Positions 1 through 64,000 of a DNA stretch of 64,000 nt are shown here, one piece after another (positions within the stretch are counted from its first letter, which is position 1; each line of letters begins with the position of its first letter). The DNA is taken from assembly GCF_009649955.1 (NCBI RefSeq), contig NZ_CP045875.1, positions 62,001 through 126,000 of the forward strand. Reading direction: 5' to 3'. This DNA comes from Heliorestis convoluta. GTDB lineage: Bacteria; Bacillota; Desulfitobacteriia; Heliobacteriales; Heliobacteriaceae. The notes beneath the pieces are model-generated. The model was not told the DNA's origin. It saw only the letters and a program-made list of their open reading frames with translations, and ran no database searches. The position numbers and the translations under genes are program-made.

Positions 1-2
1 CC

Positions 3-842
3 AGCGGAGCGCCAGCCATTTTCATCGATCAAGCCGCTCGCTGTGGCAGTGACACCATGATTGTTGGCGCCGTCGGCAACGATGGCTTTGGTAAAATCAA
101 TATCGATCGATTGCACCAAAATGGTGTCAATATTTCTAAAATCAAAGTATTACCCAACGCTACGACAGGCGTTGCCTTTGTAACCTACAACGACGATGGC
201 AGCCGCGACTTTCTTTTTCACATTGCCAATGCTGCATGCGGCACCATCGAAGCATCAGACATAGAAGAAACGCTGTTTCAAGACTGCAAATATTTTCACA
301 TCATGGGATCTGCCATCTTTAATGAGGGAATTCACCAGGCCATTATTAAAGGTATCGAATGGGCACAGAAAAAAGGAAGCGCCATTACCTTTGATCCCAA
401 CGTACGCAAAGAAATCATTACCAATGAAAGCAAAAGAAAAAATCTTGTCACCATCTTAGAACAATCGCAAATCATTTTAGCAGGAGAAGATGAGCTCTAC
501 TATCTAACAGGTGTAGAAGATGAGCAAGAAATCATCAGACACTTGCTCTCCCAAAAGGCCCAGATGGTCCTGATCAAAAGAGGCCGCCGCGGCGCTTCCC
601 TTTATATCGAAAATAAGAAAATCCATGTCGAAGCACTGAAGGTAGAAGAAGTTGATCCTACAGGCGCAGGCGACTGCTTTGCCGGCACCTTCGTATCCTG
701 CCTGAATCAGGGCATAGCGCCTGTCGAAGCCCTCTACCTTGCCAATATCGCAGGTGCAAGAGCCGTTACGCAGAAAGGACCCATGGAAGGAAACACTTCA
801 CTGGCAGAACTAAAGAAGATCTATCAAGACAAATATTCATAA
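3..842 (+). CDS. PfkB-family sugar kinase (5' end outside window)
   Basis: This ribokinase/PfkB-type kinase phosphorylates a sugar or sugar acid in the cytoplasm with ATP. The frame is open from the first bases, so the start lies upstream; roughly 35-40 N-terminal residues are missing, because the usual glycine-rich N-terminal motif appears here as SGAPAIFIDQAA at the very edge. The C-terminal PfkB signature DPTGAGDCFAG, with catalytic Asp at about 671-673, is intact. It sits directly ahead of a class II aldolase and a second kinase, which implies a hexose or tagatose-type catabolic operon. The substrate cannot be told from sequence; fructokinase or 2-keto-3-deoxygluconate kinase are alternatives. 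Confidence 0.85.
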   Translation, partial: SGAPAIFIDQAARCGSDTMIVGAVGNDGFGKINIDRLHQNGVNISKIKVLPNATTGVAFVTYNDDGSRDFLFHIANAACGTIEASDIEETLFQDCKYFHIMGSAIFNEGIHQAIIKGIEWAQKKGSAITFDPNVRKEIITNESKRKNLVTILEQSQIILAGEDELYYLTGVEDEQEIIRHLLSQKAQMVLIKRGRRGASLYIENKKIHVEALKVEEVDPTGAGDCFAGTFVSCLNQGIAPVEALYLANIAGARAVTQKGPMEGNTSLAELKKIYQDKYS

Positions 843-860
843 AAAGTGAGGTGGCCCTTT

Positions 861-1712
861 ATGCTCCTATCGACAAAACATATGCTGCACCAAGCCCAAA
901 AAAAAGGCTATGCTGTTCCGGCTTTCAACATTCATAACTTAGAAACAGCGCTGGCCGTCGTACAAGGTGCCGAAGCCATGCAAAGTCCCGTGATTCTCGC
1001 TGCAACGCCTGGAACGCTCTCCTTTAATGGACGACCCTATATAACTGCCATTATCAAAGAACTAGCCCAACAAAGCAAAGTCCCCGTAACCTTTCACCTT
1101 GATCACCACGAAAGCTTTGAAGATATTCGCCCATCCGTCGATATAGGTTGCCGCTCTGTCATGATCGATGCTTCCCATGATCCTTTTGAAGAAAACGTAA
1201 GAAAAGTTCAAGAAGTCGTTCACTACGTACAAGCTCTAGGCGGTACTGTAGAAGCAGAACTGGGAAGACTCGGTGGCATGGAAGAACATATCAGTGTCAA
1301 AGAGAACGAAGCAACCCTAACGGATCCACTGTCAGCAAAGGAGTTTGTCGAGAGAACAAGCATTGACTCTCTTGCTGTGGCCATTGGAACAGCCCATGGC
1401 CTCTACAAAGCTGAACCGAAGCTTGACTTTGAACGACTCAAAGCGATCCGCGCACTAGTAGAAGTGCCTCTCGTTCTGCACGGTGCTTCTGGCGTACCTG
1501 ACCAAGCGATTATCCGGGCTGTTGAGCTAGGCATATGCAAAGTCAACATAGCCACAGAACTAAAAATACCTTTTACAGAAGCTCTGCGAGACTACTTAAA
1601 GGCGCATCCGCAAGAAAGTGATCCCAGAAAATACTTTTTACCAGCGAAAAATGCAATTCAACAGGTGGTGCAAGAAAAGATCTTGCTTTGTGGAAGCCAA
1701 GGAAAAGCCTAA
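861..1712 (+). CDS. Class II fructose/tagatose-bisphosphate aldolase (GatY/KbaY/FbaA type)
   Basis: A zinc-dependent class II aldolase of 283 residues that cleaves a ketose 1,6-bisphosphate into dihydroxyacetone phosphate and glyceraldehyde 3-phosphate. Visible family motifs are PAFNIHNLE near the N-terminus, HLDHHESFED (catalytic Asp and a metal His), EAELGRLGG, IGTAHGLY, LHGASGVPD and the phosphate-binding KVNIATEL. The start is set at ATG 861, behind GAGGTGG; an in-frame ATG at 846 lacks a ribosome site. It lies 18 bp after the PfkB kinase and is followed by a LacC/FruK-type kinase, so a tagatose-6-phosphate-like route is likely. Fructose- versus tagatose-bisphosphate specificity cannot be read from the sequence. 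Confidence 0.88.
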   Translation: MLLSTKHMLHQAQKKGYAVPAFNIHNLETALAVVQGAEAMQSPVILAATPGTLSFNGRPYITAIIKELAQQSKVPVTFHLDHHESFEDIRPSVDIGCRSVMIDASHDPFEENVRKVQEVVHYVQALGGTVEAELGRLGGMEEHISVKENEATLTDPLSAKEFVERTSIDSLAVAIGTAHGLYKAEPKLDFERLKAIRALVEVPLVLHGASGVPDQAIIRAVELGICKVNIATELKIPFTEALRDYLKAHPQESDPRKYFLPAKNAIQQVVQEKILLCGSQGKA

Positions 1713-1741
1713 GCAGAGAAAAGAAAAGGAAGTCGAAGAGT

Positions 1742-2677
1742 ATGATCTTGACCCTTACCTTAAATCCTGCTGTCGATACTTGCTACTATGTTAAGACTTT
1801 TCAAGTCAATGCTTCCAATCGCAGTCAGCGCTATTATAAAACAGCGGGAGGCAAAGGCCTTAATGTCTCAAGAGTGCTGCAGCAACTCGGAGCTTCCGTT
1901 GTGGCTACAGGATTTTTAGGTGGATTGACAGGTCAATTTATTGCAAAAGAACTACAAAAAATGGCCCTTCATTCTGCTTTTGTTCCTATTAAAGAAGACA
2001 CAAGAAATTGCCTAGCCATCGTAGATGAACAGGGACAACAAACGGAGTTACTAGAAGCAGGCCCTACCATTTCCCCGCAAGAAAGGGAACAATTTTTGTC
2101 TTTGCTCACTGACTTGATCGAACAAGAGGCCATAAAAGTGCTTACTATATCAGGAAGCCTACCAGGAGGTTTACAAAAAGATTTTTACAAGAGCATTGTT
2201 GAGAAGGCGAAAGCAAAAAAAATTCTAACCCTTGTTGATACGAGTGGAGAAGCCTTTTCTGAAGCAATCAAAGCATCGCCCTATCTTATCAAACCCAATC
2301 TTTCAGAATTAGAAGAGCTTCTGTCCAAGAAAATCGAATCAGAAGAAGATGCTGCGCAGGCATTGCAAGAACTACAAACTTTTGGCATCGAAAATAGTAT
2401 TCTTTCACTGGGAGCCCAGGGATCAATGGCTCGTTGTGGCAATGCGCTATACCGTGTACAGATTCCTTCTGTAGAGGTAAAAAGCCCTGTCGGTTCTGGT
2501 GATGCCATGATAGCGGGCATGGCTTGGGCGATTCTACGACAAGAATGCTACGAAGAAATGTTACGCATTGGCAGTACTTGTGGCGTTGTTAATGCAATGA
2601 ATAACAAAACCGGAACGCTCGACATGGAACAATTTTCAACAATCTATAGGCAAATTGTGGTGAAAAGACTACAATAA
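1742..2677 (+). CDS. 1-phosphofructokinase / tagatose-6-phosphate kinase (FruK/LacC family)
   Basis: A 311-residue sugar-phosphate kinase. It opens with the family hallmark TLTLNPAVD, then GGKGLNVSRVL, SGSLPGG, KPNLSELEELL and the catalytic SPVGSGDAMIAG near the C-terminus. ATG 1742 is chosen because the homologous N-terminus begins there; the frame is open further upstream and overlaps the aldolase end. With the aldolase upstream it would generate the bisphosphate that the aldolase cleaves, from fructose 1-phosphate or tagatose 6-phosphate. No PTS transporter is visible, so uptake must be encoded upstream of the window or elsewhere. Confidence 0.86.
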   Translation: MILTLTLNPAVDTCYYVKTFQVNASNRSQRYYKTAGGKGLNVSRVLQQLGASVVATGFLGGLTGQFIAKELQKMALHSAFVPIKEDTRNCLAIVDEQGQQTELLEAGPTISPQEREQFLSLLTDLIEQEAIKVLTISGSLPGGLQKDFYKSIVEKAKAKKILTLVDTSGEAFSEAIKASPYLIKPNLSELEELLSKKIESEEDAAQALQELQTFGIENSILSLGAQGSMARCGNALYRVQIPSVEVKSPVGSGDAMIAGMAWAILRQECYEEMLRIGSTCGVVNAMNNKTGTLDMEQFSTIYRQIVVKRLQ

Positions 2678-2727
2678 AAACTGGCACAAATTGTGCAAAA
2701 AAAGGAGAGGATAGGTAGGGAAAGTTT

Positions 2728-3450
2728 ATGATCGATAAAAACTCAAAAAGTCCAATCTACTATCAGATTGAAGAATGGGTCAAAGCACAAATAGAAAACA
2801 ATACTTTCAAAATTGATAAATTGATCCCATCAGAACGAGAGTTCATTGAACGCCTCGGTGTCAGTAGGCACACGGTGCGTCAAGCGATAGGCAATCTTGT
2901 CAACCAAGGTTATCTCTATCGGATTCCCGGTAAAGGCACCTTCGTTAAAGATAGGAACTTAATTATCAAAGAGAATCGATACACAAGTTTTTCTGAAGAT
3001 ATGGCTTATATAGGAAAGAATTTAGTGAATGAGGTACTCTCCCTAGAGTATCAAGAAGCCTCTAAAAGCATTGCCAATCGGCTGACGATCGATGAAAAGA
3101 ATCCTGTAATCAAGGTGCGAAGAATAAGAAAAGTTGATCAATTGCCCTTAGCTTATGAAATGGTCTTTATATCGCAAAAAATTGTTCCTGAGCTACCGGA
3201 AGAAAAGGCAAGAACATCGTTGCTTCAATTTTATGAACAAGAAAAAGACTTAAAAATCGGTTATGCCAGCGAAACAGTAGAAGCTGTTTTAGTCACAGAA
3301 AAAACAGCAGAACTCTTGGGTCTACCCCTGTTTTCCCCTCTATTATTAGTGAGAACCAAATTGTTTCTTGATAATGGACAGCAAGTACATTACATGAAAA
3401 GTTATTTTAGAGGTAATAAGTATAAGTTTTCTCTGAAACTACATCGATGA
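2728..3450 (+). CDS. GntR/HutC-family transcriptional regulator with UTRA domain
   Basis: A 240-residue regulator. Residues 1-70 form the GntR winged helix (YYQIEEWVKAQI, then LIPSEREFIERLGVSRHTVR and IPGKGTFV), and residues 85-235 form a UTRA ligand-binding domain. It lies 50 bp after the sugar kinase on the same strand, with AAGGAGAGG upstream and a terminator just after it, so it is probably the last gene of the operon and its local repressor. The ligand is likely a sugar phosphate made by the pathway (inference from position). Confidence 0.88.
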   Translation: MIDKNSKSPIYYQIEEWVKAQIENNTFKIDKLIPSEREFIERLGVSRHTVRQAIGNLVNQGYLYRIPGKGTFVKDRNLIIKENRYTSFSEDMAYIGKNLVNEVLSLEYQEASKSIANRLTIDEKNPVIKVRRIRKVDQLPLAYEMVFISQKIVPELPEEKARTSLLQFYEQEKDLKIGYASETVEAVLVTEKTAELLGLPLFSPLLLVRTKLFLDNGQQVHYMKSYFRGNKYKFSLKLHR

Positions 3451-3459
3451 AAGACGCGA

Positions 3460-3504
3460 CAAAGGGCAATTTGCAGGGAAAGCAAAGGCCCTTTTTCTTT
3501 TTTA
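3460..3504 (+). terminator. Intrinsic terminator of the sugar operon
   Basis: Arms AAAGGGC..TTTGC and GCAAA..CCCTTT pair with a small internal mismatch and are followed by a T-rich run. It lies 10 bp after the GntR stop. Confidence 0.75.
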
Positions 3505-3705
3505 GGACATCATCAAAAAAGAAAAGTGAAAATACTTTTTTGAAGATTTTGGGCAATTGAAGTAAATAGTATGATAAAATAGCATTAGTCCCTACAAGTG
3601 CAATCTTTGAAGATGCATAGAATAGATTTTGAAGAACTGACTTATACAGACATTACAGGCTTTCACTTTTATCAGACGAAAGATTTCAGAAGAAGGAGGG
3701 CTTTC

Positions 3706-6700
3706 ATGCATAAAGGTGACGTAGACCATACAAATAATACTTCTGAAAATCTCTGGGTGCTTGCCATCGGTGCATCGGCAGGGGGATTGCGAGTTATTCA
3801 AGAAGTGTTAAGTACACTGACACCCAATGAAAAGCTCGTTGTACTAGTGGTGCAACATCTTTCTCCCCGCTATCCCTCACATTTGACATCCATCTTAAAA
3901 AGAGCTTCTGCGATGGATGTGCAAGAAGCGGTTAACAATAAGATTGTTGAAGGCGGAACCATCTATGTGGCTACGCCCAATCATCATATCTATTTACAAG
4001 GTCATCGAATCGTTCTAGATGCCCAATCAGAGAAAGTGAACTTTGCACGACCTTCCATCGATGTGCTTTTCGAATCAACATCTGAAGTTTTTGGTGCAAG
4101 AACGATAGGATTAATACTTTCAGGCACAGGTTCTGATGGTAGCAATGGAATTGTAACCATTAAAGAAAATGGCGGTTTTACCATTGCCCAGGAGTCTACC
4201 AATAGCTGCTATAATGCCATGCCTCAAAACGCGATTAACACAGGTGCCATAGACTTTATCTTACCTACCAATGAAATATCTAAAGTAGTATCCCAAATTA
4301 TTGAAGATCCCGAGTCGGTACGGAAGGAACTGACCATCGATGAACACCTGGAAATCATCGATTTGTTGAGAACCCATCAAAAAGTAGACTTCTTTAACTA
4401 TCGCCGATCTACTTTCAAACGGCGTGTGCGCAAAAGGATGACCTACCTTCAATTAAATAGCATCAAAGAATATATAGACTACTTGCGTAACAATCCTCAA
4501 GAGCTGGCAGAGCTTCATAACGATCTATTAATTAATGTAACGCACTTTATGCGAGATGATGAAGCCTTTGCATCTTTGCGCCAAAATTGCCTAAGATCGC
4601 TGGTTGAAAAAAAAGATGATGGAGAAAGTTTGCGAATCTGGTCTGTCGGCTGCTCTACAGGCGAAGAAGTTTATTCGGTAGCTTTTATGGTAGCTGACTT
4701 ATTGGAGCAAACAGGAAAAAAACTAGATGTCAAAATTTACGCTACCGATATTGACGAAGCAGCTATCCTAGAAGCCCGACGAGGCTTGTATATAGATGCT
4801 AAAATGGCAAGCCTTCCTGAAGACTATCGAAAAAAATTCATGACGGATTATGGTGATTACTGCAAGGTAAAAAAAGAAATCCGCTCTTGGATCATTTTTG
4901 GTGTGCAAGATGTCATTTCTGCACCACCTATAGCCAAAGTTGATCTTGTTATTTGTCGCAATTTGCTGATCTATTTTGAAAAAGAATTGCAAAAAAAGGT
5001 ATTGAGCAAACTGCACTATGCAATCAATCCTCAAGGCTTCCTTTTCCTTGGAAAGTCTGAAACCACATCTATTCTACCTGCTTACTTCAAGGTTATCGAC
5101 AGACGTTGGCGGATTTATCAGAACCAGTTTGCCTCGACGCACCGAGTACTACCTATACGAAGTCGCAACAATTGGATAGAAACGGCGCCTAGCAAGGTGC
5201 AACAAAGGGATGAGCATATTCGTGAAATTGTACTAGAAAATATCCCCTTTCCAATGATTGCACTGAATAACCACTTACATGTACTTTTCTATAACCGTCG
5301 AGCCAAAGAAATCTTTCAAGGTCTTGGGTTGATTCAACCAGAAGGCACCATCGATGGAGAAACAATAATTTTCAACATCTTAGAAGAAGAAAAAACTCAA
5401 GCATTTCGAGAAGCCTTCCACACAGGGATAGTTCCAACCTATGAAAAAGTTGAATTACCCTATCGTGATAGCTATCGCTATTATTCTCTGCAAGCTTTCC
5501 TTGATGAAAGAAGCAAAGAGAGCACCCTCGTACTTCTCTATTGCCCCATACATAAAAGAGAGGAAGCCTACTCCCTAAAAGCAAATCAAAAGACCCATAT
5601 GGAACGAGAGCTGAATGATGCTCTAACATTGAGTGAAGAATTGCAAGCGACTGTGGAAGAGCTAGAAACAACGAATGAAGAACTTCAAGCAGCCAATGAA
5701 GAATTAGAAACAACGAACGAAGAGCTAGAAGCATCGAATGAAGAATTAGAAACAATCAACGAAGAGCTTGAAGCGACCAATGAAGAGCTAGAGACCATCA
5801 ACGAAGAACTTGATGTACGGTCCATTGAATTACAAAATGTTTCTAACTTAAAAAACAGTGTTCTCTCTTGCATCAATGTGGCTGTTATCGCTGTAGACTT
5901 AGAAGGCATTGTTATGGAATGGAATCCCGCCGCTGTTCATCTTTTTGATATTCCTGTCTATCGTGCTTTGCAGCGTAACTTTTTTGTGCTGAATGTACCA
6001 CCGATTTTTGATGATCTACGCCAGTACGTAGAACGATGCGCCGCTGGTGAAGAAGTCAATATAATACGCACTGTTGCCACTTGGCAGCATAAAAAACTAA
6101 ATATTGATTATGTGCCACTGCTCAAAGACAATGTTACCGTCATGGGTATCTTAATTGTGGCCTACGATATTACGGAGCAATATGAATTACAACATCAACT
6201 ACAAAAGGCCCTGCTCAAAGAGCATCAATTGGTCGAAGAGCTGGCAGAAGCGAAGACCAATGCAGAAAAAGCCAATCACCTTAAGACACAGTTTATCGCC
6301 GAACTATCTCACGATCTGCGAGGATCCCTGAATGTCATTTTAGGCATGAGTCAACTGGGTATCGAATCTTGCAGTGAATGGCAGAACCTTAAAAACGATG
6401 ACAATGAGTTACAACTTCTTTTTGAAACGACTTACAAAGCCGCCGTTAGCCTTAATGAAGTATTAACACAAGTCTTAGAATTGTCAGCCATAGAGCTAGG
6501 CAAAAAAACGATTGAGAACAAAGTCTTCTCTTCTGCACAACTGCTAGAACAAATTAATGCTGTAATTGCTTATAAAGCCAAACGTGCGCAAATCCGATAC
6601 CTAGAATATGATGAAGTTCCCTCCCATTGTCTCATTGAATGCGATTTCTCCAAGACTTGTCAGGTTCTGCTTAATTTGCTTGACAATGCTATCAAATACT

Positions 6701-7404
6701 CCAAAAGCGGTGGAGAGGTATCTCTACAGATGAAAAAAGAAGACGACGACTTGGTCTTGTTGGTGAAAGACAAAGGCATCGGTATGTCTCAAGAAACAGT
6801 AGAGCAAATCTTTAACCCTTTTTATCGCAACAGAAAAGTAAAAGCCATCACCGGCTCAGGCCTAGGGATGGCGATTACAGAAAAAATGGTGAAAACCATG
6901 AATGGAACCATAGAAATTGAATCAGAGCAGGGACAGGGAACAACAGTGACAACCCGGCTTCCTGTACGTTTTCTGAAGAAAATGGAGGATAAATCAAATA
7001 AATCCAATCCAATTACACAAGAAATGTTGCGACCCAATTGGCTTAGCAAGAAAGTACTTATTGCCGATGATGACAGAACCTCAACGGTTCTTTGTCGTCA
7101 AGCATTAATGGCAATAGGCAGTGAAGTGATAACGGCTTCCACTGTAAAGGAAGCCCTAGAACAAGCTCAAAAAGTACAGTTTGATTTGCTCTTAATGGAA
7201 CTACAGCTTTCTGACGGGGAAGGACGAGATATTATATCGGCATTATCCAAAGAAGAAGCAGTTCCTCCGAAAGTAGTCCTCGTAAGTCGAGATGCCGTAG
7301 AAATACAACTGTCTGGTGAATGGCAATGCTACGCCCAAGAGGTACTGGCCAAACCACTGTCCTTAGAACAATTTTATGCTTTGTTATGGAGAATGAGGGA
7401 ATAA
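3706..7404 (+). CDS. CheB-CheR-PAS-histidine kinase-receiver fusion protein
   Basis: A soluble 1232-residue signalling fusion. CheB methylesterase spans about 15-190 with the catalytic triad visible in GASAGG, QHLSP and GTGSDG. CheR methyltransferase spans about 205-475. A PAS-like region (about 500-610) is followed by a long Glu-rich coiled coil (about 640-705), a PAS domain (about 717-827), HisKA with SHDLRG near 863, HATPase with NLLDNAIKY and GSGLGMAI (about 985-1085) and a C-terminal receiver from 1115. The receiver keeps the acidic pair and Lys but has Glu1165 where the phosphoacceptor Asp should be. The start is ATG 3706, behind AGAAGGAGGG; the frame is open back to 3598. It may couple receptor methylation chemistry to a phosphorelay. 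Confidence 0.9.
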   Translation: MHKGDVDHTNNTSENLWVLAIGASAGGLRVIQEVLSTLTPNEKLVVLVVQHLSPRYPSHLTSILKRASAMDVQEAVNNKIVEGGTIYVATPNHHIYLQGHRIVLDAQSEKVNFARPSIDVLFESTSEVFGARTIGLILSGTGSDGSNGIVTIKENGGFTIAQESTNSCYNAMPQNAINTGAIDFILPTNEISKVVSQIIEDPESVRKELTIDEHLEIIDLLRTHQKVDFFNYRRSTFKRRVRKRMTYLQLNSIKEYIDYLRNNPQELAELHNDLLINVTHFMRDDEAFASLRQNCLRSLVEKKDDGESLRIWSVGCSTGEEVYSVAFMVADLLEQTGKKLDVKIYATDIDEAAILEARRGLYIDAKMASLPEDYRKKFMTDYGDYCKVKKEIRSWIIFGVQDVISAPPIAKVDLVICRNLLIYFEKELQKKVLSKLHYAINPQGFLFLGKSETTSILPAYFKVIDRRWRIYQNQFASTHRVLPIRSRNNWIETAPSKVQQRDEHIREIVLENIPFPMIALNNHLHVLFYNRRAKEIFQGLGLIQPEGTIDGETIIFNILEEEKTQAFREAFHTGIVPTYEKVELPYRDSYRYYSLQAFLDERSKESTLVLLYCPIHKREEAYSLKANQKTHMERELNDALTLSEELQATVEELETTNEELQAANEELETTNEELEASNEELETINEELEATNEELETINEELDVRSIELQNVSNLKNSVLSCINVAVIAVDLEGIVMEWNPAAVHLFDIPVYRALQRNFFVLNVPPIFDDLRQYVERCAAGEEVNIIRTVATWQHKKLNIDYVPLLKDNVTVMGILIVAYDITEQYELQHQLQKALLKEHQLVEELAEAKTNAEKANHLKTQFIAELSHDLRGSLNVILGMSQLGIESCSEWQNLKNDDNELQLLFETTYKAAVSLNEVLTQVLELSAIELGKKTIENKVFSSAQLLEQINAVIAYKAKRAQIRYLEYDEVPSHCLIECDFSKTCQVLLNLLDNAIKYSKSGGEVSLQMKKEDDDLVLLVKDKGIGMSQETVEQIFNPFYRNRKVKAITGSGLGMAITEKMVKTMNGTIEIESEQGQGTTVTTRLPVRFLKKMEDKSNKSNPITQEMLRPNWLSKKVLIADDDRTSTVLCRQALMAIGSEVITASTVKEALEQAQKVQFDLLLMELQLSDGEGRDIISALSKEEAVPPKVVLVSRDAVEIQLSGEWQCYAQEVLAKPLSLEQFYALLWRMRE
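5635..5815 (+). repeat. Degenerate in-gene repeat coding the NEELE-type coiled coil
   Basis: About eight tandem units of roughly 21 nt encode variations on ELETTNEELQA. They give a long charged helical linker between the CheBR half and the kinase half of the fusion protein. Such linkers are known in CheB-CheR-PAS fusions; the DNA repetitiveness makes unit gain or loss possible. Confidence 0.8.
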
Positions 7405-7418
7405 GAAGTGAGCCTTAT

Positions 7419-8180
7419 TTATCGGATTGCTTTGTCTCTGGGACAGTGCTCACGATTCAAGCAAGAACGAAGCGAATAAGGCACTTCCAGACCATATTTC
7501 TCAAGCAGAGAGTGCTCAGACAATACTTCTCGAGGAGCACCCTCGGCTTGGAAGGCACCCTCGGCAAGTAGAAGAACGCGATCGCAAAGTTCAAGCACCA
7601 TTTCGAGATCGTGAGAAGCTAGAAGCATCGCACAATCACGCTGTTGTAACAGATTGATCAAACGTCGGCGATAGCGCATATCAAGATTTGCCGAAGGCTC
7701 ATCTAATAAAAGAAGGCGAGAACCCATGGCTATAATCCCAGCAATGGCAGCCATGCGTTTTTCCCCGCCTGAAAGATGGTGAGGCGCTCTATCCAGCAGT
7801 CCTTCAATCCCTGTTAAGGCACTTGCTTCTTCGACTCGTCGAGCCACTTCTTTCTCTGAAAGCCCCATATTCATCGGGCCAAAGGCAATATCTTCTCGAA
7901 CAGAAGGACAAAAGAGCTGATCATTTGTGTTTTGAAAGACCATGCCGAGTTCAGGATAAAAAGCACCAGGAAGAACGGCTTTGTCAAAAAGAGAGACAGA
8001 ACCTTTCGTTGGCTTGAGAATCGCACCTAAAAGTAAAAAAAGAGTCGTTTTACCAGCACCGTTGGGTCCGATTAAACCGACTCGCTCCCCTGCAGCAAGG
8101 GTTAGATGTAAATCATGCAATATAGATCTCTCTTCTTCATAGCGAAAAGAGAGATTTTTTATTATCAGCGCGGCTTCCAT
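7419..8180 (-). CDS. nikO: ECF transporter ATPase (NikO/CbiO type)
   Basis: The 253-residue ATP-binding subunit of an energy-coupling-factor metal transporter. Walker A is GPNGAGKTTL, the signature LSGGEKR, Walker B LLLLDEP and the H-loop LASHDLE. The start is ATG 8180, preceded by AAGGAGT; an upstream in-frame start at 8252 would add a hydrophobic extension not normal for the family. It is the last gene of the nikL-M-Q-O group and ends 14 bp from the convergent CheBR-kinase gene with no terminator in between, so their 3' ends probably overlap as transcripts. Confidence 0.88.
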   Translation of the reverse strand: MEAALIIKNLSFRYEEERSILHDLHLTLAAGERVGLIGPNGAGKTTLFLLLGAILKPTKGSVSLFDKAVLPGAFYPELGMVFQNTNDQLFCPSVREDIAFGPMNMGLSEKEVARRVEEASALTGIEGLLDRAPHHLSGGEKRMAAIAGIIAMGSRLLLLDEPSANLDMRYRRRLINLLQQRDCAMLLASHDLEMVLELCDRVLLLAEGAFQAEGAPREVLSEHSLLEKYGLEVPYSLRSCLNREHCPRDKAIR

Positions 8181-8262
8181 TGCTTCAACTCCTTGCAGAT
8201 AAAATACTACCAAGATAAACCACGATAAAGAAGGCCTCGATGCCCTTTTCACCTTTATCGTC

Positions 8263-8290
8263 CTCCCTCTTATCGAAAGAAAAGAGGGAG
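8263..8290 (-). other. Stem-loop between nikQ and nikO
   Basis: A perfect 9-bp stem (CTCCCTCTT against AAGAGGGAG) with a short loop and no T-run, within the 120-bp gap between the two transporter genes. It could stabilise or process the mRNA; that role is inference. Confidence 0.45.
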
Positions 8291-8300
8291 TTGAATCTGA

Positions 8301-9053
8301 TTAGGGATAGCCCAAAAAAGCAAAAGCAAGGGCTATCATTGTCGTAGCAGCAAAAAGCCATAAATCTTTGGGCTGGCTTTGAAAAGGATGAATATAAAAA
8401 GCATGTTGACCGTAACCGCGAAGTCGCATCGCTTTGTAGACTCGTTCTGCTTGATCATAGCTACGTACAAGCAGGGAGCCTAAGAGGTAAGAGGTCGTTG
8501 TAATAGAAGCGATGGAATCACTGCGATACCCTCGCAATCTTGCTGCCGTCGATTGACGTTCATAATCCTCTTGCAACTGAAACAAATAGCGGTATGTAAA
8601 GTGAACCATATCAGCCATTAACTCAGGAAGGCCTAGATGGCGCATTGCTTTTAAAATCATCAACATCGGTGTAGTTCCAAAAAGCACCAAGACCAGTGTG
8701 AGGATCGAAGTGAGCTTCCCAGCAATAAGCAAAAAGGCAACCAATCCTTCTAGGCGAAGGGCAAAAGGACCGGCTTGCCAAAGAATTTTTTCCCCTGCAA
8801 AAAAAGGCAATAGCAACGCTAAAGCCAAAAGAAAAAAAGCAGGCACTTTAATTCGAGAGAGCCAAAGTTGAAAAGGCAGAGAAGAAGAGAAAAACAAAAA
8901 GACCGTTACAAGCAACATAGCTGGCAGAACGAGAACATTTTGAACGAGAGCAAAGGCAAAAATCAACACCATAAAACCTAGAAACTTGTAGCGGGGATCC
9001 CAACGGTGTAGCCACCGATGCCCAGCAACGTAGGGATCAAGCTTTAGGCCCAC
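8301..9053 (-). CDS. nikQ: ECF transporter transmembrane (T) subunit, NikQ/CbiQ
   Basis: A 250-residue integral membrane protein with several hydrophobic segments and the T-component cytoplasmic motifs: TAARLRGYRS, and later AMRLRGYGQHAF, which couple to the ATPase. The start is GTG 9053 behind GGGGAGGTGA. A 34-codon reading frame upstream overlaps the start by a few bases, suggesting translational coupling if it is real. It forms the energising module with the downstream ATPase. Confidence 0.87.
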   Translation of the reverse strand: MGLKLDPYVAGHRWLHRWDPRYKFLGFMVLIFAFALVQNVLVLPAMLLVTVFLFFSSSLPFQLWLSRIKVPAFFLLALALLLPFFAGEKILWQAGPFALRLEGLVAFLLIAGKLTSILTLVLVLFGTTPMLMILKAMRHLGLPELMADMVHFTYRYLFQLQEDYERQSTAARLRGYRSDSIASITTTSYLLGSLLVRSYDQAERVYKAMRLRGYGQHAFYIHPFQSQPKDLWLFAATTMIALAFAFLGYP

Positions 9054-9148
9054 GAAGGCTCACCTCCCCTAGCGATTCGAATCCAGGTACCTTTTTCGGC
9101 AGGCATCAAGAAAAATTGTTGATTCATTTTGGTACGGAAAAGTTTCAT
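9044..9148 (-). CDS. Possible 34-residue peptide between nikM and nikQ
   Basis: A short frame starting at ATG 9148, beginning MKLFRTKMNQQFF and ending in a TAA that overlaps the nikQ start region. No membrane helix is visible and the ribosome site is weak, so it is not an obvious NikN. It might be a leader for translational coupling or simply a chance frame. Confidence 0.25.
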   Translation of the reverse strand: MKLFRTKMNQQFFLMPAEKGTWIRIARGGEPSWA

Positions 9149-9160
9149 AGGTTTCTACAT

Positions 9161-9805
9161 TCAAGGATTATCGAGAAGAGAAGGCTTAACACGCAGCAAA
9201 AAAGTTACAACCATGGCTGTAATCGCACCTTCAATCAATGCCAAAGGCAAATGAGATAAAGCCATAACATAAACGCCAGCTCGGATTACTTCATTATTTA
9301 GATGAGCTGGTAACATCGTTAGCAACAAGAAAGTCGCCATAACCGTTGTCAGCAATACACCAACGCTTCCGCCTAGAAAGCCTAAAACACCCAAAAGGGT
9401 TTTGTTTTTTCTCCAGCTAGGGCGATGGCGTAACTGAAAGAGAAAGTGACTTGCCAAGGCTGGAATGCCGACAAGGCAAGCGTTAATGCCTAACGTGGTT
9501 ATACCACCATGTTGAAACATTGTAGCCTGAAAAAACAATCCAATCAAAATAGCAGGCATCGCATAATAGCCAAGCATAACACCCATTAACCCGCCAAGAA
9601 TCAAGTGAACACTGGTAGGTGGAATGGGAATATGAATGAGAGAAGCAACAAAAAAGGCGGCTGTAAAAAGCGCTGCCTTAGGAACACCAGCTCTAGGATC
9701 GTCCTGTTGACCAATCTTACGAAGCGCATAAGCCGTTCCAGCTGCCGCAAGTCCGTACCCAGCCAAGGAAACAGAGAGGGGCAAGATCCCATCAGGAATG
9801 TGCAT
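9161..9805 (-). CDS. nikM: ECF transporter substrate-specificity subunit, NikM/CbiM
   Basis: A 214-residue membrane protein starting MHIPDGILPLS. In this family His2 and the amino terminus bind Ni2+ or Co2+, which fixes the start at ATG 9805 (AAGGAGGAAAG upstream) rather than the longer open frame. PIPPTSVHLILGG is the second family motif. The start overlaps the end of the preceding gene by 14 bp. Nickel is favoured over cobalt because the upstream partner resembles NikL and no cobalamin genes or CbiN are nearby; the assignment remains an inference. Confidence 0.85.
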   Translation of the reverse strand: MHIPDGILPLSVSLAGYGLAAAGTAYALRKIGQQDDPRAGVPKAALFTAAFFVASLIHIPIPPTSVHLILGGLMGVMLGYYAMPAILIGLFFQATMFQHGGITTLGINACLVGIPALASHFLFQLRHRPSWRKNKTLLGVLGFLGGSVGVLLTTVMATFLLLTMLPAHLNNEVIRAGVYVMALSHLPLALIEGAITAMVVTFLLRVKPSLLDNP

Positions 9806-10322
9806 CTTTCTTTCCTCCTTGTGGCAAAGGATCTTTACGCCGTGAGAAATAAAGAGCCGTACCAACAAAGCCCCAGAGAACAGAACCGATCATAACAGCT
9901 TTTTGCAACGACGATACATCTTGCTGAACCCCTTTTAAAGGCATACTGTCGCCGACAGGAATGTCGATGGTAGCACCGTGGCCGGTATGTTGTACTTGCA
10001 CCACATAAGTCCCTGCAACATCACGATCAGGTGTAAAAGAAAAGCGTCCGTCGTCATCACATTGTCCTTCTAACCAGGGCTCTGACGCGCCAGGCTTAAA
10101 GACGAAGAAGTGTCCACCATCCATCGGTTCTTGCGTATCATAAGCAGCTCGGACATGAATGGTAATATCAGCTTCATATTCCAAGCGCGTTCCATGGGCC
10201 CACGCTTCTGTAGCAGCGCTAGGGCCATAGCCAGCCGTAGCTACAATCGTAGCCAAAGCAGCAGTGACAAATATGTTTCGTACCTTTTCACGAAAAGACT
10301 TCTTACCTGTAAAGTAGCGCAT
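9792..10322 (-). CDS. NikL-like accessory protein of the metal ECF transporter
   Basis: A 176-residue protein with an N-terminal export signal (hydrophobic stretch ending ATEAWAHG), an extracytoplasmic carboxypeptidase-regulatory-like beta domain (about 45-130) and one C-terminal membrane helix followed by a basic tail. The mature end is probably HG, a pattern seen in NikL/NikN-type partners of NikM. It is the first gene of the cluster. It might deliver the metal or stabilise NikM at the outer membrane face. Assignment rests on architecture and position. Confidence 0.65.
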   Translation of the reverse strand: MRYFTGKKSFREKVRNIFVTAALATIVATAGYGPSAATEAWAHGTRLEYEADITIHVRAAYDTQEPMDGGHFFVFKPGASEPWLEGQCDDDGRFSFTPDRDVAGTYVVQVQHTGHGATIDIPVGDSMPLKGVQQDVSSLQKAVMIGSVLWGFVGTALYFSRRKDPLPQGGKKDAHS

Positions 10323-10358
10323 TCAAAAACCCCTACTCCTTCTTACAAAACGTAGCAA

Positions 10359-10403
10359 CAAAAAGAAAACTCCACTCCGCCTGTAGGTAACAAGGAGTAG
10401 AGT
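10359..10403 (-). terminator. Intrinsic terminator after bioA / ahead of nikL
   Basis: On the minus strand, ACTCTACTCC pairs with GGAGTGGAGT (one wobble) and is followed by TTTTCTTTTTG. It sits 120 bp past bioA and 36 bp before nikL, so it ends the biotin transcript, or acts as an attenuator for nikL if a promoter lies just upstream. Confidence 0.7.
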
Positions 10404-10407
10404 CGCC

Positions 10408-10437
10408 ATTATAAACCATTCGACAAGAATGCCACAA
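10408..10437 (-). promoter_or_regulatory. Possible promoter for the nik genes
   Basis: On the minus strand there is a TATAAT with TTGTGG 18 bp upstream. Transcription would begin at the edge of the terminator hairpin, which makes this placement doubtful unless the hairpin is a regulated leader. Confidence 0.3.
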
Positions 10438-10443
10438 TTCCTG

Positions 10444-10489
10444 CCAACCAGTTATGTTCGCGGTCGGGCAAAGCCATTGATAAAATCCC
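10444..10489 (+). repeat. Degenerate copy of the dispersed REP-like unit
   Basis: Contains AACCAGTTATG, GGTCGGGCA and CCATTGATAAAAT, matching in order the heads of the composite repeats at 18.1, 20.9 and 23.0 kb, but with the palindrome arm eroded. No folded module follows it here. Confidence 0.55.
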
Positions 10490-10525
10490 TAAAGCCAAGA
10501 ACGCAGAAGAACTGCCTCTACTGTA

Positions 10526-11881
10526 TTATGGAAGATTGAAATATTGATTGATAGCCCGGAACGCTTTTGTGACCATAAATTCAATATCTTTATCATTTAC
10601 AATATAAGGAGGCATAAAGTACAAAACATTGCCTAAGGGCCTAAGTAGCAACCCTTCTTGCAAAGCTTTTTGGTAGATCTGATATCCGACGCGCTTGTCC
10701 CAAGAAAAAGGTTCTTTCGACGCTTTGTCTTGCACCAGCTCTAGGGCCCCGATCATGCCGATTTGTCGAAACTCGCCAATGTAGGGGTGACCATGGGCGA
10801 AGGATTGGACGAGCTCTTTAATTTGGGCAGACTTTGCTTTGTTTTGCTCTAGTACATTGTCTTCTTCAAAAATTTTCAATGTAGCAAGAGCGGCTGCACA
10901 AGCTAGAGGGTTGCCTGTATAGCTATGACTGTGCATGAAGGCTTTTAATTCTTTGTAGTCACAATAAAAAGCTTGATAAATTTCATCGGTAACAACGGCT
11001 AAAGATAGGGGTAGATAGCCGCCTGTGAGCCCTTTGGATAAACAGATCATATCAGGCGAAATGTTGGCATGCTCACAAGCAAACATTTTTCCTGTTCGTC
11101 CAAAGCCAACGGCGATTTCGTCAGCAATCAAGTGGATCTTGTATTGGTTACATAGAGCCCGTAATTTTGATAAGTATTGCGGAGGGTAGATCTTCATGCC
11201 AGCGGCCGCTTGCACCAGTGGTTCAACAATAACCGCACAGATCTCATGGTGCTTTGCTTCAACGGCTCTTTCCATCTGCTCAAAGCAGGGAGCCTGACAA
11301 GAAGAGCGCTCTTGGCCATAAGGGCAACGGAAACAATCAGGGCTAGGCACTTTGATTGTATCAAGAAGCATGGGCTTGTAAATTTTGTTGTATAAATCAA
11401 TATCACCGACAGAGAGGGCCCCTACGGTTTCACCGTGATAAGCATCTGTTAAAGCAACGAATTTCGTCTTGTTATGTTGACCTGCTTGTTGATGATATTG
11501 AAAGCTTAGCTTGAGAGCCACTTCAACAGCCGAGGACCCATTGTCAGCAAAAAATACTTTATTCAACCCCGGTGGTGTAATATCTACAATTTTTTCTGCT
11601 AGCTCAATGGCGGGTTGGTGAGAGAAGTTGGCGAATATCACATGTTCAAGCTGGTCGAGTTGTTTTTTTATGGCCTTGTTAATTCGCGGGTTACAATGAC
11701 CAAAAAGATTCACCCACCAGGAAGAAACGGCATCTAAATAGGAATGACCCGTAAAGTCATACAGATAAGCGCCTTCTCCTTTTTCTATAACAATGGGCGG
11801 AAAATCCTCGTAGTCTTTCATCTGTGAGCAGGGGTGCCAGATATATTGTAAATCTTTTTTTTGAAGTTCTTTCATAATCAT
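10526..11881 (-). CDS. bioA: Adenosylmethionine-8-amino-7-oxononanoate aminotransferase (BioA)
   Basis: The PLP aminotransferase that converts KAPA to DAPA with S-adenosylmethionine as amino donor. It has 451 residues, normal for the family. It starts near [16 protein letters not shown], the BioA hallmark, and contains [25 protein letters not shown] and the PLP-lysine region [24 protein letters not shown] precedes the ATG. It is the last gene of the bioB-D-F-H-C-A operon, 34 bp after bioC, and is followed by an intrinsic terminator. Confidence 0.95.
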
Positions 11882-11915
11882 AAGCTTTTACCTCGTAATG
11901 TATTAACAGGTATCT

Positions 11916-12776
11916 CTAAGACAAGTCTTCTCGTTTTTCAATTTTAAAATATAGACAGTGATAGGTAGCTTGCGTTTTGTTGCTACTATGATAGGTTTGT
12001 TCGTATATTCGAATCATTTCTTTTAGCAAGGTAGGATGAGCCAAACGGTTACAGTTGCTGTTGCTAGCACCCACTTTTTTGATCGACTTTAAAAAATCCC
12101 GTACCGAAGCAAAATACTCTATTTCTTCTTTTTCCATGGTTGTAATGTGGTACGGCGATGGAGTTTTGCTTGTTACTTTTTCATGAAGTAGTTGGAGCAG
12201 TTCCTCTCTATGGAAAAAATTCTGTCCTGGTGAGGCATCGGTGGAAAGTTGAAGTATTTCTTTCGCTTTGGCGTAGGAGTGGTGCAGCTCTTGAAAGGTT
12301 TTGTTACCAAAGGTTGAAAAAATGAGAAGTCCCTGGTGCTTTAAGAGAGAGTCTAACTTGGCAAGGGTCTCACCGGGCTGGTTAAACCATTGAAAAGTGG
12401 CATTAGAAATAATAAGGTCAAACTTTTTAGGAATCCCGATCTCTTCAATATCGCCACAGAGAAAGTCGAGATTTTGGTGGTTCAGTTTTTTCTGGGCATA
12501 GTCAATCATGCCAGGGGCGATATCGACAGCTGTAATCTGAGCTTCTGGATAGAGGGTACACAGCCTTTTTGTTAAATAGCCGGTGCCGCAGCCAACTTCC
12601 AAAATGTCGATATTTTTGTTGCTGATTATAGGGCCATCTTCTTCTTGTCCCTTGTCTCCTTTGACAAGGAAAAAATTAAGAAGATCTTGGGCCATTTTTT
12701 TTTGTACATTGGCGTAGTTGTCATAATTGGCCGCGTTGCGGCTAAAATTGATGCGCAGCACTTTTTTGTCAATCAT
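11916..12776 (-). CDS. bioC: Malonyl-ACP O-methyltransferase (BioC)
   Basis: A 286-residue SAM-dependent methyltransferase that methylates malonyl-ACP to start synthesis of the pimelate chain. It has LEVGCGTGYLTKRL (SAM motif I), AVDIAPGMIDYA and SNATFQW, typical of BioC. The start overlaps the bioH stop by 8 bp, which indicates coupled translation. The next gene is bioA. Confidence 0.93.
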   Translation of the reverse strand: MIDKKVLRINFSRNAANYDNYANVQKKMAQDLLNFFLVKGDKGQEEDGPIISNKNIDILEVGCGTGYLTKRLCTLYPEAQITAVDIAPGMIDYAQKKLNHQNLDFLCGDIEEIGIPKKFDLIISNATFQWFNQPGETLAKLDSLLKHQGLLIFSTFGNKTFQELHHSYAKAKEILQLSTDASPGQNFFHREELLQLLHEKVTSKTPSPYHITTMEKEEIEYFASVRDFLKSIKKVGASNSNCNRLAHPTLLKEMIRIYEQTYHSSNKTQATYHCLYFKIEKREDLS

Positions 12777-13602
12777 GGTTCTCCTTTAGCGCATGGCGCT
12801 TGATCACTGTCACAAAATCTTCTGGCCTGGTGTAAAAGGGCATATGGCCGGCACCTTCAAGGGAATGAAAAACTACAGGACCTTTCCAGTGTGTAGCAAT
12901 ATACGCCGCGGCAGATTCAGGACAAACTGTATCTTGGTCTCCTTGAATCAGCATAAGTGGTGTTGATAAGGTGGGAAGAACATGTCGAAGATCTTCTTGA
13001 AGTAGGAGGTCAAGGCCAGCGAGCAACGTTCCTAGATCGTAGTGTTCAGCGTTAATTTGATTTTCTTCCATAAATTGTTGATCGTAGCCTTGCTCTTTCT
13101 CTACTTCTGAGAACATGGAGATATAAAAGTTATGTAAACATTTTTCTTTGTCTTGGGTAAGAGCCCTTTTCATTTTTTCGACAATCTGAGGAGGCAACCC
13201 GCAGTTGTACTTGCTTTTGCGGTCTCTAGTAAAACGGCTCGTTCCACTGACGAGTATGATTTGCTGAAGCTGAGAACGGGGATGTGATGGTAGCTGCGGG
13301 AGATCTTGAAACTGAGATTGAGATTGCGCGGCCTTATAGTGAAAAGCAAATTGAATGGCCAGAAGGCTTCCTAGAGACCAGCCGAGTAAAGAAAAGGATT
13401 CCTGAGGAGCCACTTTTTCATGAATCAATGAGAAGGCCCGTTGATAATAGTCTTCTACACTTTTTAGGCCGTACCAGTCACAGCTATAGACTTCATAGTC
13501 TTCTGATAAAAGAGGAATTGCTTTACACCATACCCTGGAGTCCATAGACCAGCCTGGAAGAAGGATTAATTTTTGCTTTTTTTTCATTTTATGTTTTTCC
13601 AT
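12769..13602 (-). CDS. bioH: Pimeloyl-ACP methyl ester esterase (BioH-type alpha/beta hydrolase)
   Basis: An alpha/beta hydrolase that should remove the methyl ester from pimeloyl-ACP. It has LLPGWSMDSRVW at the oxyanion site, nucleophile GWSLGSLLA, acid QGDQDTVCPE and His in GAGHMPF. The frame is open back to 13701, inside bioF, but the domain begins near LILLPGW, so ATG 13602 (or 13587) is the likely start; this choice is uncertain. A Gln/Ser/Pro-rich insert (SQSQFQDLPQLPSHPRSQ) sits in the middle. BioG is an alternative name for such esterases. Confidence 0.85.
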   Translation of the reverse strand: MEKHKMKKKQKLILLPGWSMDSRVWCKAIPLLSEDYEVYSCDWYGLKSVEDYYQRAFSLIHEKVAPQESFSLLGWSLGSLLAIQFAFHYKAAQSQSQFQDLPQLPSHPRSQLQQIILVSGTSRFTRDRKSKYNCGLPPQIVEKMKRALTQDKEKCLHNFYISMFSEVEKEQGYDQQFMEENQINAEHYDLGTLLAGLDLLLQEDLRHVLPTLSTPLMLIQGDQDTVCPESAAAYIATHWKGPVVFHSLEGAGHMPFYTRPEDFVTVIKRHALKENHD

Positions 13603-13660
13603 TGTCTCTACCATCTTCTCTATCATCTTTACAAAGAGGTTGTCTGCACTTCTACATTCC

Positions 13661-14842
13661 CTACTGTTTCTTTTCTGAATTATTTCTGATATCTTTACCA
13701 ACTTGCAAGGTCTTTTCGATGGCCCTTTTCAGGTCTTTGTAGTCATGGGTAGCCATGATAGAATAGCGCAAGCGGCTGGTGCCTTGGGGAACCGTAGGGG
13801 GTCGAATTGCCGGTACATAGATGGCTTCTTCAAAAAGCTTTCTACTCCATTGCAAAGCAAGGTCAGCATCCCCTACTTGTAACGGAATAATGGGGCTGTT
13901 GTCCATAGGGACAGAGAAGCCGTTGTTATTGAGCTCACCTCGAAACCACTGTGCTTTCTCTAAGAGGCTTTTTCTCCGTTCTGGTTCCTTTTGAATAATT
14001 TCTAGCGCTTGTAGTGAAATGGCGATGGTGTGTGGCGCCGGTGCTGTGGAGTAGATGAAGCTTTTGGCTTTATGGCGAATGTAGTCTATCATGCTTTGCT
14101 TCCCGGCAATATAACCGCCTTCGCTGGCAAAAGCTTTGCTTAAGGTACCCATTTGAATATCGACTTGATCTTGTAAATTAAAGTGAGCAACAGTGCCACT
14201 GCCTTTTTTACCTAGAATACCTGTGCCATGGGCGTCGTCAACCATGGTTAGCAAGTTGTGTTCTTTTGCCAACCTTACGATTTCCGGAAGAGGCGCTATG
14301 TCACCGTCCATGCTAAAGACACCGTCGGTGATGATCAATCCTTTGCCTTTGTTATGGTACCGTTTTATCTTTTTTTCTAAATCGACCACGTCACAATGCT
14401 TATATACGACAAGTTTCGCGCCACTTAAGCGGCAGCCGTCAATAATACTGCCGTGGTTTAAACGATCGCAAAAAATGACCCAATCGGGATCGGCCAGCGC
14501 AGAGATAGTTCCTACATTGGTAGCATAACCTGTGCTAAAGACGATCGCTTTCTCTGTTTCTTTGAAGGCAGCTAGCTTTTCTTCTAGTTCTTGATGCAGC
14601 TTGTAGCTCCCTGTGGTAAGGCGTGAACCACCGGAACCGACGCCGTATTCTTGAATTGTACGAATGGCAGCTTCTTTCATGCGCTCATCGTTGCATAAGC
14701 CTAAGTAATTGTTCGATGAGAGCAGCAGTACTTTTTGACCTTCAATGATTGTGTAGGGATCTTGTGCTGCTTCCAGATAGTTTAATTTTCGATAGAGGTC
14801 TTTGGCGCGTAGCGACTCTAGGGTTTCTGAGAAATTGTACAT
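13661..14842 (-). CDS. bioF: 8-amino-7-oxononanoate synthase (BioF)
   Basis: A 393-residue PLP enzyme that condenses pimeloyl-ACP or -CoA with alanine. It has SSNNYLGL, GVGSGGSRLTTGS, DDAHGTGILG and the PLP lysine in GTLSKAFASEGGY. The ATG overlaps the bioD stop by one base (TAATG), so translation is coupled. Length is normal. A glycine C-acetyltransferase has the same fold, but the bio operon settles the role. Confidence 0.94.
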   Translation of the reverse strand: MYNFSETLESLRAKDLYRKLNYLEAAQDPYTIIEGQKVLLLSSNNYLGLCNDERMKEAAIRTIQEYGVGSGGSRLTTGSYKLHQELEEKLAAFKETEKAIVFSTGYATNVGTISALADPDWVIFCDRLNHGSIIDGCRLSGAKLVVYKHCDVVDLEKKIKRYHNKGKGLIITDGVFSMDGDIAPLPEIVRLAKEHNLLTMVDDAHGTGILGKKGSGTVAHFNLQDQVDIQMGTLSKAFASEGGYIAGKQSMIDYIRHKAKSFIYSTAPAPHTIAISLQALEIIQKEPERRKSLLEKAQWFRGELNNNGFSVPMDNSPIIPLQVGDADLALQWSRKLFEEAIYVPAIRPPTVPQGTSRLRYSIMATHDYKDLKRAIEKTLQVGKDIRNNSEKKQ

Positions 14843-15585
14843 TATATTTCAATCCGTCCTGTGCTATCTCTTGGATCCTCTATCTCCTGTATCTTCATAA
14901 AATTGAACTGGGTAAATACTTCTTTAAGATTACCGGCTTCTAGATTTTCTACCTGTAATGCCTCTATGGCTGGTATAACGGCTAAGACGGGAAGCTGGGT
15001 GATTTTACTGACCGTTTTAATATTGTCATTTTCTAAGAAGCTTCCTCGGTAATTATTGAAGATAAGGCCTTCTATTTTGATGCCGAGTTGCTCTGCCATT
15101 TTACAAGTTAAGTAGCTATGATTGATAGTTCCTAAGGTTGTTTTGGTAACGAGAAAGCAGCTTATGTCTAATTCTTTGATGAGTTCGTATTGCATATAGC
15201 CTTCTTCTGTTAAGGGAACAGCAAGACCGCCACAGCCTTCTACAATTAGGACGTCGTATTGTGCTTTTAGCTGCTTGTAGGTTTCTACAATCGCTGGAAT
15301 GTCTACTTTTTTCTTTTCCATTCTTGCAGCGAGGTGCGGTGAGACGGCTGTTTTATAGCGAAAGGGGTTAATACGATCATCCTCTTCATCAAGGCCCGAT
15401 ACTTTTTTGACGAAAGAAAGATCGTAGGAGAAGAGTTCCCCTTCTTTTTCAATGGCGCCGCTGGAAATCGGTTTGAAATAGCAAGCGTTATGGCCTTTTT
15501 GAAGAAATTGGTACATTAGGCCGGCTGATATGACTGTTTTGCCTACATCGGTGTCGGTTCCAAGGATAAAGATGGCTTTTGTCAA
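14842..15585 (-). CDS. bioD: Dethiobiotin synthetase (BioD)
   Basis: A 247-residue ATP-dependent carboxylase that closes the ureido ring of dethiobiotin. It has the P-loop GTDTDVGKTVISAG at the N-terminus, KPISSG, and VEGCGGLAVPL in the middle. It begins 3 bp after bioB and ends overlapping bioF. Confidence 0.95.
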   Translation of the reverse strand: MTKAIFILGTDTDVGKTVISAGLMYQFLQKGHNACYFKPISSGAIEKEGELFSYDLSFVKKVSGLDEEDDRINPFRYKTAVSPHLAARMEKKKVDIPAIVETYKQLKAQYDVLIVEGCGGLAVPLTEEGYMQYELIKELDISCFLVTKTTLGTINHSYLTCKMAEQLGIKIEGLIFNNYRGSFLENDNIKTVSKITQLPVLAVIPAIEALQVENLEAGNLKEVFTQFNFMKIQEIEDPRDSTGRIEI

Positions 15586-15588
15586 GAT

Positions 15589-16554
15589 TTATACCTCCAG
15601 ACCGGCATCGCGAATCATTTTGATATCATCGGCGATGGAATTGCCGAGTGTAGTTAGATAGTTGCCTACGAGGGCGGCATTTACGCCTGCTTGAAAGCCT
15701 TTTTGTTGTTCTTGGCCAAGGGCGCTTCGGCCACCGGCGTAGCGAATGGTGCCATGAGGGATAATGAGGCGGAAAAGGGCAAGGGTTTTTAAGATTTCTT
15801 CCGGCTTTAAAATTTCCATATCTTCAAGTGGTGTGCCTTTAATGGGGTTGAGGATATTGATGGGAATCGATGGAACGCCCAGTTCTCGTAGTTCTAAAGC
15901 CATTTGGATCCGATCTGCCATTGTTTCACCCATGCCGATGATGCCACCACTGCAAACGTCAAGGCCTGCTTGTAAGACGTTTTGAATGGTTGTAATGCGA
16001 TCCTCGTAGCTGTGGGTATCACAGATCTGGCTGTAAAAGTCGCGGCTTGTTTCGATGTTATGATGATACGATGTAATGCCTGCTTCTTTTAAATGTAAAG
16101 CTTGTTCGAAGGTAATAGTGCCAAGGGAAGCGCAGAGCAAGAGCTTTGTTTCCTGGCGCAACGTTGCAATGGTATCTAAGACTTGTTCAAAATCTTTTTT
16201 CGAGAGCTTTCCGCCACTTGTGACAATGGAAAATCTATGTACACCTTCGGCTTCATTTTTTTTGGCTTCTTCTACGATGCGTTCTTTCTCGAGAAGTGGG
16301 TATTCAGGAATGTTGGTATTGTAATGAGCCGATTGGGCACAGTATTTGCAGTTTTCAGCACATTTGCCAGACTTGGCATTGATAATGGTACAAAGATCAA
16401 CGTGATCGCCTTTATACTTTTGACGGATTCTATTGGCGAGTGCGAGTAAAGCTTCTGTGTCAATCGACTCTTCAGCCAGTTGTAAGGCTTCTTCGTAGCT
16501 AAGAAGAGCACCACTTTCAAGCTTAGTCTCTATCTGTGTTAATAGTTGACTCAA
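15589..16554 (-). CDS. bioB: Biotin synthase (BioB), radical SAM
   Basis: A 321-residue radical SAM enzyme that inserts sulfur into dethiobiotin. The SAM cluster motif is CAENCKYCAQS, followed by conserved HRFSIVTSGG, CSGGIIGMGE and NILNPIKGTPLED. The C-terminal YAGGRSALG region (Arg ligand of the auxiliary cluster) is present. It is the first gene of the bio operon, directly behind a promoter that overlaps a BirA-type operator. Confidence 0.96.
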   Translation of the reverse strand: MSQLLTQIETKLESGALLSYEEALQLAEESIDTEALLALANRIRQKYKGDHVDLCTIINAKSGKCAENCKYCAQSAHYNTNIPEYPLLEKERIVEEAKKNEAEGVHRFSIVTSGGKLSKKDFEQVLDTIATLRQETKLLLCASLGTITFEQALHLKEAGITSYHHNIETSRDFYSQICDTHSYEDRITTIQNVLQAGLDVCSGGIIGMGETMADRIQMALELRELGVPSIPINILNPIKGTPLEDMEILKPEEILKTLALFRLIIPHGTIRYAGGRSALGQEQQKGFQAGVNAALVGNYLTTLGNSIADDIKMIRDAGLEV

Positions 16555-16600
16555 CTTTATCCCACCTTTTCATCATTCTATAATAGTTCCACTATTTCCT

Positions 16601-16629
16601 ATCATAGCCAGTGGGAAAGTGATTGTCAA
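16601..16629 (-). promoter_or_regulatory. Promoter of the bio operon
   Basis: On the minus strand there is TTGACA, a 17-bp spacer and TATGAT, about 45 bp upstream of bioB. The -35 box lies within the BirA-type operator. Confidence 0.75.
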
Positions 16630-16655
16630 TTGTGGTGTTGTCTGTAGGTTGACAA
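16623..16655. promoter_or_regulatory. BirA-type biotin operator
   Basis: TTGTCAATT, 15 bp, GGTTGACAA: an inverted repeat with the spacing and half-site pattern known for Firmicute BirA boxes (TTGTNAACC-N15-GGTTNACAA). It covers the -35 box of bioB, so biotin-loaded BirA should block transcription. birA itself is not in the window. Confidence 0.75.
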
Positions 16656-16666
16656 TTGTTTTTGTG

Positions 16667-16706
16667 AAAAAAAGAGTACCTGCAAAAAAGCAGATACTCT
16701 TTTTTC
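16667..16706 (-). terminator. Intrinsic terminator after tupA (works in both directions)
   Basis: Arms AAGAGTACCTGC and GCAGATACTCTT, with one mismatch, are flanked by A-run and T-run on both sides. It separates tupA from the bio promoter. Confidence 0.8.
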
Positions 16707-16780
16707 TTGGCTTCTATCCTTGCCCTTTTACAGAAATCATTCTTTATTGTGATGAGTTACCTAAGGGATTTACAGTTTGC

Positions 16781-17665
16781 TTAATAGGTCAAACCATATT
16801 CAGCAGGATCACGATGAGCGTCAGGGAAAAAGAGAGGTGATCCGTACTTGTCAACGCCAAAGTCAGCGATGATTTGCTGTGCTTTTTCTGAAACCATAAA
16901 CTCTACAAAAGCTTTGGCACCTTCTGCATTGATCAAGGAAGACTTTTCTGGATTCACTTGTGCTACGTGGTAGATATTCAGAAGATCTTTTTCTCCTTCA
17001 AGCAGGATTTCAAGGTGTAAGTTGTCTTTTAGAGCCAGGTAGGTACCACGATCGGTAAGGGTGTAACCGCTTTTTTCGGAAGCAACGTTCAACGTTGGCC
17101 CCATGCCGCTTCCTGTCTCAATGTACCAAGAACCGCGCGGTTCCATGGAGGCTTTTTCCCAGATGGCTAACTCTTTTTTGTGTGTGCCTGAATCATCAGC
17201 TCGAGAAACAAAAAGCTTTTCTGCTTCGGCAATTTTCTTAAAAGCTTCTGCTGAGGTGGTAAGGCCTTTGATGGCAGCTTCGTCGTCAGACGATCCTACA
17301 ATGACGAAATCATTGTGCATAACGAGACGATAGTTCAGAATATCACCTTTGTCATAAAGCTTTCGTTCTGCTTCCGGAGCATGGGTCAAAAGTACGTCAG
17401 CGTCACCTTTTTCACCCATGGCCAGTGCTTGTCCCGTACCCACGGCAATAGTTTTTACAAAGTAGCCATGCTCTTCCATGAAAACAGGCAAAAGAGCGTC
17501 TAAAAGACCGCTATCTTGGGTGCTTGTGGTGGTTGCTAGAATTAGATTTTCTTTAATGTCTTCTGTTTTACCTTCTTGGTTGGTGGTACCACAACCTGTT
17601 AACGTAACAAATAGAGCAAGAATCAAAAGAATGGGGAGAAACTTTTTTACTTTTCCATGTTTCAA
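16781..17665 (-). CDS. tupA: Tungstate/molybdate-binding lipoprotein (TupA-like)
   Basis: A 294-residue extracytoplasmic solute-binding protein. It has a lipoprotein signal with lipobox LTGC and then the TupA hallmark ATTTSTQDSGLLD that lines the oxyanion site. DADVLLTHAPEAE and FVSRADDSGTHKKE are further conserved patches. Normally tupB (permease) and tupC (ATPase) follow; here a terminator follows immediately, so the gene is solitary. It lies behind a structured leader and terminator that may respond to the metal cofactor. The W-versus-Mo choice is inferred from the TupA-type motif. Confidence 0.82.
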   Translation of the reverse strand: MKHGKVKKFLPILLILALFVTLTGCGTTNQEGKTEDIKENLILATTTSTQDSGLLDALLPVFMEEHGYFVKTIAVGTGQALAMGEKGDADVLLTHAPEAERKLYDKGDILNYRLVMHNDFVIVGSSDDEAAIKGLTTSAEAFKKIAEAEKLFVSRADDSGTHKKELAIWEKASMEPRGSWYIETGSGMGPTLNVASEKSGYTLTDRGTYLALKDNLHLEILLEGEKDLLNIYHVAQVNPEKSSLINAEGAKAFVEFMVSEKAQQIIADFGVDKYGSPLFFPDAHRDPAEYGLTY

Positions 17666-17764
17666 GTCAATGCGACCTGCCTTTCTTACGTGTAAATGGT
17701 TTTGATGAAGCTACAAAAGTTTATATAAGATTATCCTGATACTTGCAAGCCCTTAAAAAGGACT

Positions 17765-17823
17765 ATAAAAAACAACACTTCCTCCTTTCCATAAATATAG
17801 AGTCGCGGAAAGGAGGAAGTGTT
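17765..17823 (-). terminator. Attenuator-type terminator in the tupA leader
   Basis: A perfect 17-bp stem on the minus strand (AACACTTCCTCCTTTCC against its complement), with a 16-nt loop, is followed by GTTTTTT. It lies about 110 bp before the tupA start and after a structured leader, so it must be bypassed for tupA expression. Confidence 0.8.
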
Positions 17824-17861
17824 TTAAAACCAAATTTAAAACCTTCTTTACAAAGTTCTTA

Positions 17862-17985
17862 ATGAGTCTCCTTTCCACAATGGGAGGCTAGGAAGTTTCC
17901 TTCGCTAACCCTACAGACTGGGAAACCATGCTACCGTCCATAAGCGATAAGTGGTAGTGTAGGCAAACCAGTTCGGAGTATGAAG
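17862..17985 (-). ncRNA. Structured tupA leader, candidate Mo/W-cofactor riboswitch
   Basis: The minus-strand leader can close with CTCC at the 5' side and GGAG at the 3' side. It holds nested stems CTGG/CCAG and CTACC/GGTAG, a small AGGAA/TTCCT hairpin, and ends AGCCTCCC..GGAAAGGAG, reminiscent of the Moco/Tuco motif. A tungstate-binding gene and an intrinsic terminator follow, which is the expected arrangement. I cannot score it against a covariance model, so the class is uncertain. Confidence 0.4.
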
Positions 17986-18227
17986 TTTTTGATGGCATGT
18001 AGGCAGTTGCTTTCTACAGAGAAGTTACTTCACACCTACAGTACAATCTACTCTACATAAAAAATATTCTACAGTGAATGGCAATGTCCTTTTTTTCGAT
18101 AACCAGAAACCTACTATGTTCTTTCATAACTGACCTTATTTCCTTCATGTTAACCAGTCATGCCCGGTTGGGCACAACCACTGATGAAAATAACTTTTCC
18201 TGATTACGTTGGGGTTACTTCATAGAG

Positions 18228-18342
18228 GGGCCAGGTCATCACGCTTTCCTCCGCTCTGGACTGGTCCCACGCTGTTACCGCCAGCAAGCTGGCGACAGCT
18301 GAGGTCCCAAGTCCCGCTGCGGAAAGCGTGATGCCCAGTCCC
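18228..18342 (-). repeat. Folded module 1 of copy A
   Basis: A 115-nt palindrome: outer stem ending CATCACGCTTTCC, inner GGACT/AGTCC stem, and apical CGCCAGC-AA-GCTGGCG. The core is identical to copies B and C, but the outermost stem is eroded here (CCAGGTC instead of CCTGGGC). The conserved core reads on the minus strand. Confidence 0.85.
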
Positions 18343-18467
18343 AGAAGGTTTTTGCTGATTGTTACTTCCGTTGGAATAGCTTGGCGAAACTTTCTTCTAT
18401 CCGCAACTACCTATTGTATTTGCAATGCAATAGGCCAAAACTCAGTCACAATCAGCAAGATGTATCT

Positions 18468-18583
18468 GGGTCAGGCGTTATGACTTCCTGGAGAGAGGAC
18501 TTCAGACCTCAGCCATCGGCAGCTTGCTGCCGCTCATGGCGTGGGATGAGTCCGTTCGGAAGGAATTCATAACGCCTGACCCC
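18468..18583 (+). repeat. Folded module 2 of copy A
   Basis: A 116-nt palindrome: outer stem GGGTCAGGCGTTATGA with its exact complement, inner GGACT/AGTCC, GCCAT/ATGGC and apical CGGCAGC-TT-GCTGCCG. Its core aligns with the reverse complement of module 1. Confidence 0.85.
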
Positions 18584-18699
18584 ACCACAGGGTAGCTATT
18601 TTCGTGTTATAGTAAAGGAAGGTTATAAATTTTGACTGTCGAAATAGTCAAGTGTAAGAAGTAATAATCATAATGTTCATTCAGAAAGGTCGTGTCCTC

Positions 18700-20142
18700 A
18701 TGCCTCGTCGCTTTGAGACAACGGTACAATGGTTGCGCCATCAAGTATTAGTAGAAGTAGCTCGCATGGCTATGAACGGAAAGATAGAGCAAGATAAAGA
18801 AATGATTCCCTACGTAGTTGTACCTGGGAAGAAGTCACGATTCCGTTGTTGTGTCTATAAAGAACGAGCTGTTGTTAAGCAAAGGGTAGAACTCGCTTGT
18901 GGTTCTGGTAGTGATGGTTCAAGAAACTGTAAAAGTGGTGAGATTATTCAAGTCTTAGAGACAGGTTGTGATGAATGTCCTGTCGATCGCTTTACGATTA
19001 CAGAAGCTTGCCGTGGTTGCATATCTCATCCTTGTATGGAGTCCTGCCCCGTTGATGCAATCGTCCAAATTAATCGACGTGCCTATATTAACCAGAACAA
19101 ATGCATCGAATGCGGCCGTTGTCATAGTGCCTGTCCCTATGATGCCATTGCCGATACACAACGCCCATGTATCAAAGCATGTCCCGTAAAAGCCATTGAT
19201 TTTGGGGAAGACAAGGTTGCTCGAATCAATCAAGATAAATGCATTTACTGTGGTCTCTGTGCTCTGCGCTGTCCCTTTGGAGCAATTGCCGATGTATCCT
19301 GTATCATTCAAGTGGTAGAGTTGTTAAAGAAAAAAGATCAAGTGCCGATTCATGTTGTTATGGCACCATCTATCGTGGCGCAGTTTGAAGATATATCACT
19401 AGAGCAAATTCATGGTGCTTTGAAAGCACTCGGCTTTTCAGCCGTTCACGAAGCTGCTTTGGGTGCCGATATGATTTTAGCTGAAGAAGCAGAAGAAGTG
19501 CTGGAAAAAGTTCGAGAAGGTTCTTTCTTAACTTCCTCTTGTTGCCCTGCTTTTGTAGAAATCATTCGAAAGCACTTTCCTGAGTTGCAACATAACATCT
19601 CTACATCCGTTTCACCCATGATAGCCGTCGGTCGATATGTCAAAAAGCAGCATCCTGAGGCGATTACCATTTTTATTGGACCTTGCATAGCCAAGAAAGT
19701 GGAAGCTCGTCAAGGGGATCGCAACGACGCCATCGATTATGCCCTTACTTTTGAAGAGATGCTAGCTCTATTTGTCGCCGCTGGTATTGAACCTGCAGAA
19801 TGTGAGCCTATTCCCTTAGAACAATCTTCTGTCTTTGGCCGCGCTTTTGCCCGCTGTGGTGGCGTCGGTGAAGCGGTAGCACAGGCGGTAAAAGAATATA
19901 ATTTGCCTCTTCAAGTCAATCCAGTAAAATGTGATGGGGCCGCTGAATGTATCAAAGCATTGCGCATGGCGAAAGCAGGGAGACCACCTGGCAATTTTAT
20001 TGAAGGCATGGCCTGTGTAAACGGTTGTGTCGGTGGTCCTGCTTCCTTTAACCATAAGGCAAAGGCGAAGAGAATGGTAGATGAACATAGCAAGAAAGCT
20101 ATCTTGAAGACGATATCGGAAGCTACTTCTTTGCTAAAGTAA
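18700..20142 (+). CDS. Monomeric [FeFe]-hydrogenase, group B-like
   Basis: A 480-residue iron-only hydrogenase that reduces protons or oxidises H2 with ferredoxin. Cys-rich N-terminal clusters include CRGCISHPCMESCP, CIECGRCHSACP and CIYCGLCALRCP ([4Fe-4S] motifs). The H-cluster domain shows TSSCCPAF, IGPCIAKK and GMACVNGCVGGPA, variants typical of group B enzymes rather than the classic TSCCPGW/MPCxxK set. ATG 18700 is chosen (AAAGG upstream); ATG 18673 is possible. No HydE, HydF or HydG maturases are in the window. It converges on lutC, with 27 bp between them, and lies next to copy A of the repeat. Confidence 0.88.
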   Translation: MPRRFETTVQWLRHQVLVEVARMAMNGKIEQDKEMIPYVVVPGKKSRFRCCVYKERAVVKQRVELACGSGSDGSRNCKSGEIIQVLETGCDECPVDRFTITEACRGCISHPCMESCPVDAIVQINRRAYINQNKCIECGRCHSACPYDAIADTQRPCIKACPVKAIDFGEDKVARINQDKCIYCGLCALRCPFGAIADVSCIIQVVELLKKKDQVPIHVVMAPSIVAQFEDISLEQIHGALKALGFSAVHEAALGADMILAEEAEEVLEKVREGSFLTSSCCPAFVEIIRKHFPELQHNISTSVSPMIAVGRYVKKQHPEAITIFIGPCIAKKVEARQGDRNDAIDYALTFEEMLALFVAAGIEPAECEPIPLEQSSVFGRAFARCGGVGEAVAQAVKEYNLPLQVNPVKCDGAAECIKALRMAKAGRPPGNFIEGMACVNGCVGGPASFNHKAKAKRMVDEHSKKAILKTISEATSLLK

Positions 20143-20169
20143 GAAATAGAAGAATTATCAGGCACTGGT

Positions 20170-20808
20170 CTATGTTGATTCAATGTAAATAATATACATT
20201 TTCCCAGGGCCATGGACGCCAATGGTAAGATCCATTTCAATATCGGAAGTGCGACTCGGGCCCGTAATTAGGTTCAGCGCCCGGTAGTCTTTGTAAGCAA
20301 GTCGTTGAAAAGCTTCTCCTAATGTTGCTACGAGCTCTTTTTGAGAAAAAATGGCCAAATGACTAGGAGGGAGAAGGCTGTTAGAGCGGTTCTGTTCAGA
20401 GCCTGCCATAAGAGCGACTGTTCCTGTTTCAGCAATGGCTCCATGAGCCCAGGTAATACCGAGAAGAGATTTTTCAACTTTTTTAATTTGGCCTTCCTTG
20501 TAGAAATCAGGGAAGGCCTTTATCAATTCTATTAGCTCAGAACCACGCCAGATGGCTACGTCTTTTTCTTCTATTTGGAGTTCTGCCATGATGGAACGGA
20601 CTTGTTGCACCACTTCTTGCCAGTCTCGGGCTCGTATGAAAATTCCGCTCAAGGCTTCAAAGTTCTTAGCAAAATGTTCAAGAAGGGTTTCTTGATTCAT
20701 ACTTTGTTCAGCAAGAGGTGGTAACTTCAAAGTAGGCTTTTCTGTACTTTGGGGCATGGGCCTACCGAGGGCTGAAGCGATATTTTCGTAAAAATCTGTT
20801 TCAGACAA
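20170..20808 (-). CDS. lutC: LutC/YkgG family protein (LUD domain), lactate oxidation
   Basis: A 212-residue LUD-domain protein, subunit C of the LutABC lactate-oxidising complex. TWAHGAIAETGTVAL and GPSRTSDIEMDLTIGVHGP are the conserved core motifs. The start is TTG 20808, 8 nt after GGAG. In other bacteria lutC follows lutB almost directly; here about 650 bp containing repeat copy B separates them. Confidence 0.9.
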   Translation of the reverse strand: MSETDFYENIASALGRPMPQSTEKPTLKLPPLAEQSMNQETLLEHFAKNFEALSGIFIRARDWQEVVQQVRSIMAELQIEEKDVAIWRGSELIELIKAFPDFYKEGQIKKVEKSLLGITWAHGAIAETGTVALMAGSEQNRSNSLLPPSHLAIFSQKELVATLGEAFQRLAYKDYRALNLITGPSRTSDIEMDLTIGVHGPGKMYIIYIEST

Positions 20809-20987
20809 TATAGAATCTCCTTTTTTAGACTTTCCACTTCTATAGAATCATGAATCCAACCATTATGCTATTTTCGTGTTTCCCCCTATGCCCGATCTGG
20901 CACAACCATTTGATGAAAATAGTTGCCAAGCAAAAACGTCCCTGTGACACAGGCTTATCATACTTACGATAGAGTAACCTCGTAGAG

Positions 20988-21102
20988 GGGCCTGGGCATC
21001 ACGCTTTCCTCCGCTCTGGACTGGTCCCACGCTGTTACCGCCAGCAAGCTGGCGACAGCTGAGGTCCCAAGTCCCGCTGCGGAAAGCGTGATGCCCAGGC
21101 CC
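20988..21102 (-). repeat. Folded module 1 of copy B
   Basis: A 22-bp perfect outer stem (GGGCCTGGGCATCACGC..) encloses GGACT/AGTCC, CTGT/ACAG and CGCCAGC/GCTGGCG. The conserved core reads on the minus strand, i.e. in the lut mRNA. Confidence 0.88.
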
Positions 21103-21234
21103 AGAGGGCTTTTTACTGATTGTTACTTTCCGTTGACATTGCTTTGCGCAACTTTCTGCGATGTATACGCAACTGCCTATTGTATTTGTATTTGCAATAG
21201 GCCAAAACTCAGTCACACCCAGCATAATGTATCT

Positions 21235-21350
21235 GGGTCAGGCGTTATGACTTCCTGGAGAGAGGACTTCAGACCTCAGCCATCGGCAGCTTGCTGCCGC
21301 TCATGGCGTGGGATGAGTCCGTTCGGAAGGAATTCATAACGCCTGACCCC
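21235..21350 (+). repeat. Folded module 2 of copy B
   Basis: Identical to module 2 of copy A over its whole length, with the perfect 16-bp outer stem. It reads in core orientation on the plus strand, so it is antisense-oriented in the lut mRNA. Confidence 0.88.
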
Positions 21351-21374
21351 ACCACAAATTATCTATTTTAGTCC

Positions 21375-21410
21375 TAACCAGTCATGCCCGGTACATAGAA
21401 GAATAGTTGC
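21375..21410 (+). repeat. Truncated REP-like head after copy B
   Basis: TAACCAGTCATGCCCGG followed by a diverged end with GAATAGTTG. It matches the head of copy A but lacks the second palindrome arm, and no folded module follows. Confidence 0.6.
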
Positions 21411-21459
21411 TCTAGCTCTTATAAGTGATGGGGAGAAAGGGCTCTGTTCCTCTGTGCTT

Positions 21460-22911
21460 TTATTGGTCACCCTTTGTCAGGCTTGCTTCATTACGATCGA
21501 CTTCTAGCTTCCCTTCTTGCCACCGTTGGCGAAAACTTTTCTCAGCAATGGGAGGAAAGTATCGTGAATTGGTCCAGTATGAGAGAGGGGGCGGGCCGCC
21601 TTCGAGGTGACCATCTTTTAGATAGGCTTTTTGTCCATAATAGGCACCTTTTATGGCCAGTCGATACAAGGATGGCCGGCTCCAAGTGCTTGCCCAGAGT
21701 TTGAAAGCACTTTTTTCTAAGCTTGGGGTGACCCCGGCTTCGACACGTTGAGCGCGCAATTGAAGTAGCATTTCATGAAGTGGAATGCGTACAGGGCAAG
21801 TTTCTGTGCAGGCACCGCACAGGGTAGAAAGACCAACAGTCTCGCCCCAATCTGATAAGTTCTCGTGAAGCAAGGGAGTGAGCACGGCGCCAATTGGTCC
21901 GCTATAGACCCAGCCATAGGCGTGACCGCCGATTTGACGATAGACGGGACAAGTATTCAGGCAAGAGCCACAACGAATACAACGCAATACTTCCTTATAA
22001 ATGGGATCAGCCAGTAAGCGAGAGCGACCGTTATCAACGATAATAACGTGCATTTCCTGGGCCCCATCTTCTTCGCCAACGCCACGAGGACCGCGAATCA
22101 CAGAGAGGTAAGAAGTAAGTTTTTGTCCTGTCGCTGATCGAGGTAACAATCGGGCCATGACTTCTAATTCTTGAAAGGAAGGTACAACTCGTTCCATACC
22201 CATAAAGACGACATGAACAGGTGGAACCGTCGTTACAAGGCGACCGTTTCCTTCATTGGTGAATAAGCAAACAGCGCCTGCATCAGCCACGGCAAAGTTA
22301 CAACCAGAGACAGCCACGTCGGCTTCCATGAATAGACGCCGTAATTTTCGACGTGCGTACTGTGTTAGAGCAGCTGTATCGGCGACTTGCTTTTCCTGTG
22401 AATCTTTCTCGAATAGCGCAGCCACTTCTTGACGAGTCTTGTGAATAGCGGGAACAATAATGTGAGAAGGTGTTTCGCCAGCCAGTTGAATGATATATTC
22501 ACCCAGGTCTGTTTCTACAACTTTGACACAGAGGTCTTCTAAGAGCTGGTTCACATGCAGTTCTTCAGAGACCATAGACTTTGACTTTACAACCAATTTG
22601 GCTTGATGTTTGCTTACAATGTTTTGAAAAATATCAAGGGCTTCTTGTCCAGTAACGGCCCAGTGCACCTGAGCACCTTGTGCTTGAATATTTTGGCTAA
22701 ATTGATGGAGGTAGACATCGAGGTTATCAATCACATGATGGCGAATCTGGGCTCCAAGCTTACGCCACTCTTCCCAATGTCCCAGATCGTCACTGACCTT
22801 TCTTTTGCGATCGCGCAATGTATTTGTCGCGGAGCCAACGGCTTTGCGTAAAAAGGGATGGTCAAAAGCATCATTGAGACGTTTTTTTAGATCGACCTGA
22901 GCCTGGGCCAT
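21460..22911 (-). CDS. lutB: LutB iron-sulfur protein, lactate oxidation
   Basis: A 483-residue subunit of LutABC with an N-terminal LUD domain and two C-terminal [4Fe-4S] motifs, CIRCGSCLNTCP and LCGACTETCP. VSGCNFAVADAGAVCLFTNEGNGR is the family core. ATG 22911 sits behind GAGGCGG; a GTG at 22920 overlaps that site. It transfers electrons from lactate oxidation toward the membrane. It is separated from lutA by copy C and from lutC by copy B. Confidence 0.93.
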   Translation of the reverse strand: MAQAQVDLKKRLNDAFDHPFLRKAVGSATNTLRDRKRKVSDDLGHWEEWRKLGAQIRHHVIDNLDVYLHQFSQNIQAQGAQVHWAVTGQEALDIFQNIVSKHQAKLVVKSKSMVSEELHVNQLLEDLCVKVVETDLGEYIIQLAGETPSHIIVPAIHKTRQEVAALFEKDSQEKQVADTAALTQYARRKLRRLFMEADVAVSGCNFAVADAGAVCLFTNEGNGRLVTTVPPVHVVFMGMERVVPSFQELEVMARLLPRSATGQKLTSYLSVIRGPRGVGEEDGAQEMHVIIVDNGRSRLLADPIYKEVLRCIRCGSCLNTCPVYRQIGGHAYGWVYSGPIGAVLTPLLHENLSDWGETVGLSTLCGACTETCPVRIPLHEMLLQLRAQRVEAGVTPSLEKSAFKLWASTWSRPSLYRLAIKGAYYGQKAYLKDGHLEGGPPPLSYWTNSRYFPPIAEKSFRQRWQEGKLEVDRNEASLTKGDQ

Positions 22912-22980
22912 TGAAAACACCGCCTCTATGAAGAAAATTGTTATTCTCTATCGTTGGATTTACTTTCCTGCAAACGCCTC

Positions 22981-23293
22981 ATGCACGGTCGGGCACAACC
23001 CTTTGATGAAAATAGCTGCCAAAGGAAAAGTCTTCGTGCCATTTCTGCCATTTTACTGATTACGTTAGGGTTACTGCTAGCAGGGGCCTGGGCATCACGC
23101 TTTCCTCCGCTCTGGACTGGTCCCACGCTGTTACCGCCAGCAAGCTGGCGACAGCTGAGGTCCCAAGTCCCGCTGCGGAAAGCGTGATGCCCAGGCCCAG
23201 AGGGCTTTTTACTGATTGTTACTTCCGCTGGAATAGCTTTGCGTAACTTCCTGCTATGTTTACGCACTACCCCACCACAAGGTATCTATTTTC
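22981..23293 (+). repeat. Composite structured repeat, copy C (lacks module 2), between lutA and lutB
   Basis: Head ATGCACGGTCGGGCACAACC..TGATGAAAATAGC, module 1, shortened spacer, tail CCCCACCACAAGGTATCTATTTTC. The junction ACGCACTAC-CCCACC shows that the second half of the spacer and all of module 2 are absent. The retained module 1 is the one in core orientation on the lut mRNA. Confidence 0.87.
23084..23198 (-). repeat. Folded module 1 of copy C
   Basis: Same as in copy B, with the perfect 22-bp outer stem; the core reads on the minus strand. Confidence 0.88.
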
Positions 23294-23298
23294 CCGTT

Positions 23299-24048
23299 CT
23301 AAGGCAGGGTAGCCTTTTTTACCGCTTTTTGAGCCTCGTCAATTACCTGGGCAATGTGCATGACTTGTACTGTAGAACCGAGCTTTTCAAGACGACCTTT
23401 GATATTCATTAAGCAACCCATATCGGCACCCACAAGAACGTTGGCACCGCTTCGATGGACATTTTCTGCTTTTTCTGTTACCAGTGCTTCAGAGACTTCA
23501 GCCATTTTGACAGAAAAGGTACCACCAAAGCCGCAACAATCATAGGCACGAGGAAGATCAACCAGTTCCAGATCGGCAATGCTTTGCAACAACTGCAAAG
23601 GTTCATCTTTTATATTGAGAAACCGTGTGAGGTGACAAGAAGGGTGGTAGGCTACTTTATGAGGAAAAGAACCATCAATGGTCTCTGTTTTCATCACTTT
23701 GACTAGAAACTCCGAAAACTCATAGGTCTTATCACGAAGTTCTTCTACCACGGAAAACTCATCTTTATCGCCTTTAAATAAGCGTAGATAATTTCCTCGA
23801 ATCATTTCTGCACAAGAACCGGAAGGACTGACCACATATTCAGCGTCTTGAAAAGCGCGCAAGCATGTGCGTGCCACTTCTCGTGCCGCATCGTGATAGC
23901 CCGCATTAAAAGCCGGTTGACCACAGCAGACTTGATCGGGTACAAAAACGACAGTAGCACCAAGACGGCGCAAGACGCGGACTGTCGCTTCGCCGACTTG
24001 AGGGTAAAAGTTATCACAAAGACAAGTAATCATCAGGGAAACCTGCAA
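23299..24048 (-). CDS. lutA: LutA, (Fe-S)-binding CCG-domain subunit of lactate oxidation
   Basis: A 249-residue protein with two CCG domains, seen as VCCGQPAFN and YDCCGFGGTFSVK, that bind a cluster or heterodisulfide-type site. The family N-terminus VSLMITCLCDNFYPQVG identifies TTG 24048 as the start, 8 nt after GGAGG; the longer GTG frame from 24063 would include the ribosome site. It is the first gene of the lut operon, divergent from a two-component system. No LutR-type regulator is visible. Confidence 0.93.
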   Translation of the reverse strand: MQVSLMITCLCDNFYPQVGEATVRVLRRLGATVVFVPDQVCCGQPAFNAGYHDAAREVARTCLRAFQDAEYVVSPSGSCAEMIRGNYLRLFKGDKDEFSVVEELRDKTYEFSEFLVKVMKTETIDGSFPHKVAYHPSCHLTRFLNIKDEPLQLLQSIADLELVDLPRAYDCCGFGGTFSVKMAEVSEALVTEKAENVHRSGANVLVGADMGCLMNIKGRLEKLGSTVQVMHIAQVIDEAQKAVKKATLP

Positions 24049-24150
24049 TTTTGATCCCTCCACAACAGTAAGAAAAAAGGCAGGAAAGAGGATTCCTATA
24101 TAGAATGGCTTGGTAAAGGAAAAATACTCTGAAAGAGAGGTCTTTCGGAT

Positions 24151-24855
24151 ATGAAAAAAGATAAAGTCCTCATTGTGGAAGACGAAGAAAAAATACGGCG
24201 TATGTTACGCTTGTTCTTGGAACAAGAGAATATGGAAGTTCTTGAAGCTGAAGAAGGTGTGTCAGCACTAGATATCTTGGCACAACAAAACATTGATATT
24301 ATGATTTTAGACATAATGATGCCGGGGTTAGATGGCTGGACCACCTGTCGAAAAGTACGAGAAAAATCGAATATACCTATATTGATACTAACTGCTCGTG
24401 GCGAGGAGTCAGATCGAGTCCTTGGCTTTGAGCTTGGTGCTGATGATTATGTTGTCAAGCCTTTTAGCCCTCGAGAAATTATATTACGTGTAAAAGCTTT
24501 GCTGAGAAGGCGTCTGGGAAAGGAGATTGGAAACAAATCGGGAGAAGAAGAAATTTACTTTCCTGCTCTGCAGATTATTCCTCAAGAACATAAAGTTATC
24601 GTGGAAGAACAAGCTGTGCTTTTATCACCTTTAGAATACAATCTTCTTCTTTATATGGCCCGTCATCCTCAACGAGTTTTTACACGAGAGGTTCTTTTAG
24701 ATCAGGTTTGGGGTTATGATTTTATGGGAGACAGTCGCACTGTTGATACCCATGTAAGACGATTGCGTGAGAAAATTTCTCGCCATTCCGAAAAAGTGGC
24801 TGCCTACATTGTTACCGTCCGAGGTGCTGGTTATAAATTTGAGGTTGTGCCATGA
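24151..24855 (+). CDS. OmpR-family response regulator
   Basis: A 234-residue regulator. Residues 1-120 form the receiver (VLIVEDEEKIR, phosphoacceptor in ILDIMMPGLDG, Thr in LTARGE, Lys in VVKPFSP). Residues 130-234 form the winged helix, ending TVRGAGYKFE. It overlaps its histidine kinase by 4 bp (ATGA). It diverges from lutA across about 100 bp, so regulation of lactate oxidation is possible but unproven. Confidence 0.92.
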   Translation: MKKDKVLIVEDEEKIRRMLRLFLEQENMEVLEAEEGVSALDILAQQNIDIMILDIMMPGLDGWTTCRKVREKSNIPILILTARGEESDRVLGFELGADDYVVKPFSPREIILRVKALLRRRLGKEIGNKSGEEEIYFPALQIIPQEHKVIVEEQAVLLSPLEYNLLLYMARHPQRVFTREVLLDQVWGYDFMGDSRTVDTHVRRLREKISRHSEKVAAYIVTVRGAGYKFEVVP

Positions 24856-26435
24856 AATTTTGGCAGAGCCTTGTATTTAAAATCTGGATTATGATGGTTT
24901 TTTTTTCACTGGCCTTGCTAGGTCTCATGGGAGCTTTTTTTTACGATCTCTTGGGAACCTATACGATGCAACGGGAAACGAGAGAGTTAGCCAGCAGAGC
25001 CGCTCTTGTGGGCGTAGAAAAAGATCTGGAAAAAGCCGCACAACTGTCTCACTCGATTTCGGTAGAGACAGGAGCACTTGTCCTTTTTGGCAGCACAAAA
25101 GGAGATATAGACGAAGTCTTTGCTTATGGCATCTCTCCTTTAAAAGAAGAAATGACCGTAGGAAAGCAAAGACAGTGGGGGCGCTGGCATGAACAAGAGA
25201 CCTTAATGGGTCCAAGAGTGGGGCGAGAACAACGACATCTTGATCATACTTTGTTACAACCTAACGGCGTAAACCAGTTTTTTATCCCCGTGACAGCCGA
25301 GGAGTCACAACAATTAGAACGAGGTCATGTGGTAAGTCGCAAGGGTGAATTGCCTTTCTTAGAGGTTTCTGTACTGGCGGTTTTTGTACCTATTTTAGAA
25401 TCGGATCAAGTATGGCGGGTTGTCTATATTCTGGCACCACTGCAACCGATAACGCAGGATCTAGAGCAATTACAAGCTTGGATTTTAAGTGCGGCACTCT
25501 TTCTATTGCTACTCTCTGGCATTGTCGCCTTTTTGCTTTCTAGAAAGGTTGCTCGCCCTCTAACTTTGCTTCATGGAGCCGCTGAAGAAATGCGCAAAGG
25601 GAAATTCCAACACTCTCTTCCTGTACAAGGGCGTGATGAGATTGGACGTTTGGGTCAAACACTGAATACCCTTTCTAAAGAGCTTTCAGATAGTTTGCAA
25701 CAATTAGAAGAAAAAAACGAACAGCTAGCCCAGGGAATGCAAAGCATGCGCGATTTAGCTGCCAATGTATCTCACGACTTACGAACGCCTATGTTTCTGA
25801 TTCAAGGTTACGCCGAAGCTCTTCGCGACGATATGGCTCGTACAGCGCAAGAACGTCAAGAAATGGCCGAGATCATACTATCTGAAACAGAACGAATGGA
25901 ACGACTTGTTGAGGATCTTATGGAATTGGCGCGCCTTGAATCAGGGTATTTTCGATTTGAGATGGAAAAAATCTTACCTTACGATCTAATCAAAGAAACC
26001 TGTCGCCGCATGGAAGGGATGGCCAAAGAGCGTCATATTTTATTACAACCTTCTATAATAGACAGAATCGATACAATGAAAGAAATAAGAGCTGATGGGG
26101 GTCGATTAGAGCAAGCACTTATGAATCTCATTGACAATGGACTTCGACATACACCACCTGGCGGTCAAGTGACCGTTACATTGACTATGGAAAAAAAGGC
26201 TGTTCTTTTTTCTGTAAACGATACAGGATCGGGTCTATCAGCAGAAGATGTGCCTCGCGTTTGGGAACGTTTTTATCGCGGTGATAAGTCTCGCAATCGT
26301 AAAACAGATGCATCATCAGGATTGGGTTTGGCCATTGTTAAAGCCATTGTAGAAGGACATCGTGGCCAGGTGGGCTTAGAAAATCGACCCGGTCAAGGGG
26401 CTTCCTTTTACTTCCGAATCCCTAAAAATCTTTAA
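24852..26435 (+). CDS. Membrane sensor histidine kinase
   Basis: A 527-residue sensor kinase. It has a membrane helix at 10-32, an extracytoplasmic sensor of about 170 residues (35-205), a second helix at 212-235, HAMP, HisKA with NVSHDLRTPMFLIQGY, and HATPase with NLIDNGLRHTPPGG, NDTGSGL and SSGLGLAI. It is partner of the overlapping regulator. The signal is unknown; a single large extracytoplasmic loop suggests it senses something outside the membrane. A bidirectional terminator follows. Confidence 0.92.
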   Translation: MKFWQSLVFKIWIMMVFFSLALLGLMGAFFYDLLGTYTMQRETRELASRAALVGVEKDLEKAAQLSHSISVETGALVLFGSTKGDIDEVFAYGISPLKEEMTVGKQRQWGRWHEQETLMGPRVGREQRHLDHTLLQPNGVNQFFIPVTAEESQQLERGHVVSRKGELPFLEVSVLAVFVPILESDQVWRVVYILAPLQPITQDLEQLQAWILSAALFLLLLSGIVAFLLSRKVARPLTLLHGAAEEMRKGKFQHSLPVQGRDEIGRLGQTLNTLSKELSDSLQQLEEKNEQLAQGMQSMRDLAANVSHDLRTPMFLIQGYAEALRDDMARTAQERQEMAEIILSETERMERLVEDLMELARLESGYFRFEMEKILPYDLIKETCRRMEGMAKERHILLQPSIIDRIDTMKEIRADGGRLEQALMNLIDNGLRHTPPGGQVTVTLTMEKKAVLFSVNDTGSGLSAEDVPRVWERFYRGDKSRNRKTDASSGLGLAIVKAIVEGHRGQVGLENRPGQGASFYFRIPKNL

Positions 26436-26480
26436 ATCTAAAAAACAAGAAAAAGCTGTCTGGGCTATAGAAAATTGGTC

Positions 26481-26526
26481 AAAAAAAGACCGAAAGGATT
26501 GACTATCATCCTTTCGGTCTTTTTTG
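26481..26526. terminator. Bidirectional intrinsic terminator
   Basis: AAAAAAGACCGAAAGGAT and its exact complement, with an 8-nt loop, flanked by A and T runs. It serves the kinase gene and the convergent secreted-protein gene. Confidence 0.88.
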
Positions 26527-26555
26527 ATATTCCATAATAGAGAGAGATAGAGAAC

Positions 26556-27017
26556 TTAACGAGACCAAGCTGCCCCTTGTTTTAGACCTTGTGACTGCCC
26601 CATTCCACCGGCAAATCCTTGGCCTTGGCCATTTTTTGCTCCAAAGCCACTACCATTACCGAGACCGCCCGTTACTTCCCGCAGGCCTTGCTGCTTACCG
26701 GTGCCTCCATTCGTTCCTCTTTCAGGTGCGACAAAAGTACCATCGACCTGAAGGCCCTTACAGTCCACAAAACCCGTAGCTTCCTTGGCCACATAATTTT
26801 GTGCCATTTTAGATAAAGCAGCTGACATTTGTTCTGATGTAATCCGACCTGCATCCACAAGTGCTTGCAATCTTTCTGTATTTTGCTGTACTCGGATTGT
26901 ATGGTGATTGGCAATTGCTTCTACCTGTTCAGGTGTAGCTGCCGAAGCAGTACCAACCATACCAAGGGCTAGACCAAAACCTAATGTAAGAGCGAGAATC
27001 TTTTTCTTTCCTTTCAT
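26556..27017 (-). CDS. Small secreted protein with Gly/Gln-rich tail
   Basis: A 153-residue exported protein. Its signal peptide ends at TASA-ATPEQ, a helical region follows (RLQALVDAGRITSEQMSAAL, similar in style to DUF2680 proteins), and the last 50 residues are rich in Gly, Gln and Asn. A single Cys lies in FVDCKGLQ. ATG 27017 is preceded by AAAGGGGAC. I do not know its function; its position beside a sensor kinase suggests an envelope-stress or metal-related role. Confidence 0.7.
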   Translation of the reverse strand: MKGKKKILALTLGFGLALGMVGTASAATPEQVEAIANHHTIRVQQNTERLQALVDAGRITSEQMSAALSKMAQNYVAKEATGFVDCKGLQVDGTFVAPERGTNGGTGKQQGLREVTGGLGNGSGFGAKNGQGQGFAGGMGQSQGLKQGAAWSR

Positions 27018-27146
27018 GACATCGTCCCCTTTCAAGATTTGTGACAAGAGCAGGTGCTCTGTACACCTTTACTATATCTGGAGAAGATGACAGGGCTGTG
27101 TCGAGAAAGTTACAGTTTTGTGACAATTGAAATTTTGAGACCCCCA

Positions 27147-27165
27147 TTGCCCGGTCGGGCACAGA
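27147..27165 (+). repeat. Isolated REP-like palindrome
   Basis: TTGCCCGGTCGGGCACAGA carries the perfect TGCCCG/CGGGCA palindrome shared with the heads of the composite repeats. It sits just before the 3' end of the methyltransferase gene with none of the other repeat parts. Confidence 0.55.
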
Positions 27166-27168
27166 TAC

Positions 27169-27939
27169 TTACTGTTTATCAGCCTGAAGGATAATGGAAT
27201 AGGAACCCTCAACTTGATTGACTTCAGGCCAAGCAAAAAGTCGGCTAAAGTAGCGCAATGCCTCGGGGCTTTGATTGTAGTACCTCTGAACAGTATGAGG
27301 ATTGTACTTGTATAAGTTGACAATTGTTTTTTCTCGATACCAACAAGTATTGGCCAAGGGTTGTCCCAATACCTGGCTTACTACAAAGCCTGCTTTTTCT
27401 ACTAAACTACAAATAGAAGGTACGTCAAAAAGGTGCTTATGATGAGGATTCTTGGACTTGCCTTCCTTATCAATGGCTTCATAAAAAGCATTGGGCACCG
27501 AGAGCAACAAGGTTCCTTTGCTCGTCAGCATCTTATAAAATTCATCGAGAGCACGTTCCGGTTTCTCTAAGTGTTCTAAGGTCTCAAAAGTAACAATCAG
27601 ATCTATCGATTCATGCAAATTCTGGGAAAAGCAATCTTTTTCTAAATCCATTTGCAAAAAGTCTACAGTAGAAAGACTTTGTTCTTTGAGACGCTCTAGG
27701 GCTTCTTGCAACAATTGTTCACTACTATCGACGCCCAGGACATAATCGGCTGAAGCAGACAAAGCTAGATCGAAGGTGCCATAACCGTTGGCGCAGGCAG
27801 CATCGACAATTCTACGGCACTGCTTCGTCTCAGCGACATAAGCAGCATACATGTATCGACCGAGGTGTTCTAATTTCATCCAATAAAAAGGTTGACTTGC
27901 ATCATAAGGATCACAGTAATCTAGTTCTTTATTACTCAT
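27169..27939 (-). CDS. Class I SAM-dependent methyltransferase
   Basis: A 256-residue methyltransferase with SAM motif I DAACANGYGTFDLA, GVDSSEQLLQEA and post-motif LIVTFETLEHLEKPERAL. The N-terminal region (PFYWMKLEHLGRYMYAA) is unlike BioC or UbiE. The substrate is unknown; small-molecule or sugar methylation is plausible. Monocistronic between two signalling systems. Confidence 0.75.
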   Translation of the reverse strand: MSNKELDYCDPYDASQPFYWMKLEHLGRYMYAAYVAETKQCRRIVDAACANGYGTFDLALSASADYVLGVDSSEQLLQEALERLKEQSLSTVDFLQMDLEKDCFSQNLHESIDLIVTFETLEHLEKPERALDEFYKMLTSKGTLLLSVPNAFYEAIDKEGKSKNPHHKHLFDVPSICSLVEKAGFVVSQVLGQPLANTCWYREKTIVNLYKYNPHTVQRYYNQSPEALRYFSRLFAWPEVNQVEGSYSIILQADKQ

Positions 27940-28020
27940 TCTTTAACTCTATCACGCCAATCTTATAAAAATCTTTACAATTCTATAGTACACTAGCTAA
28001 GAAGAGGAGTGTGAAAGGCT

Positions 28021-28725
28021 ATGGCAAAAAAAATCCTCATTGTTGATGACGAGCAAAAAATTATTGATACGATTCGTACGTTTTTAATATCTGAAGGCTA
28101 TGAAGTCTTGGAAGCTTTAGAAGGTCAAAAAGCTTTATGCTTGCTAGAAAAAGAGAATCCGCATCTGATCTTACTAGACTGGATGTTACCGGGAAAAAGT
28201 GGGCTTGATCTTTGTAAAGAAATTCGTGCTCAAAGAGAAACACCCATCATTATGCTGACAGCTCGCGTTGATGAAAGTGAAAAAGTACTGGGCTTGGAAA
28301 TGGGTGCTGACGATTATATTACCAAACCTTTTAGTTTACGTGAATTGGCAGCGCGCATTCGCTCTGTACTGCGCCGATACGAAATCCATAGTGATAAAGC
28401 AGAACAAAAAGAAAGCAACCTTTTGAAGCGGGGAAACTTGTCGATTGACAATGAAAGATTTGAGGCATCCCTAGAGGGAAAACTCTTACATCTAACAGCT
28501 ACGGAATTTAAGATACTACAGACCTTAGCGTATCGACCCGGCGTTGTTTATAGTCGCTTGCAACTGATGAACATTGTTATGGGAGAAACCTATGTAAATT
28601 ACGAACGATCTATCGATACCCATGTGAGCAATCTACGCAAAAAAATTGGAGATACGCCAGGAAACCCTCAGTATATTCTTACTGTTTTTGGGATTGGTTA
28701 TAAATTTAACGAACAGCAGAGTTGA
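28021..28725 (+). CDS. OmpR-family response regulator
   Basis: A 234-residue regulator. The receiver has ILIVDDEQKII, phosphoacceptor in LLDWMLPGKSG, LTARVDE and ITKPFSLREL; the winged-helix output domain ends FGIGYKFNEQ. It is followed after 15 bp by its kinase. GAGGAGTGTG lies upstream of the ATG. Confidence 0.92.
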   Translation: MAKKILIVDDEQKIIDTIRTFLISEGYEVLEALEGQKALCLLEKENPHLILLDWMLPGKSGLDLCKEIRAQRETPIIMLTARVDESEKVLGLEMGADDYITKPFSLRELAARIRSVLRRYEIHSDKAEQKESNLLKRGNLSIDNERFEASLEGKLLHLTATEFKILQTLAYRPGVVYSRLQLMNIVMGETYVNYERSIDTHVSNLRKKIGDTPGNPQYILTVFGIGYKFNEQQS

Positions 28726-28740
28726 GGTGGGTAATAACCG

Positions 28741-30273
28741 ATGAAGCTACGAACCAAGATTCTGCTTAGTACCTTTCTGATTATTTTTAGCCTTGCTGTT
28801 GTTTACATTTTTTTATCGATTCAAGCGACCAATGCTGTCTTTGACCGCTATGAAAAGCATGTGCAACATCATATCGATGACCATATGATTCAAGTTTTAG
28901 CACAATACTATGTATTCAATAACGAAAGCTGGCAAGGTGTTGAGCGCCAGTTTATGCCTGTGCAGATCCGAGATCGAGACCGGATGAGTACAAACAACAG
29001 GCGACCTGCCATGGTCTTGTTCGATGAAAAGGAAGAGCCAATTGCAGCTTGGCCAAGAGGCAGTCATACTCGTTGGTCTGAACTTGATTTTAACACTTTT
29101 GGTATCAAGAAAACGATCGAAGTCAATCAGAAAGTTGTAGGCACCCTCTGGTTACCGTCACCTAATATCATTAATTTTGAAGGCATAAAAACTCATATCT
29201 TTTCCACCATGCTTGTAAGCTTTCTCTTATCAATCCTCATCAGTTCGATTATTGCTTTTGGAATTAGCTACCTGCTAGCGAGTCGACTAACTCGACCGCT
29301 TCACCAACTAGCCAAAGCGACAGAAAAAATTAAGAAAAGGCGTTTTGACGTACGGCTGCCTATTACTTCGAAAGATGAACTAGGGACCGTAATGAGTGCT
29401 TTTAATGAAATGAACAAAGAACTACAACGAGGCGAACAAGTGCGTAAAAACATGGTTGCAGATGTAGCGCACGAGTTACGGACGCCACTTACGGTAATGC
29501 AAGGTCAACTAGAATCGATACAACAAGGATTGATAGCACCGACAGTAGAAAATATTTTGCCGATTCATGATGAAGTGATTCGTATGAATCGTCTCATTGA
29601 TGATTTACGGCAACTGTCTTTAGCAGAGTCAGGCAACTTGCCACTGCGAAGAATTGATACGGATATGCAAGGGTTGGTTCGTCGAATTCTTGAAATCTTC
29701 TCTATTGAACTGGAAGCAAGAAAGCTTCATGGTGAGCTCAATGTTTATGGAGAAATTCCAATTCTTTCAGTTGATCCTGATCGTATTACCCAAGTCATTG
29801 TTAATATCTTAAGCAATGCCATGGAATATTCCCCTCTTGATGGAAAGATTCGTATCATCATGAGAGAAATATCTTTGTCAATGGACGAAGGCGACAAAGA
29901 ATTAGATGAACTGATATACAGTTGGACTTATAACTCAGCAGAAGATCAAGGAATTGATCATGTTGTTCCTGAGAAACCACTATTGCGATGGCCTGAAAAG
30001 CAAGCCAAAAAACAAAAAGGCTTGCTCTTGACCATTGTCGACGAAGGCCCTGGCATTGCTCTCGAACATTTGCCTCATGTCTTTGACCGTTTTTATCGCT
30101 GCGATTCTTCAAGGGGCCGGAAAAAAGGTGGAACCGGTCTCGGCCTAGCCATTGCCAAAGAATTTGTCTTAGCTCACGGAGGTATGATAACAGTACAAAG
30201 TGGGAAAAAGAAAGGTAGTTGCTTTGCTGTCTTTTTACCTGCTCAAAAAGAAGAAAAAAGTGGTCAATCTTGA
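28741..30273 (+). CDS. Membrane sensor histidine kinase with an insert in the ATPase domain
   Basis: A 510-residue kinase. It has a membrane helix at 8-28, an extracytoplasmic region (30-150), a second helix (157-180), HAMP, HisKA with DVAHELRTPLTVMQGQ and HATPase with NILSNAMEYSP, DEGPGIA and GTGLGLAIAKE. About 50 extra, mostly charged residues lie between the N box and the G1 box (around residues 378-428). The gene is followed by a secreted DUF2680-like gene, which may encode its ligand or target. Confidence 0.9.
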   Translation: MKLRTKILLSTFLIIFSLAVVYIFLSIQATNAVFDRYEKHVQHHIDDHMIQVLAQYYVFNNESWQGVERQFMPVQIRDRDRMSTNNRRPAMVLFDEKEEPIAAWPRGSHTRWSELDFNTFGIKKTIEVNQKVVGTLWLPSPNIINFEGIKTHIFSTMLVSFLLSILISSIIAFGISYLLASRLTRPLHQLAKATEKIKKRRFDVRLPITSKDELGTVMSAFNEMNKELQRGEQVRKNMVADVAHELRTPLTVMQGQLESIQQGLIAPTVENILPIHDEVIRMNRLIDDLRQLSLAESGNLPLRRIDTDMQGLVRRILEIFSIELEARKLHGELNVYGEIPILSVDPDRITQVIVNILSNAMEYSPLDGKIRIIMREISLSMDEGDKELDELIYSWTYNSAEDQGIDHVVPEKPLLRWPEKQAKKQKGLLLTIVDEGPGIALEHLPHVFDRFYRCDSSRGRKKGGTGLGLAIAKEFVLAHGGMITVQSGKKKGSCFAVFLPAQKEEKSGQS

Positions 30274-30375
30274 AGAAATCTTAAAAAGTGCTTAAAAGGA
30301 CCTTGAAGACAAGAAGATACAATGTTTGTAGAGCGAGTGGAACTCGCCCAAACATAATAAGAAGAGGTGTAAGAA

Positions 30376-30858
30376 ATGCAAGGAAAATGGAAAAAAGGTA
30401 TTATTGCCACAGCCGTTGTAGTTTCTCTCTTTGCAGGCGGACTGGTCGCATTTGCTGCTACAAGTAGCGAAGATAGCGCCATTGGAAAGCCCTTCCGTGG
30501 AGCCTATAAGGGCTTTTGCTTTGGCAATGGCCCTGCAGAAACACTACCATCCCAAAGATCTCGTGGTTTCTGCGGTGATAAAGCAGACTGCAAAGGTTTT
30601 ATGAAAGAGAGAAGAGCGCCTCTAACGAATGACCTTGCTGAAGCCTTAGGCATGACCCATGAGGAAATCAGAGAGCAAGTGCAAGCCGGCAAAACAATTC
30701 TTCAAATCGCTGAAGAAAAAGGCATGACAGCAGAGCAATTCGAAGCCAAGATTCGAGAAATTCACGAGCAAAAGGTAGCTACACTGCTTGAAGAAGGTAA
30801 AATAACCGAAGAGAAAGCAGAACTGCTGAAAGAACGTATGGAAAAGCGCTTTAACTAG
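30376..30858 (+). CDS. Secreted DUF2680-like protein
   Basis: A 160-residue exported protein with a signal peptide ending AFA-ATSS, a Cys-containing linker (GFCFGNGP, RGFCGDKADCKGFM) and a helical C-terminal half with EEIREQVQAGKTILQIAEEKGMT-type repeats and a second helix pair (KVATLLEEGKITEEKAELL). This is the DUF2680 pattern found in clostridia; function unknown. It lies 100 bp downstream of the kinase on the same strand and resembles in layout the secreted protein next to the other kinase. Confidence 0.75.
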   Translation: MQGKWKKGIIATAVVVSLFAGGLVAFAATSSEDSAIGKPFRGAYKGFCFGNGPAETLPSQRSRGFCGDKADCKGFMKERRAPLTNDLAEALGMTHEEIREQVQAGKTILQIAEEKGMTAEQFEAKIREIHEQKVATLLEEGKITEEKAELLKERMEKRFN

Positions 30859-30888
30859 TAGCTATTTTTGGAGTGTGTTTTTGTAAAA

Positions 30889-31209
30889 ATGAGCTCAATC
30901 ACGTCGACAGAGAGAGAAGAAGGAATTCAGTCTCCCAAAAAATCAAGTAAAAGCGTTCTTAAGATAAAAGCCCTTACATCGCTAAGCCTTTTTATCTTAG
31001 GGCTGATCGTCACTGTAACAGGAATTGGCCTCTGGATTGCACCGTCAGGTCCTTTTTCTAGAGGCTTTACCTTCTTAGGGATGTCAAAGCCTCTGATGCT
31101 TGATCTTCACATCTGGTTAGGCTTTTTGCTCGTATTTCTCGTTCTTGCTCATCTAGTCTTAAATGCAAAAATGTTTTTCCAAGAATGGAAGCAATTTTTG
31201 AAATCTTAG
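30889..31209 (+). CDS. Small membrane protein of the DUF4405 type
   Basis: A 106-residue protein with two membrane helices, the second carrying DLHIWLGFLLVFLVLAHLVLN. Two His residues spaced as in b-type cytochrome-like DUF4405 domains could bind heme or sit in a flavin-transfer electron chain (inference). ATG 30889 is chosen; TTG 30868 is the alternative, and the ribosome site is weak. It begins 30 bp after the DUF2680 gene, so they are probably co-transcribed. Confidence 0.65.
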   Translation: MSSITSTEREEGIQSPKKSSKSVLKIKALTSLSLFILGLIVTVTGIGLWIAPSGPFSRGFTFLGMSKPLMLDLHIWLGFLLVFLVLAHLVLNAKMFFQEWKQFLKS

Positions 31210-31219
31210 ATCAGACAAG

Positions 31220-31269
31220 AATAGCCTCACCCATTGCCGAGTCCGTAAGCGGCAATGGGTGAGGCTATT
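31220..31269. terminator. Perfect 20-bp hairpin between convergent genes
   Basis: AATAGCCTCACCCATTGCCG and its exact complement with a 10-nt loop. There is no adjacent T-run on either strand, so it is a strong mRNA end or transcription barrier rather than a textbook terminator. Confidence 0.6.
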
Positions 31270-31299
31270 CAGCGTCCTCGAACCGTTCTCCTCTGTGTT

Positions 31300-33093
31300 C
31301 TACGGGTTTTCGAAGTCCTGAATCAGGGACAGAAAAGCTTCCCCATACAATCTGTACTTGTTCTCACCGATCCCTTTAATCGATAGCATAGCCAGCTGAT
31401 CAAGGGGCCTACTTTGAGCCATTTCACGAAGGGTACTATCGTGAAAAATGATATAGGGTGGGATTTGCTCTTTCTGAGATATTTCTTTTCGCAGTGTTCG
31501 TAAAGCTTCGAATAGTGAGGGGTCACTTTCTTTTTTCTGAGCTTGTCTTTTTTGAACTTTTTGATACACTTTCTCTTGTCCTCTTAATACAGGCATTGCT
31601 CGTGGCGCCACTTGTAAGACAGGATACTGCCCTTCCGTCATAACCAAATAACCTTCGGCACAAAAGAGATTGATCAGATCGACAATCTCTTTTTCTTTGT
31701 ATTCACTCATAATATTATAAGTAGAAAGCTTGTCAAAGCCTTGGTTCATTACTTTTTTGCTTTTCGATCCTTTTAGCACCGAAGCAACCATCGAAGTTCC
31801 AAAACGCTCTCCCATTCGCTTTACACAAGAAAAAATCTTCTGTGCTTCAATGGTCACATCAACAGATTCTCGATCGTCGAGACAGTTGCTACAATCATCA
31901 CAGTGACCAGAGGCCTTTTCGCCAAAATAACGGAGGATATAATGGCGAAGGCATTGTGGTGTATAGCAATAGTCGATCATGGCCTGCAGTTTCTTATATT
32001 CATAGCTTTTCCGCTCTAGAGACATAGGGCTTTGTTCAATTAAAAACTTCTGTACCAGAATATCTTGGGGGCTAAATAACAAAATACAAGCGCTCGGCTC
32101 TCCATCACGACCAGCACGCCCTGCTTCTTGATAATAGGCTTCCATATTCTTAGGCATATTGTGATGAATGACGAAGCGAACATTGGACTTGTCAATGCCC
32201 ATACCGAAAGCATTGCTCGCTACCATGACTTTCACATCATCATACAAAAACATCTCTTGGTTGCGATTGCGCTCTTCATCACTGAGACCAGCGTGGTAAG
32301 GAGCTACAGAAAAGCCTTTTCGCGACAAAAAATCGGCAAGTTGGTCTACTTCTTTGCGCGTAGATCCATAGATAATCCCCGATTCATCAAGATGATCAGA
32401 AAGATAGCGGAATATAAAGTCTCGCTTATTCTCACCGCGCAAAACAGAAAAGGTCAGATTCTCTCGATTAAAGCCCGTTATATAAGGCTGTACTTGTCGC
32501 AACCCTAATAGCCGAATGATATCATGGGTTACTTCCGTAGTCGCTGTTGCTGTAAAAGCAGAGACTACGGGACGGTACGGTAACTCTGCAATCATGGGAG
32601 CAATGGCACCATAACTAGGGCGAAAATCATGGCCCCACTGGGAAACACAATGAGCTTCATCAACAGCGACCTGTGCTATCGGTAGCGTTTGTAGCAAAGT
32701 ACGAAAAGAAGGCGATTCCAGACGCTCTGGTGCTACATAAATGAGCTTATACCAGCCTTGAGCAGCTTTCTGTAAGCGCTCTTTCACTTCAGGAAAAGAA
32801 AGAGAACTGTTGACATAGGTTGCTGCAATACCGAGGCGTTGAAGTCCATCGACTTGATCTTTCATCAAAGAAATCAGCGGTGAGATAACCAGGGTAAGCC
32901 CTTGAAAAAGAAGAGCCGGAACTTGATAACAAATGGACTTACCACCGCCTGTAGGCATAATCCCAAGTGTATCCTGTCCCTGCAAGATCTGTCCAATTAA
33001 AGGCACTTGTCCAGAGCGAAAAGAAGAATAGCCATAATATTTATGCAACAATGCCTGCGCTTGTTCTATCAAGGGATGAGAAAACCCCTGCAC
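31300..33093 (-). CDS. recQ: ATP-dependent DNA helicase RecQ
   Basis: A 597-residue 3'-5' helicase for recombinational repair. Walker A is MPTGGGKSICYQVPAL, the DEAH box is VDEAHCVSQWGHDFR, motif VI is YYQEAGRAGRDGEPS, then the RQC zinc motif (CLRHYILRYF.. CDDCSNC) and a C-terminal HRDC domain (about 520-597). GTG 33093 is preceded by GAAGGAGTG. Full length and monocistronic. Confidence 0.95.
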   Translation of the reverse strand: MQGFSHPLIEQAQALLHKYYGYSSFRSGQVPLIGQILQGQDTLGIMPTGGGKSICYQVPALLFQGLTLVISPLISLMKDQVDGLQRLGIAATYVNSSLSFPEVKERLQKAAQGWYKLIYVAPERLESPSFRTLLQTLPIAQVAVDEAHCVSQWGHDFRPSYGAIAPMIAELPYRPVVSAFTATATTEVTHDIIRLLGLRQVQPYITGFNRENLTFSVLRGENKRDFIFRYLSDHLDESGIIYGSTRKEVDQLADFLSRKGFSVAPYHAGLSDEERNRNQEMFLYDDVKVMVASNAFGMGIDKSNVRFVIHHNMPKNMEAYYQEAGRAGRDGEPSACILLFSPQDILVQKFLIEQSPMSLERKSYEYKKLQAMIDYCYTPQCLRHYILRYFGEKASGHCDDCSNCLDDRESVDVTIEAQKIFSCVKRMGERFGTSMVASVLKGSKSKKVMNQGFDKLSTYNIMSEYKEKEIVDLINLFCAEGYLVMTEGQYPVLQVAPRAMPVLRGQEKVYQKVQKRQAQKKESDPSLFEALRTLRKEISQKEQIPPYIIFHDSTLREMAQSRPLDQLAMLSIKGIGENKYRLYGEAFLSLIQDFENP

Positions 33094-33415
33094 GAGTAAA
33101 CACTCCTTCTACCTAAGAACCCTTTAACATACTATTCTATTTCATCAAAAATTCTAGCTCTCGGACAGAAATCCTGTCAAAGAAGGATAAAGAAAAAAAT
33201 GAATCTTTTTCTTCTCTACCTTTCGAGAAGAAAGGAGAATAAGAGGTAAATAGCGAAATAAAAAATGTTTAATGTTTTTTTATTATTTGTTTAGAAGCCA
33301 ACTGTCTTCTTGCGTCAAAACAAAAAAGTGCAACGTGATCAAAGAAGTGTGAAGCATACGAAGTGGTTTTTTCATGCAGGTAATAATTTAAATATTCCAT
33401 AAAGGGGAGCGGCCT
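33094..33415. other. AT-rich intergenic region
   Basis: Between the recQ start and the chemoreceptor. It contains poly-A and poly-T stretches (around 33190-33300) and no convincing gene, terminator or repeat. Divergent promoters must lie here, but I cannot place them. Confidence 0.5.
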
Positions 33416-34667
33416 ATGAACCTACATACCAAGCTTGTTTTAGCGATTAGCACGGCCATTACAGTTGTCTTTTCTGCACTTTTTTTTCTAATTAACAGGG
33501 GGATCATGCAAGAAATACAAGGCCTTCTTTTTGTTGTGGCCATAGGACTTCTTGCTCTTTTCTTGAACTATAGCATTGGTTTTATTACAAGGCCCTTAAG
33601 TGACCTGTCACTGGCTATGGAACGATTCGGAAAGGATCAGACAGCAGGAGAGATAGATGAAGTCAATCAATATGTATCACGACAAGATGAGATTGGTAAC
33701 ATGGCGCAAGTCCTTCTAACGATGCAAAAACGTCTTGAACAAGCAACCAAGAAAGTAAATATTGCAGCAGAAGAGCTTGCTTCTTCTGCTGAAGAAATGA
33801 CAGCCATGTCCCAACAAATCGCAGTGGCATCCGATCAGAGCTCACAGACGATTGAACAAATTGCCAATAGTATTCATGAACAAGCCAATGACACAGAAAA
33901 AGGCGCACAGATTATGATGCAGTTTGGAAAAATCATTGAACAAGAACTAAAGCTTGTAGAAAGACTGAGTCGCTTTGCCAATAATATGATGCGTATCAAA
34001 GATCAAGGTGAAGAAGCTTTTCATGAACTCGTGAAAAAAGCTGAAGAATCAAACCAGTCTGCTCTACAAGTATACAAAGTCATAGAAGGCAACAATGCCA
34101 ATGACACAAAAAATCTCCGATGCCAGCCAAATGATTCGTAGCATCGCCGAACAAACGAACTTGCTGGCTTTGAACGCAGCCATAGAAGCAGCTCGTGCTG
34201 GTGAAGCAGGTCGAGGCTTTACCGTTGTAGCAGAAGAAATACGCAAACTAGCCGATCAATCCAACTTGTTCTCAAGAGAAATAGAGAAAGTACTAGATGA
34301 ACTGATTACAGAATCTCAAAAAGCAGTACAAGTGATGGAAGCTGCTTCCCATCTTGTAGAAGAGCAAAGTGAGCACATTTCCATGACAGAGAAAAAGTTT
34401 GCAGGCATGGCTGGCGCTATCACAAAAATAAGAGAAATGTCAGGAACCATAGAAAAATCAGCTTTAGAAATGGAGCAACAAAAAGGTCACATCATTGAAG
34501 TATTAGAGAATCTTACAGCCATAGCTGAAGAAAATTCAGCCGCTATTCAAGAAGCTTCAGCGTCGATAGAAGAACAGAAAACATCGACAAGGGAGATTGC
34601 TCAGGCCAGTGAAAACTTAGTCAAAATGGCCGAAGACATGAAAAGGCACTCTCAGACAGTTTCATAA
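33416..34667 (+). pseudogene. Methyl-accepting chemotaxis protein split by a frameshift
   Basis: Two frames, 33416-34141 and one continuing to 34667, together make one receptor of about 416 residues. It has two adjacent N-terminal helices with almost no external domain, HAMP, then the signalling domain. The first frame runs to about 34111 (EGNNANDTK) and the second resumes with [29 protein letters not shown], the MCP hairpin tip. The switch lies at an A6 run at 34108-34113; a seventh A would restore one frame. It may be a mutation, an assembly error or transcriptional slippage. Confidence 0.8.
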
Positions 34668-34718
34668 GTTACATAGCCCCCTCATAAAGTAGAAACGGTT
34701 AAAGTTATGCAAAAGTAG

Positions 34719-34748
34719 TTGACGGAATAATGACTCTATAGGTAGAAT
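34719..34748 (+). promoter_or_regulatory. Promoter for the unknown gene at 34782
   Basis: TTGACG, 18-bp spacer, TAGAAT, about 33 bp before the ATG. Confidence 0.6.
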
Positions 34749-34766
34749 ATGGCTATTGATTAAAAA

Positions 34767-34774
34767 GGGGGGGG
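34767..34774 (+). promoter_or_regulatory. G8 tract serving as ribosome binding site
   Basis: Eight consecutive G in an AT-rich leader, 7 nt before the ATG. It takes the place of the usual GGAGG and could vary in length by slippage. Confidence 0.5.
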
Positions 34775-34781
34775 CTACTGT

Positions 34782-35153
34782 ATGAATGACTACGGTCAAA
34801 TGCTCGATTACATGTTAACAAGGCTGCAAGATTCAGGCAAAGCGATTAACAAGCTGATTACAACAGATAAGCGCTACAGAGAAGCTATTATTTCGAACAA
34901 AGAAATCTGTGATGACGTGATTAAGATTACGCTCGCTTCAGGCGATATTTTAGAAATTGATACAAAAGCGATTAATAAGCTTACCTTTAACGGCTCACTG
35001 GCAGTTGAAGAAGTAGAAGAGTTTCAATCACTCTATGACTCCTTAAAAAAGAGTCTCTACTACGATATGCATTTTGAAGGTGACGAAGGAACCGTCTTAG
35101 ATGTGATATACGATATCAAAGACAGCTATGTTTCCGTTAGTGGTGACTGGTAA
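34782..35153 (+). CDS. Unknown 123-residue acidic protein
   Basis: I do not recognise this protein. It is soluble, acidic and begins with a predicted helical stretch (MLDYMLTRLQDSGKAINKLI), followed by a region with alternating hydrophobics (DDVIKITLASGDILEIDTKAI) and an acidic C-terminus (DMHFEGDEGTVLDVIYDIKD). No signal peptide, membrane segment or Cys pair is present apart from a single Cys. It has its own promoter and terminator, so it is a monocistronic gene. Confidence 0.75.
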   Translation: MNDYGQMLDYMLTRLQDSGKAINKLITTDKRYREAIISNKEICDDVIKITLASGDILEIDTKAINKLTFNGSLAVEEVEEFQSLYDSLKKSLYYDMHFEGDEGTVLDVIYDIKDSYVSVSGDW

Positions 35154-35200
35154 AAACGTAGTTTCAAAAGATTGACGGAAAGCCTAATACGAATTTTTGT

Positions 35201-35239
35201 AAACCAGAGCACTATAAGAGGCTCTGGTTTTTATTTTTC
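35201..35239 (+). terminator. Intrinsic terminator
   Basis: AAACCAGAGC and GCTCTGGTTT with a 10-nt loop, then TTATTTTT. It ends the unknown gene at 34782. The remaining 230 bp up to speE hold a weaker hairpin (35326-35363, AGTA.CTAG / CTAG.TACT then TTTTT) that may be a leader attenuator. Confidence 0.82.
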
Positions 35240-35473
35240 TTAAGAAAAAGAGTCAAGGGCTATATTAGCGGATAATCTTAAATAAAGCTCCTTAATCTAA
35301 CGGAAGCGGCTTATTACATCCTCTAAAGCAGTAACTAGAAGTTTGAAGAAGCTAGCTACTTTTTGTAAACTATTTGGATAACAGAGAGAATCAACGGGCC
35401 GAAGGAAACCATATATAAAGAGTAGAATCTTATCTAAGTTTTAAATGAGCATAAAGTAGAAGAGGAGTAGAGA

Positions 35474-36340
35474 ATGAGCATTACGACATTTACAGAAGAG
35501 CATACGGAAGGTTATAACTTACAGTGGAAAATCAAATCAATTTTACACCAAGAAAAAAGTGCATACCAAGAGATAACAGTGGCCGACACCGTACAGTTTG
35601 GGCGTTGCCTTATCTTAGATGGTGCAATGCAAATTACCGTCCAAGATGCATTTATCTATCATGAATTAATGGCTCATATCTGCCTGGCTAGTCATCGTCA
35701 GCCTCGTAACGTCCTGATTATTGGCGGTGGCGATGGCGGTATAATTAAAGAAGTGCTAAAACATCCCATGGTCGAGAAAGTAACTCTCGTAGAAATTGAC
35801 GAACGAGTTGTAGCCCTTTCTAAAAAATACTTGCCTGAATTTAGTCGCAGCCTCGATCATCCCAAAGTAAGTGTAGTAATACAAGATGGTTTTGACTTCA
35901 TTGCGAAACACCAGAATCATTTTGACGTTATCCTTGTTGACTCTAGTGATCCTTCAGGACCGGCGGCTCCGCTTTTTTCCAAAAAGTTTTACCAACTCGT
36001 GCAAGAAGCATTGAAGCAAGAAGGGATATTTACAGCCCAGATCGGCTCACCCCTTTTTGAATTGGATAAGCTAAAAACCGTATATGAACGTGTCAAAAGC
36101 CTTTTCCCAATCGCACGGTATTATATGGCCTCTATTCCAACCTATAGCACGGGTCCCTATAGCCTCATTTACGGCTCAAAGGGTATCGATCCCCTTTCCC
36201 CTCGCGATGTACCTTATCTTGAAGGGCTGACACAATACTATACACCAGAAATTCATCGTGCCGCCTTTGCCTTGCCACCTTTTATCCATAATGCCATCGT
36301 GGGAAAAGATACCGATTTATCAGCGCAAGCAAGAAAATAG
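35474..36340 (+). CDS. speE: Spermidine synthase (polyamine aminopropyltransferase)
   Basis: A 288-residue aminopropyltransferase that makes spermidine from putrescine and decarboxylated SAM. It has LDGAMQITVQDAFIYHE at the N-terminal domain, the nucleotide-binding IIGGGDGGIIKEVLKH and the catalytic DSSDPSGPAAPLF. AGAGGAGTAGAG precedes the ATG. No speD or speB neighbour is present in the window; it stands alone. Confidence 0.95.
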   Translation: MSITTFTEEHTEGYNLQWKIKSILHQEKSAYQEITVADTVQFGRCLILDGAMQITVQDAFIYHELMAHICLASHRQPRNVLIIGGGDGGIIKEVLKHPMVEKVTLVEIDERVVALSKKYLPEFSRSLDHPKVSVVIQDGFDFIAKHQNHFDVILVDSSDPSGPAAPLFSKKFYQLVQEALKQEGIFTAQIGSPLFELDKLKTVYERVKSLFPIARYYMASIPTYSTGPYSLIYGSKGIDPLSPRDVPYLEGLTQYYTPEIHRAAFALPPFIHNAIVGKDTDLSAQARK

Positions 36341-36509
36341 GACAATATATTATGCCTTTTTCGAGAGCCTACACCGTAGAGGGAAGGTTCTTTTTTTTGC
36401 TATAAATAGACTGTGTGAAAGTCAAAATATGAACAAAAGATTACAAAAGAATAGACAAATTCTATAAAAGGTATAATCTGCAATAATTAAAATTTAATTA
36501 AAAAAGGGC

Positions 36510-36538
36510 TAGACTTATATTAACTTGAATGGTATTAT
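36510..36538 (+). promoter_or_regulatory. Promoter of the abrB-type gene
   Basis: TAGACT, 17 bp, TATTAT, about 57 bp before the ATG. Confidence 0.6.
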
Positions 36539-36594
36539 AAGGGTGTCAAACGATGTCGAATCTTGCTGAATAGATTAAGGAGGACGTATACAGT

Positions 36595-36855
36595 ATGAAA
36601 TCAACAGGTATTGTGCGCAAAGTGGACGAGCTCGGTCGAGTCGTAATTCCTATCGAATTACGTCGTACCATGGGCATCGATGAGAAAGATTCTTTGGAGA
36701 TTTATGTTGATAATGAGAAAATCATTCTGAAAAAATATGAGCCTGCTTGTGTTTTCTGTGGCAGTGCTGTCGATGTACAAAACTTCCGTGGCAAAATCGT
36801 TTGTAACGAATGTGCCATTTCCATGGGTCAAAATGCTACTTCTGCTGCAGGTTAA
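36595..36855 (+). CDS. abrB: AbrB/SpoVT-family transition-state regulator
   Basis: An 86-residue DNA-binding protein. Its N-terminal swapped-hairpin domain has STGIVRKVDELGRVVIPIEL.., the AbrB hallmark. The C-terminal part carries FCGSAVDVQNFRGKIVCNECA, a CxxC..CxxC-like arrangement seen in clostridial AbrB homologues that may bind zinc (inference). It likely represses post-exponential genes. AAGGAGGA lies upstream, and a 23-bp perfect terminator follows. Confidence 0.92.
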   Translation: MKSTGIVRKVDELGRVVIPIELRRTMGIDEKDSLEIYVDNEKIILKKYEPACVFCGSAVDVQNFRGKIVCNECAISMGQNATSAAG

Positions 36856-36920
36856 TGTCGCTTAAGAACATATTGAAGAACTATAACAATTTTTTATGTC
36901 CAATAGGGCATAAAAAAATT

Positions 36921-36970
36921 GTAAAATAAAAGGCGAAAGATAAGTGCTTATCTTTCGCCTTTTATTTTAC
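36921..36970. terminator. Bidirectional terminator between abrB and nrfA
   Basis: A perfect 23-bp stem (GTAAAATAAAAGGCGAAAG..) with loop GTGC, flanked by A/T-rich sequence; usable from both sides. Confidence 0.88.
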
Positions 36971-36973
36971 CTT

Positions 36974-38305
36974 TTATTGTGGTGGGTTGCGATCTTCTTG
37001 GGTTGTATAGAAGCCAGGATTTCTCGGCTCTGGTAAGTCTGGAAGAGATTGACCTGTGAAAGATTCTAAAGCTTTTACTCTGGCTTTACCGGCGATACGT
37101 TGGCTATCAGCAAGTATTCGTAAGGCCTCCTGGGGATTGTGAAAGCCCATCGAGTTTTCTGAAGATATAAAGTCTACATACCATTGTGCCTCGCGATGCA
37201 ATGCTCGAGCTTCATTCAAAGTATTTTCATTTACATTTTCCTGCTCCATAGCTTGGGCAATCGCTTGAATTGCACCGGTTACAGCTTGTTGAGCATGCAT
37301 CATTTGATCGTAGACACGGCGCTGCGTATATAAGATGCGTTCTTTCAGATAATCTTCCGATTGACGATGACAGGCGCCACAAGATTCCTGAATATTGTGC
37401 ATAGGGCTTGTCCACCAATGAGAAGAAATTTTCATGGATCCTACACGAACATAAGGCATATGGCAATCGGAACAAGATACACCATTTTGTTGATGGACAC
37501 TGCCTTGATTGAGCTCCCAGTCGGGATGCTGTGCTTTCAGAACGGGCGTTTGTGAGTCTGGATGGACCCAATCGGAAAAGCCAATTTCTTCAAAATAAGC
37601 GTAGATTTCATCGGCTTTAACACCTCGATCCCAAGGGAAGACAAGCTTTTTCGTATCTGCTTCAAAATAATATTCGACATGGCATTGGGCACAGACGAGG
37701 CTACGCATCTCATTGCGTGTGGCTTCTGTAATATCTCGACCTTGCCGTTCAAAAGCTTCAATTAAAGCAGGGCGAGTGATAACTAGTTCATTCGTTTCAG
37801 GATTGTGACAGTCTAAGCACGAGACAGGATGCTGTGACTGCTCCAATAAATCAGTAATAGGCATGGCATATACTTCGTCGCCGTAGTTGTGGTACATCTC
37901 TTTGAAATCAGAAGTTTTACAGGTAATACAAGTTCCAACACTTTTGCGAGCTGGATCGATCATCTTAATATCTTCAAGTGAGTAGATGTGACCACGATCT
38001 TCATTGTACTCCTTAGAAAAGCCAAAGCCATTAAAGATAATACGGAGCAAAGGCTCCCGTTCTAGCTTTGAGTATTTATCAGAACCACCATATTCAGTGC
38101 GAGAAATATTATAGTTCTGTAGATAAGAGTCATAATGATCAGGATAGAGGCGCCCCCATACAGCAGGATCAGACTCAAATTCACCAAGCTCAACAGGAGC
38201 TCTCTCTGCTTGTTGACCTTGTAAAAGGGTACATCCTGGTGTATAGGCAATTAAAAAAAGGAAAAGGGCTGACCAAAAGAGAAGTACGTATTTTCTACTT
38301 TTCAA
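36974..38305 (-). CDS. nrfA: Ammonia-forming cytochrome c nitrite reductase NrfA
   Basis: A 443-residue pentaheme enzyme that reduces nitrite to ammonium outside the membrane. The active-site heme has the special CITCK motif; the other four are CLDCH, CAQCH, CSDCH and CGACH. CAQCHVEYYF and FPWDRG are catalytic neighbours. A lipobox (YTPGC at about residue 25) suggests a lipoprotein anchored to the membrane, as expected for a Gram-positive cell. It starts 6 bp after nrfH. No NrfI/NrfJ or heme-export genes are present here. Confidence 0.95.
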   Translation of the reverse strand: MKSRKYVLLFWSALFLFLIAYTPGCTLLQGQQAERAPVELGEFESDPAVWGRLYPDHYDSYLQNYNISRTEYGGSDKYSKLEREPLLRIIFNGFGFSKEYNEDRGHIYSLEDIKMIDPARKSVGTCITCKTSDFKEMYHNYGDEVYAMPITDLLEQSQHPVSCLDCHNPETNELVITRPALIEAFERQGRDITEATRNEMRSLVCAQCHVEYYFEADTKKLVFPWDRGVKADEIYAYFEEIGFSDWVHPDSQTPVLKAQHPDWELNQGSVHQQNGVSCSDCHMPYVRVGSMKISSHWWTSPMHNIQESCGACHRQSEDYLKERILYTQRRVYDQMMHAQQAVTGAIQAIAQAMEQENVNENTLNEARALHREAQWYVDFISSENSMGFHNPQEALRILADSQRIAGKARVKALESFTGQSLPDLPEPRNPGFYTTQEDRNPPQ

Positions 38306-38311
38306 CAGAAG

Positions 38312-38827
38312 CTACCTCCAATCGAGTTCACGAGGATTCGGTCCTAAGCCAGTTTGAATTCCGTGAGGCACATGACGGTGACAGGAGAAGCAAAATGTAC
38401 CTTCCCCGTGCAAAGTATCGCCAATGCGACGGACAAGATGATCGTGACAGCGCACACAATTGTCATGCAAAATTTGTTGGGTATGTGGTTTCGCTCGAAA
38501 TTGCGCTGGCATGGGACCTATATAATAGACCCAAGTATCGACAATGCCAGCCCGCGCTTTGGTAACCCATTTTCCTACGAAATTATGCGGTGTATGACAA
38601 TCGTTGCAAGCAACATCACGATGAGAAGAGTGGTACCATGACTCATAATGAGGCTCCATGACATGGCAGCTTACACAAAGCTCTGGTGCATCAAGGGCAT
38701 AGACCAAGCCTTTTAAGGGTTGTCTACCAATGATAAAGCCAATCGCAATCAAGACAAATAAGCCTAAGATGCCGGCTTTCCACCAAGTCATTTTCCACTC
38801 TTTTTTCCAAATTTTTTTCCAAGACAT
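38312..38827 (-). CDS. nrfH: NrfH tetraheme quinol dehydrogenase (NapC/NirT family)
   Basis: A 171-residue membrane-anchored cytochrome with one N-terminal helix (AGILGLFVLIAIGFIIG) and four heme motifs, CVSCH, CNDCH, CVRCH and CFSCH. It oxidises menaquinol and passes electrons to NrfA. It is the first gene of the nrfHA pair. A small dyad (GACC-5-GGTC at 38855-38867) lies about 30 bp upstream and might be an operator, though it is too short to assign. Confidence 0.94.
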   Translation of the reverse strand: MSWKKIWKKEWKMTWWKAGILGLFVLIAIGFIIGRQPLKGLVYALDAPELCVSCHVMEPHYESWYHSSHRDVACNDCHTPHNFVGKWVTKARAGIVDTWVYYIGPMPAQFRAKPHTQQILHDNCVRCHDHLVRRIGDTLHGEGTFCFSCHRHVPHGIQTGLGPNPRELDWR

Positions 38828-39179
38828 CTTCTCACCCTGTCTCAGTTTTTGACCTTTACGGTCTTTTTATCCATAGAGCATCCAAAGAAATAAAAATTAA
38901 AAATCATGAAAGAGTTTGAGAAAATGAAAAGAAGATGGGAGAAAAATCTTTTTAGATTGAACTTATTTCAATAAAACTTTTCTAAAAAGAAAGCGATTTT
39001 AATCATTGCAAAAAAATGCACAAAGATAGAAAATAAAAGTACGATTTATAATTACGGGCTGTGAGCAAGATGCATATAGATAGAAAGAATTATGCAGGGT
39101 AGAGCATAGTCTTAGCGGAGTTATAGTAGCAAAGAAAGAAAAAAGAAAGAAAGAAACCTTTTCATTAAAGATGGGGTGA
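38828..39179. other. AT-rich divergent promoter region
   Basis: Between nrfH (minus) and the PilZ gene (plus). It has many A/T runs and no RNA gene or terminator that I can support. It must hold promoters for both directions. Confidence 0.5.
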
Positions 39180-39185
39180 GTGAAG

Positions 39186-39557
39186 ATGAAGTGTCGTAGA
39201 AATTATATTCGCATTAACTGTTCAATACCAGCTATTCACGCCTTAGAAGGCGATATTGCCCATATGGATGAATGGGTTTGGTATGATTCTGAGATTTGTA
39301 ACATTTCATTAGGTGGAATGCTCCTTTCAACAGGAGAAAAAAGAGAGCTTGGAGAACAGATTTGGATAGAATTTACTGTAGAAGAAAGCAAAAGCATCTT
39401 AGTGATAGGTCTTATTCGTTATGCGCAGGCGACTGTAGAAGCAAAAGGGACTTTCTATAAACTAGGCATTCAATTCCAAGATATCCTTGAAACAGATAGA
39501 GATATGATAGCTCGCTATATAACACAGTCTCAATTGAAAAACATTAGAAAAAAATAA
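39186..39557 (+). CDS. PilZ-domain protein (c-di-GMP receptor)
   Basis: A 123-residue single-domain PilZ protein. It has the RxxxR-type motif CRRNYIR at residues 3-9 and (D/N)xSxxG as CNISLGGM at about 39-46, both needed for c-di-GMP binding. ATG 39186 lies behind GGGGTG; a GTG at 39180 is possible. Upstream of a hybrid kinase and a chemoreceptor on the same strand, so a role in motility or surface behaviour is plausible. Confidence 0.85.
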   Translation: MKCRRNYIRINCSIPAIHALEGDIAHMDEWVWYDSEICNISLGGMLLSTGEKRELGEQIWIEFTVEESKSILVIGLIRYAQATVEAKGTFYKLGIQFQDILETDRDMIARYITQSQLKNIRKK

Positions 39558-39637
39558 GAAGCAACTATTGTTGTTCCATTATTCATAGGTATAAGGAACG
39601 TGGCAGCCTATGCTACGATGGAATGGAGGTCATAATC

Positions 39638-41647
39638 ATGAGAGCCCTCCTAGTTGTCACTGATCAAGACAACCTAGATCGTCTTTCCTTATATTTACGT
39701 ACTACTTCCGGTGTAGAAATTGTAGGTATAGCGAGAGATATCAAAGAATTTATCGACTTACTAGTGAAAAAAGAAATCGACAGCCTCTATCTAGATATGG
39801 AATTACAGAATCTCGATAGCATTCATGTAGTCAAAACATTGTTAAATGATAGAGATGTAGAAGTTGTCCTTGTAACAAGTCCTTCGGTAGATGCCTGTCA
39901 AGCTTATGAAATTGCGCCCCTTGATATTATTCTAAAGCCAATTACAGAAAAAGCAGTTCGCAGAAGCCTGTACCGTTTAACAGAAAGAATTCAAGAGAAA
40001 AGAAGACTGCGGCAAGCAGAAGATGGGGAACGCTTGCTCAGCGACATTTCTTTTCAAGTCCTTGATTGGCAACCTTTAGACCGAATTTTGCATTTTGCTT
40101 GTGATAAAATGGTGCAGATTTTTGACTTGCCCCTGGCTTGGGTTGCCTTACGAAAGCACGATGGTACAGTTACCATAGAAGCTTCTGCTGGTATCTTAAG
40201 CAATTACATAAAAAGCCCCTTTTTTCAAAGAGAAGAGATTTATCATCAGGCCCAGCCGATTCAAGCTGATTATGTTGAAGAAGTAACGAAGAGGCATTTA
40301 GAAGGAATCTTTATTACAGACCCCTACTTTCAACTGCGCAAAGAAAAAGAAGTTTGTAATTCCGTTAGCTTTTGTCTCGTCGTTCCGTTGAAGACCAAAC
40401 AAAGTGTGCTAGGATACTTAGCCCTCTATGCTGGCACCTACGAACTCTTAAAAGCGCGACAAATTGCAGCTTTTAAGAGGTGTGCCGAACAAGTCTGCAT
40501 AGCCTTGGCCGGTGCTATCCGTCGTCAGGAAGTTCATCTCCTCACAACGGCGGTAGAGTCTTCAGCCAACGCTATTGTTATCACAGACCCTACGGCCAAA
40601 GTGATCTGGTGCAACGAAGCTTTCGAAAAACTAAGCGGTTATGAGCTTGACGAAATAAAAGGAATTAAACCTTCTTTTTGGAAATCGGGTTTTCATTCAA
40701 GTTCTTTTTATGAAAACATGTGGTCTACCATCTTAAAAGGTAAAGTATGGAAAGGTGAGACTGTTAATAAAAGAAAAGGCGGTGACTTTTACACAGAAGA
40801 AATGACGATCACGCCTGTGAAAGACGAGCAGGGAAATTTAGTGAACTATATTGCGATGAAAGAAGATATTACTCTAAGAAAAGAAGTAGAAATGACCCTG
40901 CTGAAAGCAAAAGAAGAAGCAGAACAGGCTGAACGTGTAAAAAGTGAATTTCTATCTGTAATCAGCCATGAACTGAGAACACCTATGAGCGGCATTCTTG
41001 GTATGAATGAACTACTCCTTGATACGGACCTTGATCAAGAACAGAGGATATTAGCATCAGCGGTGGAAGAGTCTGCGCAAGATCTACTAAAGATTATTGA
41101 TGCACTATTAACTTTTAGTTCAATTCAAGCAGGTCGTAAAAGTTTAAACTATACTTTTTTTGATATGAAAGCCTTTCTGAATGAATTTATTGAGCGTATA
41201 AACTACTCTATCCTTTCTAAAGGCCTTACCTTTCAAGCAAACATAGAGCCTTCCGTAGAAGGAACTTGGTGCGGTGATCCTTTGCGGCTACGGCAAATAC
41301 TAGATAACATTATAGATAACGCCATTAAATTCACCGAAAAGGGCGAAATACTATTTAAAGTAAGCTTGCAAAAAGAAAGCAATGAGCCCTTCCTGCAGTT
41401 TGAGGTTATAGATAGTGGAATTGGTATGCCTAGGGACGTTCAAAAAAAATTGTTTATACCCTTCACCCAAAAAGATAGCTCTTTAGGTCGCCGATACGGT
41501 GGCATTGGTCTAGGCTTAACGATTAGTAAATACTTGATCGAACTAATGGGAGGCACCATTGCCGTAACAAGTGCTGAAAAAAAAGGCACCGTAGTATCTT
41601 TCACGCTTCCTAGTGAACCAGCATCGAATGCAGATTGGATTGAATAA
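39638..41647 (+). CDS. Receiver-GAF-PAS histidine kinase
   Basis: A 669-residue soluble hybrid kinase. It has an N-terminal receiver (about 1-118, phosphoacceptor in LYLDMEL), a GAF domain (about 140-300), a PAS domain with PAC (about 310-425), HisKA with [21 protein letters not shown] and HATPase with [21 protein letters not shown] and [12 protein letters not shown]. The start ATG 39638 follows GGAGG. No output receiver is attached, so phosphate probably goes to a separate regulator. It is followed by a chemoreceptor after about 30 bp. Confidence 0.9.
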
Positions 41648-41676
41648 AATGGCGTTGGGAAAGGAAGGTGTGTTTT

Positions 41677-43077
41677 TTGAAGCCAGAAAAAAAGATAGAT
41701 AATAAAAATGATCTTGAAAAGCTCGTTCAGACAGTTGGCGTTGATAAGCTTACCAAAACAATGATTGGTTCTGTGACCAACATGAACAACGTACCGCTTA
41801 GCATCAAACTAAAAATTACCGTTAGCCTCGTTGTAGCTTTGTTAATCAGTCCTACCATTGCTGTATTTTTAGATCGCCTAATACAAGATCTATTAGCTTC
41901 TTCAGATATTTCTGTAGGTAATCTTTCTATCTATATCTCCACTCTTATTAACTTATCTGTAACAGCTCTTATTGTTTTATTTTTGTTAAACATTATTGTT
42001 CTCAATCCCTTAAAAGAGTTACGTGAAAAGATGATTCGTTTAGGGGAAGGTGATTTGACAGTTTCTGTAGACTTTCGATCGAAAGATGAAATTCAAGCGC
42101 TGGGCACTGCTTTTAACCTAATGGTTATAAATCAGACTGAACTGGTCAAAAAAGTAAAACAAAGTGCCCAGGAACTAGCTGCTGCTTCGGAAGAAATGGC
42201 TGCAACGACACAACAAGTGCGCTATGCTGTCTCGGAGATTGCCAAAAGTACACAACATGTTGCCGATGAATCGGAAGAAGGTACCAACTCGATTACAGAA
42301 GTTTCCCAGGTTCTAATTGAGATCTCATCTCTACTTCAAATCGCGAAAGAAAAAGCTCACCGTGCAACGGAGAAGTCCAATGAAACGATGGATAAAGCCG
42401 AAGTAGGGAAGGAAAGTGTAGATAAGAACAATCATCAAATGATTGATATTAAAGGGCAGATGAGCGATACAGAAGGTCAAATGAAAAAGCTACAAGAGTA
42501 CTCGCGGCAGATTGGTACAATTACCAGTACCATCACCAACATTGCCAGTCAAACAAATTTACTAGCCTTAAACGCTGCCATTGAAGCAGCTCGCGCCGGT
42601 GAACATGGACGAGGCTTTGCCGTCGTTGCAGAAGAAGTACGCAAGTTAGCAGAACAATCCAACCAAGGTGCTGTAGAAGTCAACGAGCTGTTACAAAAAG
42701 TTCTTGTTGCAACAGAAGAGGCAGTACAAGCTGCTCAAAAAAGCAGAGCCGAAATCGACGAAGGTGCTTTACTTATCGTTGGAGCCGAAAGAGCCCTTAA
42801 CGACATCCTAAAAGCCGTGAGCGACACTGTAAAAGAGATTGATAACGTCGCCAAGCTAGCGAATGAATCCGTGGCCAGCTCCGATCAGATTGTAGATCTG
42901 ATTAGTTCTGTCGCTACCGTTATAGAAGATACTGCTACAACGGCGCAGGAAGTGGCTATGAAAACACAAGAAGCTTCTAGCTCCATGGAAACAATAGCGG
43001 CTACAACAGAAGAAGCCAGCGCTTTGGCGACAGAGTTGAACATGTTGGTCGATAAATTTAAGATTGCATCTTCGTAA
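41677..43077 (+). CDS. Methyl-accepting chemotaxis protein with minimal external part
   Basis: A 466-residue receptor. It has two membrane helices (about 45-65 and 85-110) with only about 20 residues between them, HAMP, and a full cytoplasmic domain ending in [43 protein letters not shown] (hairpin tip, given in parts). TTG 41677 follows GGAAGG at 8 nt. It must sense an internal or membrane signal, perhaps through the hybrid kinase next to it. Confidence 0.9.
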
Positions 43078-43100
43078 GAGAGCCGCGATGTTTGATCTAT

Positions 43101-43147
43101 AGACAAGAAGCCCTGGTTGCAGGAAATGCAACCAGGGCTTCTTGTCT
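43101..43147 (+). terminator. Perfect 21-bp hairpin after the chemoreceptor
   Basis: AGACAAGAAGCCCTGGTTGC and its complement with loop GGAAA, followed by a short T-rich stretch. Confidence 0.75.
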
Positions 43148-43204
43148 TTGTTAGACGGGGCATTCTTTTTCTATTCTGGGAAAAGCTACTGTCGGGTGAA
43201 AGTG

Positions 43205-44809
43205 ATGGGAAAAGAGCAGAAAAGTCTATGGACGACTTTTTTATTTAAACATAGAGAAAATGAAAGTACGCCACCACCGAAAGAGGATGACTACAAGGTT
43301 GAGCAGGTGCTGCCAGCAACGCTTTTATCATCGAAAGAAATGCTGGAAAATAGCCTGGGTAAGCCTGATGATTTATTCTTTCGCTTTGTGGAGCCACCGG
43401 CACTGAAGCGAAAGTTTATGATCTGTGCCATTGAAGGACTTATCGATCAGAAAGAGCTATCTCTTCATGTGGTAGAGCCTCTGCAAGTAAGCCGTGAAAA
43501 GCTAGACGAATCTGAAGATATCTTAGAAGCTCTTGGAGAAAAGATTATATCAGTTTCTAATTATAAAAAGATTGATACCATCGACGAAGCAAAAAACCAG
43601 CTTTTAGATGGCAACAGCTTGCTCTTTGCAGAAGGCCTTTCCTCGGCCCTTGTCATTTTCAATCATGAATATGAACATCGCACCGTAAATGAACCGATTA
43701 CAGAGCAAGTTATTCGAGGTCCGATAGAAGGCTTTGTTGAGTCTTTACAAGTCAATCGAGCCCTCTTGCGTAAACATATTAAAGACGAACGATTGCGCCT
43801 TGATGGCATGCGCCTGGGTCGACGGAGCCGCTCTAATGTTGTTGTAGCTTATATCGATGGCATTGCCAATAAGCCTCGCGTTGATGCGGTTAAAGAAGAT
43901 TTGGCTAGCCTAGATATTGATATTGTCCATGATGTGGCTGAGCTTTCGATTTTGTTACAAAAACGATCGGCCAATATTTTTCCTTTAAGTATGACTAGTG
44001 AGAGAACGGATAAGGTGACGGCTGCCCTTATGGAAGGGCGAATTGCTGTTTTTTTAGAGAATTCGCCGGCAGCCATGGTTGTGCCAGCCTTATTTATTGA
44101 CTTCTGGCGCACGCCGGAAGATTACTACAGTTCCCCGGTTATAGCTACTTTTTATCGTTTTATCCGTATGATCTTTGGCAATCACTTGACCATGATGCTA
44201 CCGGCTCTTTATGTAGCTTTTACGAGCTTTCCCACTGGCATCATAGGGTCGCAGCTAATTATGAATATGGCTTCATCACGAGAAGGTATCGCTTTTCCAC
44301 CAGTCATTGAAGTATTAATTATGTTAATTCTTTTAGATATTATTCTTGAAGCCAGTCAACGATTGCCTCGCTTGGTGGGTGGTGCTACCACCATTGTGGG
44401 AGGTTTGATTCTAGGTCAGGCGGCCGTACAAGCAAAGCTCGCTTCTAATATTATGGTTATTGTTGTTGCTGTAACTGCCATTACCAACTTAACAGTTTCG
44501 AACCTGGCTATGTTACCAGCCATGCGGCTTCTTAAATATTATTTTGTACTCTGGGCTTCCTTTTTTGGCGTCGCTGGCATTGTTTTTGCTGCTACAACCG
44601 TTCTTGCTTACGTAGGCTCCCTCAAGTCCTATGGTATACCCTACTTAAGCCAAATGTCGGCCATCCATCTGCGCGATATTTTTGATACGATCTATGTATT
44701 ATCTCCCAAAATGCGAACCCATCGACCTCGAACTCTTAAAACCATCGATGGACAGCGTTGGGATTCTAAAACGATGAAGTATAACGAGGATAGTTTGGAC
44801 GATGTATAA
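43205..44809 (+). CDS. gerA: Spore germination protein GerA (GerAA family)
   Basis: A 534-residue germinant-receptor subunit in the spore inner membrane. It has a large N-terminal soluble part, then FPLSMTSERTDKVTAALMEGRIAVFLENSP (in parts) typical of GerA, and five or six membrane helices in the C-terminal half. ATG 43205 is chosen; an open frame back to 43142 runs through a terminator hairpin and is not used. First gene of gerA-gerB-gerC; the stop is 2 bp from gerB. Confidence 0.93.
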   Translation: MGKEQKSLWTTFLFKHRENESTPPPKEDDYKVEQVLPATLLSSKEMLENSLGKPDDLFFRFVEPPALKRKFMICAIEGLIDQKELSLHVVEPLQVSREKLDESEDILEALGEKIISVSNYKKIDTIDEAKNQLLDGNSLLFAEGLSSALVIFNHEYEHRTVNEPITEQVIRGPIEGFVESLQVNRALLRKHIKDERLRLDGMRLGRRSRSNVVVAYIDGIANKPRVDAVKEDLASLDIDIVHDVAELSILLQKRSANIFPLSMTSERTDKVTAALMEGRIAVFLENSPAAMVVPALFIDFWRTPEDYYSSPVIATFYRFIRMIFGNHLTMMLPALYVAFTSFPTGIIGSQLIMNMASSREGIAFPPVIEVLIMLILLDIILEASQRLPRLVGGATTIVGGLILGQAAVQAKLASNIMVIVVAVTAITNLTVSNLAMLPAMRLLKYYFVLWASFFGVAGIVFAATTVLAYVGSLKSYGIPYLSQMSAIHLRDIFDTIYVLSPKMRTHRPRTLKTIDGQRWDSKTMKYNEDSLDDV

Positions 44810-44811
44810 CC

Positions 44812-45903
44812 ATGTATAGTGAAAAAATATCAATGTTACAAATTGGATTGTTGATGGGCTCCTTTTTTGTAGCCGGTGCGGGCTTGTTTTATAATGGTTT
44901 TTTATTTCAAAGCGTTGATTTTAATCCTTTTGTACCTCTACTATCGGGGCTTCTATTAAGCTTGTTACCTGCTGCTCTTGTAGCTTGGCTCTGCACGCGC
45001 CATCGCCGCAAAAACATTTTATCTATCTCCCAAGAAGTGGTAGGCCCTTTTTTTGGCTTTCTGCTTGTCTTTCCTCTCGTGGTCGCGCACTTTCTACTTC
45101 CTCTTCCACTAAGCCGAATTGCAGCAGAACTGGTTGTAGATGTTTACTTGATTCAAACACCGCCGCTCCTATTAACGGTTGTTATACTAACGATATCCTG
45201 TTGGATTGCCACCTTAGGGACTGAATCAGTCGCTCGTACCAATGATGAACACCTTGTCATTATTTTCCCGCTCACTGTGATTATGTTTGCTTTATCTGTA
45301 CCGGACATTCGACCGGAGTTGGCTAGACCTTTTTTTCAACCTGACTTTTCCTACTGGAACCAGTTAGAATTCTATGGTTCCTTATTAATCTTTTTAAGTT
45401 TTAGCCTTGTTCTTTTTTTGAATAATTCTATCAGCCATAGCGAAAAGATTTATCGCATGATTTTTGCGCTGAAAGGCTTTGGCGTTATCTATTTGTTCAT
45501 CACGGCCTATATGATCATCGGTACGCTAGGCATGGAGATGGCAGCTACTTTTGATCAGCCCTTAAAAGTAAAAATGACGACTTTGCGTGAGACTGTTTTT
45601 ATAGAACGGGTTGATATCTTTTTAATTCTGCTCTGGCTTTTTCCTACTGTAACAGCCATGGCCGCCTTGATTGTAACGGCAGCACGAGCGATGGGACAGT
45701 GGATGGGACTGCCTAACTATCGAATTATCGTTATTTTGTATTATATTGTAGCCGTTATTGCATCGCCGGTCATGTTGCCGTTTCAGCATGCAAAAAGAAT
45801 GTTACTTTATATGGGACCTATCTGGATGGCTTTTCTAACAGTGGTGCTTCTCATACTATTTGTTGCTTCTCTTTGGAAAAGTCCGCAAAAAATAAAAGCC
45901 TGA
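44812..45903 (+). CDS. gerB: Spore germination permease GerB (GerAB family)
   Basis: A 363-residue membrane protein of the amino-acid-permease superfamily with about ten membrane helices, the germinant-binding subunit of the receptor. It begins ISMLQIGLLMGSFFVAGA, as in other GerB proteins. The ligand cannot be inferred. It lies between gerA and gerC with almost no spacing. Confidence 0.9.
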   Translation: MYSEKISMLQIGLLMGSFFVAGAGLFYNGFLFQSVDFNPFVPLLSGLLLSLLPAALVAWLCTRHRRKNILSISQEVVGPFFGFLLVFPLVVAHFLLPLPLSRIAAELVVDVYLIQTPPLLLTVVILTISCWIATLGTESVARTNDEHLVIIFPLTVIMFALSVPDIRPELARPFFQPDFSYWNQLEFYGSLLIFLSFSLVLFLNNSISHSEKIYRMIFALKGFGVIYLFITAYMIIGTLGMEMAATFDQPLKVKMTTLRETVFIERVDIFLILLWLFPTVTAMAALIVTAARAMGQWMGLPNYRIIVILYYIVAVIASPVMLPFQHAKRMLLYMGPIWMAFLTVVLLILFVASLWKSPQKIKA

Positions 45904-45917
45904 GCAGGTGATTACTG

Positions 45918-47312
45918 TTGATAAAAGCCTTAAATGCAAAAACCTATATCTTTTTAGGGAACCTTATAATACTCCTTCTCACAGTCGGTTGCTGGGACTC
46001 AGCCGCCATGGAGCGTCGAGCTCTCGTGATGAATATTGGCTTTGATATAGGCGAAGAAAAACCTCTTGCTCTTGTTTTAGATATTCATAACGCCAAACAA
46101 TCAGACGCCAATACCATGGTAGGACCGCCGGGAAGTCTAGGTCCTCCTGTCATTGCGCCAAGAACGGAAGGCACCACCATTGATGAATGCGTAGAAGAAC
46201 AACGACGGAATATGCCCAGACATATTGACTTTGGTCTTACTTCAGCCATTGTCATAACAGAAGAAGCGGCACGAGAAGGAATTTTTCCTTATTTATCTTG
46301 GATATTTTTTCACCCTAATGTGCGCAACAATTCTTTTGTGATTATTACAACCACAGACTTACAAAAGCTTTTTACAGAGCAAGCAAGAGTTATAGAGGGC
46401 ACAATGGGGGGCGCTTTGCTGGTAAGTCAGTTGCTTGCTGACCGCAGTACAGCTTCGGTAACGAGGGTGAATTTGTGGGAAGCTTATCGTGTCCAACTTG
46501 ATGGTACAGGCAGCCTAGTAGCACCTTTGATTCGTTCTGAAGAAGGGCGCATTTATTATGACGGTGCAGCTATTTTTGATGGTGATCGCATGATCGGTAC
46601 CATCAATCCTGAAGAAGCAGCCCTTGTAAATATCTTAGCCGACGAAAGAGTGCCTTACCATTTTACCTTTACTTTTACGCCTCCAGAAAGAGAGCAAGAA
46701 GAGCAACAGCCTGCTGTAGAAGAACGACAAGAAGCACAAGATGAAGAAGGACAAGGAGCAGAAGGATCGGTTACGGAAACCCTTGCCTCTGAGGAAAAAG
46801 AAACAGAAGCATCGCCTGAGAAAGGTCATCTTGATGATCAGGGAGCGAGAGAGGCGAAAGAAGAACAGAAAAAAAGAGACAATGCTGAAGAAATGGATAT
46901 TGACCGAGAAGGAAAGATGGATGTACCGGAAGAGAAAATCTCTAGAATGACCTTACGATTTCATCGCGTGCAAAGAACAATGGATGTGAATCAACTTGGT
47001 CCAGGAAAGTATGAAGTTCATATTCATGTAGACTTTGAAGGAATGCTGAGTGACGCCAATCCACCGCAAGTACGCTATGACAGAGAAGACTTTAATGCGA
47101 TGAATGAGCAAGGAGCAGAAGCCTTGCGAGAAAAAATGCAAAAAGTGATAGAGAAATCTCAACAAGAGTTAAGAGCAGATCTTCTTCACATCGGTCGCTA
47201 CGTACGGGCGCACAATATCCGAAAATGGGAAGAGATGGATTGGCCCGAAGTGTATCCTGAAGTAGAAATGCATATTTCTGTCAATGTGCGTGTTTTAGGA
47301 GCAACGAGGTAG
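45918..47312 (+). CDS. gerC: Spore germination lipoprotein GerC, with acidic insert
   Basis: A 464-residue Ger(x)C-family lipoprotein. Its signal peptide has lipobox LTVGC and is followed by WDSAAMERRALVMNIG (family start). Core domains are normal, but about 90 Glu/Gln/Lys-rich residues (roughly 250-340, containing EEQQPAVEERQEAQDEEGQG and more) split the middle, so it is longer than usual (about 380). TTG 45918 follows CAGGTGA. It converges on the UbiA gene with 6 bp between. Confidence 0.9.
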   Translation: MIKALNAKTYIFLGNLIILLLTVGCWDSAAMERRALVMNIGFDIGEEKPLALVLDIHNAKQSDANTMVGPPGSLGPPVIAPRTEGTTIDECVEEQRRNMPRHIDFGLTSAIVITEEAAREGIFPYLSWIFFHPNVRNNSFVIITTTDLQKLFTEQARVIEGTMGGALLVSQLLADRSTASVTRVNLWEAYRVQLDGTGSLVAPLIRSEEGRIYYDGAAIFDGDRMIGTINPEEAALVNILADERVPYHFTFTFTPPEREQEEQQPAVEERQEAQDEEGQGAEGSVTETLASEEKETEASPEKGHLDDQGAREAKEEQKKRDNAEEMDIDREGKMDVPEEKISRMTLRFHRVQRTMDVNQLGPGKYEVHIHVDFEGMLSDANPPQVRYDREDFNAMNEQGAEALREKMQKVIEKSQQELRADLLHIGRYVRAHNIRKWEEMDWPEVYPEVEMHISVNVRVLGATR

Positions 47313-47318
47313 TTTGTT

Positions 47319-48134
47319 TTAACGCCCTAGGATTGCACCGAGTAAGACAAGGAGCGCCCAGAGATGGCTGGGATGGCTAGCAGAATGATTTTCATCCCAT
47401 TTTAACGCGTGTCTGGCAATGATCAGGGAAGCAGGTCCTGCAAAAAGTAGGTAGAGAAGATGAAAGTTAAAAAAAGCAGGTAGAAGGAGTAAGAAAGAAG
47501 CAACTAAGAGATTATAGCGAACCCAAAGGCGAGCCATAGAGACATTAATATGGGGCAGCGTTCGCAACGGTCGCTGTGTATCTCCTTCTAAGTCCCATTC
47601 GTCTCGAATTACGCGACTGGCCAAATGAAGTGTACTGATGGCTAGAGCTAACAAAAGAAGTTTTGTTGAAGGAAAACCAGCAGTGGCAGCAGCTCCAAGT
47701 AAAAAAGCGGAGAAAATAAATAAAAAAATAGAAATACTACGACCAACCCAATGTTCTTGCAAGATTCTATGCAGAGGAGGGATGATAACAGATGCAGCGA
47801 TAAGGAGCAATATGATAAGTGCTTGTACGTGAAAAAAAGCCAGTGAAAAAGAGAGAATCAATGTGGCAGCGCCAAAAATTCTTGCTTCTGTAACTGTAAT
47901 TTTGCCAGAGGGCAGAGGTCTTTCTGGATGATTGATCTGATCTTCCGGTAAATCTTCAATATCATCAAAGATGTGGACAGAAAGAACAAGAAAAAAACCA
48001 GCCATTGCAATAGTAAGGATGGAAAAAAAAGTTGCATTTTCAATGAAAGCAGCAGCTGCAACAGTAAAAGCGTAACGAATTGCCACAGAGCCTCGCGCTA
48101 ATGATATCCACAAGGTCCAATCTAACAGTTTCAT
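47319..48134 (-). CDS. UbiA-family prenyltransferase
   Basis: A 271-residue membrane prenyltransferase with about eight helices. Both Asp-rich sites are present: FDDIEDLPEDQINHPERPLP and IRDEWDLEGD (Mg-diphosphate binding). The start ATG 48134 follows AAGGAG. It could act on a quinone, heme, (bacterio)chlorophyll or archaeal-type lipid precursor; the local neighbours (gerC, purine permease) do not decide. In a phototrophic heliobacterium such a gene would draw attention, but that remains speculation. Confidence 0.8.
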   Translation of the reverse strand: MKLLDWTLWISLARGSVAIRYAFTVAAAAFIENATFFSILTIAMAGFFLVLSVHIFDDIEDLPEDQINHPERPLPSGKITVTEARIFGAATLILSFSLAFFHVQALIILLLIAASVIIPPLHRILQEHWVGRSISIFLFIFSAFLLGAAATAGFPSTKLLLLALAISTLHLASRVIRDEWDLEGDTQRPLRTLPHINVSMARLWVRYNLLVASFLLLLPAFFNFHLLYLLFAGPASLIIARHALKWDENHSASHPSHLWALLVLLGAILGR

Positions 48135-48260
48135 AAAGATCTCCTTTCGGTCTCTTGCCTGTGTCACCGATCTTGTTATTGCTCTGACAATAGACTGCCC
48201 TTCCGTGATATCAAAATTTCACCTCTTTCAAAGGAAGAAGGTAAAAAGGAGAAATCAGGC

Positions 48261-49628
48261 TTGTTAGAAAGATTATTTCAACTTCAAGCTCGAGGTACCA
48301 CACCGAGCACCGAGATTACAGCTGGTGTAACTACTTTTATGACCATGGCTTATATCTTGGCTGTCAACCCTAATATTCTAGCAACCACTGGAATGAGTCG
48401 TGATGCTGTCTTCTTTGCAACTTGTGTGGGTGCTGCTCTTGTAACCATTGCAATGGGTCTTTATGTAAATTATCCGGTTGCTCTAGCACCGGGTATGGGT
48501 CTAAATGCTTACTTTGCTGTTGTTGCCTCTCCCAATGGTGGCATTCCTTGGGAAGTCGCTCTCGGTGCTGTCTTTCTCTCTGGTGTAATTTTTGTAATAC
48601 TAACAGTGACGCAGATCCGACAACTTTTGGTTGTAGCGGTGCCTAACTCGCTAAAAAAAGCGATTACCGTTGGTATTGGACTCTTTATTACCATTATTGG
48701 TCTTAAACTATCTCACCTTACTATTGTGAGCCTTCATCTAGGTCCATCTTTCGATCAGATTGCAGAGACACGAGGTTTTGGCAATCTTCTCCACTTTGAG
48801 TGGGATATTACGATGGGCGCTTTGACGCAGCCCGATACGCTGTTGGCTTTAATCGGCCTTACAATTACAGCTGGCTTAATGGCCTTAAAACTTCGAGGTT
48901 CTCTTCTGATTGGTATTGTAGCAACGACACTGATTGGCATTCCGTTGGGTGTAACCAATCTAGGCGACTTCACTTTTGCCTGGCCTGCCTTTGATGACTT
49001 GGCCGTTGGTTCCATGGATGTCTGGGGTGCCATTGAAATGGGAATTATTGCTGTGATTTTAACTTTTACCTTTGTAGAGCTTTTCGATACTTTTGGAACT
49101 CTTGTCGGTACAGCCAATAAAGCAGGCCTACTTGATGAAAAAGGAAACTCTCCACAGCTAGGAAAAGCCATGATGGTCGATGCAGGTGGCGTAAGCTTAG
49201 GTGCTTTTCTCGGTACTTCTGCGATTACTGCTTACGTAGAATCGGCAGCCGGCATTAGTGAAGGTGGCCGGACTGGTTTAACAGCTGTTATTACAGGCAT
49301 TCTTTTTCTCTTTGCCCTTGTTCTTGCACCCTTTTTCCGTATCATACCGGATGCAGCGACAGCACCGGCTTTGATTATTGTGGGTGTTCTTATGATTTCG
49401 GTCGTTCGCGATATCGATTTTAATGACTTTACCGAAGCCTTGCCTGCTTTTCTCACCTTGTCATTAATGCCCTTTACTTATAACATTGCCAACGGTATCG
49501 CAGCTGGTATTGTTTTCTACACTTTCTTGAAAGTTTTCACAGGCAAAGCTCGAGATGTTCATTGGTTGATGTACGCGATTACAGTGCTCATAGTTTGGCG
49601 CTATGCTACTTTGGGGGCTGGTCACTAA
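48261..49628 (+). CDS. Purine (hypoxanthine/guanine or adenine) permease, NCS2 AzgA/PbuG type
   Basis: A 455-residue permease with 12-14 helices. It begins LFQLQARGTTPSTEITAGVTTFMTMAYILAVNP, the AzgA/PbuG signature (in parts), and has GMGLNAYFA and ELFDTFGTLVG in the transport core. TTG 48261 lies behind AAAAGGAG. It imports purine bases, near the pur genes. No purine riboswitch is recognisable in the 90-bp leader. Confidence 0.9.
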   Translation: MLERLFQLQARGTTPSTEITAGVTTFMTMAYILAVNPNILATTGMSRDAVFFATCVGAALVTIAMGLYVNYPVALAPGMGLNAYFAVVASPNGGIPWEVALGAVFLSGVIFVILTVTQIRQLLVVAVPNSLKKAITVGIGLFITIIGLKLSHLTIVSLHLGPSFDQIAETRGFGNLLHFEWDITMGALTQPDTLLALIGLTITAGLMALKLRGSLLIGIVATTLIGIPLGVTNLGDFTFAWPAFDDLAVGSMDVWGAIEMGIIAVILTFTFVELFDTFGTLVGTANKAGLLDEKGNSPQLGKAMMVDAGGVSLGAFLGTSAITAYVESAAGISEGGRTGLTAVITGILFLFALVLAPFFRIIPDAATAPALIIVGVLMISVVRDIDFNDFTEALPAFLTLSLMPFTYNIANGIAAGIVFYTFLKVFTGKARDVHWLMYAITVLIVWRYATLGAGH

Positions 49629-49648
49629 GCCCAAGTGGTCGTAATAAA

Positions 49649-49691
49649 GCAAAAAAAAGACTGGCACTACAGTATGCCAGTCTTTTTTTGC
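49649..49691. terminator. Bidirectional terminator between the permease and purE
   Basis: GCAAAAAAAAGACTGGCA and its complement with a 7-nt loop, A- and T-runs on both sides. Confidence 0.88.
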
Positions 49692-49737
49692 TCTTTTCTT
49701 AATCCTTTTGGACTTCTGAAATACATCCTCTTCGGCT

Positions 49738-50220
49738 CTACTGAAGCCCCTCTTCATTCATAGCCATTACCTTGCGTGCTTCGTTGGCTTTATATTCTTC
49801 CAAGCGCTCTGCGATAGCTTGATCTTCAATGGAAAGAATACGTGCAGCCATGAGGGCTCCGTTCTTGGCACCGGGGATGCCGATGGCCATGGTGGCTACG
49901 GGAACGCCGCCGGGCATTTGAACGATGGAAAGCAAAGCGTCAAGGCCTTCTAATTTGGTGGCTGGAATCGGTACGCCAATAACAGGGAGTGTTGTTTTGG
50001 CAGCAACCATGCCGGGGAGGTGAGCGGCGCCACCAGCACCAGCGATGATTACTTTAATTCCTTTTTCCCGCGCTGTTTCAGCATATTCAAACATCCAGTC
50101 TGGTGTACGATGGGCCGAAACAACTTGACTTTGACAAGGGATACCTAACTGCTCCAAGAGAGCGGCTGCTTCTTTCATAATGGGCCAGTCGCTTTTACTA
50201 CCCATGATAATACCAACCAT
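49738..50220 (-). CDS. purE: 5-(carboxyamino)imidazole ribonucleotide mutase PurE
   Basis: A 160-residue class I PurE that rearranges N5-CAIR to CAIR. It begins [13 protein letters not shown] and has [13 protein letters not shown] and [11 protein letters not shown] (active site). It lies 17 bp after purK on the minus strand, so purK-purE form an operon divergent from the main pur operon. Confidence 0.96.
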
Positions 50221-50237
50221 GTGCTCATCGACTCCTT

Positions 50238-51374
50238 CTATTTCAATGAATCCCAGCCTAGTTTTTCTTCTAGCAAAGATAAGACTTGTTCCGGCTTGTC
50301 TGTTTTTATGGTAAGATGACCTACTTTGCGGCGCCAGGCCATTTCTTTTTTTCCATAGATATGAATTTTTACTTCTTCTGGTAAATGGGGGATCAGTTTT
50401 TCTAAGCCTTCATAATCTTCACCAAGGATATTAATCATGACGACAGGGAAAGAGAGATCTACAGGTCCGAGCGGCAAGCCGCAGACGGCACGAATCAGTT
50501 GCTCAAACTGAGATGTATAGCAGGCTTCCCAAGTGTAGTGACCCGAGTTATGAGGTCTTGGAGCCATTTCATTTACATAAAGAGTCTTGCCTACTAGGAA
50601 GAATTCTACGGCAAGAAGACCAACAACCTGAAAGTGTTCTGTAATTCTTTCGGCAATATCTTGGGCCTCGGCAACAATGGTAGGATCAATGCGAGGCGGT
50701 ACAATAGAAGCTCGTAAGATCTGATGTTGATGAATGTTTTCAGCGGCAGGAAAAGAGCGCTTTCTACCATCGGGTGTTCGTGCCACAATAACTGACAATT
50801 CAGTGGTTAACTCCACTCTTTTCTCAAGTACCCAGGGGCCTGCTTTGAGTTCTTCTCGAATCTTTTCCCATTGTTCTTTTTGGCGTATCACCCACTGCCC
50901 TTTGCCATCGTAACCACCGAAGGCTGTTTTGAGAATGCAGGGACAGCCGATTTCTTCTATAAAAGCAGGGATTTCTTCTGCTTTTTCGGCAATTCGATGA
51001 GGTACAACAGGAAAGCCAGCTTCATGAAGACGGGTCTTTTCTTCTCTTCGATCTTGAAAATAAGATAGAATCTGGCTGGATTGAGGTACCCAATGCTCTT
51101 TTTCTAGCTCGGCTACAACTTGTGCATTAATGTTTTCTGTTTCATAGATAAGAACATCACTTTGTTCTGCCAGTTTGCGGGCTGAATCTAAATCTTCAAA
51201 AGAACCAATAATTTGTTCATCACAAACTTGGCCACAAGGACTTTCGGGCGTTGGATCGAGGCAGACCACTCGATAGCCCATGCGCTTTCCTTCCATAGCT
51301 AGCATACGGCCTAACTGGCCTCCGCCAAGAAGACCGATTGTCTTACCAGGTAAAATTGGTGTGAATTTGCTCAA
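50238..51374 (-). CDS. purK: 5-(carboxyamino)imidazole ribonucleotide synthase PurK
   Basis: A 378-residue ATP-grasp enzyme making N5-CAIR from AIR, bicarbonate and ATP. It has [14 protein letters not shown] at the N-terminus, [15 protein letters not shown] in the ATP grip, and [21 protein letters not shown] precedes the start. It diverges from the purB leader; no riboswitch is recognisable on its own side. Confidence 0.96.
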
Positions 51375-51577
51375 GCTAGGAGCCTCCTTCTATCAGGTCC
51401 GTCGACATAACTAGGCAAATTCTATCAGATGGCGATATTCTTCGCAATAGAGGCGTCAGCACAAAGCAAGAAGATAATTATCAACAAAACTCACGATTTT
51501 CTACAAATCCATGGTTCCCATAGGACCTATTCTTATGGTAAACTGACGCTATAACGATACTACAGTAAATAATATAT

Positions 51578-51697
51578 TTCGCGTGGAAGTGCAGCTTAGG
51601 GTTCCGCACAATGTGGTCAGGTCCGAGCGCTGCAAAAAGGTTTATCCTCTCAAAGGATGAGTCTTTTACACCGAAGGGAGAAAAGCCCAGGCGGATA
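51578..51697 (+). ncRNA. ykkC-class riboswitch, probably PRPP (subtype 2b)
   Basis: The leader shows the ykkC core in order: CTTAGGGTTCCG, GGTCAGGTCCGAGCGC and ACACCGAAGGGAGAAAAGCCC. Its 3' end (AAAAGCCCAG) is also the 5' arm of a terminator. A ykkC RNA upstream of de novo purine genes is the known setting of the PRPP riboswitch, which turns the operon on when PRPP is high. I cannot verify the single discriminating base against ppGpp or guanidine variants. Confidence 0.8.
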
Positions 51698-51745
51698 GGT
51701 TCTCACCTTTGTGGGAGTCTATCCAGTCTGGGTTTTGATTTTTTT
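51686..51745 (+). terminator. Riboswitch-controlled terminator
   Basis: CCCAG..GGATAG pairs with CTATCC..CTGGG, followed by TTTTGATTTTTTT. Its 5' arm overlaps the conserved aptamer end, so ligand binding would prevent termination. The remaining 135 bp to purB contain no further element that I can support. Confidence 0.85.
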
Positions 51746-51881
51746 CTGAATCTTGTTCTTTATTCTTGCCTTTATTTTGATTCTGAAGGACAATATAGGA
51801 GTAGGTGACAGGATTCGCTAAAGATTGTCAAAATTCTTACCCCTCGGGTGGACACAGGGATTTGCAAGGAGGACATGGTGA

Positions 51882-53177
51882 ATGATTGAACGTTACACAC
51901 TACCGGAGATGGGCGCTATCTGGGCAGATCAGAATCGGTTTCAAAAGTGGCTTGATATTGAAGTAGCTGCTTGCGAGGCGTTGGCAGAGCAAGGAAAAAT
52001 TCCTCGTGAAGCTTACGAAGTCATTCGCGACAAAGCAGGCTTTAATGTGCAGCGTATCTTAGAAATTGAAGAAGTTACCAAGCATGATGTACTTGCCTTC
52101 TTAACTTGTGTGGCCGAGTATATCGGTGAAGAGTCAAAGTATGTTCACATGGGCATGACATCTTCCGATGTCCTTGACACAGCTCTTTCCTTACAAATGA
52201 AAGAAGCAGGAGAATTGATTGTTGCTAAACTGAAAAAACTTCGTCAAGTCATCGGTGAAAGAGCCATTGAACACAAGTACACAGTTATGGTTGGAAGAAC
52301 GCACGGTATACACGCCGAACCTGTTACTTTTGGTCTTAAGATGGCACTCTGGTACGATGAAGTAGGACGCTCTATTACAAGAATGAATCATGCTATTGAA
52401 ACGATTCGCGTGGGTGCCATCTCTGGTGCTGTAGGAACTTTTGCGCAAATCGATCCTTCTGTCGAAGAGTTTGTTTGCAAGCGCTTAGGTCTGAGACCGG
52501 CTCCTATTTCTACGCAGGTCATTCAAAGAGACCGCCATGCTGAGTATATAACGACACTGGCTGTTGTTGCCAGTTCTCTCGATAAGTTTGCAACTGAATT
52601 TAGAAACTTACAACGTACCGATATCCATGAAGTAGAAGAATCTTTCAGCAAAGGCCAGAAAGGTTCCTCCGCCATGCCTCATAAGAAAAACCCCATCACA
52701 TCAGAGCGAATCTCCGGACTTTCTCGAGTTCTTCGTGGTAACGCCATTGCAGCGCTAGAAAATGTGGCCCTCTGGCACGAGCGTGATATTGCCCACTCTT
52801 CCGTAGAACGTGTTATCATTCCGGACTCTACCATTTTGATGGACTACATGTTAAAGAAAATGATTGATGTGGTAGAAAACCTTAAGGTTTTCCCAGAGAA
52901 TATGCAGAAAAACTTAGAGAAGACACTAGGTCTTGTCAATAGTCAGCGGGTTATGTTGGCTCTCGTTGATAAGGGCATTCTTCGCGAAACAGCCTACCAC
53001 TGGGTACAACGGAATGCTCTTAAGGCCTGGGAGATCAAAAAGCCTTTCAAAGAGCTTGTTCTACAGGATGAAGAGATTATGGCGAAAATAACAGCAGAAG
53101 AAGTGGAAGGGCTATTTGATTACGATTACCATACCAAACATGTAGATACCCTCTTTAAGCGCGTTGGTCTGGCCTGA
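51882..53177 (+). CDS. purB: Adenylosuccinate lyase PurB
   Basis: A 431-residue homotetrameric lyase for SAICAR and adenylosuccinate. The fumarase-superfamily signature [11 protein letters not shown] is complete (catalytic Ser loop), and [11 protein letters not shown] and [12 protein letters not shown] carry active-site His and Ser. AAGGAGGA lies upstream. First gene of purB-C-S-F-M-N-H-D behind the riboswitch. Confidence 0.97.
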
Positions 53178-53212
53178 GGTCTTGGCTTTTAGAAAGGTGG
53201 GTCCCTACGAAC

Positions 53213-53938
53213 ATGGCTCCAATCGAAAAGTTAGAACAGCTTTACGAAGGTAAGGCAAAAAAAGTTTATAAAACGACAGATCCTGATATTGTATGGATCG
53301 AGTATAAAGACTCGGCAACAGCATTTAATGGACTCAAAAAAGAAGAAATACCGAACAAAGGCATTCTCAACAATCGTATTACCGCTCTTTTCTTTCAGTA
53401 TCTAGAAGAGAGAGCCATTCCTACCCACTTTGTAGAGCTTCTCAACGATAGAGAAATGCTTGTCAAAGCCTTAGAAATTCTTCCTGTGGAAGTCGTTGTT
53501 CGCAATCGAGCGGCTGGTTCTTTAGGCAAACGGATCGGGCAAGAAGAAGGAACTCTTTTGCCGAAGCCAATTTTAGAGTTTTACTATAAAGATGATGGCT
53601 TAGGAGATCCTATGATTAATGAATACCATATAGATGCCATGGGTTGGGCGACGAAAGAGCAGATGATACAAGTCAAAGAAATTGCTTTACAAGTAAACAG
53701 CCTTTTAATCGATCTAATGGAGCAAGTTAACATTGACCTTGTAGATTTTAAGTTAGAGTTTGGACTTCATAAAGGGCAAGTGTTGCTGGGTGATGAGATT
53801 TCGCCAGATAACTGCCGCTTTTGGGATCAAGAAACGAAAGAAAGGTTAGACAAAGACCGCTTTCGCCATGACCTAGGTGGTATAGAAGAAGCCTATCAAG
53901 AGATTCTACGTCGTCTAGAAAGCAAACTGCTTACGTAG
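53213..53938 (+). CDS. purC: SAICAR synthetase PurC
   Basis: A 241-residue ATP-dependent ligase joining CAIR with aspartate. It opens [16 protein letters not shown] and has [11 protein letters not shown] and [21 protein letters not shown] in the catalytic region. Second gene, 35 bp after purB. Confidence 0.97.
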
Positions 53939-53954
53939 GGAGGCCTTTATCTTC

Positions 53955-54206
53955 ATGTATAAGGCCCGCATCATCATTACTTTAAAAGAAATCATACCCG
54001 ATCAAGAGGGAGAGGCGTTGTTACAAGCTTGTCACGATCTATCGCTCAATAAGATCAAGCAAGTACGTACAGGACATTATATAGAGATGGTTATTGATAG
54101 TGAAAACAAGCTGGACGCGGAAAAGCAGTTGAAAGCATGGATCGAGAGTGCTTTATACAATCAAGTCATAGAGCAGTTCAAGATTCAGCTTGAAGAAATA
54201 AAATAA
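53955..54206 (+). CDS. purS: FGAM synthase small subunit PurS
   Basis: An 83-residue PurS that bridges PurQ and PurL in the Gram-positive three-part FGAM synthase. Family pattern YKARIIITLKEIIPDQEGEAL near the N-terminus. It follows purC by 16 bp. PurQ and PurL, which normally come next, are not here; purF follows instead. Confidence 0.92.
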   Translation: MYKARIIITLKEIIPDQEGEALLQACHDLSLNKIKQVRTGHYIEMVIDSENKLDAEKQLKAWIESALYNQVIEQFKIQLEEIK

Positions 54207-54232
54207 ATAATCATCTGGCAGGAGGCCAAATC

Positions 54233-55672
54233 ATGTCTATAGATGGCATTCACGATCTCCCCTGGGACAAAATGGAGGAGGAGTGCGGGGTGATCGGAAT
54301 CTACGGTCCGGGCAAAGAAGTTGCCCGGTTGGCTTATTTCGGTATGCACGCATTACAGCATCGCGGTCAAGAAAGTGCAGGTATGGCTGTGGGAGATGGT
54401 CAAGAGATTTCCCTTCACAAAGCCATGGGACTCGTTACAGAAGTATTTCCTGAAAAGAAAATCGGGGAACTTCAAAATGAAAAAAGTCAAGTTGCCATTG
54501 GTCATGTACGCTATTCAACAACGGGGTCAAGCCTTGTTAGCAATGCCCAGCCCCTCGTTTTTCGATATGCCAAAGGGATGTTAGCAGTAGCGCACAACGG
54601 AAATCTTACCAATGCAGCAGAACTGCGCCAAGATCTGGCCGTTACGGGTGCAGTTTTTCAAACGACGACGGATACAGAAGTTATTGTCAATTTACTGGCG
54701 CGCTATAGCCAATCTTCTCTAGAAGAAGCGCTAATGAAAGTGATGATTGACATTAAAGGTTCTTATTCGATCTTAGTAATGACAGAAGATCGGATCTTGG
54801 GTATGCGCGATCCTTACGGCGTCCGCCCTCTTTGTCTCGGTCGTTTAGATAATGCCTATATATTGGCTTCTGAATCTTGTGCTCTCGATACGATGGGAGC
54901 TACCTTTATCCGCGATATTGAGCCTGGAGAAATTGTCGTCATAGACAAAAAAGGTCTTACTTCTCTCAAAGCGTTAACACCTTTGCGCAGAGCTTCCTGT
55001 ATCTTTGAATATATCTATTTTGCTCGCCCTGACTCGGTTATTGATGGAATCTGGGTGAATTTAGCGCGCCGTGCAATGGGTCGCCAATTGGCTCAAGAAG
55101 TTCAAATCGATGGGGATATCGTAATCGGCGTTCCTGACTCAGGGACAGCTGCCGCCATTGGCTACTCTTTAGAATCAGGCATTCCTTTTGAAGAAGGCCT
55201 AATGAAAAACCGCTATATTGGACGTACTTTTATTCAACCGACGCAAGAGATGCGAAGTCAGGCGGTTCGTTTAAAGCTCAATGCTATCTCCAAGGCCGTA
55301 GAAGGCAAGCGCGTAATTATGATTGATGACTCTATTGTTCGCGGTACAACGAGCGGAAAAATTGTACAGATGTTACGTCAAGCAGGGGCGAAAGAAGTGC
55401 ATATGCTTGTATCATCGCCACCGATTACCTACCCTTGTTACTACGGCATTGATACAGCCGTGCGCAAAGAATTAATTGCTGCTGTGAAAACCATTGAAGA
55501 GATTCGGGAATTAATTGGGGCAGACAGCCTGCATTATCTTACCGAAGAAGGCATATTGAATGCAATTGCTGAACAAGGCGAAGGCTTGACCTGTAAAGAT
55601 TTTTGTACAGCTTGTTTTTCCGGAGATTACCCAATTGAAGTAACTGATAAGCAGGGTTCCTCCTGCTGCTAA
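54233..55672 (+). CDS. purF: Amidophosphoribosyltransferase PurF
   Basis: A 479-residue enzyme that commits PRPP to purine synthesis. A short propeptide (through MEEE) precedes the nucleophile in CGVIGIYGPG. HALQHRGQESAG, the PRPP loop VIMIDDSIVRGTTS and C-terminal cluster cysteines (CKDFCTACFSGDYP) indicate the self-processing, oxygen-sensitive [4Fe-4S] type of Bacillus. CAGGAGGCC precedes the ATG. Confidence 0.97.
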   Translation: MSIDGIHDLPWDKMEEECGVIGIYGPGKEVARLAYFGMHALQHRGQESAGMAVGDGQEISLHKAMGLVTEVFPEKKIGELQNEKSQVAIGHVRYSTTGSSLVSNAQPLVFRYAKGMLAVAHNGNLTNAAELRQDLAVTGAVFQTTTDTEVIVNLLARYSQSSLEEALMKVMIDIKGSYSILVMTEDRILGMRDPYGVRPLCLGRLDNAYILASESCALDTMGATFIRDIEPGEIVVIDKKGLTSLKALTPLRRASCIFEYIYFARPDSVIDGIWVNLARRAMGRQLAQEVQIDGDIVIGVPDSGTAAAIGYSLESGIPFEEGLMKNRYIGRTFIQPTQEMRSQAVRLKLNAISKAVEGKRVIMIDDSIVRGTTSGKIVQMLRQAGAKEVHMLVSSPPITYPCYYGIDTAVRKELIAAVKTIEEIRELIGADSLHYLTEEGILNAIAEQGEGLTCKDFCTACFSGDYPIEVTDKQGSSCC

Positions 55673-55708
55673 GAACCAGGACCGTTGAAAATTGCGGGAG
55701 GCAAGATT

Positions 55709-56806
55709 GTGTCAACAGATAATAAGAAAGAACAGTCCCAAGAGAGTCTGACCTATGCCCAGGCGGGTGTCGATATTACAGCTGGCAATCGAGCTGTAGA
55801 GCTGATGAAAAGTGCTGTTAAAAGCACTTTTAGACGGGAAGTGCTCACTGACATCGGCGGATTTGGAGGGCTTTTTGCTTTAGATATCAAAAAATATGAA
55901 GAACCAGTTCTAGTATCGGGGACCGATGGTGTTGGTACCAAATTGCGAGTGGCTATGATGATGGATCGTCATGATAGCATTGGCATTGACTGTGTAGCCA
56001 TGTGTGTGAACGACATTCTTGTGCAAGGCGCAGAACCCCTTTTCTTTCTTGACTATCTAGCTGTTGGTAAGCTAGAACCTGAAAAAGTAGCAGCTATTGT
56101 TGGTGGTGTTGCAGAAGGTTGTCGACAAGCAGGATGTGCACTTATCGGTGGTGAGACGGCAGAGATGCCTGGGTTTTACGCGGAAGACGATTACGATATC
56201 GCCGGTTTTACCGTAGGTGTCGTCGATCGCTCTCGGATTATTAACGGCTCTACCATTCGACCTGGTGACTTATTAATTGCTTTACCTTCTTCTGGCATTC
56301 ATAGCAATGGTTATTCCTTAGCACGGAAAGTTTTCTTTGATCACGCTGGTTACACTGTCGATACCTACCTTCCCCAACTAGGTAAAACAGTGGGAGAAGA
56401 GTTGTTAACACCAACTCGGATTTATGCTACTGTAGTGAAAAAGTTACTGGAAGGCGCCTCTGTGAAAGGGATGGCCCATATCACTGGTGGTGGTATTACA
56501 GAAAACCTGCCTCGCATTCTACCGAAAGGAATGCGTGCAGCTGTAGAATTGGGTCGTTGGCCTGCCTTGCCTGTATTCTCTACCATTAAATCGTTGGGCA
56601 ATGTAGCAGAAGCTGAGATGTTGCGCACTTTTAACTGCGGACTCGGTTATATTATTGTGGTTGCACCTGAAGAAGTAGGCAAAGTGAGTGCTCTTATGAA
56701 TGAGATGAATGAAACCTTTTACACCATTGGTGTTATCGAGTCAATACCGGAAAACGAAGAGGCAGCGCCAGAAGTGTACTATCGTGGTACCTTTCCCTGG
56801 GCATAA
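55709..56806 (+). CDS. purM: AIR synthetase PurM
   Basis: A 365-residue FGAM cyclo-ligase. It has [28 protein letters not shown] and [14 protein letters not shown] 55709, 8 nt after GGGAGGC, is preferred over TTG 55685. It forms a dimer that gives AIR, the substrate of PurK. Confidence 0.95.
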
Positions 56807-56845
56807 TGATGATTTGCCATGATATTGCCATAAGGAGGTGGCACC

Positions 56846-57469
56846 ATGACCTTGAAAATCGGCGTTCTCGCTTCAGGGCGAGGCTCGAATCTACAAGCAC
56901 TCCTCGATGCAATTGAAGCAGGCACAGTAGATGGACAAGTTGTACTGGTTGTCTCGGACCGGCAAAACGCCCAGGCTTTAGAACGGGCTTCAGCCAAGTC
57001 GATTCCGGCTGTTCACTTGAGTCCAAAAAATTATAGCGATAGGGCAGCCTACGATCGAGCGCTCGCAGCCCTTTTTAAAGAGCGTGGCGCTGAAGCCGTT
57101 GTGTTAGCAGGTTATATGCGAATTATCTCAAAATCTTTTCTGGAGGCTTTTCCAGAAAAGGTTGTTAACATACACCCCGCACTTTTACCGGCATTCCCTG
57201 GCCTTCATGGACAAAAGCAAGCATTAGATTATGGTGTTCGTTACAGTGGTTGTACAGTTCACTTTGTTGATGAAGGTATGGACACAGGTCCGATTATCTT
57301 ACAAGCAGTTGTTCCTGTGGAAGATGATGATACCGAAGAGACTTTAGCAGCAAAAATTCTAAAAGAAGAGCATCGCTTGTTGCCACAAGCAATACAACTC
57401 TTTTCACAGGGAAGATTGCGCGTAGAAGGGCGAAAAGTGCGAATACTGAAGGAAAAACCTACTTTGTAA
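56846..57469 (+). CDS. purN: GAR transformylase PurN
   Basis: A 207-residue formyl-THF-dependent enzyme. It has VLASGRGSNLQALLDAI, NIHPALLPAFPGLHGQKQA (catalytic His) and HFVDEGMDTGPIILQ (catalytic Asp). ATG behind AAGGAGGTGG. Confidence 0.96.
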   Translation: MTLKIGVLASGRGSNLQALLDAIEAGTVDGQVVLVVSDRQNAQALERASAKSIPAVHLSPKNYSDRAAYDRALAALFKERGAEAVVLAGYMRIISKSFLEAFPEKVVNIHPALLPAFPGLHGQKQALDYGVRYSGCTVHFVDEGMDTGPIILQAVVPVEDDDTEETLAAKILKEEHRLLPQAIQLFSQGRLRVEGRKVRILKEKPTL

Positions 57470-57518
57470 AGAGAAGTAAAGTAGAACAGGGTTATCATAA
57501 ACGGAGGAGGAATCAACT

Positions 57519-59129
57519 GTGAAGCGTCGTGCTTTAATCAGTGTTTCTGATAAATCAGGTGTTGTTGAATTTGCAAAAGCTTTGGTGGACCTAGGCTTTG
57601 AAGTTGTTTCTACAGGCGGTACTTTTCGAACCATCAAAGAAGCAGGCGTAGAAGTCAAATACGTGACAGAAATTACAGGTTTTCCTGAAATTCTAGATGG
57701 ACGAGTCAAGACTTTGCACCCCAAAGTTCATGGTGGTATTTTAGCTCGTCGTACGCCTGATCACTTGCAACAATTGAGCGACAATGATATAACACCGATT
57801 GATGTAGTTGCAGTAAACCTCTATCCTTTCCGCGAAACTGTCGCCAAAGAAGGCGTTACTTTTGAGGAAGCCATTGAAAATATTGACATTGGTGGACCTG
57901 CCATGGTGCGCGCTTCTGCGAAGAACCATGGTGCTGTCACCATTGTTGTCAACCCAGAACGTTATGCAGCCATTGTTGCTGAGTTACAAGAAAAAGGTGA
58001 AGTATCAGATTCCACGCGCCGCCTCCTTGCTTTAGAAGCTTTTGCCCATACGGCAGAATATGACAGTGCGATTGCTAGCTATTTAAAAGGACAATGCGAA
58101 GAGAAGGACCAAGCTGCTGAAGAAAGCGACTGTGGCTTGCAGATTTTTACTGCAGGCACTGTAGAAAAAGTACAAGATCTTCGTTACGGTGAAAACCCTC
58201 ATCAAAAAGCTGCTTTTTATCGAGAAGTAGGCTATGCAGGCGCTGGGGCTGGCACAGCCAAGCAATTGTGGGGTAAAGAACTGTCTTTTAACAATTTGCT
58301 AGATCTGAATGCAGCTTTAGAACTTGTTCGCGAGTTTGAGGAGCCTGCTGTTACCATCATCAAACATAACAACCCTTGTGGCACTGCTATAGCCGCTACT
58401 TTGGAAGAAGCCTATGTAAAAGCTTTTGACGCTGATCCTGTCTCTGCTTTTGGAGGTATTACAGCCTGCAATCGTCCTGTCAATGGGGCAACGGCGACTG
58501 AACTCGTGAAGACCTTCATGGAAGCGGTCATAGCGCCTGCCTATGACGATGAAGCTTTAGAAATCCTGAAGACGAAAAAGAACTTGAGAATTATGGAAGT
58601 AGGAGCTCTTGAAGGAGCAGCTCCCTCTTACGATCTAAAAAAGATTCGCGGTGGTTTCTTGTTGCAAGAAGGCGACTATGGCCAGGTCAAAGAAGAAGAG
58701 TTGAAAGTGGTTACAGAGCGGACTCCTTCTGATGTAGAACTTCGTGATCTTCAGTTTGCTTGGAAAGTAGTCAAGCATGTGAAGTCGAATGCCATCGTAG
58801 TGGCCAAAGACGGCGTGGCCATTGGTGTTGGAGCTGGTCAGATGAATCGCGTAGGCTCTGCTCACATTGCTTTAGAACAAGCAAGAGGGACGGCTATCGG
58901 CACAGAGAAAGAAGCCGCTGCTGATGTAGGGGCCTGGTCCTCTCAAGGTGCTGTGTTAGCTTCTGACGCTTTCTTCCCCTTCAAAGACACTGTTGAAATG
59001 GCAGCGAAGTACGGTATCAAAGCAATCATTCAACCAGGTGGCTCTATGCGCGATGATGAGTCGATTGAGGCTTGCAATCGCTTAGGTATCTCTATGGTCT
59101 TTACATCTATGAGACACTTTAAGCATTAA
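57519..59129 (+). CDS. purH: Bifunctional AICAR transformylase / IMP cyclohydrolase PurH
   Basis: A 536-residue enzyme for the last two steps to IMP. The N-terminal IMP cyclohydrolase has [19 protein letters not shown] and [16 protein letters not shown]. The C-terminal transformylase has [11 protein letters not shown] and [17 protein letters not shown] start behind CGGAGGAGG. Confidence 0.97.
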
Positions 59130-59220
59130 GCGTAGCATTATATATCTTGTTTGGGACTGGCCTGAGGATTTGATTTCTCAGGCCAGATGAACGTAAGGCC
59201 TTTGGAAGGAGAGTTTTTTC

Positions 59221-60540
59221 GTGAAACCATTAAAAGCACAAGGAATGAAAGTGCTCGTTGTTGGTGGCGGCGGACGTGAGCACGCACTAGTCTGGAAGCT
59301 GGCCCAAAGTCCTCGGGTCGAAAAGATTTATTGCGCACCCGGCAATGCAGGCATTGCACAGCTAGCCCAGTCTGTAGATATCAAAGCAGACGATGTGTCA
59401 GCCTTACTCTCTTTTGCCTGGGAAAACAAAATTGATCTAACTGTTGTAGGTCCCGAAGCGCCTCTAGCAGCTGCCATTGTCGACACTTTTCAAGCTCATG
59501 ATATAGCCATTTTTGGACCATCTCAGGCAGCAGCGGAAATCGAAGGCAGCAAAGCTTTCTCTAAAGATTTAATGCAAAAATACCATATCCCAACAGCAGC
59601 TTATGGTGTATTTACTGAAGTCGAACCAGCGTTGGCTTTTATAGACCAATTGGCATCCACGCAGCCCGCCCAAAGCCCTTGCCCTTGTGTCGTCAAAGCC
59701 GATGGCTTGGCAGCAGGCAAAGGTGTGATTGTAGCTGCTTCCGTAGAAGAGGCGAAAGAAGCTGTTCGCTCTATGTTAGAAGGCAACTCTTTTGGTGAAG
59801 CTGGTTCACGAGTTGTTATCGAAGAATATATGGAAGGTGAAGAAGTAAGTATTCTTGCCTTCACCGATGGCGATGTGATCGTACCTATGGTTTCAGCGCA
59901 AGATCACAAACGCATTTTTGACAACGATGAAGGTCCAAACACAGGTGGTATGGGCGCTTACTCACCAGCTCCTGTCTATACAGAAGAGCTTGCTCCAATC
60001 GTAGAAGAAAAAATCTTAAAGCCAACTATAGAGGCGATGAAAGCAGAAGGACGCCCTTATGTGGGTGTTTTGTATGCTGGCTTAATGATCACCCAAGAGG
60101 GCCCGAAAGTGTTGGAGTACAATGCTCGCTTTGGGGATCCAGAGACCCAACCTGTGCTAATGCGTCTAGAAAGCGATCTTGTTGACATCATTGAGGCAAT
60201 TCTACAGAAAAAACTAGATCAACAGACCATTCGCTGGAGTGAAGACGCTACAGTTTGTGTTGTAGTATCAGCGAAAGGCTATCCGAGTGACTACGAAAAA
60301 GGACAAGTTATTACTGGGTTAGACGATGTTCTCGACAATGTACAGATCTTCCATGCTGGAACTACAGAAGCAGATGGTAACATTGTCACCGCAGGAGGTC
60401 GTGTCCTAGGAATCACAGCCAAAGGCAAAGATATTCGCGAAGCCATTGAGCTTGTCTATCGTCAGACTGAGAAAACAACTTTTGCAGGCGCCCATTATCG
60501 CAAAGACATCGGTCGCAGAGCCCTAGAAAGGTTGTCTTAG
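59221..60540 (+). CDS. purD: GAR synthetase PurD
   Basis: A 439-residue ATP-grasp ligase adding glycine to phosphoribosylamine. It has VVGGGGREHALVWKLAQSP, KADGLAAGKGVIVA and GPNTGGMGAYSPAPV. GTG 59221 follows GGAAGGAGAG. Last gene of the pur operon; 90 bp separate it from purH. Confidence 0.97.
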   Translation: MKPLKAQGMKVLVVGGGGREHALVWKLAQSPRVEKIYCAPGNAGIAQLAQSVDIKADDVSALLSFAWENKIDLTVVGPEAPLAAAIVDTFQAHDIAIFGPSQAAAEIEGSKAFSKDLMQKYHIPTAAYGVFTEVEPALAFIDQLASTQPAQSPCPCVVKADGLAAGKGVIVAASVEEAKEAVRSMLEGNSFGEAGSRVVIEEYMEGEEVSILAFTDGDVIVPMVSAQDHKRIFDNDEGPNTGGMGAYSPAPVYTEELAPIVEEKILKPTIEAMKAEGRPYVGVLYAGLMITQEGPKVLEYNARFGDPETQPVLMRLESDLVDIIEAILQKKLDQQTIRWSEDATVCVVVSAKGYPSDYEKGQVITGLDDVLDNVQIFHAGTTEADGNIVTAGGRVLGITAKGKDIREAIELVYRQTEKTTFAGAHYRKDIGRRALERLS

Positions 60541-60666
60541 TTATCATAAATGTGTCTTAAATAGAAATGGGAACCTCCTTCTCTAAATCAGGATGAATTG
60601 CCCACGGAAGTGGCATTCTATAGGGTGTATGAACCCATAACTGATAGCAGGGAAGGAGGTTTCGCT

Positions 60667-61101
60667 ATGTTTCAGCCCATTCGCGATATTATGACGACCG
60701 ATGTAACATCATTACGCTCAGACCAAACACTCGTAGATGCCGCAAAAACAATGAGCTCACTGGATGTAGGTGCCATGCCTATCGTAGACAATGGCAAATG
60801 CGTCGGTATCATTACAGATCGAGACATTGTGATTCGAGCTGTTGCCAATGGTCAGGATGTAAATAGTACAAAGATTCAGTCGGTCATGACCAAAGACTTG
60901 ATTACGGCTTCACCAGACACAGATATTCATGAAGCTGCTGATACTATGGCAGAGCATCAGATTCGACGTCTTCTTATCACAGATAGAGATAAACTTGTAG
61001 GTATCGTTGCTTTAGGCGATCTGGCTGTTATGGACTTTTACGAAGATGAAGCTGGAGAAGCCCTCTCCGATATTTCTGAGCCTTCTCGACCTTTGATGTA
61101 A
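60667..61101 (+). CDS. CBS-domain pair protein
   Basis: A 144-residue stand-alone CBS pair (about 5-60 and 70-125), e.g. IRDIMTTDVTSLRSDQTLVDAA, VGIITDRDIVIRAVANG and KLVGIVALGDLAV. Such modules bind adenine nucleotides and tune partner proteins. ATG 60667 follows GAAGGAGG; an open frame upstream lacks a ribosome site. Possibly co-regulated with the purine genes through read-through. Confidence 0.88.
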   Translation: MFQPIRDIMTTDVTSLRSDQTLVDAAKTMSSLDVGAMPIVDNGKCVGIITDRDIVIRAVANGQDVNSTKIQSVMTKDLITASPDTDIHEAADTMAEHQIRRLLITDRDKLVGIVALGDLAVMDFYEDEAGEALSDISEPSRPLM

Positions 61102-61128
61102 TTGAATCGAGTATAGGTTTTTTAGAAA

Positions 61129-61182
61129 GAAGAGCTCTTGTCATGGCAGAAAAAGCTATAGGCACGAGCTCTTTTCTCTTTT
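61129..61182 (+). terminator. Terminator after the CBS gene
   Basis: AAGAGCTC and GAGCTCTT arms (with extended pairing TTGTC/GGCACG region weak), then TTTCTCTTTT. Confidence 0.65.
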
Positions 61183-61281
61183 ACAGTACCGTAGCCCAAG
61201 GGTACGCTTCATAATTTTTTTACAAAGTAGCCATAATAGGGAATGGATAAGAAAAATTAAAAAAAATAGTAACCTCAAACA

Positions 61282-61310
61282 TTGACACTGAAAACCATTT
61301 TCAGTATAAT
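61282..61310 (+). promoter_or_regulatory. Consensus promoter with a perfect dyad between the boxes
   Basis: TTGACA, then CTGAAAACCATTTTCAG (7-3-7 inverted repeat, exactly 17 bp), then TATAAT. Both boxes are consensus. A dyad filling the spacer is a repressor position, and the half-site GAAAA/TTTTC resembles a Fur-type metal operator. It drives the small gene at 61359. Confidence 0.8.
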
Positions 61311-61358
61311 GAGGCTTAGATAGTACTTTCACCTTCGACTTATGATGGGGTGTAAGGA

Positions 61359-61502
61359 ATGAAACTTCGTAAAGAAGATTTATTTATGAGTTTACTAGCT
61401 TTGGCTTTTTCTTTTCATGGTCTTTGGGGCTTTTCTTACTTGGGAAGAATGGACAAAAAAGAGGAGGTATTAAGAACAAGTGTGTCTTGTCGTCGGAGCT
61501 GA
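61359..61502 (+). CDS. Possible 47-residue peptide upstream of the DUF2325 gene
   Basis: MKLRKEDLFMSLLALAFSFH.. with one hydrophobic stretch (about 9-30) and a polar tail. The ATG lies 50 bp after the TATAAT and has GGGGTG upstream. It overlaps the start of the next gene by 23 bp, so translation may be coupled. Unknown function. Confidence 0.5.
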   Translation: MKLRKEDLFMSLLALAFSFHGLWGFSYLGRMDKKEEVLRTSVSCRRS

Positions 61503-61728
61503 TCGATTGGGAGCTGTAGAGAGATTGTTGCCACCTGAATACAGTAGAGAGGAATATATTCACTGGGATGGAAGAAGTCGTCGTCCTAGTATGTCCAGGG
61601 TAACTAAGGTTGTTGTTCTAACCGGATTTATCAATCATAATGCTGTAAATTACGTCAAAAAAGAAGCCAAAAAACGAGGCATCTCCATGATATTTTTACG
61701 TAGAGGTATCTCTGATTTATCGGCATAA
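61480..61728 (+). CDS. DUF2325-family protein
   Basis: An 82-residue protein that matches the DUF2325 pattern: VVGADRLGAVERLL at the start, EEYIHWDGRSRRP, VVVLTGFINHNAVNYVKKEA and KKRGISMIFLRRG. GTG start with GGAGG about 12 nt upstream. The family is of unknown function, often found near metal or redox genes. The dyad promoter upstream suggests tight regulation. Confidence 0.8.
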   Translation: MCLVVGADRLGAVERLLPPEYSREEYIHWDGRSRRPSMSRVTKVVVLTGFINHNAVNYVKKEAKKRGISMIFLRRGISDLSA

Positions 61729-61822
61729 TCAAAGCTTTAAGAGGTGCGAATTATTAAATTTTGTGAAAAATACAAAATTCAGACCTATAAATATAATAAA
61801 AACATAACAATTGGAAAAAAAT

Positions 61823-61866
61823 AAAAGATTGTACAAGTTTGATATTGTACAATCTTTTTGTATTTT
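61823..61866 (+). terminator. Terminator after the DUF2325 gene
   Basis: AAAAGATTGTACAA and TTGTACAATCTTTT with an 8-nt loop, then TTGTATTTTT. Confidence 0.85.
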
Positions 61867-62280
61867 TATACATTGAAAGTAAGAACAAGGTAAGTAATAA
61901 AAACTGGATATAGAGATAAGAGAAAAGGTTTTATTTTTTTAAGAAAAAAGTTTTTAACTGATAGATAAAAGCAGGGTACTATTAAACATACTAATGATAG
62001 CTCCGACAATCACATATTGACAAAAAAACCCCAATATAAGAGAATGTTTAAGTATGCTCTCTATGCTATTAATATTCGCCTGATGAGGAACTGAAGAAGT
62101 ACAAGATTACAAACGTCGTGATAAGCATCGGCCTATCTTAAGGCTTATTAAATCGATCAAAAAAAGCTCGTCAAAAAATGGCAGAACGGCATTTTGTGTA
62201 AAAAATAACCATAGGAATTTATGAGGGAATGGTTGAAAAGAATTATGTACATTTGATAGAATAATTGCTAGATCCTGAAT
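61867..62280. other. Long AT-rich region without a convincing gene
   Basis: No gene with a start and ribosome site. On the minus strand, 62106-61954 is open and would read like the end of a membrane protein (NSIESILKHSLILGFFCQYV..), but it lacks a start and could be a decayed fragment. 62100-62220 on the plus strand is open in pieces with nothing recognisable. Confidence 0.35.
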
Positions 62281-62283
62281 CAC

Positions 62284-62530
62284 TCTAATTCTTTGCCTGC
62301 GCAGACAGTATGGTGTGTCATTATGTTAGAATTAGGGGGACGAGCTTGTAATGATTTGACAGGATTTCAAGGTTCCAGTGGAGATAGAGGGGGACAATGT
62401 GGTAGTCCCTGATCCGCTGTATTCCTTTCCAACGGGGGTTGGGGAAATTTCCTTTCCTCCCTTTTTTGTGCCTCTTTTCAAGACAGGCCATGCTTTTGTG
62501 TTTTTAGCAAAGATGAGCGAAAGGATCTGA
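62284..62530 (+). other. Structured leader candidate upstream of nhaA
   Basis: CTAATTCT (62284) pairs with AGAATTAG (about 62327-62334) as a closing stem. GGGAC/GTCCC and TTTCCAAC/GTTGG-GAAA hairpins follow, then a pyrimidine-rich run with TTTTTT. It may be a regulatory leader of nhaA; I cannot assign a class. Confidence 0.3.
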
Positions 62531-62577
62531 CAAGTTGAGAAGTTTATTTCTGATTAAGTAAGAGAGGAGTGCTCGCT

Positions 62578-63927
62578 ATTAACAAGCCCGTTTCCATTAC
62601 TGAAAGATTAAAGCGTCCCTTCCAGCAGTTTTTTGAGTTAGAGGCATCAGGCGGGATCCTTCTACTCTTATGCACCGTCCTTGCGCTGATCTGGGCCAAC
62701 TCACCTTTAGGCGAATCCTACATGACCCTTTGGCAAATACCTTTAACCGTTGGTTTTGGTGAATTTATTCTTCAAAAACCTTTGGTGCTATGGATTAACG
62801 ATGGTCTTATGGCCATATTCTTCTTTCTTGTAGGTCTCGAAATTAAGCGAGAAGTTCTACATGGTGAACTAAAATCACCGAGACAATCGGCTTTCCCGAT
62901 TGCCGCTGCTATCGGTGGTATGGTTGTACCTGCTAGTATCTATGCTGCTTTGAACTGGGGTACCGAAGGAATTACTGGTTGGGGTATCCCCATGGCGACA
63001 GATATTGCCTTTGCTCTCGGCGTACTAGCTCTTCTAGGCAAACGTGTACCACTTGCTTTAAAAGTATTTCTTGCCGCACTAGCTATAGTTGACGACCTCG
63101 GTGCTGTTCTTGTTATCGCTATTTTCTACACAGCCGATATATCTTGGATGGCCTTGGGCATCAGTGCCGGCTTCTTGGCTGTGCTGGCTCTAGCTAACTT
63201 TATTGGAGTACGTCATATCCTTGTTTATGTTGTCCTTGGTATTGGTCTCTGGTTTGCCTTCCTTCTCTCTGGTGTACACGCTACCATTGGTGGTGTCTTG
63301 CTAGCAATGACCATCCCTGCAAGCTCTAAGATCAACGCTGAAGAGTTTATGAACCGCACTCGCAGGTTGATCAAAGATTTCGAGAATGCTGGAAATGGTC
63401 GCAAAGGCGAAATCAACATGACAGAGCAACATCAAGTATGCGTACAAGCTTTAGAAACGAATTGTAACCAAGTGGACTCTCCCCTTCATCGTATGGAGCA
63501 TACACTCCATCCCTACGTTTCTTTCTTCGTTATGCCTGTCTTTGCCTTAGCCAATGCCGGCGTTGTCTTTGAAGGCGGCTTTGTAGAGTCCCTGACACAC
63601 CCTGTCAGCCTTGGTGTTATTCTAGGTCTCTTCTTCGGTAAACAGATTGGTGTAACTTTGTTCTCTTATATTGCCGTCAAGGCCGGCTGGGCTTCTTTGC
63701 CGAAAGGTGTTACCTGGACCCACGTATACGGTGTCAGCATGCTGTCTGGTATTGGTTTTACCATGTCTCTCTTTATTGCTGGCTTGGCCTTCGAAGATCA
63801 TGGTCTACTCACACTTTCTAAAGTGGGTATCTTGACAGCTTCCCTCCTTTCTGGTGTTATCGGTTACCTTGTTCTTCGCTATCAAGCTGCTAAAGATGAT
63901 GCTCGTAAAGCACTTTCTGCTTCCTAA
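62578..63927 (+). CDS. nhaA: Na+/H+ antiporter NhaA
   Basis: A membrane antiporter of about 449 residues with roughly twelve helices. It has ASGGILLLLCTVLALIWANSP, DIAFALGVLALLGKRVP and the ion-binding Asp pair in AIVDDLGAV. A longer cytoplasmic loop (about 250-320, with KINAEEFMNRTRRL) is typical of the long NhaA subgroup. No ATG fits: GTG 62569 overlaps the GGAG ribosome site, whereas ATT 62578 is 8 nt after GAGAGGAG, so an unusual ATT start is likely. It exports Na+ in exchange for H+. Confidence 0.92.
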   Translation: MNKPVSITERLKRPFQQFFELEASGGILLLLCTVLALIWANSPLGESYMTLWQIPLTVGFGEFILQKPLVLWINDGLMAIFFFLVGLEIKREVLHGELKSPRQSAFPIAAAIGGMVVPASIYAALNWGTEGITGWGIPMATDIAFALGVLALLGKRVPLALKVFLAALAIVDDLGAVLVIAIFYTADISWMALGISAGFLAVLALANFIGVRHILVYVVLGIGLWFAFLLSGVHATIGGVLLAMTIPASSKINAEEFMNRTRRLIKDFENAGNGRKGEINMTEQHQVCVQALETNCNQVDSPLHRMEHTLHPYVSFFVMPVFALANAGVVFEGGFVESLTHPVSLGVILGLFFGKQIGVTLFSYIAVKAGWASLPKGVTWTHVYGVSMLSGIGFTMSLFIAGLAFEDHGLLTLSKVGILTASLLSGVIGYLVLRYQAAKDDARKALSAS

Positions 63928-64000
63928 ACGGACAAGATGGCAGGTAGCTTTACAGCTATAGTAAGACTTGATAACTGGCTACGTTTTTAGAAGCTGAAAA
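63928..64000 (+). other. Window end, nothing recognised
   Basis: About 70 bp after nhaA with a weak GTAGC/GCTAC stem and GTTTTTAG that may be its terminator; cut by the window edge. Confidence 0.25.

Follow-up and report, generated by a model that had tools for sequence, protein, structure and literature searches.

A predicted Fur operator inside the promoter of a stand-alone DUF2325 gene of Heliorestis convoluta, and the recurrence of Fur-type boxes and feoB near DUF2325 genes

Here, I show that in Heliorestis convoluta a small stand-alone gene of the uncharacterised DUF2325 family is preceded by a near-ideal promoter, the spacer of which is filled by a perfect palindrome resembling a Fur box. 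With a probability of roughly 0.78, judged from sequence comparison, this dyad would be a Fur operator repressing the promoter, the DUF2325 protein being made when iron falls and serving as a ferrous-iron helper. According to the mechanism proposed, when iron is plentiful Fe(II)-loaded Fur (candidate G000:2070868, G000 being the H. convoluta genome) would sit on 61284-61304, over the edge of the -35 element and the spacer, and would shut off the otherwise near-ideal promoter; as iron falls, the promoter would fire and the DUF2325 protein (61480-61728) would be made by way of its own strong ribosome-binding site, a 47-codon open reading frame (ORF) in the leader being presumably incidental.

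As a device, a predicted Fur operator in this textbook occlusion position is well supported but, like any Fur-controlled promoter, ordinary; the interest lies in the family pattern, DUF2325 genes standing under Fur boxes or beside feoB in dozens of genera. The family appears to form a recurrent but neglected element of Fur/Feo biology, and becomes a testable candidate for iron homeostasis, expression data from Campylobacter jejuni pointing the same way. A literature search, regulon databases being outside its scope, returned no description of DUF2325 genes in association with Fur boxes and feoB.

The promoter and the genes downstream

In the window, that is, the whole stretch of 64,000 nucleotides analysed (positions 62,001 to 126,000 of contig NZ_CP045875.1), direct reading of the sequence places a -35 hexamer TTGACA at 61282-61287 and a -10 hexamer TATAAT at 61305-61310, both on the forward strand; the 7-3-7 dyad CTGAAAACCATTTTCAG (61288-61304, without strand) occupies the entire 17-bp spacer between them, as the initial annotation had claimed. 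A rarity of the dyad in its own right was considered and rejected: perfect 7-3-7 palindromes number 4 in the window against 4.7 expected from a first-order Markov simulation, so that the dyad alone is unremarkable. What is remarkable is its position, for the window contains on both strands a single perfect TTGACA-N17-TATAAT, and the dyad sits inside that one. The exact 17-mer CTGAAAACCATTTTCAG likewise occurs once in the window, and an Rfam search of window positions 52000-64000 gave no match at E<=0.5.

The 47-codon ORF, which has a hydrophobic middle (61359-61502, forward strand), overlaps the start of the stand-alone DUF2325 gene (61480-61728, forward strand; 82 aa, GTG start; Pfam PF10087). 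The latter has a ribosome-binding site GAGGAGGT at 61461-61468 on the forward strand, read from the sequence and present in Heliorestis acidaminivorans (L013) too, and is followed on the same strand by an inverted repeat and a T-run resembling an intrinsic terminator (61823-61862, by sequence reading). The protein passes PF10087 narrowly, with 34.8 bits for a gathering cut-off of 33.6, and a search of NCBIfam gave no match; no feo gene adjoins the DUF2325 gene, which is thus not a member of a feo operon. Both the 47-residue peptide and the DUF2325 protein had been annotated as the products under control. The DUF2325 part is supported, whereas the peptide is not supported as a conserved target: it has no relative among the loci compared, and, since the ORF is missing in H. 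acidaminivorans, the conserved target is the DUF2325 gene. The ORF is probably a species-specific leader or a chance ORF.

Upstream, at window positions 60560-60670, the leader 5' of the gene for a CBS-domain protein contains a complementary pair CCTCC...GGAGG which, by eye, appears to be kept in both Heliorestis species and is without an Rfam match.

Which regulator fits the site

The predicted Fur box is the 15-bp core of the dyad, TGAAAACCATTTTCA (61289-61303). It agrees with the Fur-type consensus TGAWAATNATTWTCA (hereafter the W-form) at 13 of 14 positions and is kept in H. acidaminivorans, the score of 13 being partly fitted because the W-form was adopted after the site itself, and a published box, had been seen. 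Two other Fur consensi give 11 of 14 positions for the strict B. subtilis-type form TGATAATNATTATCA and 14 of 19 for the 19-bp box GATAATGATAATCATTATC, the latter in the register GACACTGAAAACCATTTTC (61284-61302, forward strand). A Fur-type inverted repeat is hence found overlapping the core promoter, inside the spacer between the -35 and -10 elements, and the TTGACA hexamer also provides the predicted box with a TGACAC half-site-like repeat.

Against the consensi of the other metal-type regulators, the site reaches at best 9 of 14 positions for the PerR box TTATAATNATTATAA, which it thus does not match, 8 of 14 for Zur and 8 of 16 for MntR; the last of these, which had been named alongside Fur as a regulator worth footprinting, is accordingly a poor fit. 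Among MntR, Zur, CcpA, CodY, LexA, Rex, FNR, NrdR, ArgR and BirA, all compared by their consensi, none fits proportionally better than the Fur forms, CodY coming nearest with 11 of 15. A G at position 2 would tell Fur boxes from PerR boxes.

In its architecture the site follows known systems. The Fur box of E. coli and B. subtilis (7-1-7, 19-bp) and the delta-proteobacterial dFUR box WTGAAAATNATTTTCAW share with it TGAAAA...TTTTCA half-sites in an inverted array, and in Heliorestis too the site lies over the core promoter, with a similar one before feoAB in the same genome. It differs from them in that core position 7 is C instead of T, by C/G outer ends and by its incomplete agreement with the 19-bp form. 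PMC545781, the source of WTGAAAATNATTTTCAW, also lists cTGAAAAcCgTTTTCAa as a Fur site 5' of a feoA-feoB2 operon.

Fur-type boxes and feoB in the DUF2325 family

Matches to PF10087 are found in 37 of the 75 genomes of the class and in 89 of the 398 of the phylum sample. The survey set comprised 101 stand-alone, single-domain DUF2325 genes of 55 genera; DUF2325 domains in open frames above 160 aa, fused or long (e.g. L028, L062, L102, L107, L113, L114, L156 and L169), a frame interrupted by an internal TGA (G079:C1) and a partial match (G056:C185) were left out, and duplicate loci of one gene were counted once (L061 for L012, L010 for L029). Boxes were counted in the 200 bp upstream at a threshold of at least 12 of 14 positions. 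As controls served the upstream regions of 234 uncurated open frames of at least 100 aa from the same loci, with a G+C of 0.46 as against 0.38 for DUF2325; shuffles were mononucleotide.

With the strict consensus TGATAATNATTATCA, the counts for which preceded the adoption of the W-form, a box lies upstream of 30/101 DUF2325 genes (22/55 genera) but of only 3/234 controls, the shuffle mean being 0.45/101. The W-form raises this to 45/101 (31/55 genera; 43/99 when Heliorestis is excluded) versus 6/234 control ORFs and a shuffle mean of 1.7/101, and when upstreams below 42% G+C are taken alone it is found in 33/71 DUF2325 genes versus 3/87 controls. When 140 permuted half-sites are compared in the strict count, TGATAAT comes out on top with 30, and the runner-up, with 14, I read as an overlapping register of it. 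Fisher p for the W-form counts ignores relatedness, hence genus and family counts are given as well: a box or feoB is present in 28 of the 38 family groups.

A feoB gene lies within 1.5 kb of 33/101 DUF2325 genes (15/55 genera), in 32 cases on the same strand, and a fur-like gene is found near three of the survey genes; Pfam searches of representatives confirmed the FeoB, FeoA and FUR neighbours. In this the family is reminiscent of FeoA, FeoC and the FeoB-associated Cys-rich protein (PF12669), all of them small and encoded beside feoB, DUF2325 often following feoB in the same orientation; unlike these, DUF2325 forms a separate Pfam family, and the H. convoluta gene stands alone, away from feoAB. 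The clade to which the latter belongs (FastTree on few columns; seven rows, support 97) has a box only in the two Heliorestis rows and feoB nearby in none, and since the five other rows have neither, it is the Heliorestis promoter itself, rather than close relatives, that carries the case for Fur control there.

Outside the survey stands cj1384c of C. jejuni, a gene encoding a DUF2325 protein (PMC9426514): it is reported as up in a fur mutant and bearing a Fur-repression motif (PMC4491227), and as strongly changed under iron limitation (PMC3815106). Like the Heliorestis gene it encodes a stand-alone DUF2325 protein, and it is under a Fur-family regulator; it belongs, on the other hand, to a different phylum, lies beside katA and is reported to encode a protein of 104 aa and 7 cysteines, whereas the Heliorestis protein has 82 aa and one cysteine.

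The same comparison raises the question of whether the site might be bound by the PerR-like paralogue (G000:1653780), which would place the DUF2325 gene in the peroxide response. Such a paralogue is indeed encoded in the genome, and cj1384c is reported to be PerR-regulated as well, with a strong increase under photo-oxidative stress (PMC9426514). The site, however, fits the PerR consensus less well than the strict Fur consensus, and across the family the PerR form reaches the threshold of 12 of 14 upstream of 5/101 genes as compared with the 30/101 for Fur, so control by PerR is unlikely.

Other neighbourhoods occur in the family. In one subgroup (L011, L146, L155, L161, L165) the neighbours of DUF2325 are, by eye, sulfur amino-acid genes resembling those of cysteine synthase and cystathionine gamma-synthase/lyase, and not feo, a hint of a link to iron-sulfur metabolism. 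A gene for an HD-domain phosphohydrolase stands near DUF2325 in 9 genera (L038, L042-L050 and others; 25 neighbours clustered, one of them confirmed by Pfam); in Desulfovibrio, an HD-domain protein, 'hdd', is predicted to be Fur-controlled (PMC545781). Finally, L150 and L151 have identical DUF2325 proteins and the same neighbours in two different genera, suggesting a mobile element or contamination.

Fur-family proteins and further sites in the genome

Two Fur-family proteins are encoded in the 3,218,981-bp, single-contig genome, in which the following scans were also made. One is nearest to Fur models and is the best candidate for the regulator (G000:2070868; 193 bits with the NCBIfam model for Fur of bacilli, cut-off 220), the other is nearest to PerR (G000:1653780), and both score below the curated NCBIfam cut-offs. 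Scanned with the W-form, the genome yields no exact site and nine with one mismatch, three of which precede genes, namely the DUF2325 gene, feoAB (at about 456-458 kb) and the metal transporter genes cbiM-cbiQ; a Fur-type protein and a similar site at known iron genes are therefore both found in the same genome.

A pattern match by itself is weak evidence, because the six other near matches lie inside ORFs and the excess over the genome is modest or absent: at up to two mismatches the W-form occurs 139 times versus 98 for the reversed pattern, while a degenerate 19-bp pattern modelled on the site itself shows no excess (19+13 versus 17+22 for the control). The loose dyad CTGAAAANNNTTTTCAG is found exactly at two places, and at up to two mismatches at 47 versus 32 for the reversed pattern. 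The search for further copies, proposed in the initial annotation with the proviso that copies at non-metal genes would speak against metal control, thus had a mixed outcome, in that no metal gene stands at the second exact copy (1268814), which falls between two called frames; I take this place to be a broken (frameshifted) enoyl-CoA hydratase gene, and not a promoter.

These scans bear on the proposal that some other, perhaps lineage-specific, repressor uses the dyad and that the resemblance to a Fur box is accidental. Perfect 7-3-7 dyads are as common here as chance predicts and most near matches fall inside ORFs, both of which would be in keeping with it; yet in the sister species the dyad and the -35 element are conserved together (see below), similar sites precede feoAB and cbiMQ, and Fur-type boxes are enriched throughout the family, which makes a coincidence of this kind decidedly improbable.

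At 2178203, a site with two mismatches separates a 248-aa gene that belongs to no family from a divergent operon encoding a 154-aa alanine-rich protein, a 764-aa P1B-type ATPase and a 164-aa second HMA_2-like protein. The ATPase and the 164-aa protein have HMA_2-like starts (GRVRL/GRIRL), both HMA_2 matches being below the Pfam cut-off. Before its first gene the operon carries an imperfect box too, TGATATCTGTTATCA, so that Fur-type boxes stand on both sides of the cluster (G000:C1, about 2,174,700-2,179,000; L022), which I take to be possibly ferrosome (fez)-like. The FezA and FezB proteins of C. difficile are described as Fur-repressed in a review (PMC12574912).

Conservation in Heliorestis acidaminivorans and other heliobacteria

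Outside the genome, the search for close relatives of the DUF2325 gene found a single one, that of H. acidaminivorans (L013), 90% identical and likewise flanked by a CBS-domain-like and an nhaA-like gene; the GTG start of H. convoluta aligns with an ATG there. The best ungapped intergenic block between the two species is precisely the -35 element with the dyad (CATTGACACTGAAAACCATTTTCA / CATTGACGATGAAAACCAATATCA), identical at 20 of 24 positions, which is equalled in 0 of 300 mononucleotide shuffles. The site is therefore conserved in the orthologous promoter of this one other close relative, where the leader is short and the promoter leads straight to DUF2325.

That there is no operator at all, only a strong constitutive promoter with a spacer palindromic by accident, is very improbable: in H. 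acidaminivorans the dyad is imperfect and the spacer 18 bp long, as this would allow, yet a spacer is normally free to vary, the core is identical at 13 of 15 positions between the species, and the H. acidaminivorans core TGAAAACCAATATCA retains 12/14 positions of the Fur-type box.

Fur-like control, the most natural guess at the outset, is supported by the match to TGAWAATNATTWTCA, the block shared with the sister species, the sites at feoAB and cbiMQ, and the family-wide enrichment in boxes and feoB.

In seven other heliobacterial genomes (G002-G008), a search with the H. convoluta DUF2325 protein found no match; DUF2325 occurs there in frames above 500 aa in five genomes and is absent from two.

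The DUF2325 protein

In a 29-row alignment G6 and H53 are invariant and D8 nearly so, and the H. convoluta protein carries these family residues. A model built with AlphaFold from two sequences (pLDDT 72) has strands and helices in alternating order. A profile search of the PDB gave nothing below E 0.17, Foldseek no clear fold match (best E 0.28) and VIA-align a best Z of 7.6, below the informative level of that tool. The model would correspond to a generic Rossmann-like arrangement, from the fold of which no function is read. In Rossmann-like folds, loops after strands commonly form the ligand site, and from the model a ligand site may be placed near the loops of D8 and H53.

Most likely, DUF2325 would be a small cytosolic Rossmann-like protein helping to handle ferrous iron in starvation in an auxiliary role to FeoB-type uptake; a cytosolic helper of the ferrous-iron economy is the best inference. 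The wider proposition is one on which the evidence is evenly balanced: stand-alone DUF2325 could be an unrecognised and widespread component of ferrous-iron biology across the sampled Bacillota-type phylum and in Campylobacter, namely a small cytosolic protein that works with FeoB-type uptake (or in allocating iron during starvation) and is derepressed from Fur, with a ligand site made up of the G6-x-D8 loop and H53.

A second DUF2325 protein of the genome (L027:1202-2704) is 501 aa long and carries the domain close to its C terminus. PADLOC returned for it a weak match to LmuB only (E 0.0043) and no clear defence match; long proteins similar to it are found in other heliobacteria.
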